DNA of 64,000 nt from Cryobacterium sp. PH31-L1 (GTDB lineage Bacteria; Actinomycetota; Actinomycetes; Actinomycetales; Microbacteriaceae), in assembly GCF_030063145.1 (NCBI RefSeq), contig NZ_JASISM010000003.1, forward strand, positions 248,001 to 312,000, read 5' to 3'. The position numbers were made by a program, and so were the translations under genes. Shown piece by piece: positions 1-64,000 of this stretch (the stretch's first letter is position 1; every line of letters starts with the position of its first letter). The notes beneath the pieces were generated by a model. The model was not told the origin of the DNA, made no database searches, and worked only from the letters and a program-made list of their open reading frames with translations.

Positions 1-1
1 C

Positions 2-13
2 GCTGACGTTCAT
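2..13 (-). CDS. First codons of the gene downstream of fhaA (probably fhaB), cut by the window edge
   Basis: An ATG on the minus strand at 13-11 overlaps the fhaA stop codon as ATGA, the arrangement of translationally coupled genes. Only four codons (M-N-V-S) are inside the window, so no homology can be read. In actinobacteria fhaA is normally followed by fhaB and then pstP, rodA, pbpA and pknAB, which is why fhaB is proposed. This rests on gene order only. Confidence 0.35.
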
Positions 14-768
14 GCGTTCGGCCCCCAGAATCCGCCCATGTCGTGGCGTTCGGTTGGCGGGTCGGCCGGCGGGGCGGCGCGCGGGTACTCGCGGGAGTCC
101 GGTGAGGCCTGGGCGAGCACGCGGAACACAATGCGGGTGCGACCGATGGTGACGATCGATTCGGGCTCGAGAATGGCCTGGCTGACCGGGGCGCCGTTGA
201 GCTGGGAGCCGTTGGTGGAGCCGAGGTCACGCACCTGGGCGCGCGAGCCGTCCCAGAGGATTTCGACGTGGCGGCGGGAAGTGCCGGTGTCGTCGACGGT
301 GATGTCGGCGTCGGATCCGCGCCCGATCACGGTGCGGGCCTTGACCAGGGGGTGCCGGGTGCCGTTGATGTCGAGCACCGGGGTCCAGGCGACGCTGCTC
401 TTGACCGTGCTCGAGTCGATCTGCACCATGCCCTCGCTGAGGCTGCGGTCGTCTTGCAGGGTGATCGTGATGCCGCCGGTGAACTGGTAGCGCTGCTCCG
501 TGCCGTGCTTTTGCACGAGGGCGGTGAGCTCGTCAATGAGGGTGGCGCCGAGCGCGCTCATGCGGGTGTAGTCGGTGTGGGACATGCGCACGGTGAAGCG
601 ATTGGGCGCAAGGATGCGATCCCGCGCGACGACAGCGGCCTTGGTGTCGAGCTCACGACGCAGCGCGGAGGTTATTTCCACCGGCTGCAAGCCCGATCGA
701 AAGGTCTTGGCGAACGCTCCGTTGACGGCGCGCTCCAAGCCTTTTTCAAAGTTATCCAGTATGCCCAC
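10..768 (-). CDS. fhaA: FhaA: DUF3662 and FHA domain protein
   Basis: 252 residues. The N-terminal part (about 1-120, starting MGILDNFEKGLERAVNGAF) matches the DUF3662 domain of actinobacterial FhaA. The C-terminal part (about 140-220) is a forkhead-associated domain with the phosphothreonine-binding signatures GRG, SRRH and STNG. In mycobacteria FhaA is a substrate of the Ser/Thr kinase PknB and a partner of the peptidoglycan precursor flippase, acting at the cytoplasmic face of the membrane in cell-wall control. The start at 768 gives the conserved N-terminus. Its stop overlaps the next gene's start as ATGA, so it is first in an operon leading out of the window. The linker around 225-240 is Pro-rich and poorly conserved in the family. 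Confidence 0.93.
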   Translation of the reverse strand: MGILDNFEKGLERAVNGAFAKTFRSGLQPVEITSALRRELDTKAAVVARDRILAPNRFTVRMSHTDYTRMSALGATLIDELTALVQKHGTEQRYQFTGGITITLQDDRSLSEGMVQIDSSTVKSSVAWTPVLDINGTRHPLVKARTVIGRGSDADITVDDTGTSRRHVEILWDGSRAQVRDLGSTNGSQLNGAPVSQAILEPESIVTIGRTRIVFRVLAQASPDSREYPRAAPPADPPTERHDMGGFWGPNA

Positions 769-966
769 AGGTCTCCCGATCCGGTCCGTTTGGCTATGAG
801 CATGTTACTTGTCTCGGGTGACAACCCACCTTCAGGGCGCAAACGGCACGAACAGTCATACTACCCGCGGAGGGTCCCGGACCGAATTCGAGGCCCATTA
901 TGGGCATTCCGTGGGTATTCTTCTGAGCGGGTGGGGCGGCGGACGGGCCGGTTGACGGCATCCGTT

Positions 967-1039
967 GTTCATCGCGCCAGTTTCCGGTGAGCGCGCCAGC
1001 CATAGGTGGCGCGGCCACCGGTACCGGGCGCGGTGACCC
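967..1039. repeat. Intergenic repeat family 2, copy A
   Basis: Reverse complement of the element also found at 37961-38034 and 60205-60277. Read on the minus strand it starts GGTCACCGCGCCCGG, carries the core CCACCTATGGCTGGCGCG and ends with ACTGGCGCG. CGCGCCA and TGGCGCG blocks alternate, so the element can fold. It lies in the 335-bp gap between fhaA and tRNA-Leu (769-1103). That gap otherwise holds only the presumed divergent promoters, for which no clear -35/-10 pair was recognised. Confidence 0.8.
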
Positions 1040-1103
1040 AACCGGGGGCGACGCGCCGTCGAATGGCGCTGGACCCCCTCGCAGTGTTAGCATTCCTAAG
1101 TTC

Positions 1104-1187
1104 GCGCGAGTGGCGGAATTGGCAGACGCGCTGGCTTCAGGTGCCAGTGTTCGAAAGGACGTAGGGGTTCAAGTCCCCTCTCGCGCA
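1104..1187 (+). tRNA. tRNA-Leu (anticodon CAG)
   Basis: 84 nt. The acceptor stem GCGCGAG (1104-1110) pairs with CTCGCGC (1180-1186), with A1187 as discriminator. The anticodon arm is CTGGC-TTCAGGT-GCCAG, giving anticodon CAG, which reads CUG. A long variable arm and a GGTTCAAGTCC T-arm are present, as expected for a class II leucine tRNA. The 3' CCA is not encoded. A tRNA-Leu beside fhaA is also seen in mycobacteria. Confidence 0.96.
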
Positions 1188-1230
1188 CTGCGGATTGACA
1201 GCGGTAAAGCGCTCAATCCATGCGAACAGT

Positions 1231-1258
1231 CAGGGCCTTCGAGAAATCGAAGGCCCTG
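1231..1258 (+). terminator. Terminator hairpin after tRNA-Leu
   Basis: Perfect 12-bp stem: CAGGGCCTTCGA, loop GAAA, TCGAAGGCCCTG. It is followed by TGTCGTTT. It sits 43 bp after the tRNA and is well placed to end its transcript. Confidence 0.85.
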
Positions 1259-1396
1259 TGTCGTTTGCGGAGCCTGGTATTCGGCTACCATCACTGGGAA
1301 TGTGACCTACCGTGTCAGTGATCGACACCGCTGCCGGGTAGACAAGTAGCCTTGCGTGGACGCTGCGGGAATCCGCCCGGGCGGGAACGGATCGTG

Positions 1397-2341
1397 ATGA
1401 CGAGGGGTGACTCCCGGCCGAGCCTGGTTCGGCCGAACCGTTGGTTGCGGCTCGCCTGGATCGTGCCGGCCGTGCTGGTTGCTCCGGCGCTCGTGGTGCT
1501 CGCGGCCAACGGGGTGCGCGCCCTTCCCGCAGTTGAGTCATTCCTGCTGACGTACCCCGGAACCTCCACGCACCTGGCAGCCACGCCGATAGGAGTTCCG
1601 GCCTGGCTGGCCTGGCAACACGGGCTCAACGCCTTCTTCATTCTGTTCGTCATTCGCACCGGCTGGCAGGTGCGCACGACCAAACGTCCGACCATTTTCT
1701 GGACGCGCACGAACACCGGGCTGGTGCGCACCAAAAATCCCCCGATCCGGATCACTCTCGACCTATGGCAGCACATCGTCTTCGACACCCTGTGGGTGAT
1801 CAACGGCATCCTCTTCTACGTTCTGCTGTTCGTGACCGGTCAATGGCTGCGCATCGTGCCCACGAACTGGGACATTTTTCCCAACGCGATCTCGGCCGGG
1901 CTGCAATATGCATCGCTGAACTGGCCGACCGGGTCTGGCTGGGTGCACTACAACGCCCTGCAACTGCTCAGCTACTTCGTCGTGGTCTTCATCGCGGCAC
2001 CGATCGCGCTGGTGACCGGCCTGCGCATATCGCCGGGCCTGTCTGCACGGTTCCGCCGGCTCGACCACGTCTTTCCTCTGCCCGTGGCCCGCAAACTGCA
2101 CTTCGTGGTGTTGATCTTCTTTGTGGTCTTCATCGTCGTGCACGTGACTCTCGTGCTCACCACGGGCGCCCAAGCCAACCTCAACCACATGTACGCGGCG
2201 CGCAATGACGGCGGTTGGCTTGGTGTCTGGATCTTCGTCGCGTCGGTAGTACTGACGGCGGGTATCTGGCTGGGCGCTCGCCCGAACGTCCTTCGTGCCG
2301 TCGCCGGGCGCAGCGGGCGCATCATTCACCGGGAGCGCTAG
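1397..2341 (+). CDS. Cytochrome b561-like / cytochrome b/b6-domain integral membrane protein
   Basis: 314 residues from the ATG at 1397. An in-frame GTG lies at 1394 and a TTG at 1352; the shorter form removes an Arg-rich leader. Membrane helices are visible near residues 15-40, 70-90, 130-155, 190-215, 235-260 and 280-300. His residues occur in WQHG, LWQHI, KLHFV and VHVT within helices, which suggests haem b ligands as in cytochrome b561 or the gamma subunit of formate dehydrogenase. The role is probably electron transfer in the membrane, with partner unknown. No soluble oxidoreductase gene is beside it. Its TAG stop interlocks with the TAG stop of the convergent EI24 gene. Confidence 0.7.
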   Translation: MTRGDSRPSLVRPNRWLRLAWIVPAVLVAPALVVLAANGVRALPAVESFLLTYPGTSTHLAATPIGVPAWLAWQHGLNAFFILFVIRTGWQVRTTKRPTIFWTRTNTGLVRTKNPPIRITLDLWQHIVFDTLWVINGILFYVLLFVTGQWLRIVPTNWDIFPNAISAGLQYASLNWPTGSGWVHYNALQLLSYFVVVFIAAPIALVTGLRISPGLSARFRRLDHVFPLPVARKLHFVVLIFFVVFIVVHVTLVLTTGAQANLNHMYAARNDGGWLGVWIFVASVVLTAGIWLGARPNVLRAVAGRSGRIIHRER

Positions 2342-3129
2342 ACAGCGGATGCCGCGCGCGTCGACGCGAGAACGTCGCGGCTGAGCATGGCCGCGCCGGC
2401 CACGGCAGCCGGCATGACGATGACGGCCGCGCCCGGAATCAGGAACAACAGGTAGGTGAGCACGCCGAAACCGAGGCTGCGCGGGCGGCGAGCGCGCAGC
2501 ATCCGTCGTCGCTGTATGAGCGTGAAGTCGCGGGCATCGAAGGCGTAGCTGGTGAGCTCAAGCGTGAGGATCCAGCCGCCGAACAGCGCGCCGAGAACGA
2601 GAGCGAGCAGCTGGCCGAGGCCGGGTATCAGGCCGCAGACCAGGAGCAGAAGAGCGACCCCGACGGCCAGGCCGACCAAGCGCAGGGCGTCGGCCACCGC
2701 GCGCAGAACGCTGCGCAGCAGGCCGCGTTCGGGTTCGACCGGCGCTTCGCCGAGGCTGGTCTCGACTGCGCGCCAGATTCGCTCATAAAAGGGGCCGCCG
2801 ACAGTGAGCGTTACCGCCACGAAGGTATATGCCAATAGGAGAATACCGGCAGCCGCGACGGCAGCACCGGCCACCACCCGCGTGCCCGTGCGCCACGGCT
2901 CCCCCCAGTCGCTCGCGAATGGACTGATCACCACGACGATGGCCTCGAGATTGACGAGCAGCAGCACGATGCCGGCGATATAGACGATACCGACGAGTAA
3001 GGCCGGGACGGCGCCGAGCAGCATGAGGCGCGGCGTGGTGATCCACATTCTGAGGCCGCGGCCGAGAAAACCGGCCCCGGTCAAGAACTCGCCGGTGGAG
3101 GTGGGACGGGTTGAAGGCGGCACCCCCAC
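2338..3129 (-). CDS. EI24-domain (CysZ-like) membrane protein
   Basis: 263 residues from a GTG start. The N-terminus reads GFLGRGLRMWITTPRLM, typical of the EI24 family (PF07264), and is followed by four to five hydrophobic segments near 32-60, 88-112, 155-185, 190-205 and 225-250. A Phe/Tyr-rich stretch (PFYERIW) and the motif GLIPGLGQLLALV are as in bacterial members. In Escherichia coli the related CysZ is a sulfate channel. Actinobacterial EI24 proteins are mostly uncharacterised and no sulfate-assimilation gene is nearby, so sulfate transport is not claimed. Confidence 0.8.
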   Translation of the reverse strand: MGVPPSTRPTSTGEFLTGAGFLGRGLRMWITTPRLMLLGAVPALLVGIVYIAGIVLLLVNLEAIVVVISPFASDWGEPWRTGTRVVAGAAVAAAGILLLAYTFVAVTLTVGGPFYERIWRAVETSLGEAPVEPERGLLRSVLRAVADALRLVGLAVGVALLLLVCGLIPGLGQLLALVLGALFGGWILTLELTSYAFDARDFTLIQRRRMLRARRPRSLGFGVLTYLLFLIPGAAVIVMPAAVAGAAMLSRDVLASTRAASAV

Positions 3130-3150
3130 ACCCTAACCCGCCCGCCTCAC

Positions 3151-4635
3151 TCAGGCCATCTGCGGAAAACCGAGGTCGATCTCCGAGGTGGCCGGGTCGG
3201 GCCAGCGGGTCGTGACGACCTTACCGCGGGTATAGAAACGGATGCTGTCCGGTCCATACATATGCGCGTCACCGAACAGCGAGTTCTTCCAACCGCCGAA
3301 CGAGAACGATCCGACCGGTACCGGAATGGGCACGTTGATGCCGACCATGCCGGCTTCGATCTCGAACTCGAACTGCCGAGCCGCCCCGCCGTCCCGCGTG
3401 AACAGAGCCACACCGTTGCCGAACTCGTGCTCGTTGACGAGTTTCACGGCCTCGTCGAAGGTGTCAACGCGCACGACCGACAGCACCGGGCCGAAGATCT
3501 CATCGTCGTAGACCTTCATCCCGGGCGTGACGCGGTCGATCAGGCTGACACCGAGAAAGAACCCGTCACTGTCGAAGTTCTGCGCCCGGCCATCGACGAC
3601 CATGGTGGCGCCGGCCGCCTCGGCGCCAGCTAGGTAGGAGGCAACCCGATCGCGGTGTTCTCCGGTGATCAGCGGGCCCATCTGCGAGGCCGGATCGGTT
3701 CCCGGGCCGACCCGGAGTGTCTTCAAGCGCGTCGTGATCGCGGCGACGAGGTCGTCGGCGATGCCACCGACAGCCACGAGCACGCTCACGGCCATGCAGC
3801 GCTCCCCAGCGGATCCGTACGCGGCGTTGATCGCGGCATCCGCTGCCATCTCCAGGTCGGCGTCCGGCAGCACGACCATGTGGTTCTTGGCGCCACCGAG
3901 TGCCTGTACCCGCTTGCCGTTGCCGGCAGCCCGGATGTAGATGGACTTGGCGATCGGGGTGGAGCCGACGAAGCTGATGGCCTTGACCGCTGGGTTGTCG
4001 AGTAGTTCATCAACGGCCTCCTTGTCGCCCTGAACCACGTTGAGCACCCCAGCGGGCAGGCCGGCCTCCGTGAAGATCTCGGCGATGAAAATAGCCGATG
4101 AGGGATCTTTTTCGCTCGGCTTGAGGAGTACGGTGTTGCCGCAGGCGAGAGCGCTGCCGATCATCCACAGCGGCACCATGGCCGGAAAGTTGAACGGGGT
4201 GACGCAGGCAACGACACCGACGGCCTGGCGCACCGAGTGCACGTCGATACCGTGGGAGACCTGCTGGGAGAAGTCGCCCTTGAGCATGTGGGCGAGGCCA
4301 GTGGCGAATTCGATGTTCTCGAGCCCGCGGGTGATCTCCCCGGCCGCGTCGCTGAGTACCTTGCCGTGCTCACTCGTGAGAATTGCGGCGAGCTCGCTCG
4401 TGCGCTCGGCGAGCAGCTCGCGCACCTTGAAGAAGATGGCCGTGCGCTTGGCCAGCGTGCTGGTGCGCCACTCGGGCAGGGCCGCCTCGGCGGATTCGAT
4501 GGCGTCGATCACGACCGCGCGGGAAGCCAGCACGACCTGTTTCTCCTGCACGCCGGTGGCCGGATTGAAGACGGGGCCGAATCGTTCGGCCGACTCGACG
4601 CGCTGGCCGTTGATGTAGTGGGGAATTGTTTGCAT
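3151..4635 (-). CDS. mmsA: CoA-acylating methylmalonate-semialdehyde dehydrogenase
   Basis: 494 residues from the ATG at 4635, which has AGAAAGAG upstream. An ATG at 4662 would add nine residues but has no ribosome site. Aldehyde dehydrogenase superfamily: NAD-binding region with GNTVLLKPSEKDPSSA (~160-175), the QGDKEAVDELLDNP segment, and the catalytic Cys in GSAGERCMAVSV (~280-290). The arrangement is that of MmsA, which converts methylmalonate semialdehyde to propionyl-CoA at the end of valine catabolism; malonate semialdehyde is an alternative substrate. It lies 30 bp downstream of mmsB, so the two are probably co-transcribed. Confidence 0.93.
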   Translation of the reverse strand: MQTIPHYINGQRVESAERFGPVFNPATGVQEKQVVLASRAVVIDAIESAEAALPEWRTSTLAKRTAIFFKVRELLAERTSELAAILTSEHGKVLSDAAGEITRGLENIEFATGLAHMLKGDFSQQVSHGIDVHSVRQAVGVVACVTPFNFPAMVPLWMIGSALACGNTVLLKPSEKDPSSAIFIAEIFTEAGLPAGVLNVVQGDKEAVDELLDNPAVKAISFVGSTPIAKSIYIRAAGNGKRVQALGGAKNHMVVLPDADLEMAADAAINAAYGSAGERCMAVSVLVAVGGIADDLVAAITTRLKTLRVGPGTDPASQMGPLITGEHRDRVASYLAGAEAAGATMVVDGRAQNFDSDGFFLGVSLIDRVTPGMKVYDDEIFGPVLSVVRVDTFDEAVKLVNEHEFGNGVALFTRDGGAARQFEFEIEAGMVGINVPIPVPVGSFSFGGWKNSLFGDAHMYGPDSIRFYTRGKVVTTRWPDPATSEIDLGFPQMA

Positions 4636-4665
4636 GGAAGCGCTCTTTCTGGTGGATGACATGGG

Positions 4666-5562
4666 TCAGGCGTGCAGGCTGCCGTCGACGAGTTTGACGA
4701 TCATGGAGCAGTCCTTGCCGCCCTCGCCCTCGTCGATCAGCCGCTGAAACAGTTCGGCGACGTGTTCGCCGATCTCGAGCGGCGTGTCGGTGGCGCGGGC
4801 TGCAGCGATCGCCAGCCCGATGTCCTTGCTCGCGAGCGTCGCGGTGAAGGTCGGAGCGAAATCCCGATTGGAGGCGGCCGTTGCGACGACATCCTTGATC
4901 GGATACCAGGTGCGCAGCGCCCAGCTGTCGCCCGACGAAACGGATGCGATATCCCAGAACACCTGCTTGTCCAGTCCCAGACGCTCGGCCAGAACAGCGC
5001 CCTCCGCAGTGGCGGCGAGGTTGATGAACAGCATGAGATTGTTGCAGATCTTCGCGGCCTGGCCGGTTGTGGCACCGCCGGTCGGAATGATGTTCGCCGC
5101 CATGGGCTCGATGAAGGTCGTGGCGTCAGCGACGGCATCCGACTGGCCACCGATCATGAAGGTGAGGGTTCCGGCGGTGGCGCCGCTCATGCCGCCGGAG
5201 ACCGGGGCGTCGACAAAGCGAAAGCCGGCCGCCGCTGCGGCATCGTGCAGGGCCTGGGCGGTCTCGATGTCGATCGTTGACGAGTCCACCAGCAGGGTGC
5301 CCGGGTCGGCCATGGCCAGCACGCCGTCATCGCCGAAATACACGGCGCGGGCGTGTTCGCCCTTGGGTAGCATGGTGAAGACGACGTCGGCGCCCGCGAC
5401 GGCGTCACTGATGCTCGAAGCGGCGGTGACGCCGGCTGTGACGGCCGTGGCGACGGCATCCGGATTCAGATCGAACCCGCGCACCTCGTGGCCGGCGGCC
5501 ACCATATTGGCGGACATGGGCCCGCCCATGTTGCCCAACCCGATCCATGCGACTACTGACAT
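4666..5562 (-). CDS. mmsB: 3-hydroxyisobutyrate dehydrogenase
   Basis: 298 residues. The ATG at 5562 was chosen because CAAAGGAGC lies just upstream and the protein then begins MSVVAWIGLGNMGGPMS, the Rossmann GxGxMGxPM motif of beta-hydroxyacid dehydrogenases. Also visible are the substrate-binding segment DAPVSGGMSGATAGTLTFMI (~115-135) and the catalytic lysine region GQAAKICNNL. It oxidises 3-hydroxyisobutyrate to methylmalonate semialdehyde with NAD. MmsA uses that product, matching the mmsB-mmsA order. A divergent LysR gene starts 115 bp away and probably controls the pair. Confidence 0.93.
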   Translation of the reverse strand: MSVVAWIGLGNMGGPMSANMVAAGHEVRGFDLNPDAVATAVTAGVTAASSISDAVAGADVVFTMLPKGEHARAVYFGDDGVLAMADPGTLLVDSSTIDIETAQALHDAAAAAGFRFVDAPVSGGMSGATAGTLTFMIGGQSDAVADATTFIEPMAANIIPTGGATTGQAAKICNNLMLFINLAATAEGAVLAERLGLDKQVFWDIASVSSGDSWALRTWYPIKDVVATAASNRDFAPTFTATLASKDIGLAIAAARATDTPLEIGEHVAELFQRLIDEGEGGKDCSMIVKLVDGSLHA

Positions 5563-5676
5563 TCGAAGCTCCTTTGCTTTGTGTCCCTCCACCCTCGCAG
5601 GCGGATAGAGTGCAATCAAGGTAATATTTCACAGGGGGTATGTGCGCAGATGCACACGCTCGAAAGGATGCGATCC

Positions 5677-6579
5677 GTGAGTTCACACCAGCTTCCGAGC
5701 CCGAACGATCTGCTCGTGCTGCTCACCGTGGCCAGACTGGGGCGCTTCAACGCGGTCGCTGAGGCGCTCGGCACTACCCACACAACCATCTCGCGGCGCA
5801 TTCTCTCGCTCGATGCGGAGCTGGGCGGTCGCACGCTCGAGCGCAGCCCGCACGGCTGGGAGCTCACCGAGCTGGGCCGGCACGCGGTCAATGCGGCCGA
5901 GGCGATCGAAGACCGACTGGGCGCGCTCGCCACCGCCATCAGCCGGACCGACCCACTCTCGGGGCTGCTGCGCATCAGCACGATCGATGGATTCGGGGCG
6001 GAGATCGTCACACCGGCGCTCGTGAAGCTGCAGCATAGCCACCCGCGCATCAATATCGAGATGTTCAGCGCCACCCGAAAGGTGAGCCAGAACCGGTCTG
6101 GCGTCGACCTGGAGATCGTCGCCGGGCGCAACGATGTCAACAACGCACAGGCGATGTTTCTGACCAACTATTTTCTGCGGTTGTACGCCAGCCGCGAGTA
6201 CTTGCTTCGCCGCGGGGTTCCCGAATCGCTCGACGACATTAAAGGGCACAGTTTCGTGTCGTACGTCGAGAGTGCCCTGCTCGTGACCGACCTTGGCTAT
6301 CGCTCCTCCGAGCTGCCGGAACCGGCCACCACGTTTCAGGCGACCAGCCTGTTCGCCCAGCTGGAGGCGGTTCAGGCCGGCGCCGGAATCGGACTCCTGC
6401 CGAATTTTCTGGTGCACGACCGGCCGGAATTCGTGCCCGTGTTGCGCGCCGACTTTCAGCGTCAACTGCCCATCTGGGCCGTCGTGCGGGCCGAATCGCT
6501 GCGCTCACCCGTGGTGCGTGCCGCCATCGAGGCGATCACCCTGGAGATCGCGAATCGACCGGTCGCCTTCAGCGAGTGA
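5677..6579 (+). CDS. LysR-family regulator, probably of mmsBA
   Basis: 300 residues from a GTG at 5677, preceded at good spacing by GAAAGGA; ATGs at 5650 and 5668 are alternatives. The N-terminal winged helix-turn-helix (about 5-65) contains LGRFNAVAEALGTTHTTISR. The C-terminal part (about 90-290) is a LysR substrate-binding domain. The protein is divergent from mmsB across 115 bp, the classical LysR geometry, so control of mmsBA and of itself is likely. The co-inducer would be a valine-pathway intermediate by inference. No perfect T-N11-A palindrome was identified in the gap. Confidence 0.85.
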   Translation: MSSHQLPSPNDLLVLLTVARLGRFNAVAEALGTTHTTISRRILSLDAELGGRTLERSPHGWELTELGRHAVNAAEAIEDRLGALATAISRTDPLSGLLRISTIDGFGAEIVTPALVKLQHSHPRINIEMFSATRKVSQNRSGVDLEIVAGRNDVNNAQAMFLTNYFLRLYASREYLLRRGVPESLDDIKGHSFVSYVESALLVTDLGYRSSELPEPATTFQATSLFAQLEAVQAGAGIGLLPNFLVHDRPEFVPVLRADFQRQLPIWAVVRAESLRSPVVRAAIEAITLEIANRPVAFSE

Positions 6580-6608
6580 CTAGCGAGCGGATGCCCCGCC
6601 CGTAGTAG

Positions 6609-6637
6609 GGCGGCCCGATCAGTCAGATCGGACCGCC
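6609..6637. terminator. Bidirectional terminator between convergent genes
   Basis: Hairpin GGCGG-c-CCGATC, loop AGTCA, GATCGG-a-CCGCC, with one opposed mismatch. It lies between the stops of the LysR gene (6579) and the MHS transporter (6647). No strong U-run follows on either side, so efficiency is uncertain. Confidence 0.6.
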
Positions 6638-6646
6638 TGCGACACG

Positions 6647-8035
6647 CTACCGGCGACCGACTCCGGCGAGGTCAGCCTTGGCGGCGCGTTCGGCCGATCC
6701 GGCGGCATCCGCTGCGTCGATGTCGTGCAGGGAGAGCCCGCGCGTTTCCTTGAGGGTGAGCACGACGAGGGCCGTGATCAGGCAGGCCGCCGCGAGGTAG
6801 ATGGCCACCGGAACCGATGACTCGAAGGTGGACAGCAGGCTCACGGCGATGATCGGGGCGATCGAGCCCGCGATGACCGAGGTGACCTGGTAGCCGAGGG
6901 AGACGCCGGAGTACCGCATGCGGGTGGGGAACATTTCGGCCATGATGGCGGGCTGGCCGGCGTACATGAGCGCGTGGAAGAGCAGGCCCATCATGATCGC
7001 GACAATGATGATGAAGTCGTTCGCGGTGTCCATCATGGGGAAGGCGAAGAAGCCCCAGGTTCCTGCGAGCACGGCGCCCACGAAGTAGACCGGGCGACGG
7101 CCGACCCGATCGGAGAGGCGACCGACCAAGGGAATGACAATAAAGTGCAGGGCGTGGGCTAGGAGTAGAAGCAGCAGCACCCGCGAGGTGTCCATCTGCA
7201 CGATGATCTTCAGGTAGGTGATCGAGAAGACGACGACGAGGTAGTACAGGATATTCTCGGCAAAGCGCAGGCCCATCGCGGTGAAGACGCCGCGCGGGTA
7301 GCGGCGGAAGACCTCGATGATGCCATAGCGTTTGTCACCGGCAATGACTTCTTGCTGCGCCTTGAGGAAGATCGGTGCGTCGCTGACCTTGGTGCGGATG
7401 TAATAGCCGACGAGCACGATGACAGCGGACAACCAAAAGGCGACGCGCCAGCCCCAGCTGAGGAAGGCCTCATCGGAGAGGGTGGTCGAGAGTACGAAGA
7501 GCACGGCGGTGGCGAGCAGGTTTCCACCGGGCACGGCGGCCTGGGGCCAGCTGGCCCAGAATCCGCGGGACTTGGCGGGGCTGTGCTCGGCGACGAGAAG
7601 AACCGCTCCACCCCATTCGCCACCGACGGCGAAGCCCTGAATGAAGCGCAGGAGGATGAGGAGAACCGGTGCGAGGTAGCCGATCTGCTGGAAGGTCGGC
7701 AGGCAGCCCATCAGGAAGGTGGCGACGCCGACGAGAACGAGGCTGAACTGGAGCAGGCGCTTGCGGCCGAACTTGTCGCCAAAGTGTCCGAAGACGATGC
7801 CGCCGATGGGGCGGGCCAGGAAGCCGACGGCGTAGGTGGCGAAGGCCGCGATGATGCCCTCGAGTTCGGTGCCAGCGTTCGGAAAGAACAGCGTGCCGAA
7901 GACCAGGGTGGCGGCGGAGGCATAGAGAAAGAATTCGTACCATTCAACGACCGTGCCGGCCATGGAGGCCGCGACGACCTTTTTCAGTCCGGACGTCTGC
8001 ACGTCGTTTCGGGTATCGGATCTGGTCGTGCTCAT
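6647..8035 (-). CDS. MFS transporter of the metabolite:H+ symporter (MHS) family
   Basis: 462 residues from the ATG at 8035, with AGGGGAAATCC upstream. Twelve hydrophobic segments. MHS signatures are clear: VVEWYEFFLYASAATLVFG near the N-terminus, ARPIGGIVFGHFGDKFGRK in the first cytoplasmic loop, and RFIQGFAVGGEWGGAVLLV in helix 4-5. Relatives include ProP, KgtP and ShiA, which import organic acids, betaines or shikimate with protons. Its place beside mmsBA suggests uptake of a branched-chain acid or similar compound, but the substrate cannot be read from sequence. Upstream of 8035 there is no convincing extension. Confidence 0.88.
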   Translation of the reverse strand: MSTTRSDTRNDVQTSGLKKVVAASMAGTVVEWYEFFLYASAATLVFGTLFFPNAGTELEGIIAAFATYAVGFLARPIGGIVFGHFGDKFGRKRLLQFSLVLVGVATFLMGCLPTFQQIGYLAPVLLILLRFIQGFAVGGEWGGAVLLVAEHSPAKSRGFWASWPQAAVPGGNLLATAVLFVLSTTLSDEAFLSWGWRVAFWLSAVIVLVGYYIRTKVSDAPIFLKAQQEVIAGDKRYGIIEVFRRYPRGVFTAMGLRFAENILYYLVVVFSITYLKIIVQMDTSRVLLLLLLAHALHFIVIPLVGRLSDRVGRRPVYFVGAVLAGTWGFFAFPMMDTANDFIIIVAIMMGLLFHALMYAGQPAIMAEMFPTRMRYSGVSLGYQVTSVIAGSIAPIIAVSLLSTFESSVPVAIYLAAACLITALVVLTLKETRGLSLHDIDAADAAGSAERAAKADLAGVGRR

Positions 8036-8229
8036 AGGATTTCCCCTGGTGTCGTCATTGACACAACGTGCGCCGGTCCCAAGCGGGCGCGCACGTCGTC
8101 TGGCTCGTCTTAGCTTGCGCTGTGGTGGGCTGGCTGTCAAAGACCATTCGCACAGAAGGGAAGTGCAGAAATGCACATGCTGTTCGGCACCGGTATTCTC
8201 GAATGAATGACAGTGAGGTGGGAGTAATC

Positions 8230-8865
8230 GTGACGCACGCGCATCCGCTGCACGTCGACCTCGAAGTGGCGTGCCTGTGTTGCCTCGCACCGCAGCCGTT
8301 TCACTTCACCTCGCTGAGCGACCAAGTGGTCTGCTCGCTCTGCGTGCACCACATCGGGGCCGAGAAATCCGAGCGCCGGGACCTTGAGCACGTGAAGCTG
8401 TGGGCTTCTCGCTGGGCTTCGGCTGAGACCGTACACGCCGATTACATCGCCGAAACGGATGCCTTACTCGTCGGCCGGGACAACGACCTGACCGCGCTTC
8501 GCGACCAGGTCGCCGAGCTCAGCGCTATCGTCGCCGGCCGGTTCACGGCCGGAATCGACGGAGTGCGGAGCCTGTTGCAGAATGACCTGGTCAAGCGTGC
8601 TGAACGCAACACCGAACTGGCCCGCCGGCAGATCGATTGGGCGATGGCCGGCATCTGGCGCGTTGAGGCGCTGCACCACTACTCAGCCGCGCAGAAGTGT
8701 TCCTGCGGCCGCACGGCGGGCAGCTGCGCCGAGAGCGCCGCGATCGACCCGCTCCGGCAGGCGCTGCTCGCCTGGGAGAAGAAGAACGTGGCGCTCCTGC
8801 GAGGGGGCAGCCGACACGGACTGCCGGCGGATCATCCCGCGGTGCTGGCCCAGCGCATCCGCTGA
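8230..8865 (+). CDS. Hypothetical protein with clustered Cys motifs
   Basis: 211 residues from the GTG at 8230, preceded by AGGTGGGAG five bases away. An ATG at 8203 would add nine residues with no clear ribosome site. No family recognised. The N-terminus carries CLCCLAPQ and then CSLC about 20 residues on; a second cluster, CSCGRTAGSC, lies near residue 160. These two clusters could bind zinc. Between them is a charged, helix-rich stretch (ALRDQVAELSAIVAG, VKRAERNTELARRQIDW) likely to form a coiled coil. No signal peptide or membrane helix. Its stop is two bases from the stop of the convergent transporter. Confidence 0.65.
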   Translation: MTHAHPLHVDLEVACLCCLAPQPFHFTSLSDQVVCSLCVHHIGAEKSERRDLEHVKLWASRWASAETVHADYIAETDALLVGRDNDLTALRDQVAELSAIVAGRFTAGIDGVRSLLQNDLVKRAERNTELARRQIDWAMAGIWRVEALHHYSAAQKCSCGRTAGSCAESAAIDPLRQALLAWEKKNVALLRGGSRHGLPADHPAVLAQRIR

Positions 8866-8866
8866 A

Positions 8867-10333
8867 TCAGTGGGCGCTGACCGGAGCGCTCTCGATCGCG
8901 TCGCCGAGCGGCGGGCGCCGCACAAGGAATGCGGCTGGAATGGCGAACAGTGAGATGATCGCGCCGCACAGGAACGCACCGCGAATTCCGGAGGCCGTCG
9001 CGGAGATCTCGGAGACGCCCTGCGCCATGAGGGCGGCAGACTGTGAGGTCATGATGGCGATGAACAGTGCCGTTCCGACGGCGCCGGCGAGCTGCTGGAC
9101 GGTGCCGACCACCGCGCTGCCGTGGGAGTACAGACTGGGCTTGAGTGAGCCGAGGCCGGAGGTGAACAACGGCGTGAACAGCAGCGAGAGCCCGGCGCTC
9201 ATGCCGACGTGGGCGATCAACAGCATCCAAGGCTGCGTGGTCTCGCCCAACATGGTCATGGCCCAGAACGCGGCGCTGACGAGAATCGAGCCGGGTACCA
9301 GCAGAATGGTCGGGCCGCGGCGGTCGTAGATGCGGCCGACGAATGGCGCCAGCAATCCCATCGTCAAACCACCCGGCAGCAGAAGCAGGCCGGTTTCCAG
9401 AGCCGTCAGGCCGAGCACGTTCTGCATGTACAGCGGCAACAGAATGATCGTGCCGAACAGGGCGAGCATGCTGATGCCGAGCATGGACACCGACAGGGTG
9501 AACGTGCGTGAGCCGAAGACGCGCAGGTCGAGCAGGGCGCGGTTGGAACGCTGCAGTCGCAGCTGCCGCAGCACGAACAGGGCCAACGCCACGACGCCAA
9601 TGCCGAGCGGAATCCAGCCCACAGCGGATGCCCCGCCCAGATTGCTCAGTCCATAGACGAACCCGCCGAACCCGAAGGCCGAGAGGATGACCGAAAGAAC
9701 GTCGAGCGGAACCTTGCGCGGCGTCGTCACGTTCTGAATGCGCGAGGCACCGAGGATGAGCGCGCCGACGGCGATCGGCAGCACCAGGATGAACATCCAG
9801 CGCCAGTCGAGCACGCTGAGGATGGCGCCGGAAATGGTCGGGCCGATCGCGGGGGCGACCGAGATGACGATGGAGATGTTGCCCATGGTCTTGCCGCGGG
9901 AGGCCGGTGCGACGAGCGTCATAACGGTGGTCATGAGCAGCGGCATCATGATGGCCGTTCCACTAGCCTGCACGATGCGACCAATCAGCAGCACCTCGAA
10001 GCCGGGTGCGAGCGCGGCGATCAGGGTTCCGGTGCTGAACAGTGTCATCGCGGCGATGAAGACCGGCCGGGTATTGAAGCGCTGAATGAGAAAACCGGTG
10101 ATCGGAATGACCACGGCCATCGTGAGCATGAAGGCCGTCGTCAGCCACTGAGCGGCCGTCGCCGTGATACTGAGGTCTTTCATGAGGTGCGGCAGGGCCA
10201 CACCCATGATGGTCTCGTTCAGAATGACGACGAAGGCCGAGACCAGCAGCAGTCGAATCACCAGCTGGTTGCGCTTGGCGTCGGGGTGAGCCCCGGCCTC
10301 GGGAATCGTGGCGGTGGCGGTTGGTGCGGTCAT
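8867..10333 (-). CDS. MFS multidrug exporter, DHA2 (14-helix) type
   Basis: 488 residues from the ATG at 10333. An upstream extension to 10414 is Arg-rich and unlikely. Around fourteen hydrophobic segments, with the motif-C-like signature SVAPAIGPTISGAIL and a start FVVILNETIMGVALP (motif D1 type, LDxTIVNVALP-like). This is the EmrB/QacA family of proton-driven efflux pumps. Substrate unknown. It lies 113 bp downstream of a LysR gene on the same strand, which may or may not control it. Confidence 0.85.
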   Translation of the reverse strand: MTAPTATATIPEAGAHPDAKRNQLVIRLLLVSAFVVILNETIMGVALPHLMKDLSITATAAQWLTTAFMLTMAVVIPITGFLIQRFNTRPVFIAAMTLFSTGTLIAALAPGFEVLLIGRIVQASGTAIMMPLLMTTVMTLVAPASRGKTMGNISIVISVAPAIGPTISGAILSVLDWRWMFILVLPIAVGALILGASRIQNVTTPRKVPLDVLSVILSAFGFGGFVYGLSNLGGASAVGWIPLGIGVVALALFVLRQLRLQRSNRALLDLRVFGSRTFTLSVSMLGISMLALFGTIILLPLYMQNVLGLTALETGLLLLPGGLTMGLLAPFVGRIYDRRGPTILLVPGSILVSAAFWAMTMLGETTQPWMLLIAHVGMSAGLSLLFTPLFTSGLGSLKPSLYSHGSAVVGTVQQLAGAVGTALFIAIMTSQSAALMAQGVSEISATASGIRGAFLCGAIISLFAIPAAFLVRRPPLGDAIESAPVSAH

Positions 10334-10446
10334 AAATGGTCCTGACGGTCGTGCGAAAAGGGAGGTCGTGCGTAACTGAGCTGCCGCGCGCCCCCGGGCC
10401 GGCACGCTGTGCACGCCTCTCAGTGCAGCGTTTTGCAGGGTGTGAA

Positions 10447-11388
10447 TTATTCCGATGCCACAGAATTAGCCGGGAGGCCGCGAATCGCGACGCTGCCGGC
10501 AGCGGCCGCAAACAAATCGTGCAGTCGACGGATGCCCGGATCCGCTTTCAGGGAATGCCGCACGACGACGAAGTCGTGCCGGTAGACCGGATTTTCGAGC
10601 GGATGCAGCGTGACTGAGTCGGGCAGCTGCCCCACGGTCAGCTCCGGCACCAGGGCAACGCCGGCCCCGGCGCCGACCAGCGCCACGATGACCGAGAAAT
10701 CGGTGGCCTCGGCGACGGACCTGGGCGCGAATCCGGCCACGCCGCAGGCGCGCTGCACCATTTCGTGACAGGACCAGGCCGCGTGCGGCACCACCCAGTC
10801 GTGACCGCTGAAGTCTTCAAGGTTTTGAGTTCCTGCTGCAGTTCCGCGTGGCACCGCAAGCCAGACCGGTTCGGTGAGAATCCGGGTCACCACACAGTCC
10901 GTGGCCGACGGCGCCGCCATCGTGGAATAGGAGTGGGTGAGCGCGAGGTCGACCTCCCCGGCTACGAGGGCGGGCAAGGATACTTCCGGTTCGGCCTCGA
11001 GCAGTTCGAGCTTGAGGCCCAGTTCGGGCTGAGACAGCAACGTCTGCCAGGCATCGGCCAGCACGGTGCGGGCGATCGACGGAAAGGCAGCGACCCGATA
11101 GGTGCCCGCCGAACCCTCCAGCAGGGCCGCGACCTCCAGCTCGGCGACCGAGAGCAGGTCGACGATGTCGTGGCCGTGCTTGGCCAGCAGTAGTCCGGCC
11201 GGGGTCAGCGTGAGTGTGCGGCCGTGCCGTTCGGTGAGCGTCAGCCCCACCTCGCGTTCGAGCGCGGCGAGCTGCATCGAGACCCCGGGGGCCGTCAGGT
11301 GCAGTTCGCGAGCCACAGCGGCAATGGTGCCGAGTCGGTGAAGCTGGGCGAGCATCCGCAATTTCCTGACGTCTAACACATCAATCAT
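10447..11388 (-). CDS. LysR-family regulator
   Basis: 313 residues. N-terminal helix-turn-helix (about 5-65): LRMLAQLHRLGTIAAVAREL followed by HLTAPGVSMQLAALEREVG. C-terminal effector domain about 90-300. The start codon faces the EamA transporter gene only 27 bp away, with a TTAC-N11-GTAA box between them, so control of that exporter and autoregulation are likely. The DHA2 pump lies downstream on the same strand. No inducer can be inferred. Confidence 0.85.
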   Translation of the reverse strand: MIDVLDVRKLRMLAQLHRLGTIAAVARELHLTAPGVSMQLAALEREVGLTLTERHGRTLTLTPAGLLLAKHGHDIVDLLSVAELEVAALLEGSAGTYRVAAFPSIARTVLADAWQTLLSQPELGLKLELLEAEPEVSLPALVAGEVDLALTHSYSTMAAPSATDCVVTRILTEPVWLAVPRGTAAGTQNLEDFSGHDWVVPHAAWSCHEMVQRACGVAGFAPRSVAEATDFSVIVALVGAGAGVALVPELTVGQLPDSVTLHPLENPVYRHDFVVVRHSLKADPGIRRLHDLFAAAAGSVAIRGLPANSVASE

Positions 11389-11390
11389 TG

Positions 11391-11409
11391 TTACTTAACA
11401 TGACAGTAA
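11391..11409. promoter_or_regulatory. Candidate LysR box
   Basis: TTAC-N11-GTAA, an inverted repeat with the T-N11-A geometry of LysR regulators, lying in the 27-bp gap between the divergent regulator and transporter. A second overlapping arm pair, TTACTT (11391-11396) and AAGTAA (11410-11415), is also present. The gap is too short for two ordinary promoters if the transporter starts at 11416. Confidence 0.5.
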
Positions 11410-11415
11410 AAGTAA

Positions 11416-12339
11416 ATGGATATTTGGCTTGCGAGTCGCCGTGCTCGAGAAATGGGTTCTCCTCGAGTGTTACTGGCCGGTCTGGGCGTCGTCGTGCTGT
11501 GGGCGAGCGCGTTCCCCGCTATTCGGGTGGCCGCGCCCGAGCTCGGTGTGGCTGGCCTGTCGCTGGCCCGCCTGGTCGTCGCGGCCGTTGCACTCGCCGT
11601 GCTCGCACCCATGCTCAAGGTGCGGCTGCCGGCCCGGCGCGACCTGCCGCTCATCCTCGCCTGTGGCTTCTTCGGTATGGCCGCCTACCAGGTGCTGCTC
11701 AACTGGGGCGAACTCCATGTTCCGGCTGGCACCGCGAGCATCATCGTCTCGGCAGCCCCGCTGGTGAGCGTTGCCATTGCTGCCGGAGTGTTCGGCGAGC
11801 GACTCACCGTGCTGAAGATTGTCGGCAGCGCGATCGCCCTCAGCGGCGTCGTGCTCGTCGCGGTCGCGCGATCCGGCGTCACGCTGTCGTCGGCCGCCTG
11901 GATACTGGTCGCCGCCATGGTCGTGCAGGGTGCCTATCATCCGCTCACCAAGCCGCTGCTCAAGAGGTATACCGGCCTCGAGGTGGCGACTTACGGCATG
12001 ATCGCCGGCACCGTCATGCTGCTTCCCGTGCTGCCGTTCACTCTCTCGCAGCTGGTACAAGCGGATGCCGCGGCCTGGCTCGCGGCGATCTACCTCGGAC
12101 TTCTACCCTCCGCCCTCGGCTTCGTGCTGTGGGGCTATGCGGTGGCGCGCCTGCCGCTGGTGGCGTCGACCTCGCTGCTCTACCTCGTGCCGCCGGTGGC
12201 GGTGCTGATCGCGTTCATCTGGCTCGGCGAGCTGCCGCTGGTCGCCGAGCTCGTGGGCGGTGCCGTGGTGATCGCGGGTGTGGTGCTCATGAGCCTCAGG
12301 TTCGCGAAAGTCGGAAAAACGTTGCTTCCGGTACCGTGA
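11416..12339 (+). CDS. EamA/DMT-family transporter
   Basis: 307 residues with ten hydrophobic segments arranged as two EamA repeats (about 15-145 and 160-295). The first contains LWASAFPAIRVAAPE and the second begins AAMVVQGAYHPLTKPLL. DMT exporters of this type (RhtA/YddG-like) usually export amino acids or metabolites. The ATG at 11452 (MGSPRVLLAG) is a credible alternative start that would widen the gap to the divergent LysR gene to 63 bp; neither start has a clear ribosome site. The end of the gene is inside a bidirectional terminator. Confidence 0.82.
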   Translation: MDIWLASRRAREMGSPRVLLAGLGVVVLWASAFPAIRVAAPELGVAGLSLARLVVAAVALAVLAPMLKVRLPARRDLPLILACGFFGMAAYQVLLNWGELHVPAGTASIIVSAAPLVSVAIAAGVFGERLTVLKIVGSAIALSGVVLVAVARSGVTLSSAAWILVAAMVVQGAYHPLTKPLLKRYTGLEVATYGMIAGTVMLLPVLPFTLSQLVQADAAAWLAAIYLGLLPSALGFVLWGYAVARLPLVASTSLLYLVPPVAVLIAFIWLGELPLVAELVGGAVVIAGVVLMSLRFAKVGKTLLPVP

Positions 12340-12345
12340 AGCAAC
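12321..12345. terminator. Bidirectional terminator overlapping the EamA stop
   Basis: GTTGCTTC, nine-base loop, GAAGCAAC: a perfect 8-bp stem. It is followed on the minus strand by GTTTTTCC and on the plus strand by AATTCTTTC. It overlaps the last codons of the EamA gene and serves the convergent UvrA-like gene ending at 12365. Confidence 0.75.
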
Positions 12346-12364
12346 AATTCTTTCGCTCCCGCGT

Positions 12365-14848
12365 TCAGGGGAGGCGGAGTTTCAGGTAGGGGGCGGTGCG
12401 GCTCGTTGGGTGATCGGCGACCGTCGCGGGGGTGCCGGCGGCGATGATCTGGCCGCCCTGGTCGCCACCGGCGGGGCCGAGGTCGATCACCCAGTCCGCG
12501 GCCGCGACGACGTCCATTTCGTGTTCTACCACGACGACAGTGTTTCCGGCATCGACCAGTCGTCCGAGCTGCAGCATGAGCAGTTCGACGTCGGCCGGAT
12601 GCAGGCCGGTGGTCGGCTCGTCCAGCAGGTAGAGCGTGTGTCCGCGCCTGGCCCGCTGCAGTTCGGTGGCGAGCTTGATGCGCTGCGCCTCCCCGCCGGA
12701 GAGTTCAGTGGCCGGCTGCCCGAGTCGCAGGTAACCGAGTCCCACCTCGCGCAGGGTGTCGAGGCTGCGGGCGGCGACGGCGACGTCGGCGAGAAAGTGG
12801 AGCGCGGCGTCCACCGTGAGGCCGAGCACCTCGGCGATGTTCTTGCCGCGGTAGGTCACCTCGAGGGTCTCAGGGTTGTAGCGCGACCCGCCGCAGTCGG
12901 GGCACGGCGCGTAGCTGCCGGGCAAAAACAGCAGCCCGACGGCGACGAACCCCTCACCGAGGCAGGTCTCGCAGCGTCCGCCGGCCACGTTGAACGAGAA
13001 CCGTGAGGCGGTGAAGCCGCGCGCCCTGGCCTCGTCGGTGGCGGCAAAGGTGGCCCGCACGGCGTCGAACAGGCCGGTGTAGGTGGCCAGGTTGGAGCGC
13101 GGCGTGCGCCCGATCGGCTTCTGGTCCACCTGCACGAGCCGGTCGACGGCCTCGAGCCCGGTGATCGCGGTCACTGCCGGGCGCTCGGCGAAATCGAACT
13201 CGGCATCGGGGTCGCCGAGGTCGGGCACAGGCGCGTCGTCGGGATCGGGGTGCAGGTGCCGCCCGACGGCCTCGGCGAGCACCTGGCTGACCAGCGTGGA
13301 CTTACCCGAACCGCTCACACCGGTGACCGCCGTCAGTACCCCGAGCGGAATCTGCGCGTCGAGCGCCTTCAAATTGTGCCGAGTCACGTCGGTCAAGCCC
13401 AGCCAGCCGAGCGGATGCCGCAGCTCACCCCGCGAAATCGGCTCGCGGTCCTCGGCAAACAGGTACTCGCGGGTGACCGAGGTCTCAACCGCAGCGAGCC
13501 CCGCGGTCGGCCCGCTGTACAGTACGTCGCCACCGCCCTCGCCGGCGCGAGGGCCGACATCGACGACCCAGTCTGCGCTGCGCACGACGTCCATATTGTG
13601 TTCGACCACGAAGACCGAGTTGCCCGAGCGCTTGAGCTGCTCCAGTACGAGTAGCAGCGGCTCGGCATCGGCCGGGTGCAGGCCGGCCGATGGCTCGTCG
13701 AGCACGTAGATGACCCCGAACAGGCCGGAGCGCAGCTGCGTGGCGATGCGCAGCCGCTGCATTTCACCCGGCGACAGCGTGGGGGTCGACCGACCGAGGG
13801 CCAGGTAGCCGAGGCCGAGTTCGAGCAGCACATCGATGCGGCGCAGCAGGTCGCTGGCCAGGGTCACCGCCACCTCCGACGACATGTCACCCGCCGCGAT
13901 CGGGCGCAGGATGTCGGCCACGGCTGTCATCGGCAGCGCGTTGAGCGCGGCAATCGACTGGCCGGCCACGGTCACGGCGAGGGCTTCGGGCTTCAGGCCG
14001 CTCCCGGCGCAGTCCGGGCAGGAGCCGGTGTCGACGTAACGCAGCACGCGCTGACGCACATTCGGGCTCTTGCTGTCGGCCAGGGTGTGCAGCACAAAAC
14101 TCTTCGCGCTCCAGAATCGTCCCTGGTAGGGCTTGGCGCTGCGGTCGCGCTGCGGCACGACCTCGACCACCGGCTGCTCCTCGGTGAAGAGGATCCAGTC
14201 ACGGTCGGCGCGGGACAATTCCTGCCAGGGCCGGTCAATGTCGTAGCCGAGCACGGCGACGATATCGCGCAGGTTCTTGCCCTGCCAGGCACCGGGCCAG
14301 GCGGCGATGGCGCCGTCGCGAATGCTCAGCGTGGCATCGAGCACCATCGATGCCTCGCTGACGGTGTGCGCCATGCCCAGGCCGTGGCAGCGGGGGCACG
14401 CACCCATCGCGGTATTCGGGGAGAAGGAGTCGGATTCGAGGCGACCCGCGGCATCCGCTGGATATATTCCTGCTCGGGAATACATCATGCGGAGCGAGTT
14501 GGAGAGGGTGGTCACGGTGCCGACGCTCGAACGCGAACTCGGCGTGCCGCGGCGCTGCTGCAGGGCGACCGCCGGCGGCAAGCCGGTGATCTCGTCCACG
14601 TGCGGGGTGTGGCCTTGCTGGATCAGGCGGCGGGCGTAGGGCGCGACCGACTCGAAGAAGCGCCGTTGCGCCTCGGCGAAGATGGTGCCGAAGGCGAGCG
14701 ACGATTTGCCGGAGCCCGAGACTCCGGTGAACGCGACGATGGCGTCTCGCGGCACGTCGACGTTCACATCGCGCAGGTTGTTCTCGCGGGCCCCGCGCAC
14801 CCGCACGAATCCAGAGCCATCGGGAGGAGTCAGTTCGTCGCTCAGCAT
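12365..14848 (-). CDS. UvrA-like ABC ATPase (short UvrA paralogue, UvrA2/DrrC type)
   Basis: 827 residues with two ABC ATPase halves. Walker A motifs are GVSGSGKSSLAFG (~residue 40) and GVSGSGKSTLVSQ (~510); signature motifs are LSPGEMQRLRIA and LSGGEAQRIKLA. Zinc-type CxxC pairs occur in CPRCHGLG, CPDCAGSG, CETCLGEG and CPDCGGSR. Canonical UvrA is about 950 residues; this is shorter, like the UvrA2/DrrC group. That group lacks most of the UvrB-binding region and is linked to resistance to DNA-binding drugs in Streptomyces. A true nucleotide-excision role is therefore less likely than damage or intercalator tolerance. No uvrB or uvrC nearby. Confidence 0.88.
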   Translation of the reverse strand: MLSDELTPPDGSGFVRVRGARENNLRDVNVDVPRDAIVAFTGVSGSGKSSLAFGTIFAEAQRRFFESVAPYARRLIQQGHTPHVDEITGLPPAVALQQRRGTPSSRSSVGTVTTLSNSLRMMYSRAGIYPADAAGRLESDSFSPNTAMGACPRCHGLGMAHTVSEASMVLDATLSIRDGAIAAWPGAWQGKNLRDIVAVLGYDIDRPWQELSRADRDWILFTEEQPVVEVVPQRDRSAKPYQGRFWSAKSFVLHTLADSKSPNVRQRVLRYVDTGSCPDCAGSGLKPEALAVTVAGQSIAALNALPMTAVADILRPIAAGDMSSEVAVTLASDLLRRIDVLLELGLGYLALGRSTPTLSPGEMQRLRIATQLRSGLFGVIYVLDEPSAGLHPADAEPLLLVLEQLKRSGNSVFVVEHNMDVVRSADWVVDVGPRAGEGGGDVLYSGPTAGLAAVETSVTREYLFAEDREPISRGELRHPLGWLGLTDVTRHNLKALDAQIPLGVLTAVTGVSGSGKSTLVSQVLAEAVGRHLHPDPDDAPVPDLGDPDAEFDFAERPAVTAITGLEAVDRLVQVDQKPIGRTPRSNLATYTGLFDAVRATFAATDEARARGFTASRFSFNVAGGRCETCLGEGFVAVGLLFLPGSYAPCPDCGGSRYNPETLEVTYRGKNIAEVLGLTVDAALHFLADVAVAARSLDTLREVGLGYLRLGQPATELSGGEAQRIKLATELQRARRGHTLYLLDEPTTGLHPADVELLMLQLGRLVDAGNTVVVVEHEMDVVAAADWVIDLGPAGGDQGGQIIAAGTPATVADHPTSRTAPYLKLRLP

Positions 14849-14897
14849 CCGAATGAGCCTACTGTGCTCGGTTGTGCGGGGCCCGAGTGCGGCCGGG

Positions 14898-15938
14898 TCA
14901 GATCGAGGTGGCGTCCTCGACCTGGCCGACGAGTTCCTCGATGATGTCCTCGAGGAACAGAACGCCGGTCACGTTGCCGTCGGTATCGAACGCCGTCGCG
15001 ACGTGCGCGCCGAGGCGGCGCATCGACGCGAGCGCGTCCTCCAGCTCGCTGTCGCTCGAAACGGATGCGAGGCGGCGCAGTCGCTTACTCGGCACCGGCT
15101 GCGTGAAGGTGTCGCCCGCGGTGAGGTCCATTACGTCTTTGAGGTGCAGGTAGCCGCTCGGAGCTCCCTCGTCATCCGTGAGGATGTAGCGGGAGAATCC
15201 GTGCTGGCTCACGGCCAGCTGGATATCGGCCGGTGACGCCATCGACGGCAGGCAGACCATCGATTCGATGGTCACCTGTACGTCGGAGACCTTCTTCGAG
15301 GTGAACTCGAATGCCGCCGACAGGGTGCCGGAGGCATCCTGCAGCATTCCCTCACGGGTGGACTGCTCCACGATGCTGGCGACCTCGTCGAGGGTGAAGG
15401 AGCTCGTCGCCTCGTTCTTGGGTTCAACCTTGCACAGGCGCAGAATGCCGTTCGCCAGCCAGTTGAGGCTGAAGATGATCGGGTTAAACACGCGGGCCAC
15501 GAACACGAGCGGCGGCGCGAGGATGAGCGCAGCCTTGTCGGGAACCGAGAACGAGATGTTCTTGGGGATCATCTCACCGAAGACCACGTGCAGGAAGGTC
15601 ACCAGCATGAGCGCGAAGGTGAAGGCGATCGTGGTGATCATGCCCTCGGAGAGTCCGGTACCGACGAGTGGGATTTCGAGCAGGCCGTGGATGGCCGGCT
15701 CCGAGACGTTCAGGATGAGCAGGGAACACACGGTGATACCGAGCTGGCTGGTAGCCAGCATGAGGGTGGCGTGCTCCATCGCCCACAGCGTGGTCTTGGC
15801 CGCTTTGCTACCCTGAGCGGCCAAAGGCTCGATCTGGGAGCGGCGGGCGGAGATGACGGCGAACTCGGCCCCCACGAAGAAGGCGTTCACCACCAGCAGC
15901 ACGACGAGCCAGATCAGGCCGGGGAGGTACTCATTCAT
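14898..15938 (-). CDS. CNNM/CorC-like membrane protein (DUF21 plus CBS pair), short paralogue
   Basis: 346 residues. The N-terminal DUF21/CNNM transmembrane domain (about 1-195) has four hydrophobic segments, including NAFFVGAEFAVISARR and the motif GEMIPKNISF. A CBS-domain pair follows (about 205-335). The CorC_HlyC C-terminal domain seen in the upstream paralogue is absent, so the protein ends shortly after the second CBS. CNNM proteins are implicated in Mg2+ export; older names are hemolysin C-like. It starts inside the end of the upstream paralogue (8-bp overlap), so the two are translationally linked and may form a heterodimer. Confidence 0.85.
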   Translation of the reverse strand: MNEYLPGLIWLVVLLVVNAFFVGAEFAVISARRSQIEPLAAQGSKAAKTTLWAMEHATLMLATSQLGITVCSLLILNVSEPAIHGLLEIPLVGTGLSEGMITTIAFTFALMLVTFLHVVFGEMIPKNISFSVPDKAALILAPPLVFVARVFNPIIFSLNWLANGILRLCKVEPKNEATSSFTLDEVASIVEQSTREGMLQDASGTLSAAFEFTSKKVSDVQVTIESMVCLPSMASPADIQLAVSQHGFSRYILTDDEGAPSGYLHLKDVMDLTAGDTFTQPVPSKRLRRLASVSSDSELEDALASMRRLGAHVATAFDTDGNVTGVLFLEDIIEELVGQVEDATSI

Positions 15939-17298
15939 GGATCAGGTCTTTCTGGATCTGTTCAACGATGCGGTCGTGTGTGGTGGCGAGGCTCGGGTCG
16001 GTCTCAGGATCGGCCGGCGTGTACCGCACGCGGTGCACGCGCACACCGTCGACGCGGTCGATGCGCAGCACGCCGCCATCAATGGCGACCTCGTCGCCGA
16101 GCTCGGGAATGCGGTCGAGTTGGTCGGCGAGGAATCCGCCGACGGACTCGTAGTCGCCATCGTCGGGAACGGTGACGCCGGTGCGATCGAGCAGCTCGTC
16201 AGGGCGCCAGGCGGCGTCGAAGACGACCGAGCGACCCGAGCGCACGACTCCGGCTTTCGCCCGGTCGTGCTCGTCTTCGAGTTCGCCGACGAGTTCTTCG
16301 ACGAGGTCTTCAAGGGTGACGATGCCGGCCGTTCCGCCGTACTCATCGGCGACGACGGCGATCTGGAAGCCCTGCTGGCGCAGCGCGGCGAGCAGGGAGT
16401 CGACGCCCATGGTCTCGGGAACGCGCAGGGCTTCTACCTTCAGGTCGGCGGCGGTCACCGTGCCGCGCTCACCCAGTACAACGGCGAACGCCTGTTTCAC
16501 GTGCAACACCCCGACGATGTCGTCGGAGTTCTTGTCGATCACCGGAAAGCGCGAGTAGCCGGTGCTGGTCGCCAGGCACACGATGGCCTCGGCCGTGTCG
16601 GTGACGTGCACCGAGGCCATGCGCACCCGGGGGGTCATGACATCGGCTGCTGAATGGTCGGAGAAGCGCAGGGTGCGGTGCAGCATGGCGGCGTGGTCGT
16701 TGTCGAGCACTCCCTCGAGGGCTGAGCGCCGTACGAGAAAGCTCAGTTCCTCGGCCGTACGAGCTCCGGAGAGTTCTTCCTTCGGCTCAATGCCGAACAG
16801 ACGAATGATCGCGTTGGCGGTGTTGTTGAACAGCAGGATGACCGGTTTGAACACCGTCGTGAACACGGCCTGCGCCGGCACGACGATCTTGGCCGTCGCG
16901 AGGGGCACGGCGAGGGCGAAGTTCTTGGGCACGAGTTCGCCGATCACCATGGAGAACAGGGTTGCCAATGAGATTGCGGCGATCGTTCCCGCCAGGGGAA
17001 CGATGCCGGCCGGCACGCCGATGCTTGTCAACGGCCCGCTCAGCAGTGCGCGGATCGCGGGTTCGAAAGTGAACCCGGCCAGTAGTGTGGTGAGGGTAAT
17101 GCCCAGCTGGGCGCTCGACAGGTGCGTCGAGGTGATCTTGAGCGCCTTGATGGTGGGGCCGAGGCGCTTCTCTCCCCGCCCCTGGCGGGCCTCAAGCTCA
17201 TTGCGGTCGAGAGTGACCAGGGAGAACTCGGATGCTACGAAAATTCCCGTTCCGACGGTGAGAACGAGTCCTACGCCCACCATCAGCCACTCATTCAT
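15931..17298 (-). CDS. CNNM/CorC-like membrane protein (DUF21, CBS pair, CorC_HlyC domain)
   Basis: 455 residues. DUF21/CNNM domain (about 1-190) with TGIFVASEFSLVTLDRNE and GELVPKNFALAVP. A CBS pair follows (about 205-335, ending TLEDLVEELVGELEDE), then the CorC_HlyC-associated domain (about 350-435, with DGDYESVGGFLADQL). This is the full-length version of the family; the following gene is a shorter copy lacking the last domain. A two-gene tandem of this kind is common in actinobacteria. Predicted role: divalent cation (Mg2+ or Co2+) handling at the membrane, by family only. Confidence 0.87.
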   Translation of the reverse strand: MNEWLMVGVGLVLTVGTGIFVASEFSLVTLDRNELEARQGRGEKRLGPTIKALKITSTHLSSAQLGITLTTLLAGFTFEPAIRALLSGPLTSIGVPAGIVPLAGTIAAISLATLFSMVIGELVPKNFALAVPLATAKIVVPAQAVFTTVFKPVILLFNNTANAIIRLFGIEPKEELSGARTAEELSFLVRRSALEGVLDNDHAAMLHRTLRFSDHSAADVMTPRVRMASVHVTDTAEAIVCLATSTGYSRFPVIDKNSDDIVGVLHVKQAFAVVLGERGTVTAADLKVEALRVPETMGVDSLLAALRQQGFQIAVVADEYGGTAGIVTLEDLVEELVGELEDEHDRAKAGVVRSGRSVVFDAAWRPDELLDRTGVTVPDDGDYESVGGFLADQLDRIPELGDEVAIDGGVLRIDRVDGVRVHRVRYTPADPETDPSLATTHDRIVEQIQKDLIHE

Positions 17299-17458
17299 GT
17301 TGTGGTCCTCTCAGATCGAGAGGCAACGTGTGTGTGGCGGCGGGCGAGGGTTTATGCGAGGGAGGGTCTTCCATTGTGCCTATAACGCTATAGACGGATG
17401 CTGGCAAACCGCCGGTCTGCTGCGTTTCGGCCGCGGCAGGGCCTCGGTACCGGGGTGA

Positions 17459-17547
17459 GCGTGCATAACCGCGGAGAAAATCGAGTTTGGTGCCCGATTG
17501 GGCGTGCGGCCGGCAGCATTGGGCGATATCTCCGCGGTTATGTACGC
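17459..17547. repeat. Long-spaced 19-bp inverted repeat
   Basis: GCGTGCATAACCGCGGAGA (17459-17477) is the reverse complement of 17529-17547 with one mismatch; the central 14 bp are perfect. The 51-bp interior contains a small GCCC-GATT-GGGC hairpin. It lies in the 265-bp gap between the acyl-CoA synthetase stop (17564) and the CNNM gene start (17298). It could be a long terminator or cruciform, or paired regulator sites. Nothing else is seen in this gap. Confidence 0.7.
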
Positions 17548-17563
17548 CGAGGTCGATAGAACG

Positions 17564-19207
17564 CTAGGAGGCCGCCGGCGTAGTGACGTCCTCGGGCAGC
17601 TCGCGCAATACAACCTTCATGATCTTGCCGGTGGCCGTGCGCGGCAGGGCGTCGACGAAGGTCACATAGTCGGGCACCTTGAAGGCCGCGATCATGTATC
17701 GGGTGTGGGTGAGCAGGTCGACCTCGGTCACGATTGCGTCCGGTCGCAGTACGACATAGGCCTTCGGCCGCTCGCCCCATTTCGGATGCGGCATGCCGAC
17801 CACGGCGACGTCGAGCACCGTCGGATGGGTGAGCATCGCGTTCTCGACCTCGATGGTCGAGATGTTCTCGCCGCCCGAGATGATGATGTCTTTCGCACGA
17901 TCCTTGATCTCGATGTAGCCGTCGGGGTGCATGACGCCGAGGTCGCCGGTATGGAACCAGCCGCCGCGAAAGGCATCCGCTGTGGCTTGCGGGTCTTTGA
18001 AGTAGCCGAGCATGACGTTGTTGCCGCGTAACACGATCTCGCCGATCGTTGCAGCGTCGGCGGGAACGTCGGTCATGGTCGAGTCGACGATGCGGGCCGA
18101 TTCGGCCTGCACCATACCGACGCCCTGGCGGGAGATCTTGCGGGCACGCTCGTCGGCGGGCAGGTCGTCCCACTCGCGCTGGTATTCGCAGATCGTGTAG
18201 GGACCGTAGACCTCGGTGAGGCCGTAGACGTGCACGACCGTGATTCCGAGGGCATCGAGCTGTTCGATCACGCTCGGCGAGGGCGGGGCGCCGGCCGTCG
18301 TGATCGAGAGCGGGGTCTCGAGAACGTGTTTCATCGGGGCGTTGGCGATCACGCCGCACACGGTGGGAGCGCCACACAGGTTGGTCACTCCGAGGGTGTC
18401 GATGGCCGACCAGACCGATTCGGCCCGCACCGTGCGCAGGCAGACATGGGTGGCGCCGGCCGCCGTGACCGCCCAGGGGGTGCACCAGCCGTTGCAGTGG
18501 AACATGGGCAGGGTCCACAGATACACCGAGTCGCTCGTGAACTTGTTGTGGAACACCTCACCGAAGGAGTTGAGGTAGGCACCGCGGTGCGAGTACATGA
18601 CGCCCTTGGGCTTGCCGGTGGTGCCCGAGGTGTAGTTGATCGAGATCACCGAGCGCTCGTCACTGACCTCCCAGGCCAGCGGCTCGGCGGAGTCGTTGTC
18701 GGCTTCGGCCAGAAAAGACTCCAGGGTTTGCTGCCCCGCATCGAGGCCGCTCTCGGTGATGCCGAATTCGCCGTCGGCGATCTCGATCACACCCTTGAGG
18801 GCAGCGGATGCCGCGAACGCGTCACCGACACCGGCGACAAGTTCGGCGTCAATGAACAGCAGGGTGGCCCCGGAATGTTCAAGAACGTAGTGCACCTCCG
18901 GCCCGGCCAACCGGGAGTTCAGCGCGACGAGCACGCCACCGGCCAACGGCACGGCATAGTGCGCGATCAGCATCTCGGGTATATTCGACGCGAGGAATAC
19001 AACCCGGTCACCAGGCGTGATGCGCGAGCGTATGGCGTGGGCCAGCTCCTCCGCGGCCTGCTCAAATTCACGGTAGCTGTAGCGACGAGCGCCGTAGATG
19101 ATCGCATCCTTGTTTGGGAATACCTCGGCGCTGCGCTGCAGAAACCGCATGGGCGTGAGCGGTGAGTCGTTGGGTGAATTTGTGGTGCTCAGGGTCAGGT
19201 CGATCAT
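17564..19207 (-). CDS. AMP-binding acyl-CoA synthetase (fatty-acid--CoA ligase)
   Basis: 547 residues from the ATG at 19207, preceded by AAAGGAGT. Adenylate-forming enzyme motifs: the P-loop YTSGTTGKPKGVMYSH (~190-205), YGLTEVYG (~325), GWFHTGDLGVMHPDGY (~420-435), and the catalytic lysine in PRTATGKIMK near the C-terminus. It activates a carboxylic acid with ATP and CoA. The overall pattern resembles medium- or long-chain ligases of the AlkK/FadD type. It lies 51 bp behind the acyl-CoA dehydrogenase on the same strand, so the two probably act in series on one acid. The chain length preference is unknown. Confidence 0.9.
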   Translation of the reverse strand: MIDLTLSTTNSPNDSPLTPMRFLQRSAEVFPNKDAIIYGARRYSYREFEQAAEELAHAIRSRITPGDRVVFLASNIPEMLIAHYAVPLAGGVLVALNSRLAGPEVHYVLEHSGATLLFIDAELVAGVGDAFAASAALKGVIEIADGEFGITESGLDAGQQTLESFLAEADNDSAEPLAWEVSDERSVISINYTSGTTGKPKGVMYSHRGAYLNSFGEVFHNKFTSDSVYLWTLPMFHCNGWCTPWAVTAAGATHVCLRTVRAESVWSAIDTLGVTNLCGAPTVCGVIANAPMKHVLETPLSITTAGAPPSPSVIEQLDALGITVVHVYGLTEVYGPYTICEYQREWDDLPADERARKISRQGVGMVQAESARIVDSTMTDVPADAATIGEIVLRGNNVMLGYFKDPQATADAFRGGWFHTGDLGVMHPDGYIEIKDRAKDIIISGGENISTIEVENAMLTHPTVLDVAVVGMPHPKWGERPKAYVVLRPDAIVTEVDLLTHTRYMIAAFKVPDYVTFVDALPRTATGKIMKVVLRELPEDVTTPAAS

Positions 19208-19257
19208 GCGGGACTCCTTTGTCCGAAAAGATGGGATAAAGCTCGTGCGGGTCGAAC

Positions 19258-20439
19258 CTAGTGGAAGGCGCTGACCCCGGTCAGATCGCGACCGATCAGC
19301 AGCGACTGGATGCTCTCGGTGCCCTCGTAGGTGTGGATGGACTCGATATCAGCGAGATGGCGGATGACATGGTTTTCGAGCAGGATGCCGTTGCCACCGA
19401 GCATGTCGCGGGCGAGCGAGGCGAGCGACCGCGCAGCGCGGGTGTTGTGGAACTTGGCGAGGCTGGCCTGGATGGGCCGCAGGGTGCCGGCGGCGTCCAG
19501 TTCGGCCAGCCGAATACAGTGCAGCTGCATCGAGGTGAGCTCGGAAAGCATGAGCGTGAGCCGCTCCTGCACGATCTGAAATCCGGCGATGGGCTTGCCG
19601 AACTGTACGCGCTGCTGCGCATAGTTGAGGGCAGCCTCAAACACGGCGGTAGCATGACCGAGCGCCGACCAGGCGACGCCTAGGCGGGTGGCGAACAGCA
19701 CGACCGCGGTGTCCTTGAAGGTGTGGGTGCCCGGCAATACAGCGTCGAGCGGAATCCGCACATCGGTGAGGGTGATCCGGGCCTGGTGCACGGCGCGGAG
19801 CGAGCCCTTGCCGAGCATCGTCTCGCCGTGATACCCGGGCAGGGACTGGTCGACCAGAAAGCCGCGCACATTGCCGTCGTCGTCGCGGGCCCAGACCACG
19901 GTCACGTCGCCGACCGAGCCGTTGCCGATCCACTTCTTCTCGCCGTTGATGACCCATTCGTCGCCGTCACGGTGTGCTGTGGTCTCAAGGCCCACGGAGT
20001 CCGAGCCGTGGTCGGGTTCGGTCAGGGCGAAGGCGCCGAGCTTCTCGGCACGGGCCAGCGGCACCAGCCAGGTGGCTTTCTGCTCGTCGCTGCCGAACAT
20101 CGCGATGCTGCGCAAAGCGAGTCCGCCCTGCACGGCGACAACGGTGCCCATCGAGCCGTCGCCCCGGGAGATTTCCATGTTCACGAGGCCTGCGGCGAGC
20201 GGGGACATCGGGGTGAGGCCCGGTCCTTCGACGCCGTCGGTGAGCAGATCGAGGACGCCCAGGCGCCGAGCCAGGTGCAACGGGTACTCCGCCTTGTCCC
20301 ATGCCTCGCTCAGCTCGTCGAGGGTCTCCACCGCAAAGGTACGTGCCCGGCCCCAGAACGCTCGATCAGCTTCGGGCACATCGGCAAAAACGCCGTAGTA
20401 GTCGGTATCGAGCGGGGCGGAGACATCGTAATCGGGCAT
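19258..20439 (-). CDS. Acyl-CoA dehydrogenase, glutaryl-CoA-dehydrogenase-like
   Basis: 393 residues. The second of two adjacent ATGs (20439) is preferred because GAAAGG is better spaced from it. Acyl-CoA dehydrogenase signatures: GAFALTEPDHGSDSVGLETT (~135-155), the FAD-contacting KKWIGNGSVGD segment, and the C-terminal YEGTESIQSLLIGRDLTG, where the Glu of EGT is the catalytic base in glutaryl-CoA-type enzymes. The product is an enoyl-CoA, made by passing electrons to ETF. The gene lies between a TetR regulator and an acyl-CoA synthetase. Paired TGACACTNNGTNTCA sites just upstream point to local control. Confidence 0.9.
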   Translation of the reverse strand: MPDYDVSAPLDTDYYGVFADVPEADRAFWGRARTFAVETLDELSEAWDKAEYPLHLARRLGVLDLLTDGVEGPGLTPMSPLAAGLVNMEISRGDGSMGTVVAVQGGLALRSIAMFGSDEQKATWLVPLARAEKLGAFALTEPDHGSDSVGLETTAHRDGDEWVINGEKKWIGNGSVGDVTVVWARDDDGNVRGFLVDQSLPGYHGETMLGKGSLRAVHQARITLTDVRIPLDAVLPGTHTFKDTAVVLFATRLGVAWSALGHATAVFEAALNYAQQRVQFGKPIAGFQIVQERLTLMLSELTSMQLHCIRLAELDAAGTLRPIQASLAKFHNTRAARSLASLARDMLGGNGILLENHVIRHLADIESIHTYEGTESIQSLLIGRDLTGVSAFH

Positions 20440-20479
20440 CATTGCCTTTCGCAGTAGCAGTTGTGACTACAGTTCTATC

Positions 20480-20494
20480 TGACACTGAGTCTCA
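20480..20494. promoter_or_regulatory. TetR-type operator, site 1
   Basis: TGACACTGAGTCTCA, matching the pattern TGACACTNNGTNTCA shared with site 2 at 20502. It lies 40 bp upstream of the acyl-CoA dehydrogenase start. Two sites 22 bp apart (about two helical turns) suit a TetR-family repressor binding as two dimers. Confidence 0.6.
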
Positions 20495-20501
20495 CGTCAA
20501 G

Positions 20502-20516
20502 TGACACTTGGTGTCA
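20502..20516. promoter_or_regulatory. TetR-type operator, site 2
   Basis: TGACAC-TTG-GTGTCA, a perfect 6-bp inverted repeat. It overlaps the TetR stop codon (20514-20516) and stands upstream of the acyl-CoA dehydrogenase. Its partner site is 22 bp away. Confidence 0.65.
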
Positions 20517-21251
20517 AACCGCCGTGGATCGAAGCCGACTCTCGATTACCCGGGCGACGTCGGCCGGCAAGGCCGAGGCGGGAAAGACCGCGACGAGCAG
20601 GTCGCTCGTGCCCCGAGCCGCCTCGCCGCCAGGTGCAAAGCGATTGCGCACGGTCTGCAGCTGCGCCGCCAGACCCGCCGAATCGAGGACTCGGCTGGAA
20701 TCGATGGCACGAATCATGCGCCGCAGCTCGAAGTTGTGTGTGGCCGTCACTGCGGCGGCAAATTGAATCGCCACGACTGGGTCGACGCTCGGCAGGCTGC
20801 GGCGCAGATAGGCCGAGAACGTCTTCTCGTAGCGAGACACCATCACCGTTTCCCGGTCGCGCAGAACGGATGTCTGGCGCACCACCAGGTCGCGTACCCG
20901 CACGATCTCGAGACGCTCTCGAAACCGCTCGAAGACGAGCGTGGCTGCGTCGCACACGGCCAGCCAGGGGTCCGGGTGTGAAGCGTCGAAAAACTCGTCG
21001 ATCTGCTCGAGCAACTCGTCGTGGTCGGCGAAGATCACGTCGTCCTTCGACCGGAACTGGCGAAAGAACGTGCTGCGGGATACTCCGGCGGCTGCGGCGA
21101 TTTGAGCGGTGCTGGTGGCTTCGTAGCCCTGGGCCTGAAACAGGCCGACGGCGATGTCGGCGACGGCCACGCGGCCGCGGGTATCCGTTTGACGGGGGGC
21201 GGAATCCCGCGTGAGTTCGGTGAGCGCGGGGGGTGCAGACGGATCAGACAT
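20514..21251 (-). CDS. TetR-family regulator
   Basis: 245 residues from the ATG at 21251 (MSDPSAPPALTE). A longer reading to 21452 would run through the GGGCCC repeat and is rejected. The N-terminal helix-turn-helix (about 25-70) contains STAQIAAAAGVSRSTFFRQF, typical of TetR. The C-terminal ligand-binding domain (about 80-240) is variable. It lies 74 bp upstream of the acyl-CoA dehydrogenase/synthetase pair on the same strand, and two matching palindromes occur in that gap. It is therefore probably a repressor of acyl-chain degradation relieved by an acyl-CoA. Confidence 0.87.
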   Translation of the reverse strand: MSDPSAPPALTELTRDSAPRQTDTRGRVAVADIAVGLFQAQGYEATSTAQIAAAAGVSRSTFFRQFRSKDDVIFADHDELLEQIDEFFDASHPDPWLAVCDAATLVFERFRERLEIVRVRDLVVRQTSVLRDRETVMVSRYEKTFSAYLRRSLPSVDPVVAIQFAAAVTATHNFELRRMIRAIDSSRVLDSAGLAAQLQTVRNRFAPGGEAARGTSDLLVAVFPASALPADVARVIESRLRSTAV

Positions 21252-21317
21252 GGTCTGGCGAAAGTAGCACGGAACAGTGGCCGACCGTCGCGTCGTCGTG
21301 ACGGCCGCGTTGATTTC

Positions 21318-21383
21318 CCGGGCCCGGGCCCGGTCGCTGGGCCCATGTTCTATCGTGGGCCCGCTTTCCGGGCCCGGGCCCGG
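21318..21383. repeat. GGGCCC repeat element, full copy 1
   Basis: A 66-bp element: CCGGGCCCGGGCCCGG at 21318-21333, the centre GGGCCCATG...CGTGGGCCC at 21339-21362, and CCGGGCCCGGGCCCGG at 21368-21383. The 16-mer is a perfect palindrome and its copies begin exactly 50 bp apart. The copy at 39621-39686 has identical spacing. It lies in the 247-bp gap between the TetR gene and the peroxidase gene. Confidence 0.9.
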
Positions 21384-21498
21384 CAAGCCCCCCCCGGGGG
21401 GACGCTGCGGGCGGGGTGCAGGCGGAATGCCCAAGGTTTCCATAAGGCCCACGTCGCACTCTTACAGCATTCGCTCACCCTGAAGAGATAGGTGCGTC

Positions 21499-24400
21499 AT
21501 GAGCAGGTTCGAAGGTCAAGGAATCATTCGCAGCACGAGAAATACAACCGGAATGCGAGGTAGTCCACCGCCCAACGGCGTTGGAAGACCGAAGAGCGCC
21601 TTCCGCAAGTCCACCCGCATCGTCGCCGCCGGCATGGCCGTCGTGCTCTACGCCGTGCTGGGTCTCTCGAGTGCGATCAGCGCCAACGCGGCAGTCGCCC
21701 CGGTCGGTCAGGGCTTCACGGTCACCACGTCGGACCTCGCCTACATTCTCAAGCAGATCAAGATTGCCGAGGCTCACGCCGCGACGGCAACGCCGGCGAA
21801 CCCCTGCGGCACCCTGGTCGGCAGTGGTCCCAACCAGATTCCCGACCGGTTGTCGTCCTACGGACTCCGCACGGTTGACGGCTCGTGCAACAACCTCCTG
21901 CCGGGTCGTGAGACCTATGGCGCAGCCGATGAACTGTTCCCACGCCTCACCACACCGGTCTTCAACGACGCCGACCCGATCACGTCGAGCTTTCCAGTCG
22001 GCGCCCCCGGGCCGACGAGCTACAAGCAGAAGACCGGCTCGGTTGTCGACGCGCAGCCGCGCGAGGTCAGCAATTTGATCGTCGATCAGACAGCCACCAA
22101 TCCGGCCGCGGTCGCCGCCGCCGGATTCCCGGTGCGCACCCAGAACGCGGTAGGCAAGTTCCCCTGCACGACCGACCCCGACCTGACCGTCGATCCGCCG
22201 ATCGTGGGCGTTCCAGCGGGCTGTGTGCCCAAGTACGAAACGCTGTTCATTCCGAACGTAACGACCGACGTCGGCCTCTCGCCGCCGTACAACTCACTGT
22301 TCACGCTGTTCGGCCAGTTCTTCGACCACGGCGTCGACCAGACGGTCAAGGGCGGCGGAACCGTGTTCGTGCCGCTGCAGGCGGATGACCCGCTCATCGC
22401 CGGACCCGACCACAATTTCGCCACCACCGCCGACAATCTCGACCCGAACCTGCGCTTCATGGTGCTGACCCGGGCGCAGAACCAGCCCGGCGTTGACGGC
22501 CTGCTCGGCACCTCCGATGACGTGCAGGACGCTGCCAACACCGACTCGCCCTACGTCGACCAGTCGCAGACCTACACCTCGCACCCGTCGCACCAGCTGT
22601 TCCTGCGTGAGTACAAGAACAACACGGCGGGCAAGCCGGTCAACACCGGCCGCCTGCTCGGCGGTCCGGCCGGTCCAACGGCCGGCGGCATGGCAACCTG
22701 GGCAACAGTCAAGGCGCAAGCCAAGGACCTGCTCGGGCTGCTGCTGCAGGACAAGGACGTGCTGGACATTCCGCAGATGGCGGTTGACCCTTACGGCAAC
22801 TTCATTCCCGGACCGGCGCGTGGCTTGCCCATGTACGTCACTCCCACCGGAATGGTCGAAGGAGACATCGCAGCTCCCGTTGCGGTTCCGGCCAACGCCA
22901 TCTATTTCCACACCCCCTTCCTGACCGACATCGCGCACAACGCCGAACCGAAGCCGGGCCTCGTGGCCGACTCCAACACGACGGCCACCGCCGATTTCGC
23001 CAGCCAGCCAGCTGGAACGTACGACGACGAGATGCTCGACCTGCACTTCATCGCCGGTGACGGTCGCGTCAATGAGAACATCGGCCTGACCAGCATCCAC
23101 CAGGTCTTCCACTCCGAACACGACCGTCTGGTCGAGGAGTTCAAGACGACACTCAGCAACGACAACACGACCGCCAAGGGCATCGCCGCTCTAGCCGAGT
23201 GGAAGCTCGCAGCTGGCGCCGATGGCTGGAACGGCTCACGCCTGTTCCAGGCTGCCCGGTTCGTCACCGAGATGGAATACCAGCACCTCGTTTTCGAGGA
23301 GTTCGGTCGCAAGGTGCAGCCGGCGATCCAGCCGTTCCACGTTTACCACACCGATCTGAACCCGGCCGTCAAGGCGGAGTTCGCGCACGCGGTCTACCGT
23401 TTCGGTCACTCTATGCTGACCGAGACGATCGCCCGCACCAATGAGAACGGGTCGGGCAACGACATCTCGCTGCTCAAGGGGTTTCTCAACCCGATCGCTT
23501 ACACCGACGGCGGCTCTGCGGGGCAACTCACCTCGGAGCAGGCGGCCGGCAGTGTGATCATGGGCATGAGCGACCAGGTGGGCAACGAACTCGATGAGTT
23601 CGTCACTGACACCCTGCGCAACAACCTGCTGGGTCTTCCCCTGGACCTGCCGACGATCAATATGACGCGTGCCCGCTCCGAGGGTGTGCCACCGTTGAAC
23701 GAGGTACGGCGCCAGATTCACAACGCGACCGGTGACGGCCAGCTGGCTCCGTACACGAGCTGGGCTGATTTCGGCCAGAACCTCAAGCACCCGGAGTCGC
23801 TGATCAACTTCGTGGCCGCCTACGGCACCTTCCCGACGATCACCGCTGAAAGCACGATGGCTGGAAAGCGTGCTGCGGCCAAAGCAGTCGTGGATCCGGG
23901 TGCCGGCATTTCACCCACCCCCGAAGCCATCGACTTCATGAACAGCACCGCTGCCTACACGAACGTGGAAACCGGACTGAACACTGTCGACCTCTGGGTC
24001 GGTGGTCTCGCCGAGAACACCAACCTGTTCGGTGGCCTGCTGGGGAGCACGTTCAACTTCGTGTTCGAGAACCAGATGACCGACCTGCAGAACGGAGACC
24101 GGTTCTACTACCTGAACCGCACCCCTGGCATGAACCTGCGCTCGCAGCTCGAAGGTAACTCCTTCGCCGAGATGATGATGCGCAACACGGATGCCCACAG
24201 TCTGAAGGCCGACTCCTTCGGCACCGCAGACTGCAAGTTCCAGCTCGCTAATCTGGCTGGAACGCCTGCAGGCTATGCTGCATCCGGCGCAAGCGTGGCG
24301 GACGACCTCACGACGGTGGATTGTGACGAAAGCTTGCTGCTCTTGCGCAAGCCCGACGGCACCATCCAGTACCGTGCAGTGAACACGGTCGACCCGGTCG

Positions 24401-27294
24401 GCATCAACGGCCAGTCGGTCTATAACGGCACCGCAGCCGTAGACCGGATCGCCGGCGGTAACGACAACGACACCTTCCTCGGCAACGAGGGCGACGACGT
24501 GATCGAGGGCAGTGGCGGCGATGATATTGCCCTGGGTGGTATCGGCAACGACCGGTTGACGGACTCTGCCGGCGCTGACGTTTCCAAGGGTGGTCCGGGT
24601 AACGACTACATCAACACCGGTATCGGCGACGACATCATGATGGGCGGTGACGGTCAGGACTTCACCAACGGTGGCGCCAACGACAACGAGACCTTCGCCG
24701 GACCGGGCAATGACTTCGTGCGCGCCGGTGATGGAGCGGATGCCGTGTTCGGTGACGGTGGCGATGACTGGATCCAGGGTGGCTCCGGCCAGGACCTGCT
24801 GATCGGTGATCACAGCGCTCCGTTCTTCGACGACCCCGCTCAGACCGCACCCGGCAACGACATTTTTGTCGGCCAGGTCGGTGAGAACGACTACGACGCT
24901 GAGGGTGGCGACGACATCATGACCAGCAACGCGGCCATCGATCGGTTCGCTGGTTCTGCCGGGTTCGACTGGGCTACCCACCAATACGACACGGTGGCGG
25001 CCGACGATGACATGAACATCAACAACAACCTCATCGGAGTTCCGCTGCCCGCCGTGGTCAACCGTGACCGCTGGCAGGAAGTGGAGTCCAACTCGGGTTC
25101 CGCGTTCAACGACGTGATCCGTGGTGACAACGCAGTGCCCAGCACCGTTGGTGGTGCCGGCTTCAGTGGCTGCGACGTACTCGACCAGGCCGGCATCAAC
25201 CGCATCAGTGGCCTGAGCACTCTCATCACACCATCGATGCTGACCGTCCCGCTCGCGGGAGTGGAAGCGCTCTCCCCGATGGGTGTCTGCCCGCTCGAGG
25301 GCAACGTCTGGGGCGATGGCAACATCCTCCTCGGCGGCCTCGGCAGTGACTCACTCGAGGGTCGTGGCGCCAACGACATCATCGACGGCGACCGGTACGT
25401 GCAGATTCGAATCAGCGTGCGTGATGACGCCGGTGTCGAGATCGGCAGCACCGACCTGATGGAGCGCCCGTACCTGGCTGGCAGCACCCACACCCTGGAA
25501 CAGGATGTCGCTGCCGGACTGGTGAACCCGGGCAATCTGGTCGCGGTTCGGGAGATCATCACTCCCACCGCTGCTCAGTCGGCCGGCAACATCGACTCCG
25601 CAGTGTTCTCGGGCCTGACCAGCGACTACGAGGTGACCACCCTGAATGCCGACGGCACTCCGGGCATCTTCGGAACCGCCGGAACGGTCACCACGGTGCT
25701 CGACAACCGCGGCACCGATGGCACAGACACCCTGCGCAACATCGAACGCCTGCAGTTCAGCGACACAGTGGCCCCGGGAACCCCCACCGCCGTCAACGCA
25801 GTTGCCGGTAATGGAACGGTAACTGTGGACTGGATCGCGTCGCCGGTCGGCATCCCCACCAGCTTCTCGGTGAAGGTGCTCGATGCTGCTGGAGCTCAGG
25901 TCGGCGCGCTGCTGCCCGCAGCCGGAACCGCGACCAGCCTGGTCGTCACCGGGCTGACCAACGGCTCCAGCTTCACCTTCCAGGTATCGGCGACAAACGC
26001 GGAGGGTTCGAGCGCATTCTCGGCTTCGTCCAACGCGGTGACACCGTCGGCACCGGCCGTGCTCGTCGTACCAGGCGCACCAACGATCGGAACCTCGGTC
26101 GCCGGTAATGCCCAGGTGACGGTGAACTGGACCGCTCCCGGCGCTGTAACCAACGCCCCGGCAGTCACTGGCTATCGCATCCGCACCTTCGTCGGTGCGG
26201 CCACGACGCCAGCGTTCAGCACGACGGTAGGGAACGTCACCACCCGCGTGATCACGCTGCTCACCAACGGCACCGGATACACCTTCGATGTCGCGGCGAT
26301 CAACTCGGTCGGCACCGGACCTGTCTCGGCTCGTTCGGTCTCGGTCACACCGACTGCACCAACGGTGCTGGTCGTGCCTGGCGCACCAACGATCGGAACC
26401 TCGGTCGCCGGTAACGCCTCGGTGACGGTGAACTGGACCGCCCCTGGCGCTGTTACTAACGCCCCAGCAGTCACGGGCTACGTGATTCGCACCTTCATCG
26501 GTGCTGGCACGACGCCAACGGGCAGCACAACGGTGGCGAACGTGACCACCCGGGTGATCACGGCACTAACGAATGGAACCGGGTACACCTTCGATGTCGC
26601 CGCGATCAACTCGGTCGGCACCGGAGCGGCATCCGCTCGTTCGGTCGCTGTCACGCCGCGCACGGAGTTCGTGCTCCCGACCGTGACAGCGCGCACCCCC
26701 GCAACGGGCGCTCGCTCGGTGAGTCAGACCGGTAACCTGACGGCAACGTTCAGCGAAGCGGTCACGGGAGTCAGCGGCACGACGTTCGTTCTTCGGCTCG
26801 GCACGACGGTGATCCCCGCCGTCGTGTCGTACAACGCCACGACTCGCGTCGCGACGCTGAACCCTAACGCAACCCTGCTCGCTGACCGCAGCTACACGGC
26901 CACCCTCTCGGGTATTCGTGACGTGGCGGGTAACACGATGGTGGCCAGTTCCTGGACCTTCATCACCGGACCGGCACCGACGATCACCGCCATCAGTCCC
27001 GCCGCGGGAGCGACGGGGGTGGGACGGTTGGTGAGCCCGACCGCGACATTCAGTGAAACCATCAGTGGATTCAGCGCAACGTCGGTCACGGTCACCCGAC
27101 CCGGCGCGACGATCGCCTCGACGTTGTCGTTCAACGCGACGACCCGAGTGCTGACGATCAACCCGAACGCCACCCTCCTCGCCAACACCACGTACACGGT
27201 GACCATCACCGGTGGCACTGGTGCTGTGCGAGACCTGGCTGGCAACCCGGTCGCGACCCGCACCTGGTCGTACACGACGGGAGCGGTCAACTAA
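21499..27294 (+). CDS. Secreted animal-type haem peroxidase with RTX calcium repeats, Fn3 and Ig-like domains
   Basis: 1931 residues from the ATG at 21499 (AGAGATAGGTG upstream). A signal peptide is visible: basic stretch to residue 40, hydrophobic 41-60, probable cleavage after ANA (~64). The peroxidase domain spans roughly 240-900. It has the distal His (H277) in FGQFFDHGVD, the segment VNENIGLTSIHQVFHSEHDR, and the proximal His (H637) in YRFGHSML. RTX nonapeptide-like calcium repeats follow (about 986-1105, with a short second block at 1274-1300), rich in GGxGxDxx. Three Fn3 modules come next (about 1425-1725) and two Ig-like (Big_5-type) modules complete it (1728-1931). There is no LPxTG anchor. 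The family includes MopA-type Mn(II)-oxidising peroxidases; the substrate here is not known. It is followed by a multicopper oxidase. Confidence 0.9.
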   Translation: MSRFEGQGIIRSTRNTTGMRGSPPPNGVGRPKSAFRKSTRIVAAGMAVVLYAVLGLSSAISANAAVAPVGQGFTVTTSDLAYILKQIKIAEAHAATATPANPCGTLVGSGPNQIPDRLSSYGLRTVDGSCNNLLPGRETYGAADELFPRLTTPVFNDADPITSSFPVGAPGPTSYKQKTGSVVDAQPREVSNLIVDQTATNPAAVAAAGFPVRTQNAVGKFPCTTDPDLTVDPPIVGVPAGCVPKYETLFIPNVTTDVGLSPPYNSLFTLFGQFFDHGVDQTVKGGGTVFVPLQADDPLIAGPDHNFATTADNLDPNLRFMVLTRAQNQPGVDGLLGTSDDVQDAANTDSPYVDQSQTYTSHPSHQLFLREYKNNTAGKPVNTGRLLGGPAGPTAGGMATWATVKAQAKDLLGLLLQDKDVLDIPQMAVDPYGNFIPGPARGLPMYVTPTGMVEGDIAAPVAVPANAIYFHTPFLTDIAHNAEPKPGLVADSNTTATADFASQPAGTYDDEMLDLHFIAGDGRVNENIGLTSIHQVFHSEHDRLVEEFKTTLSNDNTTAKGIAALAEWKLAAGADGWNGSRLFQAARFVTEMEYQHLVFEEFGRKVQPAIQPFHVYHTDLNPAVKAEFAHAVYRFGHSMLTETIARTNENGSGNDISLLKGFLNPIAYTDGGSAGQLTSEQAAGSVIMGMSDQVGNELDEFVTDTLRNNLLGLPLDLPTINMTRARSEGVPPLNEVRRQIHNATGDGQLAPYTSWADFGQNLKHPESLINFVAAYGTFPTITAESTMAGKRAAAKAVVDPGAGISPTPEAIDFMNSTAAYTNVETGLNTVDLWVGGLAENTNLFGGLLGSTFNFVFENQMTDLQNGDRFYYLNRTPGMNLRSQLEGNSFAEMMMRNTDAHSLKADSFGTADCKFQLANLAGTPAGYAASGASVADDLTTVDCDESLLLLRKPDGTIQYRAVNTVDPVGINGQSVYNGTAAVDRIAGGNDNDTFLGNEGDDVIEGSGGDDIALGGIGNDRLTDSAGADVSKGGPGNDYINTGIGDDIMMGGDGQDFTNGGANDNETFAGPGNDFVRAGDGADAVFGDGGDDWIQGGSGQDLLIGDHSAPFFDDPAQTAPGNDIFVGQVGENDYDAEGGDDIMTSNAAIDRFAGSAGFDWATHQYDTVAADDDMNINNNLIGVPLPAVVNRDRWQEVESNSGSAFNDVIRGDNAVPSTVGGAGFSGCDVLDQAGINRISGLSTLITPSMLTVPLAGVEALSPMGVCPLEGNVWGDGNILLGGLGSDSLEGRGANDIIDGDRYVQIRISVRDDAGVEIGSTDLMERPYLAGSTHTLEQDVAAGLVNPGNLVAVREIITPTAAQSAGNIDSAVFSGLTSDYEVTTLNADGTPGIFGTAGTVTTVLDNRGTDGTDTLRNIERLQFSDTVAPGTPTAVNAVAGNGTVTVDWIASPVGIPTSFSVKVLDAAGAQVGALLPAAGTATSLVVTGLTNGSSFTFQVSATNAEGSSAFSASSNAVTPSAPAVLVVPGAPTIGTSVAGNAQVTVNWTAPGAVTNAPAVTGYRIRTFVGAATTPAFSTTVGNVTTRVITLLTNGTGYTFDVAAINSVGTGPVSARSVSVTPTAPTVLVVPGAPTIGTSVAGNASVTVNWTAPGAVTNAPAVTGYVIRTFIGAGTTPTGSTTVANVTTRVITALTNGTGYTFDVAAINSVGTGAASARSVAVTPRTEFVLPTVTARTPATGARSVSQTGNLTATFSEAVTGVSGTTFVLRLGTTVIPAVVSYNATTRVATLNPNATLLADRSYTATLSGIRDVAGNTMVASSWTFITGPAPTITAISPAAGATGVGRLVSPTATFSETISGFSATSVTVTRPGATIASTLSFNATTRVLTINPNATLLANTTYTVTITGGTGAVRDLAGNPVATRTWSYTTGAVN
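26059..26670 (+). repeat. Two tandem 306-bp repeats coding for Fn3 modules
   Basis: Unit 1 (26059-26364) and unit 2 (26365-26670) are nearly identical at the DNA level over long stretches, for example at GGCGCACCAACGATCGGAAC. Both encode a 102-residue Fn3 module beginning VLVVPGAPTIGTSVAGNA. The preceding Fn3 module is diverged. A recent internal duplication is likely, with potential for copy-number change. Confidence 0.85.
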
Positions 27295-27312
27295 AACAAG
27301 CACCTGCATAGC

Positions 27313-27345
27313 CCGGCCGGCGTCTCGCGTTGAGTCGCCGGCCGG
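27313..27345 (+). terminator. Hairpin after the peroxidase gene
   Basis: CCGGCCGGCG, 13-base loop, CGCCGGCCGG, then TTCCCCC. A perfect 10-bp stem 19 bp after the peroxidase stop and 55 bp before the multicopper oxidase start. It could terminate, or partly attenuate, read-through into the next gene. Confidence 0.65.
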
Positions 27346-27400
27346 TTCCCCCACACGTTGCAGCACCCGATTACCAGTGAAAAGCCTTTAAGGAGAGGTC

Positions 27401-29089
27401 ATGACATCACGCAGGGAAGTCTTGCAGTTGGGCGCATTCGGTGCGCTCGGCTTGGCCGGAATGCAGGGAAACGACAACCCCGTTCCGACGGTTCCCCTGA
27501 TCACGCAGAGCCAGCTCGCCCCCCAGAACATGCCAGTGCCCTACGCCGGCGTTTTTCGCCGTCCGCCGGTACTCGCACCGTACGAAACGGGTTTCGATGC
27601 CGGCGACCCGGAACGACCATACGCCTACTACTCACTCACCCAAAAACTCGGTCAGGCCCAGTTCATGCCCGGGCTCTCGACGACGATCGCCGGCTACAAC
27701 GGCATGTTTCCCGGGCCCACCATCCGCGCCGTTCAGGGCACCCGGTGCGAGCTGCGCATTCGCAATGCCCTGCCGGCAACGGGGCTGCTGCACGCCAACG
27801 CCTTTCGCACGGTGACTCACCTGCATGGCTCGGCGTCGCTGCCGCAGTACGACGGCTACGCCAACGACTTCACCGCTCCCGGCAAGGTGAAGACCTACCA
27901 TTACCCGAACTGGCAGACCGCGCGCACCCTGTGGTATCACGACCACAACCACCACCTCACCGCGCAAAACGTCTACTCGGGGCTCGCGGCGTTTTATCCC
28001 CTGTCTGACCGCTACGAGCAAGGGCAGTTGCCACAGGGTGAGTTTGATGTTCCACTGATGATTTCCGACGTCATGTTCAAGGCGGATGGATCGCTGGGCT
28101 ACAACGACAATTCCCATAATGGGTTGTGGGGCGACATCATCATGGTCAACGGGGTGCCTTGGCCGACCATGACGGTCAAGCCGCGCATCTATCGCTTTCG
28201 GGTGTTGGACGCCTCGGTCTCCCGCTCGTACCGGCCCACCCTGTCGACCGGCGACCCGGTGTATGTCGTTGGCACCGACGCCGGGATGACCCCGATCGTG
28301 CAGCCCGTCGCTTCCTGGCGCCAGGGCAACGCCGAACGTTATGAAATTCTGATCGATTTCAGAAAGTATCGGGTCGGTCAGAAGATCGACCTGAAAAACC
28401 TCAGCAACAAGAACAACGTCAACTTCGCAAATACCGACAAGATCATGCGGTTTGAGGTCGTGGCCGACTCGGGTTCCGGCCAGGGCAGCATCTCAGCAAT
28501 TCCGACGACCCTCGACGACGGCGGAGCGCTCAACCCGGACCGCGGCGGCATCGCCACCATGGACCTGACCCCAGCCATGGCCAAGGCCAAGCGCGAACTG
28601 AGGGTGGAGAAGACCAACGGAATCTGGAAGATCAACGGGGTCACCTGGGACGACGTCGCGGCCTCCCGGTTCACCAAGTTGTTCGCCAATCCGCAGCCCT
28701 ACGATGTGGAACAGTGGACCATTATCAATGCCTCCGGCGGCTGGTTCCACCCCCTGCACATCCACCTGATCGACGCCAAGATCATCGCGCGCAACACCAA
28801 CGGCGGCAAACCGTTCGCTTGGGAAAATGGTCCGAAAGACGTGTTCTATGCCGGCGAGAACGAGTCGATCACGGCGCTCATGCAGTTCGACACCGGAAAC
28901 GACGCCGGTGGCCGCTACATGATTCACTGTCACAACCTGGTGCACGAGGACCACGACATGATGGTGCAGTTCGCGGTCGGCGACTACCGGGTGAACGACC
29001 CGATCAACTCCGATCCTTCCTATGCGGATACCATGCCGCTTGATGCCTACCCGTCGGTTTACCTGCCGGGATACCCGGCCGGTACCTGA
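27401..29089 (+). CDS. Tat-exported multicopper oxidase
   Basis: 562 residues from the ATG at 27401, with AAGGAGAGG upstream. The N-terminus MTSRREVLQLGAFGALGLAG is a twin-arginine signal (SRREVL). Copper-binding motifs are complete: HLHGSASLP with following DGYAND; WYHDHNHHLT (H180 region); WFHPLHIHLID (~448); and HCHNLVHEDHDMM (H509-C510-H511, with a Met axial ligand for the type 1 copper). The cupredoxin-domain layout is CotA/bilirubin-oxidase-like. Such enzymes oxidise phenols, metals or bilirubin with O2 reduced to water. It sits directly behind the secreted peroxidase and overlaps the following lipoprotein gene as TGATG, so co-expression is likely. Confidence 0.92.
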   Translation: MTSRREVLQLGAFGALGLAGMQGNDNPVPTVPLITQSQLAPQNMPVPYAGVFRRPPVLAPYETGFDAGDPERPYAYYSLTQKLGQAQFMPGLSTTIAGYNGMFPGPTIRAVQGTRCELRIRNALPATGLLHANAFRTVTHLHGSASLPQYDGYANDFTAPGKVKTYHYPNWQTARTLWYHDHNHHLTAQNVYSGLAAFYPLSDRYEQGQLPQGEFDVPLMISDVMFKADGSLGYNDNSHNGLWGDIIMVNGVPWPTMTVKPRIYRFRVLDASVSRSYRPTLSTGDPVYVVGTDAGMTPIVQPVASWRQGNAERYEILIDFRKYRVGQKIDLKNLSNKNNVNFANTDKIMRFEVVADSGSGQGSISAIPTTLDDGGALNPDRGGIATMDLTPAMAKAKRELRVEKTNGIWKINGVTWDDVAASRFTKLFANPQPYDVEQWTIINASGGWFHPLHIHLIDAKIIARNTNGGKPFAWENGPKDVFYAGENESITALMQFDTGNDAGGRYMIHCHNLVHEDHDMMVQFAVGDYRVNDPINSDPSYADTMPLDAYPSVYLPGYPAGT

Positions 29090-30051
29090 TGTTTCACGGA
29101 CCACGCCGGGCCCCGGCAGCGCCACTGCTCCTCGCACTGCTCTGCGTTGGATTACTCAGCAGCGCAGTCCTGAGCGGCTGCACCGCCGGGGCTTCGGCCT
29201 CCCCGCCCGGAGGCTCTCCGACGGCGACGGCCGCTGAAGACGACGTCGGGGTCGATATCGGCAATGGCCGGCCGACCGTGAGCTTCGACGGGCCGATGGT
29301 GCGTCGACGCGTGGTGCTCGCCGTTGAAGCGGATGCTGACCCGCCCGCGTTGCGCGCGCGGCTGGAACAACGGGCATCCGCTGCCCAGCTGGTGCTCGCC
29401 GATATCTCGCCCGACGTCCTGCCAGCCGGGGTGCTCGAACAGGGCGTGCCCCAGCTGACCGAGCTGCTGTCGATGGGGGCGACCGAGGACCAGGCGCGCA
29501 CTCTCCTCTCAAGCACTGGACCGACCAACGATCAGTACTTCGTGCTCAGCGTGCTCGTACACGATCTGCGTTTTGCGGTGAGCTCGGCCGACCCGGTGGC
29601 GCTGGCCGACGCGATTGCGCGGGAAGGCATCCTCTCGGATGCGCTCGGTAATTACGGCACGACGGTGGACGCCAACACACTGAACGTGACCTATCTGGGG
29701 GCTCTGCTCGGCGATGATGTGGTCAATGCCGTGCGCAACGGAATGGCGCGCGCTGCGGGGCTGACGGCCGATCAGGTGCGCGTTACGGCCGGGACACTGG
29801 GTGGGGCCGGCGTTGACATGGCCACGGAACCCGAACCGGCCCAGGTCGCCATTGCGGAGAACGGCTCCGGGCACGGGCATGATGCGACCGCTGCGACGGC
29901 CGCCCCGACCCAGCTGAGCGTCAACGTCCGGCTGCTCTATGGCATCGGTCTGGCCATACTGCTGCTGGCCTCGGCGACAATCGTGCTGTGGGCGACTCGT
30001 CGGCGCGTGCCGGCTAGCGAGATCGAACCGGAGCCACGCGATCGAGAGTAG
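29089..30051 (+). CDS. Lipoprotein with a C-terminal membrane segment, function unknown
   Basis: 320 residues. Lipobox LSGC ends the N-terminal signal (hydrophobic ~12-27, Cys ~31). A second hydrophobic segment near the C-terminus (LLYGIGLAILLLASATIVLW, ~285-305) is followed by a basic RRR stop-transfer. The extracytoplasmic part (~35-280) has no recognised fold; it is Ala/Asp-rich with short helical stretches. The gene starts within the stop of the multicopper oxidase (TGATG), implying a shared job such as tethering or copper handling at the membrane surface; this is inference. Its last 38 bp overlap the convergent histidine kinase gene. Confidence 0.75.
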   Translation: MFHGPRRAPAAPLLLALLCVGLLSSAVLSGCTAGASASPPGGSPTATAAEDDVGVDIGNGRPTVSFDGPMVRRRVVLAVEADADPPALRARLEQRASAAQLVLADISPDVLPAGVLEQGVPQLTELLSMGATEDQARTLLSSTGPTNDQYFVLSVLVHDLRFAVSSADPVALADAIAREGILSDALGNYGTTVDANTLNVTYLGALLGDDVVNAVRNGMARAAGLTADQVRVTAGTLGGAGVDMATEPEPAQVAIAENGSGHGHDATAATAAPTQLSVNVRLLYGIGLAILLLASATIVLWATRRRVPASEIEPEPRDRE

Positions 30052-31369
30052 CCATGACGGAGGTGCCACCGCCCATCCAGGAACGCACTTCGAGCGAGCC
30101 ACCGGCAACGTGAATGGTGTCCCGCATGATGCGCAGCCCGAGATGGTTGACGGGGGCACCCGCGCTTAAATCGAACCCGCAGCCGTTGTCGTGAATGAGC
30201 AAAATGGTGCGGTCGTCGTCCTGCAACAGGGTGAGCTCGAGAACACCAGCCCTGGCGTGCTTCACTGTGTTAGCGAGCACCTCGCGGGCGACCCGATAGA
30301 ACATTGCGGCACGGTCGCGATCGAGGTCGCAGTTGGCCGGCACGTGAAGTTTGACCTCGATCCCCTGCTCGAGCAGCGGAGCGGTGAGGCGTGTGAGGGC
30401 GGCCGGCAGCCCCAGCTCTTCGAGGTCGGGCGGGTACAGCTCGGTAGTCATCGCCCGCAGCGTACGCACGTTCTTCTGCAGGATGGCTTTGGCCTGGCCG
30501 AACAGTGCCCGGTTCTCCGGTGCGGAGTGCCGCTCCTCGGCTTCGAGGGCATAGGACAGCCCGGCTAGGTCCTGAATGACCTCGTCGTGCAGGTCGCGCG
30601 CAATGCGCTGGCGCTCCAAGTCGGAGGCATCGATAGCGTGCTGCAAAAGCTTGCGCTTGGTGGACTGGTGATTTTGAATGCGCCGGGCCAGCTGCACGGC
30701 CGGTATGAGTTGCGCCAGCTGCAGAGCTCCGAGCGACAGCAGGAAGGCCGGGATGAGGCCGAGAAGTACGGTGTCTTGCTCATGGCGCAGGGCATCGTCG
30801 TTGAAATAGGCCTCGAGGATGAAAGCGTTGCCATTGCTCGCGATCGACCGCACGTAGACCTCGACAAGTTCACCCGAATCGGTCTCATACAGGTCGTCGG
30901 GGGCTGTTTGCGTCTCGAGGGTGGCGCGGCCCGTGCCGCCGGCCAGTAGCTCCGGTGCCCAACTGGGGAGGGAGAAATTCTGGCCGACGAGCAGGGGCAG
31001 ATCGGAGTAGACAATTTTTCCCTTGGCGTCCCAGACCTTGATGCGCACGAGCGACCCATCGGCGAGGCGGGGGGCCAATCGTTCGTCGAGGCGCCGAGTG
31101 GATCCCGGATCGCCGGCCAGGACGCCGTCAGTGATCAGCGGACCGAGTGAGTAGTCAGCCAGACGCTGGGTCTGCAACACCGCGTTGGCCATCGCGTTGG
31201 CCTCGGACTGCGCGCGCACCCAGAGGGCGACAGGCACGGCGACCAGCACCAGGGCAACGAGTCCCATGAGCAGAAAACGCTGCACTGCAGCGCGAACCTC
31301 GGAGCGTTCGGCGGCCTGATACTCGTCGTGCCGCTTCTGGAGCGACGAGCCCGGCCGCCTTCTAGACAT
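30014..31369 (-). CDS. NarL-type sensor histidine kinase
   Basis: 451 residues from the ATG at 31369, which overlaps the response regulator stop. TM1 about 30-52, extracytoplasmic sensor about 55-180, and TM2 about 185-210. The HisKA_3 dimerisation helix has the phosphoacceptor in ERQRIARDLHDEVIQDLAGL. The HATPase_c domain has the N-box REVLANTVKHARAG, the G1 box DNGCGFDL and HLGLRIMRD. The sensor region (with TQTAPDDLYETDSG) is not recognised. The gene is convergent to, and overlaps by 38 bp, the lipoprotein gene of the peroxidase/multicopper oxidase block, so it probably senses a state linked to that block. Confidence 0.9.
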   Translation of the reverse strand: MSRRRPGSSLQKRHDEYQAAERSEVRAAVQRFLLMGLVALVLVAVPVALWVRAQSEANAMANAVLQTQRLADYSLGPLITDGVLAGDPGSTRRLDERLAPRLADGSLVRIKVWDAKGKIVYSDLPLLVGQNFSLPSWAPELLAGGTGRATLETQTAPDDLYETDSGELVEVYVRSIASNGNAFILEAYFNDDALRHEQDTVLLGLIPAFLLSLGALQLAQLIPAVQLARRIQNHQSTKRKLLQHAIDASDLERQRIARDLHDEVIQDLAGLSYALEAEERHSAPENRALFGQAKAILQKNVRTLRAMTTELYPPDLEELGLPAALTRLTAPLLEQGIEVKLHVPANCDLDRDRAAMFYRVAREVLANTVKHARAGVLELTLLQDDDRTILLIHDNGCGFDLSAGAPVNHLGLRIMRDTIHVAGGSLEVRSWMGGGTSVMATLDRVAPVRSR

Positions 31370-32105
31370 GCTGCGCCGGCACCAGACCGAGTCGGGTGGC
31401 AATCACGACGGCCTCGAGCTGCGAGTGCGCGCCGAGCTTGCCGAGGATGGCTTTGACGTAACCACGGCAGGTGTTCTCGGAAATTCCGAGGACCTTCGCG
31501 TTGGCCCGCACGTCGGAGCCCTCGCCCATCAGCCGGAGCACGGCGAGCTCACGCTTGGTGAGATCGGGAAACGGGATCTCCTCGCTGTGCTGGCGACGCC
31601 TGGCGCTCAACAGGCTGACGAGGGACGGGTGCACGATGAATCCACCGATGCGCGCGTGCCGCAGGGTATCGAGCACCGTCGCGAGGGAGCCGTCTTTGGG
31701 CAGGAAGGCGCAGACCCCGATCGCGGCGGCCTGCTCGAGAGCCTCGAGCGCGGGGTCGCCGGTGAGGATGACAATTCGGGTACGGGGAGCGCGGGCGAGG
31801 ATGGCTGTGGCCGCGACAAGACCGCTGCCGTCGGGCAGGTGATAGTCCATCACGACGACGTCGGGGGCCAATTCCAGGCAGGCGGCGATGCCCGTGGCCA
31901 CGCTGTTGGCCGAGCCGACGCTGCACAAATCGGGTTCGCGATTGAGCGAACCAGTGAGAAGCTCGGCGAAGGTGGTGTGGTCGTCGACGATGAGAATACG
32001 AATTTGCCCCAGCGGTGTTGTGTCGACCGTGATGGATCCGGGCTGTGACGCGGTCGCGGTGGTCCCCTGCGCGTTGGGTTCGATGGGGGACAGCTGCGGG
32101 GTCAT
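31362..32105 (-). CDS. NarL/LuxR-family response regulator
   Basis: 247 residues from the ATG at 32105, with AGAGAGG upstream. A disordered N-terminal tail (~1-35) precedes the receiver domain: acidic pair in ILIVDDHTTF, phosphoacceptor Asp in VVVMDYHLPDGSG, Thr in LTGDP and Lys in FLPKDGS. The C-terminal LuxR helix-turn-helix contains LTKRELAVLRLMGEG and LGISENTCRGYVKAIL. It is co-transcribed with the sensor kinase (8-bp overlap). Its targets are unknown; the neighbouring secreted oxidoreductases or the SARP gene are the likely ones. Confidence 0.9.
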   Translation of the reverse strand: MTPQLSPIEPNAQGTTATASQPGSITVDTTPLGQIRILIVDDHTTFAELLTGSLNREPDLCSVGSANSVATGIAACLELAPDVVVMDYHLPDGSGLVAATAILARAPRTRIVILTGDPALEALEQAAAIGVCAFLPKDGSLATVLDTLRHARIGGFIVHPSLVSLLSARRRQHSEEIPFPDLTKRELAVLRLMGEGSDVRANAKVLGISENTCRGYVKAILGKLGAHSQLEAVVIATRLGLVPAQHV

Positions 32106-32258
32106 GCGCGGGGACCTCTCTGCCCGTTCCTGAGCCTCGATGCTGGCGGAGCGCACCGTGCTATTCCGATAGGCGAGACAAGTATCAGTACAACCTGAGT
32201 ATTTGTCGAGTCCTGTCGCTTTGGTCCCCCATGTGGTAGGGCGACTGGCACGGCCGGA

Positions 32259-33251
32259 TCAGGCGCGAGCGACGGCGCGTCGCAGAAATGACGTGACAAC
32301 ATCAGTAGCCTCCCGGAGGGAATCCGCGACTGGCTCTGGTCGCGAAGAAGTAGTGGTGGCAGGGCGCGAAGCCGGACCTATGGCGGATGACGCTCGAAGC
32401 TGGTCGTGCAGCATGAGCAGGGCGGACAGCACGTCGGCCAGATCGCCGTCTCCGTCAGCCGTCGCGTGCAGCAGCCGAAGCTGGGCGGCCCGCAGAAGCG
32501 GGCCCGGAGCGCAGCCCAGCTCGACCTGCATCGCGCGGCGACACCGGTCGAAGGACTGCAGGCCCTCGGCGTGACGCCCGCTCGTCTCCAGCCCGAGGAT
32601 CAGGGCCGTCCAGGCTCGTTCGTTCAGCGGCTCGTCGGCCAGAGCGAGGTTCGCGAAATCGAGGGCGTCATCGATGCGGTGCAGGGCTGCGGCCGTTTCG
32701 GAAGCGAGAATGCGGGCGCTGGTGAGTCGGGCGGCGTGGAGATCGCGGGCTTCCATCGCCCAAGCCGGCACGAGTTCGTCGCCGAGCAGCGGTGCGGCGG
32801 CGAGGTCCAGAGCGCGGAGCAACAGGGGATAGGCAAGGCCCGGAATGGTCTTCTGCGCACGCTGCAGCAGCACGTCGAATTGATCTAGGTCGACGTCGAC
32901 CAGTTCACGGTCCAACACGTAGCCGCCAGTCGTGGTTTGCAGCGGGCCGAATTTTCCCGCGCCGGGCTGCAGATGGCGACGGAGAACACTCACGTAGCTT
33001 TCGAGGGTGGGCAGGGCTTCTAGCGGAGCGCTGGCGCCCCACAGCAATTCAATGAGCCGGTCCTTGGAGACAGGCAGTCCGAGGTGCACGAGCAGAATTT
33101 CGAGGATCTGGCGGGGCTTGGGGCCGCCCAGGTCATGGGCGTACAGCACGACAGACCCCCGCCGAACGCTGAGATTTCCAAAAACGTGCACGCTCAAGTG
33201 GGTCATCGGTGTCGCGGTGGGCTGTTCTCGGGTGTCGAATCCAGTTGTCAT
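32259..33251 (-). CDS. SARP-family regulator (winged helix plus BTAD)
   Basis: 330 residues from the ATG at 33251, which has GGAGGT a few bases upstream. An OmpR-type winged helix spans about 20-105 (GPKPRQILEILLVHLGLPVS, LPTLESYVSVLRRHL). The bacterial transcriptional activation domain about 115-260 is TPR-like, with NERAWTALILGLETSGRHAE. The overall layout is that of SARPs such as ActII-ORF4 and AfsR's N-terminal part, which activate secondary-metabolite clusters. No biosynthetic cluster is present here, so the likely targets are the neighbouring peroxidase/oxidase genes or the membrane protein just upstream. Confidence 0.85.
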   Translation of the reverse strand: MTTGFDTREQPTATPMTHLSVHVFGNLSVRRGSVVLYAHDLGGPKPRQILEILLVHLGLPVSKDRLIELLWGASAPLEALPTLESYVSVLRRHLQPGAGKFGPLQTTTGGYVLDRELVDVDLDQFDVLLQRAQKTIPGLAYPLLLRALDLAAAPLLGDELVPAWAMEARDLHAARLTSARILASETAAALHRIDDALDFANLALADEPLNERAWTALILGLETSGRHAEGLQSFDRCRRAMQVELGCAPGPLLRAAQLRLLHATADGDGDLADVLSALLMLHDQLRASSAIGPASRPATTTSSRPEPVADSLREATDVVTSFLRRAVARA

Positions 33252-33352
33252 GCTGACCTCCACTGTTGGATTGCAACCATGGTGCCCGCGGTCGATGGGC
33301 GGGGGTAGCCGCGTGTGGAGTAGACATTTACCCCCAATTTCGGGGGATATTC

Positions 33353-33940
33353 TCAGGGTGCGGTGTGGTGCCCGGTTCCGAGTGATAACCGCGAGCCCTG
33401 CGGGCCGTCCAAAACCAGGGCGATGGCCTGATTCGGGATCTCAAAGACCAGGGTTGCCAGAACGGATGTACCGGCCGCCGCCTCCCACTGGCTCGGGTCG
33501 ACCCAGAGCGCGGTGGCCCGGGATCCGACGCCGGACAGGGAATAGTCGGCGGCGTCGAACGACAAGCCGGTGGCATCCACTGCGGTCAGTTCGAGCATGA
33601 TGCGCACGCGGTGAGCGCCGGGCTGCACAGCGCTGTCGAGCCGGTCGGCCGCGCGGGGTGGTATCCAGCCGTCGGATTCGAGTGGGATGACCGCGCTGAT
33701 GCGGGCGAGGCCGCCCGGGATGGCGGCCGTGTCGCCAAACGCGGTGCTCGGCTTCGTGCCGGTCAGAAGCAGCACACAGGCCAACGAGGCCATCACGAGC
33801 CAGGCGACGGCCAGCGGGATCAGAATCTTACGGCGACGCGGCGACAGGGCGCGGCGCGGTTGCGTCTGCCGAGTGTTTTCGGGGTGCTTCGCGTCGTCGT
33901 CGAGGCGAACCAGACGCAGGGATGCGTTTGCGGGAGTCAT
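33353..33940 (-). CDS. Single-pass membrane protein, function unknown
   Basis: 195 residues. A basic cytoplasmic N-terminus (~1-37, ending PRRRKILIP) is followed by one membrane helix (~39-60, VAWLVMASLACVLLL). An exported C-terminal domain (~65-195) has a beta-rich look and a conserved-looking LVFEIPNQ segment. No family recognised; it resembles small exported domains with a Telokin/DUF4352-like fold, but this is weak. It lies about 100 bp upstream of the SARP gene on the same strand, so it may be part of the same regulatory unit. Confidence 0.65.
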   Translation of the reverse strand: MTPANASLRLVRLDDDAKHPENTRQTQPRRALSPRRRKILIPLAVAWLVMASLACVLLLTGTKPSTAFGDTAAIPGGLARISAVIPLESDGWIPPRAADRLDSAVQPGAHRVRIMLELTAVDATGLSFDAADYSLSGVGSRATALWVDPSQWEAAAGTSVLATLVFEIPNQAIALVLDGPQGSRLSLGTGHHTAP

Positions 33941-34007
33941 GGCGGAATCTTGCTGCCGGCACCATGGGAAAACCCTGCTGGGGTGGCTCGGTCGGTGCTG
34001 ATGCTTT

Positions 34008-34023
34008 CCGGGCCCGGGCCCGG
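34008..34023. repeat. GGGCCC repeat element, single palindrome
   Basis: One copy of CCGGGCCCGGGCCCGG preceded by GCTTT, the same left flank as the right-hand arm of the full copy at 21318-21383. The central GGGCCC hairpin and the second arm are missing. It lies between the membrane protein and PRC-barrel genes. Confidence 0.85.
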
Positions 34024-34060
34024 AACGGGGTGGAGGGTGCTGAAGGAGGTGCCGCGGCGG

Positions 34061-34627
34061 TTACGGGTGCGGCGGGGGTGGGGGCAGCTGCGGAGGCGGA
34101 GGTGGCGGTGGCGCGGTCCGTGATGCGTTGCGGTGCGGGTCTACGACGTGCTTGAGCAGGTGCGGATGCGAGTGATGTGGCGGCGGCGGGTGCGGCGGGG
34201 CGGCGCCCGTGGCGGGCGAGGCGAGGCGACCGGCGGCATCCGTTCTGGCGTCGGTTGAATCCGAGGGGGCATCCGGCGTGGTGGTCGGGTCGGCGGCGTC
34301 GGTGTTGAGGTTGACGCCGAAGTAGTCGTACAACGTGGCCTCTTCGTCGCTCGTGATGGCGCCGCGGTCGCTTTCGATGCGTGGGCCGCCGCGAATTTGC
34401 TCGCGGTCGAAGGCGACGTGCACCCGGGAGCCGTCGACACGAGCGCCGCTGAGCGAGACGAATGATTCCTGCATCCCGAACAGGCCGGTGCGCACCGTGA
34501 CGAATGCCGGGTCGTTGGTGTCGGCGCGCAGGAAGATCTGCTCGACCGAGCCGATTTTGATACCGTCGCTCGTGACGACGATTCCGCCGTTGCTGACGAT
34601 CTCGTCGATGCCGTCCGTGCTGATCAT
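34061..34627 (-). CDS. PRC-barrel domain protein with a Pro/His-rich tail
   Basis: 188 residues from the ATG at 34627. A PRC-barrel-like domain spans about 1-85: DEIVSNGGIVVTSDGIKIGS, then VEQIFLRADTNDPAFVTVRT. A linker follows with YDYFGVNLNTDA. The last ~55 residues are low-complexity, with runs of Pro and several His (HPPPPHHSHPH). PRC-barrel proteins of this size are often stress- or RNA-related in actinobacteria, but function is unknown. The tail is encoded by very GC-rich DNA and might be partly an out-of-frame extension; a frame check in relatives would settle this. No good ribosome site is seen. Confidence 0.65.
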   Translation of the reverse strand: MISTDGIDEIVSNGGIVVTSDGIKIGSVEQIFLRADTNDPAFVTVRTGLFGMQESFVSLSGARVDGSRVHVAFDREQIRGGPRIESDRGAITSDEEATLYDYFGVNLNTDAADPTTTPDAPSDSTDARTDAAGRLASPATGAAPPHPPPPHHSHPHLLKHVVDPHRNASRTAPPPPPPPQLPPPPPHP

Positions 34628-34683
34628 GTGTTCGAGAGTAAGCCCCGGCGCCGTGTTGGTGCTGGCAGCGGCCGAAGTCGTTC

Positions 34684-36024
34684 CTAACGGGTGACCAGAA
34701 TGAGTGCCAGGACGCTCAGGGCGACGCTGGCCGGGGCGAGGATCAGGCCGAACAGGGCGAATCCGCGCCAGGTGATGATGACGTTCATCTGGGTCAGGCG
34801 GTGGTGCCAGAGCAGCGTGGCGAGCGACGCCCACGGGGTGATCAGGGGGCCCGCGTTGACGCCGATCAGCAGGGCGAGCAGGCGCTGGGTGGAGTCGGCG
34901 ACGGGCTCGAGGGCGAGGTAGGCCGGCAGGTTGTTGGCGATATTGGAGCCAACCAGGCCGGTGCCGGCGAGCCGAAACAGGTCGGCGGGGGTGCCTCCGG
35001 TGCCGGCCACGTTGGCCAGGAGGGCCGGCAAGCCGACCTGTTCCAGTGCGGCCATGACCAGGAAGAGTCCGGTGGCGAAGAGCAGGAGTGACCAGGGAAT
35101 GAGTTTCACGGTGAGCGCGCTTCTTTGTCGCAGCAGGAACGCGAGGCTCAGAACGGCGGCGGCGATGGTGGACGGGATCCACACTTCGATGCCCGAGACG
35201 AGCGCGGGCAGCAGGGCCACGAGCACGACAACGCTGACGACGAGGAGCTGCGGGTCGCGGCCGCGGGGTGCGTTGGTGCTGGAGCGAGGTCCGGTCGTGG
35301 TCTCGGGTGCCGTGGTGCTCGTGGGGGCTGGGGTCGTTGTGACCTCGAGTGTGCACGTCGCCTCGCTGCCGGCGGTTGGGTCGACGGTGCGGTTGGCGGC
35401 GGGGTTTGGGGAACGGGGCGAGCGGATGCTGGTGGCGCGCGGCATCCGCTGCACCGTCACGCGATTGAAGCGGCGGCCGAGGTCGCGGCGAAAGACGATG
35501 GCGACGAACGCGAGGGGAACCAGGATGGCCACGAGGGCCGGCAGGGCGATGAGACCGGCGTATTCTGCGGGTGCCACGCCGCCCAGTTGGTGCTGGGCGA
35601 GCAGGTTGGTGAGGTTGGAGATGGGCAGCAGCAGGCTCGCAGTATTGGCGAGCCAGATGGTGGTGAGCGCGAACGGCAGCGGCGGCAGTCCGGCCTGGCG
35701 GGCGACGGTCACGACGATCGGGGTGAGCAGTACGGCGGTCGTGTCGAGGGAGAGAAAGATGGTCGTAACGGTGGCGAGGGCGGCCACCAGCAGCCAGAGG
35801 TACCAGGCCCGGCCGCGTCCCCAGCGCCGCATGCGCCGGGCGATGGCGCGGAACACGCCGGCCTCGCTGCACAGTTCGGTGACGACGCTCATGGCCGTGA
35901 CGAAGGCGAGGATGGGGCCGACGCGCTCGCCGAGGGTCGCGAGATCGTCGACGCCGAGGATGCCCGTCACCACCGCGAGGAGGCCGAGCGCGACCAGCGC
36001 CGAGCCGAGAATGGCGAGAACCAT
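34684..36024 (-). CDS. SLC13/ArsB-type permease with an unusual Thr/Pro-rich loop
   Basis: 446 residues from the ATG at 36024 (MVLAILGSALVALG). A longer reading to 36126 would cross the GGGCCC repeat. About ten hydrophobic segments form two halves of the ArsB/NhaD/SLC13 fold. Conserved-looking pore segments are FLSLDTTAVLLTPIVV, NTASLLLPISNLTN and the second-half GSNIANNLPAYLAL. Between the halves (~180-255) lies a hydrophilic stretch rich in Thr, Pro, Ser and Arg, which is not usual for the family. The substrate could be an anion (arsenite or dicarboxylate) or Na+/H+. There is no ars operon nearby. Confidence 0.8.
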   Translation of the reverse strand: MVLAILGSALVALGLLAVVTGILGVDDLATLGERVGPILAFVTAMSVVTELCSEAGVFRAIARRMRRWGRGRAWYLWLLVAALATVTTIFLSLDTTAVLLTPIVVTVARQAGLPPLPFALTTIWLANTASLLLPISNLTNLLAQHQLGGVAPAEYAGLIALPALVAILVPLAFVAIVFRRDLGRRFNRVTVQRMPRATSIRSPRSPNPAANRTVDPTAGSEATCTLEVTTTPAPTSTTAPETTTGPRSSTNAPRGRDPQLLVVSVVVLVALLPALVSGIEVWIPSTIAAAVLSLAFLLRQRSALTVKLIPWSLLLFATGLFLVMAALEQVGLPALLANVAGTGGTPADLFRLAGTGLVGSNIANNLPAYLALEPVADSTQRLLALLIGVNAGPLITPWASLATLLWHHRLTQMNVIITWRGFALFGLILAPASVALSVLALILVTR

Positions 36025-36059
36025 GAGACGGAGTGTACCCGGGTGCGCGCCAGACCTGA

Positions 36060-36086
36060 CCGGGCCCGGGCCCGGAAACTGGGCCC
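36060..36086. repeat. GGGCCC repeat element, left half
   Basis: CCGGGCCCGGGCCCGG at 36060-36075, spacer AAACT, then GGGCCC at 36081-36086. The 21-bp offset equals that of the full copies. The right half is replaced by GC-rich sequence. It lies between thiC and the SLC13-type gene. Confidence 0.85.
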
Positions 36087-36138
36087 CGCGCGCCGGGCGG
36101 GCCGGGCGCGCTGGCGGCCGCGCCATCGGCTTCTGCGA

Positions 36139-37903
<1,765 letters not shown>

Positions 37904-37960
37904 TTGTGTGTCTTCTGACTCTTTCACCCTACCGCTGGTCGGGGGAGGGCGCCGGCCCAG

Positions 37961-38034
37961 TGGTCACCGCGCCCGGTGTGGGTCGCCGCGCCACCTATGG
38001 CTGGCGCGGTGACCGAGAGCTGGCGCGGTGCATC
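37961..38034. repeat. Intergenic repeat family 2, copy B
   Basis: Forward copy: TGGTCACCGCGCCCGGTG, then the core CCACCTATGGCTGGCGCG, and ending AGCTGGCGCGGTG. It aligns along its length to 60205-60277 and to the reverse complement of 967-1039. It lies between the thiC riboswitch and the stop of the LuxR-type gene. Confidence 0.85.
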
Positions 38035-38085
38035 CGCACAGCGGGACTGTGGCAGGAGGAGGCGGAGCTGGCGCCGGGCATCCGC

Positions 38086-38913
38086 TCAGCGGGCGAGGGA
38101 GGCCAATTCGGCGCGGGTGGACGCGCCGACCTTGCGCAGCAGGTTGGCCACGTGGAACTTCACCGTGTTCTCGCTGATGGTCAGCGCTTCGGCAATAGCC
38201 TTATTGCGTGCTCCCGACGCCACGAGCTCGAGCACGCCGCGTTCGCGCGGGCTCAGCCCCCACGCTGCCGCCGCTGAAACGGATGCTGTCGGCGCGTCGA
38301 GCGGAAGCGATACCGCCATCTCCGACCCCCAGCCCGCCGTCGCCTCGACACCCAGCGTTCCGCTGAGCGCAACGACGCGGGCGGCCAGCTGGCGCACGCT
38401 GGGAACCTCGGCGTCGAGGTCACCCGGCCCGTCGTCGCGAATGCGAATGAGCAGGTTGCTGCCGTCGCAGTCCCACTGCACGCGCACCCGGCCGACCCCG
38501 GTCTGCTCGACCAGGGCGAGCACGGCGCCGCGCACGATGGCCCTCGCCTCGTGGGCGACTTCGCCGGGCAGCGCCCGGCCATTGACCGGTGGCTCGATGA
38601 ACTGCACGTCGAGGTCGCCGAAGCGCACGAGCGGACGCAGGTCGTTTTTGAGACGTTCAAAGGCGCGGGCCACCGGTTCCTCGGTGAGGCTGCGATCGAG
38701 GTCGCTCACCGCGCGCAGAGCGACCATCGCGGCGGCGGCGAGCTCGGTGGCTTTCTGCCGGGCCGCGGTGTCACTCGTGCTGCTCGAGCGCAGCACGGCG
38801 AGCAGGGATTCCAGCGTGGTCGCGTGCGCGTCGGTGAGATCGGCAATGAGCTTGGAGCGTTCGGCGGCCATGCTGCGCGCGGTCTGCACGGGGGATTCGG
38901 CGAGGAAGGTCAT
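38086..38913 (-). CDS. HATPase-LuxR fusion regulator, divergent from hxlBA
   Basis: 275 residues. An N-terminal helical region (~1-95, including RAFERLKNDLRPLVRFG) precedes a histidine-kinase-like ATPase domain (~110-205), with G-box-like RIRDDGPGD and TAGWGSEMAVSLPL. The C-terminal LuxR helix-turn-helix is at ~210-275 (LSPRERGVLELVASG, then ALTISENTVKFHVANLLRKV). There is no receiver domain and no clear phosphoacceptor H-box, so it is neither a normal kinase nor a normal response regulator; ATP or ligand binding may gate DNA binding. It is divergent from hxlB with a TACCCA-N6-TGGGTA palindrome between them, so control of formaldehyde fixation is the best guess. Confidence 0.75.
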   Translation of the reverse strand: MTFLAESPVQTARSMAAERSKLIADLTDAHATTLESLLAVLRSSSTSDTAARQKATELAAAAMVALRAVSDLDRSLTEEPVARAFERLKNDLRPLVRFGDLDVQFIEPPVNGRALPGEVAHEARAIVRGAVLALVEQTGVGRVRVQWDCDGSNLLIRIRDDGPGDLDAEVPSVRQLAARVVALSGTLGVEATAGWGSEMAVSLPLDAPTASVSAAAAWGLSPRERGVLELVASGARNKAIAEALTISENTVKFHVANLLRKVGASTRAELASLAR

Positions 38914-38951
38914 GATGCCAGCCTATCCGAACCATCCGTGGAGCCTGTCCG

Positions 38952-38969
38952 TACCCATTCTTTTGGGTA
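38952..38969. promoter_or_regulatory. Candidate operator between regulator and hxlB
   Basis: TACCCA-TTCTTT-TGGGTA, a perfect 6-bp inverted repeat with a 6-bp spacer. It is located 58 bp upstream of hxlB and 39 bp upstream of the divergent regulator gene. It is symmetrical as expected for a LuxR-type dimer. Confidence 0.55.
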
Positions 38970-39026
38970 GTAAGACCGTTCGTTTGGCGGGCCGCGCTCC
39001 CGCTCGAAGGAGTGGAGCATTGACCT

Positions 39027-39614
39027 ATGACCGAAACGATGACCAGCCCCACCACCGCGGATGCCCTCGACCTCATTTTCGCCGAGAACGGCCGCGTCGT
39101 GGACGCGCTGCGGGCGGCATCCGTTTCTGGGGTGTTGGATGATGCGGCGAGCCTGCTCGCTGCGGCGCCCCGGGTGTTCGTGCTGGGGGCCGGCCGGTCC
39201 GGGCTGGCGCTGAAGATGACAGCGATGCGACTCATGCACCTGGGCCTCGCCGTGCACGTCGTCGGCGAGGTGACCAGCCCGGCGATTGCGCAGGGCGACC
39301 TGCTGCTGGTGGCGAGCGGATCCGGAACGACGGGTGCCATCGTGCGTGCAGCCGAAACGGCTCACGGTGTGGGTGCGAGCATTCTCGCGCTCACCACGGC
39401 GCCGGAGTCGCCGCTCGGGCGGTTCGCCGCGGTGACCGTGGTCATTCCCGCGGCCACCAAGCAGGACCACGCCGGGCAGGTGTCGGCGCAATATTCGGGC
39501 GGGCTGTTCGAGCAGTCCGTGCTGCTGGTGGGGGACGCCCTGTTTCACACGCTCTGGCAGCGAAGCGGGTCCACGGCCGAACAGCTCTGGCCGCGTCACG
39601 CCAACCTCGAGTAA
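39027..39614 (+). CDS. hxlB: 6-phospho-3-hexuloisomerase
   Basis: 195 residues with a SIS (sugar isomerase) fold. FVLGAGRSGLALKMTAMRLMH (glycine-rich loop, ~50-70) precedes LLLVASGSGTTGAIVRAAE (~100-118). The C-terminal AQYSGGLFEQSVLLVGDAL is characteristic of hexuloisomerases. It converts 3-hexulose-6-phosphate to fructose-6-phosphate, the second step of formaldehyde fixation by the ribulose monophosphate route. GGAG lies upstream of the start. hxlA follows after a 111-bp gap that contains a full GGGCCC repeat element. Confidence 0.92.
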   Translation: MTETMTSPTTADALDLIFAENGRVVDALRAASVSGVLDDAASLLAAAPRVFVLGAGRSGLALKMTAMRLMHLGLAVHVVGEVTSPAIAQGDLLLVASGSGTTGAIVRAAETAHGVGASILALTTAPESPLGRFAAVTVVIPAATKQDHAGQVSAQYSGGLFEQSVLLVGDALFHTLWQRSGSTAEQLWPRHANLE

Positions 39615-39620
39615 GACCGA

Positions 39621-39686
39621 CCGGGCCCGGGCCCGGAAACCGGGCCCATGCTAGATCATGGGCCCACTCTCCGGGCCCGGGCCCGG
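39621..39686. repeat. GGGCCC repeat element, full copy 2
   Basis: Arms CCGGGCCCGGGCCCGG at 39621-39636 and 39671-39686, exactly 50 bp apart. The centre is GGGCCCATG-CTAGAT-CATGGGCCC (39642-39665), a perfect hairpin. The geometry is the same as 21318-21383. It lies within the hxlB-hxlA intergenic gap, so it would be transcribed and could affect mRNA processing. Confidence 0.92.
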
Positions 39687-39725
39687 TCGCCACAAACACT
39701 TACCCCAACAGAAAGAAGACACCCC

Positions 39726-40349
39726 ATGAAGCTTCAGGTAGCAATGGACGTACTGACCACCGACGCCGCACTCGCGCTCGCCGCGCAGGTTGCCCCGCAC
39801 GTCGACATCATCGAGCTCGGTACGCCGCTGATCAAGGCCGAGGGCCTGCGCGCCGTCACCGCGATCAAGGCCGCGCACCCCGACAAGATCGTCTTCGCCG
39901 ACCTCAAGACGATGGATGCCGGCGAGCTCGAAGCTGACATCGCCTTCGCCGCCGGTGCCGACCTCGTCACCGTGCTCGGCACGGCTGGGGACAGCACCAT
40001 CATCGGTGCCGTCGCCGCCGCAACCAAGCACGGCAAGGGCATCGTCGTCGACCTGATCGGCGTCGCCGATAAGGTCACCCGCGCCCGCGAGGTCACCGCG
40101 CTCGGCGCCCAGTTCGTCGAGATGCACGCCGGACTCGACGAGCAGGCAGAGCCCGGATTCTCGCTCGGGAAGCTGCTCAACCAGGGCGAAACCGCCAAGG
40201 TTCCGTTCTCGCTCGCCGGTGGCGTGAGCCTGGCGACTATCGCCTCGGTGCAGCGCGCCGGGGCATCCGTTGCCGTCGCGGGCGGCGCCATCTACGGCGC
40301 CGATGACCCGGCCGCTGCCGCCGCCGCCCTGCGTGCCGCAATCATCTAA
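39726..40349 (+). CDS. hxlA: 3-hexulose-6-phosphate synthase
   Basis: 207 residues from the ATG at 39726 (MKLQVAMDVLTTDAAL). A TIM-barrel orotidine-5'-phosphate-decarboxylase-fold enzyme. It has the metal- and phosphate-binding motif VFADLKTMDAGE (~57-68), ELGTPLIKAEG (~36-46), EMHAGLDEQ (~130-138) and the C-terminal phosphate loop SLAGGVSL...VAGGAIYGADDP. It condenses formaldehyde with ribulose-5-phosphate. Together with hxlB this gives formaldehyde detoxification or assimilation. No methanol dehydrogenase is in the window. The ribosome site (AGAAAGAAGA) is weak, and the GGGCCC element sits just before it. Confidence 0.94.
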   Translation: MKLQVAMDVLTTDAALALAAQVAPHVDIIELGTPLIKAEGLRAVTAIKAAHPDKIVFADLKTMDAGELEADIAFAAGADLVTVLGTAGDSTIIGAVAAATKHGKGIVVDLIGVADKVTRAREVTALGAQFVEMHAGLDEQAEPGFSLGKLLNQGETAKVPFSLAGGVSLATIASVQRAGASVAVAGGAIYGADDPAAAAAALRAAII

Positions 40350-40469
40350 ATTCGAGTCACCGCAGTGCCGTCCCGCTTCGTGCGGGGCGGCGCGTTCGCG
40401 TTAAGTGGATGCCCGCGCCACAGTCCCGCAGAGACCGCTCGGCCCCCGGCCGCCGAGGGCAGAGACCTG

Positions 40470-40488
40470 GTCGGGGCCCGGGCCCGAC
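40470..40488. repeat. GGGCCC repeat element, degenerate arm
   Basis: GTCGGGGCCCGGGCCCGAC, a nearly perfect palindrome (one extra G) related to the 16-mer arms elsewhere. It lies in the 273-bp gap between hxlA and the flavin oxidase. That gap otherwise shows no clear signal. Confidence 0.6.
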
Positions 40489-40622
40489 TGGAAAAGTGCC
40501 GGTCCGGAAAAGTGCCCGGTGAAGTCGTGACCGGGCGCGCCGGAATGTCGGTGGGCGCCGCTAGGCTGGTGGCGCCCAGACCAGGTGGCGGCATCGTCGC
40601 CGCGAGAGGACGCGCATCCCGC

Positions 40623-42053
40623 ATGACCAGCACAATTTTCGACCGAGCCCGGCCCGCGGCATCCGTTGTCGCAGCTTCACTCGTCGGCACCCGGCAGGGC
40701 TCCTTCTGGCTCGACGATCTCGCGCCGCGGGCGAATTATCCGCGGCTGTCCGGCAACCTCAACTGCGACCTCGCGATCGTGGGCGGAGGCTATCTGGGTC
40801 TGTGGAGCGCGGTGCTGGCCAAGCAGCAGAACCCGGCTGCCCGCGTGGTACTGCTGGAGGCGCGCACGGTTGGCTGGGCGGCATCCGGTCGCAACGGCGG
40901 CTTCTGCGAGGCGAGCCTCACCCACGGCGAAGAGAACGGACGCACGCGCTGGCCGCAGGAGATCGACCGGCTGACCGAGCTTGGTAATGAGAACCTCGAC
41001 GAAATCGAGCGAGCCGTGGCCGCACTCGGCCTGGACTGCGATTTCGAGCGCACCGGTGCCATCGACCTCGCCATCGAGGACCATCAGATCGAGTGGCTCC
41101 GCGAGGAGACGACCGACGAGAACACCGTGTTTCTCGATGCCGAGGCTGTTCAGGCTGAGGTCGCCTCGCCGACCTACCTGGCCGGGGTCTGGCATCGGCG
41201 CAGCAACGCGCTCGTGCACCCCGGCAAGCTCGCTGCCGAGCTGGCCCGGGTCGCAACCGAGCTCGGCGTGGAGATCTTCGAACATTCCCTCGTGCAGAAA
41301 CTCGACACGACCGGACTGACCGCGGCGCAGGGCACCCGGGTTGTGACGGCGGGTGGCACCGTGACAGCCCAGAGAACGGCCCTCGCCACGAACGTGTTCC
41401 CCTCGCTGCTCAAGCGCAACAAACTCGCGACCGTGCCGGTCTACGATTACGTGCTGATGACCGAGCCGCTCGATGCGAGTCAACTTGCCGCGATCGGCTG
41501 GCAGAACCGGCAGGGGCTGGCCGACCTCGCCAACCAGTTTCACTACTATCGGCTCAGCTCCGACAACCGCATTCTGTTCGGCGGCTACGACGCCGTCTAT
41601 CACTACGGTCGCAAGGTGCGCAGCAGCTACGAGAACCGACCCGAGAGCTTCGAAAAGCTCGCGAACCACTTCTTCACGACGTTTCCGCAGCTGGCTGGCG
41701 TGCGCTTCAGCCACAAGTGGGCCGGCGCCATCGACACGTCGACCCAGTTCTGCGCCTTCTTCGGGCAGGCGCGTGGCGGCCGCATCAGCTACGCGGCCGG
41801 CTTCACCGGCCTCGGCGTTGGAGCCACGCACTTCGCCGCCCAGGTCATGCTCGACCAGCTGGCCGGCCGCACCACGGAGCGCACTGAACTGGCCATGGTG
41901 CGGGGCCGGCCGCTGCCGTTTCCGCCGGAACCCATCGCATCCGCTGGAATTCAGGCGACCCGCTGGGCGCTCAATCGCGCCGACCACAACCGCGGTGAGC
42001 GCAACGCCCTGCTCAAGACCCTCGACGCCCTGGGGCTGGGGTTCGACTCCTAG
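40623..42053 (+). CDS. FAD-dependent amine/amino-acid oxidase of the DAO family
   Basis: 476 residues from the ATG at 40623; an upstream extension to 40365 is low-complexity. The N-terminal dinucleotide-binding motif LAIVGGGYLGLWSAVLA is followed by LLEARTVGWAASGRNGGFCE (~65-85), typical of DadA/PuuB-type oxidases. The C-terminal FAD-contacting segment is SYAAGFTGLGVGATHFAAQV (~385-405). It probably oxidises an amine or imino compound such as gamma-glutamylputrescine, sarcosine-like compounds or an amino acid, producing H2O2 and possibly formaldehyde. The latter would fit the adjacent hxlBA; this link is inference. Confidence 0.85.
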   Translation: MTSTIFDRARPAASVVAASLVGTRQGSFWLDDLAPRANYPRLSGNLNCDLAIVGGGYLGLWSAVLAKQQNPAARVVLLEARTVGWAASGRNGGFCEASLTHGEENGRTRWPQEIDRLTELGNENLDEIERAVAALGLDCDFERTGAIDLAIEDHQIEWLREETTDENTVFLDAEAVQAEVASPTYLAGVWHRRSNALVHPGKLAAELARVATELGVEIFEHSLVQKLDTTGLTAAQGTRVVTAGGTVTAQRTALATNVFPSLLKRNKLATVPVYDYVLMTEPLDASQLAAIGWQNRQGLADLANQFHYYRLSSDNRILFGGYDAVYHYGRKVRSSYENRPESFEKLANHFFTTFPQLAGVRFSHKWAGAIDTSTQFCAFFGQARGGRISYAAGFTGLGVGATHFAAQVMLDQLAGRTTERTELAMVRGRPLPFPPEPIASAGIQATRWALNRADHNRGERNALLKTLDALGLGFDS

Positions 42054-42065
42054 CTGGGCGACGCG

Positions 42066-42096
42066 GCGCCACAGTGTGCGCGCGGGTTTGTGGCGC
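42066..42096 (+). terminator. Terminator-like hairpin after the FAD oxidase
   Basis: GCGCCACA (42066-42073) pairs with TGTGGCGC (42089-42096). The perfect 8-bp stem lies 13 bp after the stop. No U-run follows. A second hairpin lies at 42105. Confidence 0.55.
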
Positions 42097-42104
42097 GCGG
42101 CCTA

Positions 42105-42146
42105 AAGTTGCACGCGACCCCGGCAAGCCCGGCGCGCGTGCAGCTT
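42105..42146. terminator. Second hairpin in the gap
   Basis: AAGTTGCACGCG and CGCGTGCAGCTT form a 12-bp stem with one mismatch around an 18-base loop. It lies between the convergent FAD oxidase and HAD phosphatase genes (gap 42054-42236). The gap otherwise has only alternating GCGC runs. Confidence 0.5.
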
Positions 42147-42236
42147 CCGCGCGCACCGGCACGATTCGAACGCACGATGAGCGCGAGACCAGCGGATGCC
42201 CGCGCTCGGCTCGCGCGCATCCCGATCAGCCGGGCG

Positions 42237-42905
42237 TCAGCCGAGCAGCAGTTTGCCGAGTTGGTCGGTCGAGTGCACGACAGCGGTCGCCGCGGCCGCC
42301 TCGGCGGGAGAGCCGTAGCCCCACTCCACCAGAATCGCCGGAATGCCGTTGGCCTGGGCGCCGATGGCGTCGTAGCTGCGGTCACCGACCATAACGGCGC
42401 CGCTCGTGTCGACGCCGGTCGCGGCCAGGCGGGCCAGGGCCTCGGCGACGATGTCGGCCTTGTGGCTGCGGGTATCATCGGCGGAGGCGCCGACCGTGGC
42501 CGTGAAATACTTCGCGAGGTCGAAGTGCGTGAGAATCGCGATCGCACTGAGTTCGGGCTTGCTCGTGGCCAGGGCGAGCGGAATGCCGGCCGAGTGAATG
42601 CGCTCGAGCAGGCCGGCGACGCCGGGAAAGACGGCCGTGTCGAGGGCGGCTGCGCCGTGATACTCGGCCCGGTAGACCGCAATGGCCTCCACGGCTTCAT
42701 CGGGGGTCATGCCCGCGTATTCCTGGAAAGCGTCGAGCATCGGCGGGCCGACGTAGGCGAGCAGTTCAGCCGCGGAAGGGACCGGGCGGCCGAGCCGGGT
42801 GAAGGTGCGGGCCAGTGAGCTGGTGATTGCCGGGGCGGAATCGGTGATGGTTCCGTCGAGGTCGAAGAGGATGGCGCTCCAGGTGCGCGTCAATGTTGCG
42901 TTCAT
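42237..42905 (-). CDS. HAD-family phosphatase, phosphoglycolate phosphatase-like
   Basis: 222 residues from the ATG at 42905. HAD motif I is in AILFDLDGTITDSAPAI (nucleophile Asp), motif II in LALATSKPE, motif III in the following Lys-containing helix, and motif IV in VMVGDRSYDAIGA. The cap is the helical C1 type. These features point to a Gph/PGMB-like phosphatase acting on a small phosphorylated sugar or 2-phosphoglycolate. The exact substrate cannot be read. It is the last gene before the debranching enzyme gene, with both on the minus strand and 76 bp apart. Confidence 0.85.
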   Translation of the reverse strand: MNATLTRTWSAILFDLDGTITDSAPAITSSLARTFTRLGRPVPSAAELLAYVGPPMLDAFQEYAGMTPDEAVEAIAVYRAEYHGAAALDTAVFPGVAGLLERIHSAGIPLALATSKPELSAIAILTHFDLAKYFTATVGASADDTRSHKADIVAEALARLAATGVDTSGAVMVGDRSYDAIGAQANGIPAILVEWGYGSPAEAAAATAVVHSTDQLGKLLLG

Positions 42906-42981
42906 TCGGCACAGCCTAGGGGGTCTCCGGGGAATGTACCCCATTTGCCCACTATTCCTCAGCTTTCCCACGGTTTGGAAC

Positions 42982-45030
42982 TCAGCGAACCTCGATCGCT
43001 GCTCCGGACGCCGCTGCAATCTCGCCCTCATCATTGACCGTCAGGGAGAAGCCCGCGCCGGCAAAGCTGAGGCCGGACACGGTCATGGGAGTGAGGCCGC
43101 TGCGCATCGGGGTCACACCCAGCACTCCGCCGGGTGCATCCGCGTTCAGCCCGAGAGCACTCGCGAGAACCGAAATTGCCGAGGCGGCCGACCACGCCTG
43201 CGGTCGGCAGGCGGCCGGGTAGGGAATGGGCCGGGCGAGGGCAGCGGCCGAGTCGCCGGAGTGCAGTTCGGGCATGCGGTAGTCGAAGCTGGCCGCGGCG
43301 GCCAACAGCCCGTTCGTCAGAACGTTGGCTTCGGTGCGAAATCCGTCCCTGGCCAGCCCGGCAATAGCGATCGCCGTGTCATGAGCCCAGACGCTGCCAC
43401 CGTGGTAACTGAGCGGCCAGAATCCGGCAGAATCTGTGCTGAGCGTGCGCAAACCGTAGCCACTGTTCATTTCGGGTGAAACCAGCCTCGCGGCAACGAG
43501 CGCCGACTGCTCCGCACTCAGCAAACCGGTTCCAAGCAGGTGTCCGAGGTTGCTCGTCACGGTGTCGACCGGGCGCTTGGCTGCGTCGAGGGCGATGGCC
43601 GGGTACGCGCCGTCGGGCGAGTCGACCCAGAATTCTTCGTTGAAACGCTTCTGCAGAGCGGATGCCCACAGTCGCCACCCGGCGCCGCCCGGCTCGCCGA
43701 AGTGGTCGAGCAGGTCCGCTCCGTGCATGGCCGCCTCGTAGGCGTAGGCCTGAACCTCACACAGGGCGATCGGCCCTTCGGCAAGGCTGCCGTCACGCCA
43801 CTGCACCGAGTCTCCGGAGTCCTTCCAGCCCTGGTTGGACAGCCCGTGCCCGGTCGTATCCGTGTATTCCAACAATCCGTCGCCGTCGGCGTCGCCGAAA
43901 TCGCGCATCCACTCCAGCGCCGAAACCAGGTTGGGCAGAAGCGCATGCACCTCGGCGTCGGGCAGCCCCCACTTCCACGCATCGTGCAGCAGGCAGACCC
44001 AGAGTGGCGTGGCGTCGACGGTGCCGTAGTAGAGCGGTGGCAGGTAGACGCCTTCACCGTGGATGACCAGGGTGTCGCGGCGCAGCTCATGCATGATCTT
44101 GCCGGGTTGTTCGGCGGTGTCGTCGACGGACGTTACACCCTGCAACCCCGCGAGGACGCGCAGGGTGCCGCCGGCCAGCGTGGTGCCGAGCGGCAGCATC
44201 ATGCGTGCGGCCCAGATGGAGTCCCGGCCGAACAGGGTGAAGAACCACGGGGCGCCGGCTGCGAGGAACACCTCGTCGGGGGCCGCGACGGTTCTCAGTC
44301 GCAGCGAGTCGAGATCGACAAGCGCCTGTTCGACCCAGCGGCCGAGCCGGTCGTCAGCCGAGACCAGCGTGGGAACGCTCCACGAAGCCGGGCCGTCCAC
44401 CCCGCGGACTACTGCCTGGGAGTCGGCCGCGGTGATTGACCAGTCGACTCGCGTCTCGCCGCGGGCCGGAACGGTCACGGGCCAGAGGAGGCGCAAAGTG
44501 CCGTTCGCCAGTTCGGTGATCGAGGCTCCGGTGGCGGTCAGTGCAGCGCTCACCGACGCGTTGAGCCAGGTCGCGGTCGATCCGCTGCGCGCGGTCGGCG
44601 GAGCGGGCTGGACGGGAAGGCCGGACTTGATGTGGTCCATCGTGCTGAGGTCGGGCTGCAACAGCACCTCGATGGTGGTCTCGATCGTGTGCTGCAGGTC
44701 GGAGGCGACCACGAACTCCTCGAAGATACCGGTGACCGTGGTGGTGCGGGTGTGCAGGGTGCGAACGCGAGGGTCGGGCATGCGGTCGTCGAGGTGACGC
44801 TGCAGGGCGATGAATGTGATCGAATCGGCCCCCCGCGGCACGGTGGCAATCAGTTCCCCAGCGCTATTGCCGACGGTGACGCCCAGGCTCGAAACCAGGC
44901 GCACGTCGGAAAAAAAGAAGCCGTGGATGGCTGAGCTTCCGATCGAGCCGTCTGCGGCAGACCAGGCCTGGGTGGGTGCGCGCAGCACGATTATTTCGTC
45001 GTGGATGAGCGGCTGAAGGTTGGCAGACAT
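42982..45030 (-). CDS. Glycogen-debranching-type glycoside hydrolase (amylo-alpha-1,6-glucosidase family)
   Basis: 682 residues. The N-terminal GDE_N-like beta domain spans about 10-210 (DGSIGSSAIHGFFFSDVRLV). The C-terminal (alpha/alpha)6 barrel is about 255-620, with FTLFGRDSIWAARMMLPLG, GWKDSGDSVQWRDGSLAEGP and EVQAYAYEAAMHGADLLD. Members act on alpha-glucan branches or related oligosaccharides in the cytosol. The gene is divergent from a LacI regulator that leads a sugar ABC importer operon, and palindromic LacI-type sites lie between them. It therefore probably processes the imported oligosaccharide. There is no signal peptide. Confidence 0.85.
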   Translation of the reverse strand: MSANLQPLIHDEIIVLRAPTQAWSAADGSIGSSAIHGFFFSDVRLVSSLGVTVGNSAGELIATVPRGADSITFIALQRHLDDRMPDPRVRTLHTRTTTVTGIFEEFVVASDLQHTIETTIEVLLQPDLSTMDHIKSGLPVQPAPPTARSGSTATWLNASVSAALTATGASITELANGTLRLLWPVTVPARGETRVDWSITAADSQAVVRGVDGPASWSVPTLVSADDRLGRWVEQALVDLDSLRLRTVAAPDEVFLAAGAPWFFTLFGRDSIWAARMMLPLGTTLAGGTLRVLAGLQGVTSVDDTAEQPGKIMHELRRDTLVIHGEGVYLPPLYYGTVDATPLWVCLLHDAWKWGLPDAEVHALLPNLVSALEWMRDFGDADGDGLLEYTDTTGHGLSNQGWKDSGDSVQWRDGSLAEGPIALCEVQAYAYEAAMHGADLLDHFGEPGGAGWRLWASALQKRFNEEFWVDSPDGAYPAIALDAAKRPVDTVTSNLGHLLGTGLLSAEQSALVAARLVSPEMNSGYGLRTLSTDSAGFWPLSYHGGSVWAHDTAIAIAGLARDGFRTEANVLTNGLLAAAASFDYRMPELHSGDSAAALARPIPYPAACRPQAWSAASAISVLASALGLNADAPGGVLGVTPMRSGLTPMTVSGLSFAGAGFSLTVNDEGEIAAASGAAIEVR

Positions 45031-45066
45031 CGTGTGTCACGACTCCTCATCGAATTGCGGCAAGCG

Positions 45067-45094
45067 TTGACATTCACCGCTCAACAGGTAATGT
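45067..45094 (+). promoter_or_regulatory. Sigma-70-type promoter for the LacI/ABC operon
   Basis: TTGACA (45067-45072), 16-bp spacer, TAATGT (45089-45094). The LacI-type operator begins ten bases downstream, covering the expected start site, so repression by blocking initiation is plausible. Confidence 0.6.
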
Positions 45095-45103
45095 AACACC
45101 TAG

Positions 45104-45121
45104 AATTTGAACGATCAAATT
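45104..45121. promoter_or_regulatory. LacI-type operator 1
   Basis: AATTTGA-ACGA-TCAAATT, a perfect 7-bp inverted repeat with a CG at the centre. That central CG step is usual in LacI-family operators. It lies in the 187-bp gap between the debranching enzyme and the LacI gene. Confidence 0.8.
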
Positions 45122-45166
45122 TCTGACCGGCAGCTGAAAGTTCGCTCCATTCCAGTCCGGGTCACT

Positions 45167-45182
45167 ATTTGAACGATCTAAC
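45167..45182. promoter_or_regulatory. LacI-type operator 2
   Basis: ATTTGA-ACGA-TCTAAC, nearly the same as operator 1 (TTTGAACGATC shared) with one weaker arm. The centres are 62 bp apart, about six helical turns, which would allow looping. It lies 35 bp before the LacI start codon. Confidence 0.7.
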
Positions 45183-45217
45183 CGACACACCCGCTACACC
45201 GGCCAAAGGAGACCTCC

Positions 45218-46306
45218 GTGAGACTGCCAACGGTCGAAGATGTCGCGCGTACCGCCCGGGTGTCGCGGCAGACGGTGTCGAATGTGATCAACACGCCGGC
45301 GCGGGTGAAGCCGGCCACCCTCCTGCGTGTGCAGGCCGCGATCAGAGAACTCGATTACCGGCCCAATCAATCGGCGCGCCGGCTGCGGCAGCAGAAATCG
45401 GCGACCATCGGCATCCGCCTGGACCCGCAGCTGAACGGTATCTCGGGAGCGGTGCTCGACCGCTTTCTGCACTCCCTCACCGAGCAGGCCACCGAACGCG
45501 GGCTTCGGGTGCTGTTGTTCACGGCCGCGACGCCGACCGAAGAGATTGACCAGATCCGCGCCCTGCGCGACGGCGCCGACGTGGATGCTTTTGTACTCAC
45601 CGCCACGTTCGACCACGACCCGCGACCGGAATGGCTGATCGAGCAGAAGATTCCGTTCGTGACCTTCGGGCGGCCGTGGGGGATCGACGACCTCAACGAC
45701 CCCCAGCACCGCTGGGTTGACGTCGATGGTCGGCGCGGCGTGTACGCTGCCACCCTGTCGTTGCTCGATGCGGGGGCCGAACGTGTGGCCTGGATCGGTT
45801 GGCCGCCGCCGACCGCAACCGGTGACGACCGGCGCTCCGGTTGGGAAGACGCGATGCGCGAGCGACTGGGCCTCGGCGACGCCGAGCTCGCAAGTTTGTG
45901 CACCGAGGTGGTCGATGACGTCGCCGAGGCGACAAACGCCGTCGCCAACGTGCTCGCCGGAGCCGTGCTACCCGACGGCATGGTTTGCGCGAGCGACACC
46001 CTGGCCCTGGGGGCGCTCATCGCTGCGTCGACTGCCGGGCGCCGGGACATTCCCATCATCGGTTTCGACGACACACCGGTCGCTGCCGCTCTGGGCATAT
46101 CCAGCGTGGAGCAGCGACTCGACCAGGTGGCCGCGGGCGCGCTGGCCCTGCTGCTCGGCCCGGTCGGCGACAGCGTGGTCGCCTCCGGTGCACTCGACGT
46201 CGCCCACCGACTCATCGAGCCAGCCCTCGTTCTACGACGGCCCCAGGATTTGCCTATGTTCAACCCCTCCCGCATCGACGGCACTGCCGCCGCCGATAAG
46301 CACTGA
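45218..46306 (+). CDS. LacI-family regulator of the sugar operon
   Basis: 362 residues from the GTG at 45218, with AAAGGAGA upstream. N-terminal LacI helix-turn-helix: TVEDVARTARVSRQTVSNVI, and the hinge LDYRPNQSARRLRQQ. A periplasmic-binding-protein-like ligand domain spans about 60-340, with MVCASDTLALGALIA and IPIIGFDDTPVAAALG. It is the first gene of an operon with an ABC importer, and divergent from the debranching enzyme. Two similar palindromes in between make autorepression and control of both directions likely. The effector is presumably the imported oligosaccharide. Confidence 0.93.
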   Translation: MRLPTVEDVARTARVSRQTVSNVINTPARVKPATLLRVQAAIRELDYRPNQSARRLRQQKSATIGIRLDPQLNGISGAVLDRFLHSLTEQATERGLRVLLFTAATPTEEIDQIRALRDGADVDAFVLTATFDHDPRPEWLIEQKIPFVTFGRPWGIDDLNDPQHRWVDVDGRRGVYAATLSLLDAGAERVAWIGWPPPTATGDDRRSGWEDAMRERLGLGDAELASLCTEVVDDVAEATNAVANVLAGAVLPDGMVCASDTLALGALIAASTAGRRDIPIIGFDDTPVAAALGISSVEQRLDQVAAGALALLLGPVGDSVVASGALDVAHRLIEPALVLRRPQDLPMFNPSRIDGTAAADKH

Positions 46307-46320
46307 AAGGAAAAACTCCC

Positions 46321-47550
46321 ATGATGAAGAAGACCTGGGTCGCAGCGACCCTAGCGATCGGCCTCGCGGCCTCCCTCGCCGGCTGCTCCGCCGGAAACGG
46401 CGGCGACTCCACCGGTGGACAGAAACTCACCGTGATGATCGGCTCGTCCGGCGACGCCGAGACCGCGGCCGTCGAGGCTGCCACCGCGGCCTGGGCGGCC
46501 GACAACGACGCCACCGTCGAGGTGGTCGTGGCAAGCGACCTCAACCAGCAGCTCAGCCAGGGGTTCGCGGGCGATGCCGCCCCCGACCTCTTCTACATGG
46601 GCTGGGACCAGTTCCAGACCTACGCGAGCAATGGCTATCTCGACCCCTATGCCGACAACCTTCCGAACAAAGACGGTTTCTATCCCACGCTGACCGACAC
46701 CTTCAGCTACGACGGCACCTTCACCTGTGCACCCAAGGACTTCTCCACCCTCGGCCTCATCATCAACACCGACTCCTGGGCGGCAGCGGGCCTGACCGAC
46801 GCCGACGTGCCCACCGACTGGGACAGCCTCGAGACCGTTGCCAAGACCCTCACCACCGACACGCAGGTCGGCCTCTCATTCGGGTTGGAATACGCCCGCG
46901 CCGGAGCGTTCATGAACCAGGCCGGCGGCCACCTGGTCAGTGACGACGGCACCACCGTCGATGCCGACAGTGCCGAGAACATCGCCGGGCTCGAGTACAT
47001 CCAGAAGTTGCACACCGACGGCGTGCTGAAGTTTCCGACCGAGCTCGACGCCGGCTGGTCCGGTGAAGCGCTCGGCGCGGGCAAGGCCGCCATGGTCATC
47101 GAAGGACCGTGGATCAAAGGCATCGCCGCCGACTTCCCCGACACCAACTACGCCGCCTACGAACTGCCGGCCGGCCCCGGCGGCCAGTCCACCTTCAGCT
47201 TCACCAACTGCTGGGGAATTCCGCAGAACTCCGACACAGCGGATGCCGCCACCTCCCTCGTCGAGTTCCTCACCAGCGATGACCAGCAGCTCAAAGCCGC
47301 TGCGGCCTTCGGCGTGATCCCCTCGACCGAGTCCGCCGCGGCGACCTACGCCGAGACCTACCCCGAGAACGCGTCGTTCGTGGCCAGTGCCGACTACGCG
47401 GTCAGTCCGGTGAACTTCGCCGGATCGGCCTCGGCCATGACTGACTTCAACTCGAAGCTTGAGGGCCTCATCGGCGGCGACCCGAAGGCGATCCTCGAAT
47501 CGCTGCAAACCAGCCTGCAGGCCACCCTCGACGAGGCCAACGCCAAGTAG
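46321..47550 (+). CDS. Sugar ABC transporter substrate-binding lipoprotein
   Basis: 409 residues. Lipoprotein signal with lipobox LAGC (Cys ~22). Extracellular solute-binding protein family 1: KLTVMIGSSGDAETAAVEAA near the start, LFYMGWDQFQTYASNGYLDP (~85-105), GKAAMVIEGPWIKG (~255-268) and TNCWGIPQNSDTADA. It binds a sugar or oligosaccharide outside the membrane and delivers it to the two permeases that follow. AAAGGAAAAAC precedes the start. A strong hairpin lies just after the stop, probably keeping this transcript more abundant than the permease part. Confidence 0.93.
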   Translation: MMKKTWVAATLAIGLAASLAGCSAGNGGDSTGGQKLTVMIGSSGDAETAAVEAATAAWAADNDATVEVVVASDLNQQLSQGFAGDAAPDLFYMGWDQFQTYASNGYLDPYADNLPNKDGFYPTLTDTFSYDGTFTCAPKDFSTLGLIINTDSWAAAGLTDADVPTDWDSLETVAKTLTTDTQVGLSFGLEYARAGAFMNQAGGHLVSDDGTTVDADSAENIAGLEYIQKLHTDGVLKFPTELDAGWSGEALGAGKAAMVIEGPWIKGIAADFPDTNYAAYELPAGPGGQSTFSFTNCWGIPQNSDTADAATSLVEFLTSDDQQLKAAAAFGVIPSTESAAATYAETYPENASFVASADYAVSPVNFAGSASAMTDFNSKLEGLIGGDPKAILESLQTSLQATLDEANAK

Positions 47551-47556
47551 CGCCTC

Positions 47557-47582
47557 TGTGCCCGGCCCTCGGGCCGGGCACA
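47557..47582 (+). terminator. Strong hairpin between binding protein and permease genes
   Basis: TGTGCCCGGCCC and GGGCCGGGCACA form a perfect 12-bp stem with a 2-base loop. No U-run follows. By analogy with malE-malF it may stabilise or partly terminate the transcript so that more binding protein than permease is made. Confidence 0.75.
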
Positions 47583-47609
47583 CCCGCTGACGGTATCAAG
47601 GGAGACACC

Positions 47610-48743
47610 ATGGCACGCACACTGACGGCCGGCGCGCGCGGGTCGCGCGGAGGCATCCGCTCGGGGGAAGCGAAATTTGGCTGGCTGTTCATCAGCCCGG
47701 CCATCATCATCATTGGATTGTTCCTCGTGGTGCCGATTCTGCTGGCACTCTACGTGAGCTTCAGCAATTGGAACGGGCTCGGCTCGCCGATCGGCAACTC
47801 GAAAGTGATCGGCACGGGAAACTACGAAAAAGTGCTGATCGACGACGGACTGAGTAAGAGCGACTTCGGAACCTCGATTCGCAACAACCTGTACTACGTG
47901 CTGCTCGTGGTGCCGCTGCAGACGACGCTCGCACTCTTTCTTGCAGTGCAGGTCAACCGTCGAGTCTTGAAGGGCCGCGGCCTGTTTCGCACCGCGTTCT
48001 ACTTTCCGTCAGTGACGAGCTCGATCGCCATCACGTCGATCTTTCTCTTTCTGTTCACCGCCTCGGGCGCCGTCAACTCGGTGCTGCAGTGGTTCGGCGT
48101 CAACGGCCCCAACTGGTTCAATGACCCGAGCGGGGTGATCCATAACCTGCTGGCGGGCGCCGGCGTCACGAGCGCCCCGGCAGCCCTCGCCGGGGAGGGG
48201 CCGCTCGGCATCAGCTGGTGGGAGTGGCTGAGCGGGCCATCCGTGGCCATGAGCACACTGATCATCCTGGCCGTGTTCACGACCTCGGGCACCTTCATGC
48301 TGCTCTTCATCGCGGCGCTGCAGAACATCAGCGGCGAGATCGACGAAGCCGCGGTCATGGACGGCGCCGGAGGCCTGCGCAAGTTCTTCTCGGTGACCCT
48401 GCCGATGCTCACGCCCACCCTGTTCACCGTGCTGACCCTCGGCCTGATCGGATCGTGGCAGCTGTTCGACCAGGTGGCCCTCACCGGCGGCGGCGCGCCC
48501 GGCAAAACCGTACTCACCCCGGCCTACCTGGCCTACGACACCTCGTTCACCGAGCTGAAGTGGGGGCAGGGAGCGGCCATCTCGTTCATCCTGTTCGTGA
48601 TCATCGTGGCGCTCACTTTGTTCCAGCGCTACGTGTTGCGCGACCGCGACGTGGGTAAGAAGGCCGAGCGCAACCGCATCCGTCGTGATGCTGAGATTCA
48701 TGCCAGCGCGGCACGCGCAACCTACCAGGAGGGCCTGAAATGA
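47610..48743 (+). CDS. Sugar ABC permease, MalF type
   Basis: 377 residues. A hydrophobic N-terminal helix (GWLFISPAIIIIGLFLVVPI) is followed by about five further membrane segments and the EAA loop ISGEIDEAAVMDGAGGLRKF (~240-260), which contacts the ATPase. A periplasmic stretch around 150-200 is longer than in many homologues. It forms a channel with the following MalG-type permease. GGGAGA lies near the start. Stop and next start overlap as ATGA. Confidence 0.92.
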   Translation: MARTLTAGARGSRGGIRSGEAKFGWLFISPAIIIIGLFLVVPILLALYVSFSNWNGLGSPIGNSKVIGTGNYEKVLIDDGLSKSDFGTSIRNNLYYVLLVVPLQTTLALFLAVQVNRRVLKGRGLFRTAFYFPSVTSSIAITSIFLFLFTASGAVNSVLQWFGVNGPNWFNDPSGVIHNLLAGAGVTSAPAALAGEGPLGISWWEWLSGPSVAMSTLIILAVFTTSGTFMLLFIAALQNISGEIDEAAVMDGAGGLRKFFSVTLPMLTPTLFTVLTLGLIGSWQLFDQVALTGGGAPGKTVLTPAYLAYDTSFTELKWGQGAAISFILFVIIVALTLFQRYVLRDRDVGKKAERNRIRRDAEIHASAARATYQEGLK

Positions 48744-49657
48744 GCACCCTGACCCCCGAAACCGCCATTCAGGCGGATTCAATCGAGGCCAAGCCACGGC
48801 CGGCGCGTGCCGGGCGGCGCGGCATGTCGCCTCGGGCCCGCACGGTGGCGATCATCAGCTACCTCGGGCTTATCATTCTCGCCCTCGTGTACATCTACCC
48901 GTTCCTCATCTCCATCGCGGGCAGTTTCAAAACGGATGCCGATGCCACCGCCAATCCGCTCTCACTGCTTCCCCAGACCTGGAGTTTCGCCGCCTACGAT
49001 CGACTGTTCACCGACGTGCCTCTGCCGCGCTGGGCGATGAACTCGACCATCATCACGCTGTGCGTGACCTTCGGCCGGGTCTTCTTCGATTCCATCGCCG
49101 GGTACGCGCTGTCACGGCTCAAGTTTCGCGGCCGCGGCGTGATCTTCGCGAGCCTGATCGCGATCATGGCGGTACCGGGAGTGGTGCTCCTGATTCCGCG
49201 GTTTCTGATTCTCAAGGAACTGGGCCTGTTCAACAGCTACGCCGGCATGATTCTGCCCCTGGTCGTCGACGCCGCCGGCATCTTCATCATGAAGCAGTTC
49301 TTCGAGTCGATCCCGGTGAGCGTGGAGGAAGCAGCGCGCATCGACGGCGCCGGCGTCTTTCGAACGTTCTGGACGATCGTGCTGCCGATGGCCCGGCCCG
49401 CAGTCGTGACCCTGTTCATTTTGAGCTTCCAGGGCTCGTGGAACGAGTACGCGCATTTTGTGGTGTCGCGGCAGGACGCCGATCTCAATACCCTGACGAC
49501 CGGCGTGGCCTCACTCGTGTCGGGGCAGCTCGGGTCGGGCAACCAGTATCCGCTCGTGCTCGCTTCGGCGCTGCTGATGACGATCCCGGTGGCCATCATG
49601 TTCTTCATCTTCCAGAAACGCATCATGAACACCACCGAGGGCGGCGAGAAGGGTTAG
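48740..49657 (+). CDS. Sugar ABC permease, MalG type
   Basis: 305 residues. Six membrane segments; the EAA loop is IPVSVEEAARIDGAGVFRTF (~190-210). It starts within the stop of the MalF-type gene, so expression is coupled. There is no ATPase gene in the operon. In actinobacteria, sugar importers of this class commonly share one MsiK-type ATPase encoded elsewhere, so that is expected here. The gene ends inside a hairpin terminator. Confidence 0.92.
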   Translation: MSTLTPETAIQADSIEAKPRPARAGRRGMSPRARTVAIISYLGLIILALVYIYPFLISIAGSFKTDADATANPLSLLPQTWSFAAYDRLFTDVPLPRWAMNSTIITLCVTFGRVFFDSIAGYALSRLKFRGRGVIFASLIAIMAVPGVVLLIPRFLILKELGLFNSYAGMILPLVVDAAGIFIMKQFFESIPVSVEEAARIDGAGVFRTFWTIVLPMARPAVVTLFILSFQGSWNEYAHFVVSRQDADLNTLTTGVASLVSGQLGSGNQYPLVLASALLMTIPVAIMFFIFQKRIMNTTEGGEKG

Positions 49658-49665
49658 CCTTCTCG
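49645..49665 (+). terminator. Terminator at the end of the ABC operon
   Basis: CGAGAAGG-GTTAG-CCTTCTCG: a perfect 8-bp stem with a 5-base loop, overlapping the permease stop codon and followed by TTCCCCCTT. It probably limits read-through into the aldo-keto reductase gene 28 bp later. Confidence 0.75.
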
Positions 49666-49692
49666 TTCCCCCTTCAGTAAAGGAATCCGCAG

Positions 49693-50625
49693 ATGCCATC
49701 TCCTCCTTCCTCCCTGATTTACGGATGCATGGGACTCGGTGGCGACTGGACCCCCGGCGCGGTCGCTCCCGGCGCGATCGACCAGGCGGCGGCCGCGGTC
49801 GAGGCCGCGCTGTCCATCGGCATAGCGGTGTTCGACCACGCTGACATCTACCGCCACGGCAAGGCGGAGGCGGTGTTCGGTGAGGTACTGAAACGCTCGC
49901 CGGGACTGCGCGAGCGCATTCAGATCCAGACGAAGTGCGGCATCCGCTTGGACCCGGAGCACGCGCCCTACGACCTCTCCACGATCGTGGCGCGGGTCGA
50001 CGACAGCCTCGCGCGCCTCGGCGTCGACTACGTCGACACCCTGTTGCTGCACCGGCCGGATCCGCTGCTCGAGCCCGCCGAGGTGGCGCGGGCGGTGGCC
50101 GAACTGCACGCCGACGGCAAGATTCGCGCGCTCGGCGTCTCGAACATGTCGGGGCAGCAGATCGCGTTTTTGCAGCGCGAGATCGACCTGCCGATCGTCA
50201 CGAACCAGCTCGAACTGAGCCTGCACCGGCACGACTGGGTCGACAGCACGGTGCTGGTCAACCACCCGGAGGGCGCCGACAACACCTTCCCGCACGGCAC
50301 TCTCGAGTACTGCGCGAGCAACGGAGTGCGGCTGCAGGCCTGGGGCGCGCTAGCCCAGGGGCGGTATTCCGGCGCGACGCATGCGGCGAGCCAGGAAGCG
50401 GCATCCGCTGTGGTGGCGGCGCTGGCCGAAAAGAAGAATACAAGCCGGGAGGCCATCGTGCTCGGCTGGCTGATGCGGCACCCGGCCCACATCGACCCGG
50501 TGCTCGGGTCGAGCGACCCCGCGCGCATTCGCGCCTGCGGAGATGCGGCCGCGCAGGCGGCCTTAATGACCCGCGACGAGTGGTTCGCGCTGTACCTAGC
50601 AGCCCGCGGGAGGCCGCTGCCCTAG
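49693..50625 (+). CDS. Aldo/keto reductase
   Basis: 310 residues with a TIM-barrel AKR fold. The catalytic tetrad is visible: Asp in FDHADIYRHGKAEAVFG with Tyr a few residues on, Lys in IQTKCGIR, and His in LLLHRPD. The NADPH-binding end is at SSDPARIRACGDA. It is like YdhF of E. coli. It reduces aldehydes or ketones in the cytosol. Position behind the sugar importer, after a terminator, suggests but does not prove a role in the same sugar pathway. AAAGGAATC lies upstream of the start. Confidence 0.9.
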   Translation: MPSPPSSLIYGCMGLGGDWTPGAVAPGAIDQAAAAVEAALSIGIAVFDHADIYRHGKAEAVFGEVLKRSPGLRERIQIQTKCGIRLDPEHAPYDLSTIVARVDDSLARLGVDYVDTLLLHRPDPLLEPAEVARAVAELHADGKIRALGVSNMSGQQIAFLQREIDLPIVTNQLELSLHRHDWVDSTVLVNHPEGADNTFPHGTLEYCASNGVRLQAWGALAQGRYSGATHAASQEAASAVVAALAEKKNTSREAIVLGWLMRHPAHIDPVLGSSDPARIRACGDAAAQAALMTRDEWFALYLAARGRPLP

Positions 50626-50658
50626 CGTCACGGTAAGCGGATGATTAGGCTGCGAATC

Positions 50659-51009
50659 ATGGACAAGTCACAGATTCTGGCTTTGGCTGATGATCGCCGA
50701 CTGCGCGATCTGCGACGCGGCGGACTGCTCGTTTTTCTCGGGGTGCTCATTTTCGCCGGAGCCTGGCTGCTGATTCCCTTTGGCATCTTTCAATCGGCCG
50801 CCGGGTCGGCGTGGTTCGTCGTTGGCGGCGTCGTCTTACTCGCGGACAGCGCCTGGCTGGTCGTCATCGGCACCAGAATGCGCCGGCGCGCACAACGCGA
50901 CCATGCGGTAGCCACGGCATTCGGCAAGGCGAACCCGGCCTTCGACGAGGACCGCAAGCCCGTGCCGACGGCGGGCGTTCCGCTCGGTTGGATCGGAAAC
51001 GTGCCGTAG
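50659..51009 (+). CDS. Small two-helix membrane protein, function unknown
   Basis: 116 residues from the ATG at 50659 (MDKSQILALADDRRLRD); an ATG at 50641 would add six residues. Two hydrophobic segments (~23-43 and ~48-70) are followed by a basic loop (RMRRRAQRDHA) and a soluble tail. No family recognised. Its stop codon is immediately beside the stop of the convergent nucS gene, with no spacer. The ribosome site is weak. Confidence 0.6.
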   Translation: MDKSQILALADDRRLRDLRRGGLLVFLGVLIFAGAWLLIPFGIFQSAAGSAWFVVGGVVLLADSAWLVVIGTRMRRRAQRDHAVATAFGKANPAFDEDRKPVPTAGVPLGWIGNVP

Positions 51010-51705
51010 CTAGAAGAGCTTCGAGGCGGTGTCGTCGAGGCCGCGCATGGCGTCGTAGTCGAGCAGCAGGCAGCGGATACCGCGATCCTCGGCCAGCTTG
51101 CGGGCCTGCGGCTTGATGGTCTGCGCGGCGAACACCCCGCTGACCGGGGCCAGATGCGGGTCGCGGTTCATCAGTTCGAGGTAGCGGGTGAGCTGCTCGA
51201 CGCCGTCGATGTCACCGTTGCGCTTGAGTTCGACGGCGACGGAAGCCCCGCGCGCATCCTGCGCGAGAATGTCGACCGGGCCGATCGCCGTCATGTACTC
51301 GCGCTTGACGAAACTAAAGCCCTCGCCGAGCAGGTGAATATGCTCGGCCAGCAGCTTCTGCAGGTGCGACTCGGCGCCGTCCTTGATCAGTCCGGGGTCG
51401 ATGCCGAGCTCGTGCGCCGAATCGTGCTGCACCTCGTAGACGCTGACCACGAGCTGGTCGGCTGTCTTGGCATGGGTGACCGTCCAGAGGGCGGTGATGC
51501 CGGAATCTGCCTGTTCGCTGTCGGGCTCGGAGATGGCGATCGAGCAGGGCGGGCTCATCCAGTTGAGCGGCTTATAGGACCCACCGTCGGAGTGTACGAG
51601 CACACTGCCATCGGACTTGATCATGAGCAGGCGGGTGGCCAGTGGCAGGTGCGCGCTGAGACGCCCGGCATAGTCAACGGAGCATTTCGCAATTACAAGG
51701 CGCAC
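51010..51705 (-). CDS. nucS: Mismatch-specific endonuclease NucS (EndoMS)
   Basis: 231 residues. The N-terminal DNA-binding domain is about 1-105 ([20 protein letters not shown]). The C-terminal RecB-like nuclease domain is about 120-225. Its catalytic residues are visible in [15 protein letters not shown] (ExK) and the Gln of [10 protein letters not shown]. NucS replaces MutS-MutL in most actinobacteria and in archaea: it cuts both strands at mismatches, guided by the beta clamp. Its presence supports an actinomycete source. The usual C-terminal clamp-binding tail is short here (DDTASKLF). Confidence 0.95.
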
Positions 51706-51714
51706 TGGTCGAGT

Positions 51715-52953
51715 TTACGGCTTCGCGTCTGGGAAAGCGGATGCCGCCGGCCGCGCCGCCGGGGCCGCCAGACCCGCCAGCACCATCAGCACCAAAATCA
51801 GGTAGAGGGCGTTGAGAATTCCCCACGCCTCGCCGAGCAGGCCGAGCACCGGCGGCCCGACCAGGAACGCGAAGTAGCCGATGATCGCGACCGCGCTCAC
51901 CCGTGCCGCAGCGTTCTTGGTGTCGTCGGCGGCTGCGGACATGCCAACGGGAAAGCCGAGCGAGGCGCCGATGCCCCAGAGAATTGTGCCGACATAAACG
52001 AGCGGAGTGTTCGGCGCCAGGATGAACAGCACGAGGCCCGCAATGCCGATTCCCGCGCAGGCGCGCAGCACGACAACCCGGCCGAACCGGTCGAGCACCG
52101 GGCCGCCGAGCACCCGGCCCACGGTCATCGCGGCCACGAACACGCCGAAGACGATGGCGCCGTCGGTGTTGCTGAAACCGTGCCCGTCGACCGAGGCGAG
52201 GGCGAGCCAGTCGTTCGCTGAGCCCTCGGCGAAAGTCATGCCGAGCACGATAACTCCGATCAGCAGTAGTTTCCGATCCCGCCAAACGGCGAGACTGTCC
52301 CGTAGGCGGTCGCGCCAGGGTTGGCGCCGGGCATCCGCTGGTTCAGCATTCTCGACGCCCACGGGGAGGAAGCGCACGGCCAGGACGATCGTGCCGAGAA
52401 CCAGCACAGCGATCACCAGCAGGTGCCAGAACACCGATACCTGCCAAGCGGATGCGGCGGCGCCGCCGAGCGCACCGACCACCGTGCCGAGGCTGAAGCA
52501 GGCGTGCATAAGCGGCATGAGCGTGCGGCCGATGGCGCGCTCGGCCGCTGCGCCCTCGACGTTCATCATGACGTCGAGGGATCCCATGCCCACCCCGAAC
52601 ACGGCGAGGGCTGCGAACACAAACGGGGCCGAGGGCAGAAGGCTGACCCCCGCGCCCATGAGCACGAGCCCGGTGGCCGACATCGAGACGCTGAGCAGCA
52701 TGGCGCGGCGGGCGCCGACGCGAGCCAGCAGACCCGCGGCGATCAACAGCCCGATCACCGAGCCCGCCGAGAGCCCGAAAATGAGGATGCCGACCTGAGC
52801 GGTGTCGAGGCCGAGGCCGTCGCGCACGGCGGGAACCCGCGACATCCAGCTGGCCAGGCCGAGCCCGGCCACGAAGAACGTGGCAAAGACGGCGTTGCGC
52901 CAGCCGAGCAGGGCCGGGCGCGTGGTGGTCACGGGGGAGTCAGCGGAGGTCAT
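51715..52953 (-). CDS. MFS transporter, 12 helices
   Basis: 412 residues from the ATG at 52953; a GTG at 52962 would add three. Twelve hydrophobic segments. The N-terminal half includes FFVAGLGLASWMSRVPAVRD and GSVIGLLIAAGLLARVGARR. A central Arg-rich loop lies near 205-220. The overall look is of the FucP/YbjJ-like MFS group. Substrate unknown. Upstream, a 7-7-7 palindrome (53014-53034) may bind a local regulator. The stop is ten bases from the nucS start. Confidence 0.82.
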   Translation of the reverse strand: MTSADSPVTTTRPALLGWRNAVFATFFVAGLGLASWMSRVPAVRDGLGLDTAQVGILIFGLSAGSVIGLLIAAGLLARVGARRAMLLSVSMSATGLVLMGAGVSLLPSAPFVFAALAVFGVGMGSLDVMMNVEGAAAERAIGRTLMPLMHACFSLGTVVGALGGAAASAWQVSVFWHLLVIAVLVLGTIVLAVRFLPVGVENAEPADARRQPWRDRLRDSLAVWRDRKLLLIGVIVLGMTFAEGSANDWLALASVDGHGFSNTDGAIVFGVFVAAMTVGRVLGGPVLDRFGRVVVLRACAGIGIAGLVLFILAPNTPLVYVGTILWGIGASLGFPVGMSAAADDTKNAAARVSAVAIIGYFAFLVGPPVLGLLGEAWGILNALYLILVLMVLAGLAAPAARPAASAFPDAKP

Positions 52954-53013
52954 CAGGCACACGGGTTCTCAAGCGGCGGGCGGATGCCTCGACAGCGGGT
53001 GGGTGGGTGACTT

Positions 53014-53034
53014 AACGCTACAACGAATAGCGTT
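53014..53034. promoter_or_regulatory. Candidate operator upstream of the MFS gene
   Basis: AACGCTA-CAACGAA-TAGCGTT, a perfect 7-bp inverted repeat 61 bp upstream of the MFS start at 52953. No regulator gene is adjacent, so a distantly encoded factor would be needed. Confidence 0.5.
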
Positions 53035-53059
53035 CGGGAGGATCGGAGATTGCAGTCCC

Positions 53060-53160
53060 GCGAGACGACAAGTTCGGCCCCATGAAGGTGGCTGGCTCCA
53101 TGCGAGACGACCCGATCGGCCCCATGAAGGGCCGCCAAGGGGCCGAAGGTGGCGTCTCGC
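53060..53160. repeat. Direct repeats with an inverted end in the MFS/iron-operon gap
   Basis: GCGAGACGAC...TCGGCCCCATGAAGG occurs at 53060-53088 and again at 53102-53130, 42 bp apart, differing only in the four bases between the two blocks and one neighbour. GGCGTCTCGC (53151-53160) is the inverse of the repeat start. The block fills much of the 301-bp gap (52954-53254) that also holds the operator and the iron box. Confidence 0.7.
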
Positions 53161-53206
53161 GCCGCATGATGCCAGAAGACCCCGCCGATTCGCGCCCCCA
53201 TGGGAC

Positions 53207-53225
53207 TTAGCGTAGCCTTACCTTA
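53207..53225. promoter_or_regulatory. DtxR/IdeR-like iron box
   Basis: TTAGCGTAGCCTTACCTTA matches the IdeR/DtxR consensus TTAGGTTAGGCTAACCTAA at 14 of 19 positions. It lies 30 bp upstream of the ferric-iron binding protein gene, which suggests iron-dependent repression of the importer. Confidence 0.72.
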
Positions 53226-53254
53226 GTCGTTCATACCCCCGCCCTTGGAGTCTT

Positions 53255-54286
53255 ATGCGCATCCCCCTGTCTGTTGCCGCCCTCTTGGCCGGTGCCACCG
53301 TGTTTGCCCTCGCCGGGTGCACGCAAGCCGCCGAGCCGACGGCAAGCACCGCAGACGGCGCCTTCACCCTGTACTCGGGTCGTGACGAAGCGCTCGTCCA
53401 GCCGCTCATCGACCAGTTCGAGGAGCAGAGCGGCATCAGCGTCGAGGTGCGTTACGGCAACACCGCCGAGCTCGGCGCGCTCCTGCTCGAAGAGGGCGAT
53501 GCCACCCCCGCCCAGGTTTTTCTCGCCCAGGACGCCGGCGCCCTGGGCGCGCTCGCCAATGCCGACCTGTTCGCGACGCTGCCCGCAGCAACGACCGATG
53601 CCGTTCCCGCCGGATTCACCTCGACCGACGACACCTGGGTCGGCGTCACCGGCCGTGCCCGCGTGATCGCCTACGACAGTGAGGCGCTCGCCGCAACCGA
53701 TGTGCCAACATCCGTTGACGCTTTCACCGACCCGGCCTGGTCCGGAAAGTTCGGTATCGCGCCGACCAACGCGAGCTTCCAGGCCTTCGTCACCGCCTAC
53801 CGGGTGCTGAACGGCGAGGCGGCCGCCGACGAGTGGGTCAAGGCCGTTGCCGCCAACAACCCGGTCATCTTCGACAACAACCGCGCTATCCTCGCCGCCG
53901 TCAACGACGGGGTCATCGAGGCCGGACTCATCAACCACTACTACTGGTTCGCCCAGGCCGCCGAAACGGGAGAGGCCAATATGCGCGCCCAGCTGTCCTA
54001 CCCCGACGCCGGTGATGCCGGATCGATCGTGAACGTGACCGGGGCCGGTCTGCTTGCCGGCGCAGCAGACGATGCCGACGCCCTGGAGTTCATCGACTAT
54101 CTCGTGGGCGCCGAGGCGCAGCAATACTTCGTCGACGAGACCTACGAGTACCCCCTGATCACCGGCATCGACGCCCCGGCCGGACTGCCGGCGCTCGACT
54201 CGCTGGTCAACCCCGACCTCGATCTGGCCGACCTCGATACCCTCGCCGACACCCAGGCTCTCCTCGGCAAGCACGGCCTGATCTAG
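53255..54286 (+). CDS. Ferric-iron ABC transporter substrate-binding lipoprotein
   Basis: 343 residues. Lipobox LAGC (Cys ~22). FbpA/FutA-type binding protein: FTLYSGRDEALVQPLIDQFE near the start and, in the middle, LINHYYWFAQA, whose adjacent tyrosines are the usual ferric ligands. An IdeR-like box is just upstream. It captures Fe(III) outside the membrane and passes it to the permease encoded next. Plain AT-poor leader with no clear ribosome site (CCCTTGGAG is nearest). Confidence 0.9.
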   Translation: MRIPLSVAALLAGATVFALAGCTQAAEPTASTADGAFTLYSGRDEALVQPLIDQFEEQSGISVEVRYGNTAELGALLLEEGDATPAQVFLAQDAGALGALANADLFATLPAATTDAVPAGFTSTDDTWVGVTGRARVIAYDSEALAATDVPTSVDAFTDPAWSGKFGIAPTNASFQAFVTAYRVLNGEAAADEWVKAVAANNPVIFDNNRAILAAVNDGVIEAGLINHYYWFAQAAETGEANMRAQLSYPDAGDAGSIVNVTGAGLLAGAADDADALEFIDYLVGAEAQQYFVDETYEYPLITGIDAPAGLPALDSLVNPDLDLADLDTLADTQALLGKHGLI

Positions 54287-54352
54287 CGTTGAAGCAGTGA
54301 AGGCGCGGGTGCGGGCTCAGGTCGACAGCCGCGCCCTACCCTCGAGTCGCGC

Positions 54353-55930
54353 ATGACCGGCCTGCTCATTCCGCCCCTCAAAGCGGATGCCCCGGCCCCG
54401 CCCCGCAGGCCGGCCCGGTTTCGCGGCACCCCGCCCTGGCTCCTGGCGGTCGCCGCGCTCTGCGCCGCGACCGCTGCAATCCCGCTCGTCTACCTGGTCG
54501 TGCGCACGACCGAGGCCGGCCTGGCCGAGCTGCTGGCGACCCTGGTGCGCCCGAGGGTGCTACAGCTCACGATCAACACCGTGATGCTGGCGACGGCAGT
54601 CACCCTGTCGTGCCTCGTGCTCGGCACGATCTGCGCCTGGATTCTCACGCGCATCCGCTTGCCGTTTCAGCGCACACTGCTGCTGGTCTCGGCGCTGCCG
54701 CTCGCGGTGCCGAGCTACCTCGCCGCCTACGGCTGGTTGGTCTGGTTTCCGCACCTCAACGGGTTCTGGGCCAGCTGGTTCGTCATGACCATGGTCTGTA
54801 CCCCCTACGTGACGCTGCCGGTCGCGGCGGCGCTGCGCGGGGCATCCGCAGATTTGGAATCAGTGGCCCGCACCCTCGGTCGCGGCCCTCTGCGGGCCTT
54901 CGCGGCAGCGACCTGGCCGCAGATTCGCCCGGCCGCGATCGCCGGGGCGCTGCTGGTCTGCCTCTACTCGCTGAGCGACTTCGGACTCGTCTCGATGCTG
55001 CGGTTTCAGACGCTCACCTGGGGAATCAATGCCGCCTACGGCGCGAGTTTCGACCGCAACCAGGCCGCGCTGCTCGCCCTCGTGCTCGTCGTGCTCGCGC
55101 TCGTGGTGGTGGCCGGCGAACGCCGCAGCCGCCGTCAGGTCGGCCGCGTTCCCGGGCGCAGCACCATGCCGGCCCGCGCGCCCGGTAAGACGGGCCCGCT
55201 CTGCGCCGTGGTGCTGCTCGCCGCACCGATCGCCGGGGTTGTGGTTCCCGTGGTCGGCTTGCTCAGCCGCCTGCTCGAAGCCGAAACCCTGCGGGCCATC
55301 GACGTTCCGAGGCTGCTCGAAGCTATCGCCGCGACCCTGGGGCTCGCCCTCGCCGCCGCCGTTGTCGCCGTGGTCATAGCCTTGCCGATCGCAGCGCTCG
55401 CTGCCCGCTACCAGGGGCGTCTGGTGGCCGTGATCGAGGCCGTCGGCTTTCTCGGCCATGCCCTGCCCGGCATTGTCGTTGGCCTGTCCCTCGTATTCTT
55501 CGCGCTCGCCGCGGTTCCGATGTTCTACCAAACCTCCGTCGTGCTGGTCTTCGCCTACGTCGTTCTGTTCATGCCGCGCGCCATCGGCAGCGTGCGTAGT
55601 GGGATCGCGGCGGTGCCCGCGAGCCTCGGCGACGTGTCCCGCATGCTCGGCCTCTCGCCCTTCCAGACCTGGTGGCGGGTTACCGCGCGACTCGCGCTGC
55701 CCGGCATCGCGATCGGTGCACTGCTCGTGGCCATCTCGGCCATGAAAGAATTGCCAGCGACGCTGCTGCTTCGGCCGACGGGCGTGTCCACGCTCGCGAC
55801 CGAGTTGTGGAGTCGCACGGCCCTGTTCGAGTTCGGCGCTGCAGCGCCCTATGCGGCGGCGCTCGTGCTCGTGGCGATGGTGCCCGCGGTGCTGCTATCC
55901 GGCATTCGCGGCACGGCAAGGGAGAATTGA
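54353..55930 (+). CDS. Ferric-iron ABC permease (two fused domains)
   Basis: 525 residues, about twelve membrane segments in two homologous halves, as in FbpB. EAA-type loops are LRGASADLESVARTLGRGPL in the first half and VPASLGDVSRMLGLSPFQTW in the second. It lies 66 bp after the binding-protein gene and overlaps the ATPase gene as TGATG. Transports iron released by the binding protein. The N-terminal ~35 residues are Pro-rich and variable. Confidence 0.9.
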   Translation: MTGLLIPPLKADAPAPPRRPARFRGTPPWLLAVAALCAATAAIPLVYLVVRTTEAGLAELLATLVRPRVLQLTINTVMLATAVTLSCLVLGTICAWILTRIRLPFQRTLLLVSALPLAVPSYLAAYGWLVWFPHLNGFWASWFVMTMVCTPYVTLPVAAALRGASADLESVARTLGRGPLRAFAAATWPQIRPAAIAGALLVCLYSLSDFGLVSMLRFQTLTWGINAAYGASFDRNQAALLALVLVVLALVVVAGERRSRRQVGRVPGRSTMPARAPGKTGPLCAVVLLAAPIAGVVVPVVGLLSRLLEAETLRAIDVPRLLEAIAATLGLALAAAVVAVVIALPIAALAARYQGRLVAVIEAVGFLGHALPGIVVGLSLVFFALAAVPMFYQTSVVLVFAYVVLFMPRAIGSVRSGIAAVPASLGDVSRMLGLSPFQTWWRVTARLALPGIAIGALLVAISAMKELPATLLLRPTGVSTLATELWSRTALFEFGAAAPYAAALVLVAMVPAVLLSGIRGTAREN

Positions 55931-57174
55931 TGGGCTGGGTTGCGATAGACGGGCTGCGCGTCGCCTACGGTGATACGCGGGTACTCGACGACGTCAGTTT
56001 GCGCATACCGCGCGGCAGTCTCGTCGCCGTTCTCGGCCCAAGCGGATGCGGCAAGACCACCCTCCTGCGAGCGGTCGCCGGTCTGTTGCCGGTCACCGCC
56101 GGCACCATCACGGTCGGCGGACGCCTCGTCACCGGCCCCGGCGTGCAGCGCGCGCCGGAGAAACGCGGAATGGGCTGGGTTCCGCAGGACGCCTCACTGT
56201 TTCCGCATCTCACCGTGGGCGAGAACATCGGCTTCGGACTGCCCCGCAACAAGCAGAGCGACGATCTGTATTGCGAGTCCGGCGAGGCCCCAAGGGGAGT
56301 CTTCGGTCTCTTCGCCGGTCTCACCCGGCGGGGGCGCGAATATCGAACCCGACCTGCCGCGCTCCCGGTGAACGCCGCTGCATCCGATGCCCCCGCAGAC
56401 AACCGCCTCGCGCCGGTACCGATCGCTCCCGACCGCAGCCGCCAGAACAGTCGCGCCGCTCGCATCGATGAGCTCGCGAGCCTGGTCGGCCTGTCCGAGC
56501 TGGTTGACCGCGCCCCCTCTCAGCTCTCCGGCGGCCAGGCCCAACGCGTCTCCCTGGCCCGCGCGCTGGCCCCGCGGCCCGACCTCATGCTGCTCGACGA
56601 ACCGTTCACGGCCCTCGACCCGCTGCTGCGGTCAGCACTCCGCACCGAGGTCGCGGCCCTGCTGCGCGACCAGCACAACACGAGCCTGCTCGTGACCCAC
56701 GACCAGGAAGAGGCGCTCTCCCTCGCCGACTTCGTCGCCGTCATGCGCGGCGGCGAGATTTTGCAGTTCGGCACCCCGGCCAATGTTTACGAACGCCCGG
56801 TCAATCCGTGGGTCGCCGGCTTCGTCGGCGATACCGTCGAGCTCGACGGCCTCTGGCGGGCCGGTCGCGTCGAGTGCGCGCTCGGCACGCTGCCGGCGGA
56901 CTGGATGGGCGGGTCATCCGCTCCTGCCGACGGAACGCCCGTGCTCGTGCTCCTCCGTCCGGAATGGCTGACCCTCGCCGCCCCGTTGGCCGAGCAACAA
57001 ACGGATGCCATCACCACTGCCATCGCCTACGCCGGCCACGATGCCCTGGTGAGTTTCACCCTCACGGGAGGCATCGTCGTGCGTGCCCGAGTCGCCGCCC
57101 CCGGCCTGCCGCGCATTGGCGACCGGGTCGCGCTCGGGGTGCGACAGAACGCCCTTGCCTACCCGCTGGGCTAG
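55930..57174 (+). CDS. Ferric-iron ABC ATPase with an unusual insertion
   Basis: 414 residues from the ATG at 55930, which overlaps the permease stop (TGATG). Walker A GPSGCGKTT (~37-45), Q-loop region GWVPQDASLFPHLTVGENI, signature LSGGQAQRVSLARAL (~199-213), Walker B LMLLDEPF and switch His in LLVTHDQEEAL. A regulatory C-terminal domain (TOBE-like) follows from ~285. Between the helical domain start and the signature there are roughly 70 residues (~107-177) rich in Arg, Ala and Pro, where FbpC homologues normally have about ten. This insertion is in frame and keeps the catalytic motifs. Confidence 0.9.
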   Translation: MGWVAIDGLRVAYGDTRVLDDVSLRIPRGSLVAVLGPSGCGKTTLLRAVAGLLPVTAGTITVGGRLVTGPGVQRAPEKRGMGWVPQDASLFPHLTVGENIGFGLPRNKQSDDLYCESGEAPRGVFGLFAGLTRRGREYRTRPAALPVNAAASDAPADNRLAPVPIAPDRSRQNSRAARIDELASLVGLSELVDRAPSQLSGGQAQRVSLARALAPRPDLMLLDEPFTALDPLLRSALRTEVAALLRDQHNTSLLVTHDQEEALSLADFVAVMRGGEILQFGTPANVYERPVNPWVAGFVGDTVELDGLWRAGRVECALGTLPADWMGGSSAPADGTPVLVLLRPEWLTLAAPLAEQQTDAITTAIAYAGHDALVSFTLTGGIVVRARVAAPGLPRIGDRVALGVRQNALAYPLG

Positions 57175-57316
57175 TAACGAGAATGTTCAGCGAGTCGCCT
57201 GGCGCAAACTCGTCATTGTGCCAACCTTAGAACGGGTAAAGGCTGGGGGAGGCGCCTTCCCGCAGTAGGCACGCAAGCATGCATTCGATAGTTGTAGCCA
57301 AGCCAATGGAGGCCTG

Positions 57317-58768
57317 ATGAACGAGCGCAATCCTAATTCGGTCATGAGGCGCAAACCCATTGCCGACATCGGCGATGAGGCTGCCAAGAACGGTCTCTTC
57401 AAGAGCCTCGGGCTCTGGCAGCTCACCGCGATCGGTGTCGGTGGCATTATCGGAATTGGCATTTTCACCCTCGCTGGACTCGTTGCCAACGGCGGTCCGG
57501 ACGGCGTGGGCGCGGGACCTGCCGTGCTCATCTCGTTTCTGGTCGCCGGACTCGCGAGCGCGGCTGCCGCTCTTAGTTACGCGGAGTTCGCCGGGATGAT
57601 CCCTCGAGCCGGCTCCGCGTACACCTACGGCTATGTAGCCCTTGGTGAGATCGTCGGCTGGTTCATCGGCTGGGACCTGCTGCTCGAGTACATCGCGATC
57701 GTCGCCGTCGTGGCGATCGGCATTTCGGGGTACTTCACCGAGTTCATGAGTGGCATCGGCATCGACATTCCGACCTGGATGCAGGGCACTCCCGATACCC
57801 TGGACGGCGGCCTGATCAACCTGCCCGCCATCGTAGTGTGCGTGCTCGTGACCTTCATCCTCAGCCGTGGAACGCAGACCTTCGGCCGCTTTGAGCTCGT
57901 CGCCGTCGGGCTCAAGGTGCTGTTGATCCTCGCCATCATCGTGCTGGGATTCTTCTACATCAACACCCAGAACTACGTTCCGTTCTTGCCGAACGGGTTC
58001 GGCGCGGTCTTCACCGGCGCAGCCACAGTCTTCTTTGCCGTCTTCGGCTATGACGCCATGAGTACCGCCGCCGAAGAGGCCAAAGATGGCAAGAAGCACA
58101 TGCCGAAGGCAATTTTGCTCTCGCTCGCCATCGCCATGGTGCTCTACGTGCTCGCCACTCTCGTTCTCACCGGCATGCAGAATTGGCAGGATATCGACCC
58201 GACCGCCGCCTTTGCCGTCGCGTTCCAGTCGGTTGGGCTTCCGGTCGTTGCGACTGTGCTCTCGGCCTTCGCTGTCATCTCTATCCTCACCGTCATGCTG
58301 ACCTTCCTGCTCGGCGTAAGTCGGGTCTGGTTCTCGATGAGCCGCGATGGCTTACTGCCGAAATGGTTCTCCGGCACCGACAAAAGGGGAACCCCCGCCC
58401 GCGTGACCTGGATCGCCGGCCTGGCTGCGGCTGTTCTGGCCGGGGTCTTCCCGATCCGTTTAATTGCCGACCTCACCAACATCGGGATTCTTGCCGCCTT
58501 CGTTGTGGTCTGCGTTGCCGTGATTGTGCTGCGACGCACCCGCCCCGATGTCCCGCGCACCTTCAGGCTGCCTTTCATGCCCTGGGTACCCGTGTTCGGG
58601 GTGCTCTCCTCTGCCTTCCTCATTACGCAGCTGCACTGGGAGACCTGGCTACGCTTCGGCATCTGGCTCGTCATCGGTCTGGTCATCTACTTCTCCTATG
58701 GTCGCCGCAACTCGGTAATGAACCCGAAGAGCCCGCGCTACATCGAGCATCCGGTCGATCCGCACTAG
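57317..58768 (+). CDS. APC-family amino-acid permease (cationic amino-acid transporter type)
   Basis: 483 residues with about twelve membrane segments. The first helix region has LTAIGVGGIIGIGIFTLAG, the glycine motif of APC transporters. AALSYAEFAGMIPRAGSAYT and GYDAMSTAAEEAKDGKKHMP are further family signatures. YfnA/CAT-like proteins import amino acids with protons or exchange them. The substrate is not set by sequence. AATGGAGGCCTG precedes the start. The 142-bp upstream gap has a GGGGAGGCGCCTTCCC near-palindrome of unknown meaning. Confidence 0.9.
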   Translation: MNERNPNSVMRRKPIADIGDEAAKNGLFKSLGLWQLTAIGVGGIIGIGIFTLAGLVANGGPDGVGAGPAVLISFLVAGLASAAAALSYAEFAGMIPRAGSAYTYGYVALGEIVGWFIGWDLLLEYIAIVAVVAIGISGYFTEFMSGIGIDIPTWMQGTPDTLDGGLINLPAIVVCVLVTFILSRGTQTFGRFELVAVGLKVLLILAIIVLGFFYINTQNYVPFLPNGFGAVFTGAATVFFAVFGYDAMSTAAEEAKDGKKHMPKAILLSLAIAMVLYVLATLVLTGMQNWQDIDPTAAFAVAFQSVGLPVVATVLSAFAVISILTVMLTFLLGVSRVWFSMSRDGLLPKWFSGTDKRGTPARVTWIAGLAAAVLAGVFPIRLIADLTNIGILAAFVVVCVAVIVLRRTRPDVPRTFRLPFMPWVPVFGVLSSAFLITQLHWETWLRFGIWLVIGLVIYFSYGRRNSVMNPKSPRYIEHPVDPH

Positions 58769-58813
58769 CACCGGCAACGGCTGCGCGACCTGGCACCGCA
58801 TCCGCTCAGCTGA

Positions 58814-60094
58814 TCAGCGCGCGCCGACGACCATCCAGGCCATGGTGCGGGCGCGGAGGCTCAGCGTCACGGCACGGGCACCGAGATAGCCGAGCGCGAA
58901 CGCCGCCATGAGCAGAGCGAGCCCGGCCTCGCCCGACGGGGCCCAGACGAGTACCGCGCCGGCCAGCGGCACGAACACGGCGAGGTTCACCAGCCCGGTC
59001 AGCGCCAGGTAGCGGGCGTCGCCGGCGCCGATGAGCACGCCGTCGAGCACGAACACGACCGCGCCGAGCGGAACGGATGCCCCCAGCACGATCAGGGTCA
59101 GCGGCAGCAGTTGCGTCACGGCGTCCGAGTTGGTGAACGCGTGGCCGAGCACGCCGCTCGTGCCGACCACTACCGCGGCGAGCACGAGGCCAGCCAGCAT
59201 GCCCCACTCCAGGCAGCGGCGAAGCACCGCGCGCACCTGCGCCACATCGCCCGCGCCGAGGCCGCGCCCGACGAGCGCCTGCGCGGCGATGGCGAGGGCG
59301 TCGAGGGCGAAGGCGAGCGTCGCGAACAGGGTCATCGCGATCTGAAAGGCGGCGAGTTCGGGGGAGCCGAGCTGGGCGGCCACGAACACCGCGAGCAGCA
59401 TGGCGGCGCGCAGGCTGAGCGTGCGCACGAACAACCAGCCGCCGCTGCGCGCGCCGAGCAGCATGCCTTTTCGATGCGGACGCAGCGGGGCGCTGTTCCG
59501 CCGGGCGTGCCTGGCGACGACCACGAGGTAGACGGCGACCATGCCCCACTGCGCGACAACGGTGCCCACGGCCGAGCCGGCGATGCCCCAGCCGAGCAGG
59601 TAGATGAACACGTAGTTGAAGGCGATGTTCGCGCCGAAGCCGATTCCGGCCACGTAGAGCGGGGTGCGGGTGTCCTGCAGGCCGCGCAGCAGTCCGGTGG
59701 CGGCGAACACCAGCAGCATGGCGGGCAGGCCGAACATGGAGATGCCGAGGTAGGTGGCGGCATCCGTTGTCACGGCCGTTTCGGCGCCGAATGCGCCGAC
59801 CAGCGCCGGGGTGGCGAGCAGGCCGCCGGCCGCGAGCACGACGCCGAGGCCAAGGGCGAGCCAGAGCCCGTCGATGCCGACCGAAACCGCCCTTTTCGTG
59901 TCGCCGGCGCCGAGCCAGCGGGCCACCGCCGGGGTGGTGCTGTACGCGAGGAAGACCATGAGGCCGATGATGGTCTGCAGCACCGCGCTGGCCAGGCCGA
60001 GTCCGGCCAGCGGGGTGGTGCCGAGGTGACCGACCATCGCGGAATCGGCCAGCAGAAAGAGCGGTTCGGCCACGAGGGCGCCGAGTGCGGGCAC
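58814..60094 (-). CDS. MATE-family efflux protein (DinF type), start uncertain
   Basis: 426 residues from the first standard start, a GTG at 60094; twelve hydrophobic segments. ALVAEPLFLLADSAMVGHLG is the classical DinF/MATE N-terminal helix. The family-conserved sequence continues upstream of that GTG in the same frame (QPIDRDILRLAV), to an in-frame TAG at 60157-60155, but without any ATG, GTG or TTG. The true start may be a rare ATC, ATT or CTG near 60145-60136, or the ATG may have mutated. Exports cationic drugs or toxins with Na+ or H+. Substrate unknown. Confidence 0.85.
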   Translation of the reverse strand: MPALGALVAEPLFLLADSAMVGHLGTTPLAGLGLASAVLQTIIGLMVFLAYSTTPAVARWLGAGDTKRAVSVGIDGLWLALGLGVVLAAGGLLATPALVGAFGAETAVTTDAATYLGISMFGLPAMLLVFAATGLLRGLQDTRTPLYVAGIGFGANIAFNYVFIYLLGWGIAGSAVGTVVAQWGMVAVYLVVVARHARRNSAPLRPHRKGMLLGARSGGWLFVRTLSLRAAMLLAVFVAAQLGSPELAAFQIAMTLFATLAFALDALAIAAQALVGRGLGAGDVAQVRAVLRRCLEWGMLAGLVLAAVVVGTSGVLGHAFTNSDAVTQLLPLTLIVLGASVPLGAVVFVLDGVLIGAGDARYLALTGLVNLAVFVPLAGAVLVWAPSGEAGLALLMAAFALGYLGARAVTLSLRARTMAWMVVGAR

Positions 60095-60204
60095 GGCGAG
60101 CCGCAGAATGTCCCGGTCGATGGGCTGTGCCCGCAGAATGTTGATGGTTCGACTCTACGGCGGCCCCGCGTGCCCCGTGGCCGCGCCCATCTGTGGGGCC
60201 CCTG

Positions 60205-60277
60205 TGGTTCACCGCGCCAGTTGTGGGTCACCGCTCCACCTATAGCTGGCGCGCTCACCGGCAGCTGGCGCGCCCAA
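60205..60277. repeat. Intergenic repeat family 2, copy C
   Basis: TGGTTCACCGCGCCAGTTG, then the core CCACCTATAGCTGGCGCG and the end AGCTGGCGCGCCC. It aligns to the elements at 37961 and (reversed) 967. It lies in the 300-bp gap between the MATE and exonuclease genes. That gap otherwise has no clear promoter. Confidence 0.85.
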
Positions 60278-60394
60278 GAGTTACTCGTCGATGACCGGCC
60301 CGGGGTTCGGTGCGCGCTACGTACGGTTACCGTAGCGACCACCCGAACCGGCGCGCCCACCGCAACACCGGCCTGCTGTGGCAAACTGCTCGCC

Positions 60395-61345
60395 GTGACC
60401 TCTCAACCCGAGCGCCGCATGCTCCTCGATACGGCCAGCCTCTACTTTCGAGCGTTCTTCGGCGTGCCCGACACCGTTCGGGCGCCGAACGGCGACCCGG
60501 TGAACGCCGTGCGCGGGCTGCTCGACATGATCGCCCGGCTCACAACCGAGTTCGAGCCGACCGAGATCGTGGCCTGCTGGGATGACGACTGGCGCCCGCA
60601 GTGGCGGGTCGACCTCATCCCTACCTACAAGACGCACCGGGTCGCCGCCGAACCGGCAACGGATGCCGACCCCGCGATCGAAGTCGTGCCCGATCTGCTC
60701 ACTCCCCAGGTTCCGATCATCCGCGAGGTGCTCGCTGCCCTCGGCATCCCCATCGTCGGCGCGGCGCACCACGAAGCGGACGACGTGATCGGCACCCTGG
60801 CCTCACACGCGGCGATGCCGGTCGACATCATCACCGGCGACCGCGACCTTTTTCAGCTCGTCGACGACTCCCGCCAGGTGCGGGTCATTTATACCGGCCG
60901 CGGCATGGCCCGTCTCGAAACATTGACGGATGCCTCCCTCGCCGCCAAGACCGGCGTCACCCCCGCGCAATACGCGGACTTCGCCGCCCTGCGCGGCGAC
61001 GCCTCCGACGGGCTGCCCGGAGTCGCCGGCGTGGGCGAGAAGACCGCCGCGACCCTGTTGGCCTCCTGGGGCGACCTCGCTGGCATCGTCGCGGCTGCAG
61101 CCGACCCGGAAACCGTGATGGGGGCTTCCATTCGGGCGAAGATCCTCGCCGCCGCCGACTACCTGAAGGTGGCCCCCGCAGTGGTGAACGTGGTGCGCGA
61201 CCTTGAGTGGCCGGCGTTCGACGCGCGCATCCGCTCGAGCACGCCCGCTCAGGCGGCCGAGCTCGAGCGACTCTCGGCTGAGTGGGGTCTCGGCGCATCG
61301 ATGACGCGCGCCCGCGAGGCGCTGGCCGCGCGCATCCGCTCGTAG
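60395..61345 (+). CDS. 5'-3' exonuclease (FEN-like, PolI 5'-nuclease domain type)
   Basis: 316 residues from the GTG at 60395; the ATG at 60419 (MLLDTASLYFRAFFG) is an alternative. The N-terminal nuclease core contains LLDTASLYFRAFFGVPD, VACWDDDWRPQWR, HHEADDVIGTLA and ITGDRDLFQLVDD, with clustered acidic metal ligands. The helix-hairpin-helix DNA-binding segment has GLPGVAGVGEKTAATLLASWG. It acts alone or beside DNA polymerase I in flap removal. Actinobacteria often carry such a stand-alone protein. No polymerase gene adjoins it. Confidence 0.93.
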   Translation: MTSQPERRMLLDTASLYFRAFFGVPDTVRAPNGDPVNAVRGLLDMIARLTTEFEPTEIVACWDDDWRPQWRVDLIPTYKTHRVAAEPATDADPAIEVVPDLLTPQVPIIREVLAALGIPIVGAAHHEADDVIGTLASHAAMPVDIITGDRDLFQLVDDSRQVRVIYTGRGMARLETLTDASLAAKTGVTPAQYADFAALRGDASDGLPGVAGVGEKTAATLLASWGDLAGIVAAAADPETVMGASIRAKILAAADYLKVAPAVVNVVRDLEWPAFDARIRSSTPAQAAELERLSAEWGLGASMTRAREALAARIRS

Positions 61346-61531
61346 AAGTCGCTGTCGGCGAGCGGATGCGGGCCCGCCGGCCAGGACCGCGCCCCAAACG
61401 GGTGCGCGCTACGCCCATTCGGTAGTTGTCAACCTGTCTGAGGCAGGAGGTGGGTGTTAATGCCTGTGGGTTGGGGTAGTTCTGGCCCCGCTGCAAGGCA
61501 ACCTGTCACCCCACCCGGATAGGCTGAACCC

Positions 61532-63496
61532 ATGACTGAGCTGGCGACTGCATCCGGAATCAACCAGGACGAACTTGACCCGGAGGTGCGCCCGCAAGAC
61601 GACCTCTTTCGGCACGTCAACGGCAAGTGGATCGCGCGCAGCGAGATCCCCTCCGATAAGGCACGCTGGGGCTCGTTCATGATGCTCGCCGAAGACGCCG
61701 AGAAGGCCGTGCGGGAGATCATCGTCGAGGCGCAGACCGCGCCGGCCGGCACCCTGGAGCGCAAGTTCGGTGACCTCTACACGAGCTTCCTCGACGAGGA
61801 GCGCATCGAAGCGCTCGGTGCCACCCCGCTGGAGAAAGACCTGAAGGCGGTCGACGCGGTCACCACCATCTCCGAACTGCTCGCCACCCTCGGCCGCCTC
61901 GAACGCGGCGGCGTCGCCGGCGCCTTCCAGCTGTACGTCGACAACGACCCGGGCAACCCCGAGCGATACCTCGTCTTCATCGCCCAGGGTGGCATCGGTC
62001 TGCCCGACGAGTCGTACTACCGCGATGAGAAGTTCGCCGACATTCGCGCCAAATACCAAGAATTCCTCGAGCGGATGTTCACCCTCGCCGGTTTCGCCGA
62101 CGCCGCCGACCGGGCAGCGCGCGTCTTCGAGCTTGAGACCGAACTCGCCTCGCACCACTGGGACAAGGTCAGCACCCGCGACAGCGAGAAGACCTACAAC
62201 CTGCGCACCTGGGACCAGGTGTCGGCGCTCGCCGCCGGCGCTGACGTTGACCTCTGGCTGGACGGCCTCGATGCCCCGGCCGGGGCCCTCGACGAGGTCG
62301 TCGTGCGCGAACCCAGCTACATCGTCGGCCTCGCTGCTGCCCTCACCGAGGACCGCCTTCAGTCGTGGCAGGACTGGCTCCGCTGGCAGGTCATCCGCTC
62401 GAGCGCTGCGTACCTGTCGGGTGAATTCGTCGAGGCGAACTTCGACTTCTACGGTCGCACCCTGAGCGGAACCCCGCAGCTGCGCGACCGCTGGAAGCGC
62501 GGCGTCTCGCTCGTGGAGGGCGCCCTCGGCGAGGCCGTCGGCCGCATCTACGTGGAACGCCACTTCAAGCCGAGCGCCAAGGAGAGCATGGACGTGCTCG
62601 TGGCCAATCTGGTCGCGGCTTACGAGAACAGCATCAGCACCCTCGAGTGGATGACCGAAGAAACACGCACGAGAGCCCTCGAGAAGCTGAGCAAATTCAC
62701 GCCGAAGATCGGCTATCCGGTGAAGTGGCGGGACTATTCGAGCCTGGAAATCAATGCCGACGACCTGATCAGCAACGTCAAAGCCGCCGGTGAGTTCGAA
62801 TTTCAGCGCGAGCTCGGCAAGATCGGCAAGCCGCTCGACCGCGACGAATGGTTCATGACCCCGCAGACCATCAACGCCTATTACAACCCCGGGTTCAACG
62901 AGATCGTCTTTCCGGCCGCCATTTTGCAGTTTCCGTTCTTCGACGACGCGCGCGACCCGGCCGCCAACTACGGTGCGATCGGCGCGGTCATCGGCCACGA
63001 GATCGGCCACGGCTTCGACGACCAGGGCTCCAAGTACGACGGCGACGGCCGCCTCATCGACTGGTGGACCGCCGACGACAAGGCCGCTTTCGAGCTGCGC
63101 ACTACGGCGCTCATCGCCCAGTTCGAAGGCCTCGAACCGAAAGCTATCCCGGGCAACACCGTGAACGGCGCGCTCACCATCGGCGAGAACATCGGCGACC
63201 TGGGCGGGCTGTCCATCGCCTGGAAGGCCTACCTGCTCTCGCTGAACGGTGAAGAATCGCCGGTTATCGACGGCCTCACCGGCGCCGAACGGTTCTTCCT
63301 CTCCTGGGCCCAGGCGTGGCAGATGAAATTACGCGACGCTGAGGCCATCCGCTTGTTGGCCATCGACCCGCACTCGCCGAACGAGTTTCGCTGCAACCAG
63401 ATCGTCAGCAACATTCCCGCGTTCTACGAGGCGTTCCAGGTGGGCGAAGCGGATGCCCTCTACCTCGCTCCCGAGAAGCGCGTCACCATTTGGTAG
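61532..63496 (+). CDS. M13-family zinc metallopeptidase (PepO/neprilysin-like)
   Basis: 654 residues. The zinc-binding motif HEIGH is in VIGHEIGHGFDDQGSKYDGD (~490-510), with the third ligand and Asp partner in GENIGDLGG (~548-556). The C-terminal NEFRCNQIVSNIPAFYEAF is a family hallmark. The N-terminal helical domain begins QDDLFRHVNGKWI. There is no signal peptide or membrane helix, so it is probably cytosolic and cleaves small peptides. The 186-bp upstream gap (61346-61531) has no recognised signal. Confidence 0.93.
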   Translation: MTELATASGINQDELDPEVRPQDDLFRHVNGKWIARSEIPSDKARWGSFMMLAEDAEKAVREIIVEAQTAPAGTLERKFGDLYTSFLDEERIEALGATPLEKDLKAVDAVTTISELLATLGRLERGGVAGAFQLYVDNDPGNPERYLVFIAQGGIGLPDESYYRDEKFADIRAKYQEFLERMFTLAGFADAADRAARVFELETELASHHWDKVSTRDSEKTYNLRTWDQVSALAAGADVDLWLDGLDAPAGALDEVVVREPSYIVGLAAALTEDRLQSWQDWLRWQVIRSSAAYLSGEFVEANFDFYGRTLSGTPQLRDRWKRGVSLVEGALGEAVGRIYVERHFKPSAKESMDVLVANLVAAYENSISTLEWMTEETRTRALEKLSKFTPKIGYPVKWRDYSSLEINADDLISNVKAAGEFEFQRELGKIGKPLDRDEWFMTPQTINAYYNPGFNEIVFPAAILQFPFFDDARDPAANYGAIGAVIGHEIGHGFDDQGSKYDGDGRLIDWWTADDKAAFELRTTALIAQFEGLEPKAIPGNTVNGALTIGENIGDLGGLSIAWKAYLLSLNGEESPVIDGLTGAERFFLSWAQAWQMKLRDAEAIRLLAIDPHSPNEFRCNQIVSNIPAFYEAFQVGEADALYLAPEKRVTIW

Positions 63497-63591
63497 CCCG
63501 GTCGTCCCTGTCGGGGGTTAGTGTGGAGCAGGTTCTTCTGAGCCGGGGATGAGGCCAGCGCGGGGCGTTTGCCGAAGAGAGGGTCGACCCA

Positions 63592-64000
63592 GTGGTCTAT
63601 TCCAGGCGCGATGGCGACAGCGCTACCTCCAGCCGAGCGGATGCTGTGACAGCCCGTTCTCGCCACGCCGCACTCCCCGGCGGCAAGCACCGCACGACGG
63701 ACAAGCCTGAGGATTTCACCCGCGGCTTCGCGTCCCTCGGAGAACTCGCCCTGGGCGGGGTACAGGTTTCGGCGCGGGCGACCGATCTGTCGACCGGACG
63801 CGTGCTGTTCTCGGTCGACGACCACGTGTCGATGCCGACGGCGAGCGTGGGCAAGTTGCTGCTGCTGATCGAAGTGGCCGCGCGTCTGAACGACGCCGAA
63901 TTCGGTCTTGCCACAATGCTCGAACGGTTGAGTGCGGATGCCGTGGGCGATTCCGGCATCTGGCAGCACCTGCAGATTTCACGCCTCGGCGTCTCCGACC
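63592..64000 (+). CDS. Serine hydrolase of the class A beta-lactamase superfamily, truncated by the window
   Basis: At least 136 residues from a GTG at 63592, with AGAGAGGG upstream; a GTG at 63646 is an alternative start. The beta-lactamase-like core begins about residue 65 with a GGVQVSARATDLSTG-type beta hairpin and then MPTASVGKLLLL, where SVGK is the SxxK catalytic motif. The SDN and KTG motifs would lie beyond the window, so it cannot be said whether it is a true beta-lactamase or a penicillin-binding-protein-like esterase or peptidase. No signal peptide is visible. Confidence 0.75.
   Translation, partial: MVYSRRDGDSATSSRADAVTARSRHAALPGGKHRTTDKPEDFTRGFASLGELALGGVQVSARATDLSTGRVLFSVDDHVSMPTASVGKLLLLIEVAARLNDAEFGLATMLERLSADAVGDSGIWQHLQISRLGVSD

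What the first reader, a model, noticed from the sequence alone, without database searches (positions are those of the whole stretch)
21499..33940. Candidate undescribed secreted oxidoreductase system: haem peroxidase, multicopper oxidase, lipoprotein, two-component system and SARP
Sequence shows: a 1931-residue exported haem peroxidase with calcium repeats, then a Tat-exported multicopper oxidase with all copper ligands, then a lipoprotein whose gene overlaps it. These converge on a sensor kinase/response regulator pair, a SARP and a membrane protein; the kinase gene overlaps the lipoprotein gene by 38 bp. Established knowledge: MopA-type calcium-binding haem peroxidases and multicopper oxidases are the two enzyme types linked to Mn(II) oxidation in Aurantimonas, Erythrobacter and Pseudomonas putida GB-1. 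Inference: here they form one regulated module in an actinomycete, perhaps for Mn(II), phenolic or lignin-like substrates. The SARP would be repurposed from secondary metabolism.
Basis: partly seen in the sequence, partly recalled or inferred. Interest (0 to 1): 0.85.

Follow-up and report, generated by a model that had tools for sequence, protein, structure and literature searches.

The report
SARP-linked peroxidase and copper oxidase regulon
In Cryobacterium, a secreted haem peroxidase and a secreted copper oxidase are found together, beside their own regulators, and share a DNA control box that in related strains also precedes a gene for a known type of manganese-oxidising enzyme, which makes regulated manganese oxidation in these bacteria directly testable.

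Summary
In detail: seven genes with the stated features lie at 21499-33940 (the finding says eight). They form a real module. Among 57 Cryobacterium genomes the multicopper oxidase (MCO) and the peroxidase occur in the same 22 and are both missing from the other 35, also where unlinked. Among 297 genomes of the order they occur in 12 and 15, together in 10. Catalytic motifs are intact. New here: a 16-bp box 67 bp before the peroxidase gene, an 11-bp-period repeat of the kind SARPs bind (recalled). It also precedes free-standing MCO genes (12 of 82, against 7 of 1329 other genes) but none of 17 MCO genes directly behind the peroxidase. In four related genomes it precedes a giant oxidase gene; the one protein tested matches the Mn(II) oxidase MnxG at E = 1e-217. 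Best reading: an extracellular oxidation regulon, probably for Mn(II), switched by a two-component system through the SARP. Substrate, SARP binding, and MnxG in this host are not shown. The families are known; this combination and its box did not appear in the literature listings searched.

The parts
21432..21447 (+). Operator-like box CAAGGTTTCCATAAGG (AAGG repeated with 11-bp period), 67 bp before the peroxidase start
   Evidence: Nearly invariant before the peroxidase gene in the genus; shared with free-standing MCO genes and an MnxG-type gene; only exact match to the pattern in this genome
21499..27294 (+). Exported animal-type haem peroxidase (long peroxicin / MopA type) with PERCAL motif, RTX, fn3 and Big_5 domains
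27313..27345 (+). GC-rich inverted repeat between the peroxidase and MCO genes, also in the aligned relatives; possible attenuator or RNA-processing site (inference)
27401..29089 (+). Twin-arginine (Tat) multicopper oxidase of bilirubin-oxidase type
29089..30051 (+). Lipoprotein, predicted tandem ferredoxin-like units, His-containing tail, C-terminal transmembrane helix in this clade
30014..31402 (-). Sensor histidine kinase (HisKA_3/HATPase_c) with an N-terminal sensor region
31362..32156 (-). NarL/LuxR-type response regulator (true start may lie downstream; receiver domain begins at residue 54)
32259..33263 (-). SARP (winged helix plus BTAD), candidate binder of the box
33331..33346 (.). Palindrome-like CCCCCAATTTCGGGGG upstream of the SARP gene, nearly invariant in the aligned relatives; candidate response-regulator site (inference)
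33353..33940 (-). Membrane-anchored protein, predicted DUF4352-like Ig fold; His110, His191, His192 invariant in 10 of 10 aligned
33962..33977 (-). Diverged copy of the box (CAGGGTTTTCCCATGG, 2 mismatches to the pattern) just before the membrane-protein gene, at the other end of the module

Best explanation
A regulated extracellular oxidation module of Cryobacterium, Arthrobacter and kin. SHOWN by comparison: the peroxidase and the MCO are a co-inherited pair; they travel with particular HK, RR and SARP relatives; and a specific box stands before the peroxidase, or before the MCO where the MCO begins its own unit. INFERRED: the HK senses an extracellular cue and phosphorylates the RR, which raises the SARP; the SARP binds the box (overlapping the -35 region) and activates peroxidase-MCO-lipoprotein and, through the variant box, its own membrane-protein/SARP unit. 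The MCO leaves folded through Tat; the two anchored, His-containing accessory proteins help load it with copper or hold it at the surface; the peroxidase is secreted as a calcium-stabilised RTX and Ig-domain protein. Together they most likely oxidise Mn(II) to Mn(III/IV) outside the cell, the MCO with O2, the peroxidase by MopA-like chemistry. My probabilities: functional module 0.97; control through this box 0.93; SARP is its binder 0.75; Mn(II) a physiological substrate 0.5.
For: Pair present in the same 22 of 57 Cryobacterium genomes and absent from the same 35, including genomes with the two on different contigs (G793) or about 112 kb apart (G805) (hypergeometric 3e-16, not corrected for kinship). 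Order sample: MCO in 12, peroxidase in 15, both in 10 of 297 genomes; by genus 7, 8 and 5 of 94, P = 2e-5. Kinase relatives scoring 300 bits or more lie in 15 of 26 MCO+peroxidase loci, 8 of 70 MCO-only loci and 3 of 20 peroxidase-only loci; all other kinase hits score 186 or less. Box (window 16-mer, up to 3 mismatches): 15 of 46 peroxidase genes, 12 of 82 MCO genes not behind a peroxidase, 0 of 17 directly behind one, 7 of 1329 other genes; 300 permuted 16-mers gave mean 0.05 (maximum 4) MCO and mean 0.75 (maximum 7) other genes. Of 32 exact pattern sites in 57 genomes (control pattern 3), 26 lie up to about 300 bp before a peroxidase (15), bilirubin-oxidase-type MCO (7) or MnxG-type gene (4); 18 of 22 pair genomes and 4 of 35 others have a site. 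In G203 a peroxidase and an MCO on different contigs carry the identical box. The MnxG-type protein of G808 matches solved MnxG (9bxa) at 9.9e-218. MopA of Erythrobacter, a haem peroxidase with PERCAL and hemolysin-type motifs, oxidises Mn(II) (PMC6247904, passages incl. part of the abstract).
Against: No expression, binding or activity data. The box counts are not independent: 7 of the 12 MCO hits are one Cryobacterium paralogue group and 13 of the 15 peroxidase hits are Cryobacterium. 31 of 46 peroxidase and 70 of 82 free MCO genes have no box that I could recognise. The MCO is of bilirubin-oxidase type; the MnxG model is not among its NCBIfam hits, so the substrate cannot be read from it. 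In P. putida GB-1 MopA activity was 'not present' in the cited work (PMC11930936 passages), and PMC3396595 says catalytic properties of such bacterial peroxidases cannot yet be predicted. No box-fronted MnxG was found in this host; whether it has any MnxG could not be tested. In the phylum sample of 296 the pair does not co-occur: 17 MCO genomes (E 1e-60), 5 peroxidase genomes (E 1e-30), both only in this host and G203. By eye the kinase sensor alignment shows no invariant metal-ligand set.
Confidence: 0.55

Rival explanations
1. The same regulon, but the substrate is phenolic: humic or lignin-like aromatics are oxidised by the MCO (laccase or bilirubin-oxidase chemistry) and the peroxidase, for detoxification or carbon.
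For: The MCO is closest to fungal bilirubin oxidase and next to CotA among solved structures, enzymes that oxidise organic substrates (recalled). Many relatives are Arthrobacter or Intrasporangiaceae, soil bacteria by recall.
Against: No aromatic catabolic gene is among the seven genes; neighbours checked are an AMP-binding enzyme, a TetR, a CitMHS transporter and ThiC. The shared box before an MnxG-type gene points to a metal.
Confidence: 0.25
2. Oxidative cross-linking of a surface layer: the two enzymes cross-link secreted Ig-like or PKD proteins (dityrosine or quinone chemistry), as peroxidasin does in matrix or CotA in the spore coat (recalled).
For: The peroxidase carries fn3 and Big_5 domains. 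Near MCO or peroxidase in kin loci there are clusters of secreted Big_5/fn3 proteins (19 loci), S26 signal peptidases (21) and PKD proteins (5); single-linkage clusters with only one to a few members checked in Pfam. The box precedes PKD and small exported proteins.
Against: Tyrosine is not enriched (2.1% of the peroxidase, 1.6% after residue 950); no separate structural partner lies among the seven genes; the MnxG-type member does not fit.
Confidence: 0.13
3. A copper-detoxification set like CueO/CopC, with the peroxidase as an oxidative-stress partner.
For: The MCO hits the CueO model at 190 bits (cut-off 525); a cluster of 15 loci near distant relatives holds at least one CopC protein; a distant MCO (54%) on an Arthrobacter plasmid lies near a heavy-metal P-type ATPase.
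Against: No copper exporter or CueR/CsoR-type regulator among the seven genes; co-inheritance with a haem peroxidase and a SARP is unlike copper resistance (recalled).
Confidence: 0.07

Closest known systems
MopA-type Mn(II)-oxidising haem peroxidases (Erythrobacter SD-21, Aurantimonas, Roseobacter AzwK-3b)
   Same: Animal-type peroxidase domain with the Asp/Glu pattern, PERCAL motif, C-terminal hemolysin-type calcium repeats, about 2000 aa
   Different: Actinobacterial; one PERCAL motif where Erythrobacter MopA has three; added fn3 and Big_5 domains; paired with an MCO; Mn(II) activity untested. No MopA sequence was compared directly
Pseudomonas putida GB-1 Mn oxidation (MnxG, McoA, MopA; MnxS1/S2 and MnxR)
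   Same: MCO and haem peroxidase in one organism, with proposed two-component control (PMC11930936 passages)
   Different: Here HisKA_3 and NarL-type proteins plus a SARP; the two oxidases adjacent and co-inherited; MCO of bilirubin-oxidase type
BoxA of Arthrobacter sp. QXT-31 (bilirubin-oxidase type Mn(II) oxidase)
   Same: Same broad MCO type by name, in a genus that also carries this module; listed as an experimentally characterised Mn-oxidising protein in PMC12896264 (passages)
   Different: Sequence and neighbourhood not held here, so orthology is untested; the original paper was not held
SARP regulators (AfsR and relatives)
   Same: Winged helix plus BTAD; the candidate site is a repeat with 11-bp period, as recalled for SARPs
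   Different: Beside extracellular oxidases, not a biosynthetic cluster
MnxG (PDB 9bxa)
   Same: The box-fronted 1668-aa protein of kin genome G808 (L255) matches it in three stretches, E = 9.9e-218
   Different: Not the window's MCO; N-terminal membrane and His-rich extension; NCBIfam MnxG model hit at 290.7 bits, far below its cut-off of 3100

Membership tests
Long peroxicin / MopA type | Animal haem peroxidase domain with distal D/H, R-x-x-E and proximal His | tested here: met
   Pfam E 4.7e-57; motifs at 272, 523, 633, and in 47 of 47 relatives
Long peroxicin / MopA type | PERCAL motif G-x-D-G-x-x-[GN]-[TN]-x-D-D in the peroxidase region | tested here: met
   GVDGLLGTSDD at residue 331; 30 of 47 relatives have a match; definition from PMC3396595 passages
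Long peroxicin / MopA type | C-terminal hemolysin-type calcium repeats, 1600-3300 aa | tested here: met
   PF00353 1.2e-15; 1931 aa; length range from PMC4420034 passages
Long peroxicin / MopA type | Mn(II) oxidation | not testable with these tools
   needs enzyme assay
Bilirubin-oxidase type MCO | Copper-site motifs, axial Met, and the Trp beside the T1 His (hallmark recalled) | tested here: met
   H140/H142, H180/H182, W448, H450/H453/H455, H509/C510/H511/H515, M520; W-x-HPxHxH in 100 of 100 relatives; best solved relative bilirubin oxidase, 7e-90
BoxA (Arthrobacter QXT-31) | Orthology to BoxA | not testable with these tools
   sequence not held; original paper not held
MnxG | Window MCO matches the MnxG family | tested here: not met
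   NF041487 is not among the 8 NCBIfam families listed for P0002 at E 0.1
MnxG | Box-fronted 1668-aa kin protein (L255) matches MnxG | tested here: inconclusive
   PDB MnxG 9bxa 9.9e-218, but the NCBIfam equivalog cut-off is not reached (290.7 of 3100 bits)
SARP | Winged helix plus BTAD | tested here: met
   PF00486 1.5e-6 and PF03704 1.2e-14
SARP | Binding to direct repeats with 11-bp period at the -35 region (recalled) | tested here: inconclusive
   The repeat is there and conserved; binding and transcription start not tested
P. putida type Mn-oxidation control | MnxS1/S2 and MnxR regulators | not tested
   The RR here is NarL-type; no MnxR sequence was compared

The most novel reading that the evidence does not exclude
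Cryobacterium, Arthrobacter and kin carry a dedicated Mn(II)-oxidation regulon in which a SARP, elsewhere a switch of antibiotic synthesis, directly controls an obligate pair of secreted oxidases (MopA-like peroxidase and bilirubin-oxidase-type MCO), joined in some species by an MnxG-type oxidase, through one 11-bp-repeat operator: three Mn-oxidase types under one switch.
Probability: 0.42. Interest if true: 0.85.

Novelty: new variant of a known kind. Interest (0 to 1): 0.72.

Why it matters
Regulatory mechanisms and functions of Mn biomineralisation are called unknown in the abstract of PMC11930936. Here two enzyme types tied separately to Mn oxidation are co-inherited and share an upstream box, which in four genomes also fronts the third type, MnxG. 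That gives a candidate regulator, a 16-bp operator to mutate, and a genus with and without the module (22 and 35 of 57 genomes). It would extend SARPs beyond secondary metabolism and give a marker box for finding further members: small exported proteins (L222, L223) and a Tat-exported protein (L256) have already surfaced.

Tried and rejected
Random adjacency in one genome: rejected. The window MCO being MnxG itself: rejected. A tyrosine-rich cross-linking substrate inside the peroxidase: not supported. A metal-ligand set in the kinase sensor: none evident by eye in 17 aligned sequences. The fold search of the lipoprotein gave only weak ferredoxin-like/ACT matches, that of the membrane protein weak DUF4352-like matches; neither names a function. 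Two 1-mismatch sites elsewhere in the host genome front no recognised member, and the control pattern also had two. Sites in four pairless Cryobacterium genomes (three with CAAGGTTTGCGCAAGG) front no recognised exported oxidase in the 3-kb loci read and are taken as chance. Papers: no article linking a SARP with these enzymes, or Cryobacterium with Mn-oxidation genes, appeared by title or abstract start in the listings; listings were capped and only the open-licence library was searched, so this is weak evidence of absence.

Counting notes. Some named loci and G-handle loci are the same DNA (L042/L194, L073/L202, L074/L203, L080/L204, judged by equal contig lengths), so counts hold a few duplicates; the 7 'other' genes are 5 distinct ones. 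Gene starts came from a simple script and some are wrong. The free positions of the pattern used were chosen; one search used the window's own 16-mer. Sites were assigned by reading the loci or by position against gene coordinates; the G815 and one G251 site were not assigned. Gene-neighbour clusters are single-linkage, and only one to three members of each were checked in Pfam. Left out of alignments: L027 (A2), L077 (A1), both for a stop in the reference given, and weaker or cut relatives.
Full report
WHAT IS THERE. The nearest named MCO relative is from Cryobacterium flavum, 91%, so I take the host to be a Cryobacterium. There are seven genes, not eight. The kinase/lipoprotein overlap is 38 bp, the lipoprotein/MCO overlap 1 bp.

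THE ENZYMES. The peroxidase has the distal GQFFDH, R-x-x-E and proximal FGH motifs, one PERCAL motif (GVDGLLGTSDD, residue 331), RTX repeats, three fn3 and two Big_5 stretches. PERCAL and the long-peroxicin class are described in PMC3396595 and PMC4420034 (passages). MopA of Erythrobacter, a haem peroxidase with PERCAL and hemolysin-type motifs, oxidises Mn(II) (PMC6247904 passages). In the plasmid collection 32 records hold a relative, all under 60% identity, mostly Rhizobium, Ensifer and other Alphaproteobacteria. The MCO is nearest to fungal bilirubin oxidase, then CotA, among solved structures; copper motifs are intact in 99 or 100 of 100 relatives, and the Trp beside the T1 histidine, a bilirubin-oxidase hallmark by recall, in 100 of 100. 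Nothing in the motifs suggests an inactive enzyme.

THE ACCESSORY PROTEINS. In 27 aligned lipoproteins the lipobox Cys31 and His158 are invariant, and by eye each has histidines in its tail; in the window's clade a transmembrane helix follows. In 199 genomes of the family the lipoprotein matches 5, three of them strongly, all of this genus. Its model (mean pLDDT 79) suggests two ferredoxin-like units, with weak matches only. The membrane protein has one N-terminal helix and an Ig-like domain resembling DUF4352 proteins (pLDDT 78, weak matches), with His110, His191 and His192 invariant in 10 of 10. In L061 and L198 a homologue sits directly before the MCO gene. A role in copper loading or retention is inference.

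IT IS A MODULE. The seven-gene block recurs in Cryobacterium (for example L009, L010, L013, L050, L077). In L012, L018 and L020 the SARP lies before the peroxidase instead. Arthrobacter loci L021, L024, L025, L028 and L047 keep peroxidase-MCO-lipoprotein. Terrabacter, Terracoccus and Intrasporangium loci (L067, L068, L071) have an MCO beside SARP, RR and HK relatives. Peroxidase loci with no MCO in the stretch read carry them too (L178, L185; HK in L177, SARP in L182). Kinase scores separate: 333 and up in such loci, 186 and down for the rest. In 57 Cryobacterium genomes MCO and peroxidase (E 1e-100) are present in the same 22 and absent from the same 35, also when unlinked (G793 on different contigs, G805 about 112 kb apart). 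In 297 genomes of the order a bilirubin-oxidase-type MCO (470 bits or more) occurs in 12, the peroxidase (E 1e-20) in 15, both in 10; by genus 7, 8 and 5 of 94, P = 2e-5. Beyond the genus count these tests do not correct for kinship. Against a wider rule: in the phylum sample of 296, MCO relatives (E 1e-60) are in 17, the peroxidase (E 1e-30) in 5, both only in G000 and G203.

THE BOX. Alignment of upstream regions of nine Cryobacterium loci showed a nearly invariant block before the peroxidase, with CAAGGTTTCCATAAGG at 21432-21447 in the window. It repeats AAGG with an 11-bp period, the format recalled for SARP sites. I then asked where this 16-mer (up to 3 mismatches, gene sense, -300 to +100 of called starts) occurs: 15 of 46 peroxidase genes, 12 of 82 MCO genes not behind a peroxidase, 0 of 17 MCO genes directly behind one, 0 of 128 regulator, lipoprotein and membrane-protein genes, 7 of 1329 others. 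Fisher for free MCO against others is 2e-11, treating genes as independent. Permuted 16-mers gave mean 0.05 (maximum 4) MCO and mean 0.75 (maximum 7) other hits. The hits are not independent: 7 of the 12 MCO hits are one Cryobacterium paralogue group, the rest come from Arthrobacter (L035, L039, L040), another Cryobacterium MCO (L059) and a Dermatophilaceae bin (L063); 13 of the 15 peroxidase hits are Cryobacterium. Of the 7 others, five distinct, all lie near an MCO: secreted PKD proteins (L067, L068, L074/L203), a FAD oxidoreductase divergent from an MCO (L197), and a STAS-domain/Amdase gene (L080/L204). 31 of 46 and 70 of 82 kin genes have no box I could recognise, so it drifts or is lineage-limited.

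WHOLE-GENOME TEST OF THE BOX. Pattern CAAGGTTTNCNNARGG: in 19 genomes 12 sites, control 0. They precede the peroxidase (G078, G141, G203), an MCO (G141, G203), genes beside MCOs (G216, G437, G251) and two small exported proteins (G375, G347); one lies near a frame that looks by eye like a signal peptidase (G410) and one is unassigned (G251). In G203, an Arthrobacter by contig match to L042, a peroxidase and an MCO on different contigs carry the identical CAAGGTTTCCGCAGGG. In 57 Cryobacterium genomes there are 32 sites, control 3: 15 before the peroxidase, 7 before an MCO, 4 before an MnxG-type gene, 1 before a Tat-exported 259-aa protein (G823), 1 unassigned (G815), 4 in pairless genomes. 18 of 22 pair genomes and 4 of 35 others have a site; of the four pair genomes without one, three (L012, L018, L020 by coordinates) have a variant and one (G783) was not looked at. 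In the host only the peroxidase site is exact. Inside the window, at 2 mismatches or fewer, the only two sites are at the two ends of the module; two or more arise in 23 of 100 shuffles, so only its position and its conservation in 8 of 8 aligned relatives make the second one interesting.

THE LINK TO MANGANESE. The box lies 125-140 bp before an MCO gene in G805, G806, G808 and G809, all pair genomes. The full frame is 1694 aa in G805 and 1668 aa in G808; in G806 and G809 the first 458 aa were read. By coordinates these are Cryobacterium sp. Y57, Y11, Y50 and Y29. Only the G808 protein was searched: phmmer finds one solved relative, MnxG (9bxa), at 9.9e-218 in three stretches; the NCBIfam MnxG model is hit at 290.7 bits, below its cut-off of 3100. 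The four upstream regions are alike overall, so this is one inherited promoter, not four independent sites. Whether the host has such a gene is unknown. PMC12896264 lists BoxA of Arthrobacter QXT-31 among experimentally characterised Mn-oxidising proteins (passages); orthology is untested. In P. putida GB-1, which has two MCOs and MopA, promoter activation of mnxG and mcoA needs Mn, MnxS1/S2 and MnxR are proposed regulators, and MopA activity was not present (PMC11930936 passages).

MECHANISM. Best reading: extracellular cue, HK, RR (perhaps at the palindrome 33331-33346), SARP, box, peroxidase-MCO-lipoprotein; secretion by Sec and Tat; Mn(II) oxidation at the surface. The GC-rich hairpin between peroxidase and MCO may tune their ratio. 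Shown: anatomy, co-inheritance, shared box. Inferred: every regulatory arrow, copper loading, substrate. Rivals are phenolic oxidation, surface cross-linking and copper detoxification.

NOVELTY. The parts belong to known families, and Mn oxidation under a two-component system is known. The co-inherited peroxidase-MCO pair, the SARP, the operator and its reach to an MnxG-type gene did not appear in the literature listings searched. I call it a new variant of a known kind.

Noticed in passing
L206 (G000:C3) about 8767-9694: Second copy of the response-regulator gene with only the first ~77 residues of the kinase, 80% DNA identity, near a frame that looks like a recombinase: a partial duplicate
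   Followed up: partly
L027 2358-6816: In C. glaciale the membrane-protein reading has an internal stop and one MCO is a fragment, while a second full MCO lies close by; described only
   Followed up: no
L065-L087, L202-L211: Distant MCO relatives are often followed by a small multi-helix membrane protein (cluster of 24 loci, some members large) and an S26 signal peptidase (21 loci); a further cluster of 15 loci holds at least one CopC protein (one representative of each checked)
   Followed up: partly
L222 and L223: Two similar-looking small exported proteins (about 155-175 aa) carry the box in genomes that also hold the peroxidase
   Followed up: partly
L256 6074-6853: Tat-exported 259-aa protein without Pfam match, box 63 bp upstream, followed by a 423-aa frame without Pfam match
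   Followed up: partly
L255 1342-2058: Transposase gene beside the MnxG-type gene in G808; the flanks differ in G805, so this gene may have moved
   Followed up: no
L232, L242, L243: Identical site CAAGGTTTGCGCAAGG in three pairless Cryobacterium genomes without a recognised exported oxidase downstream
   Followed up: no
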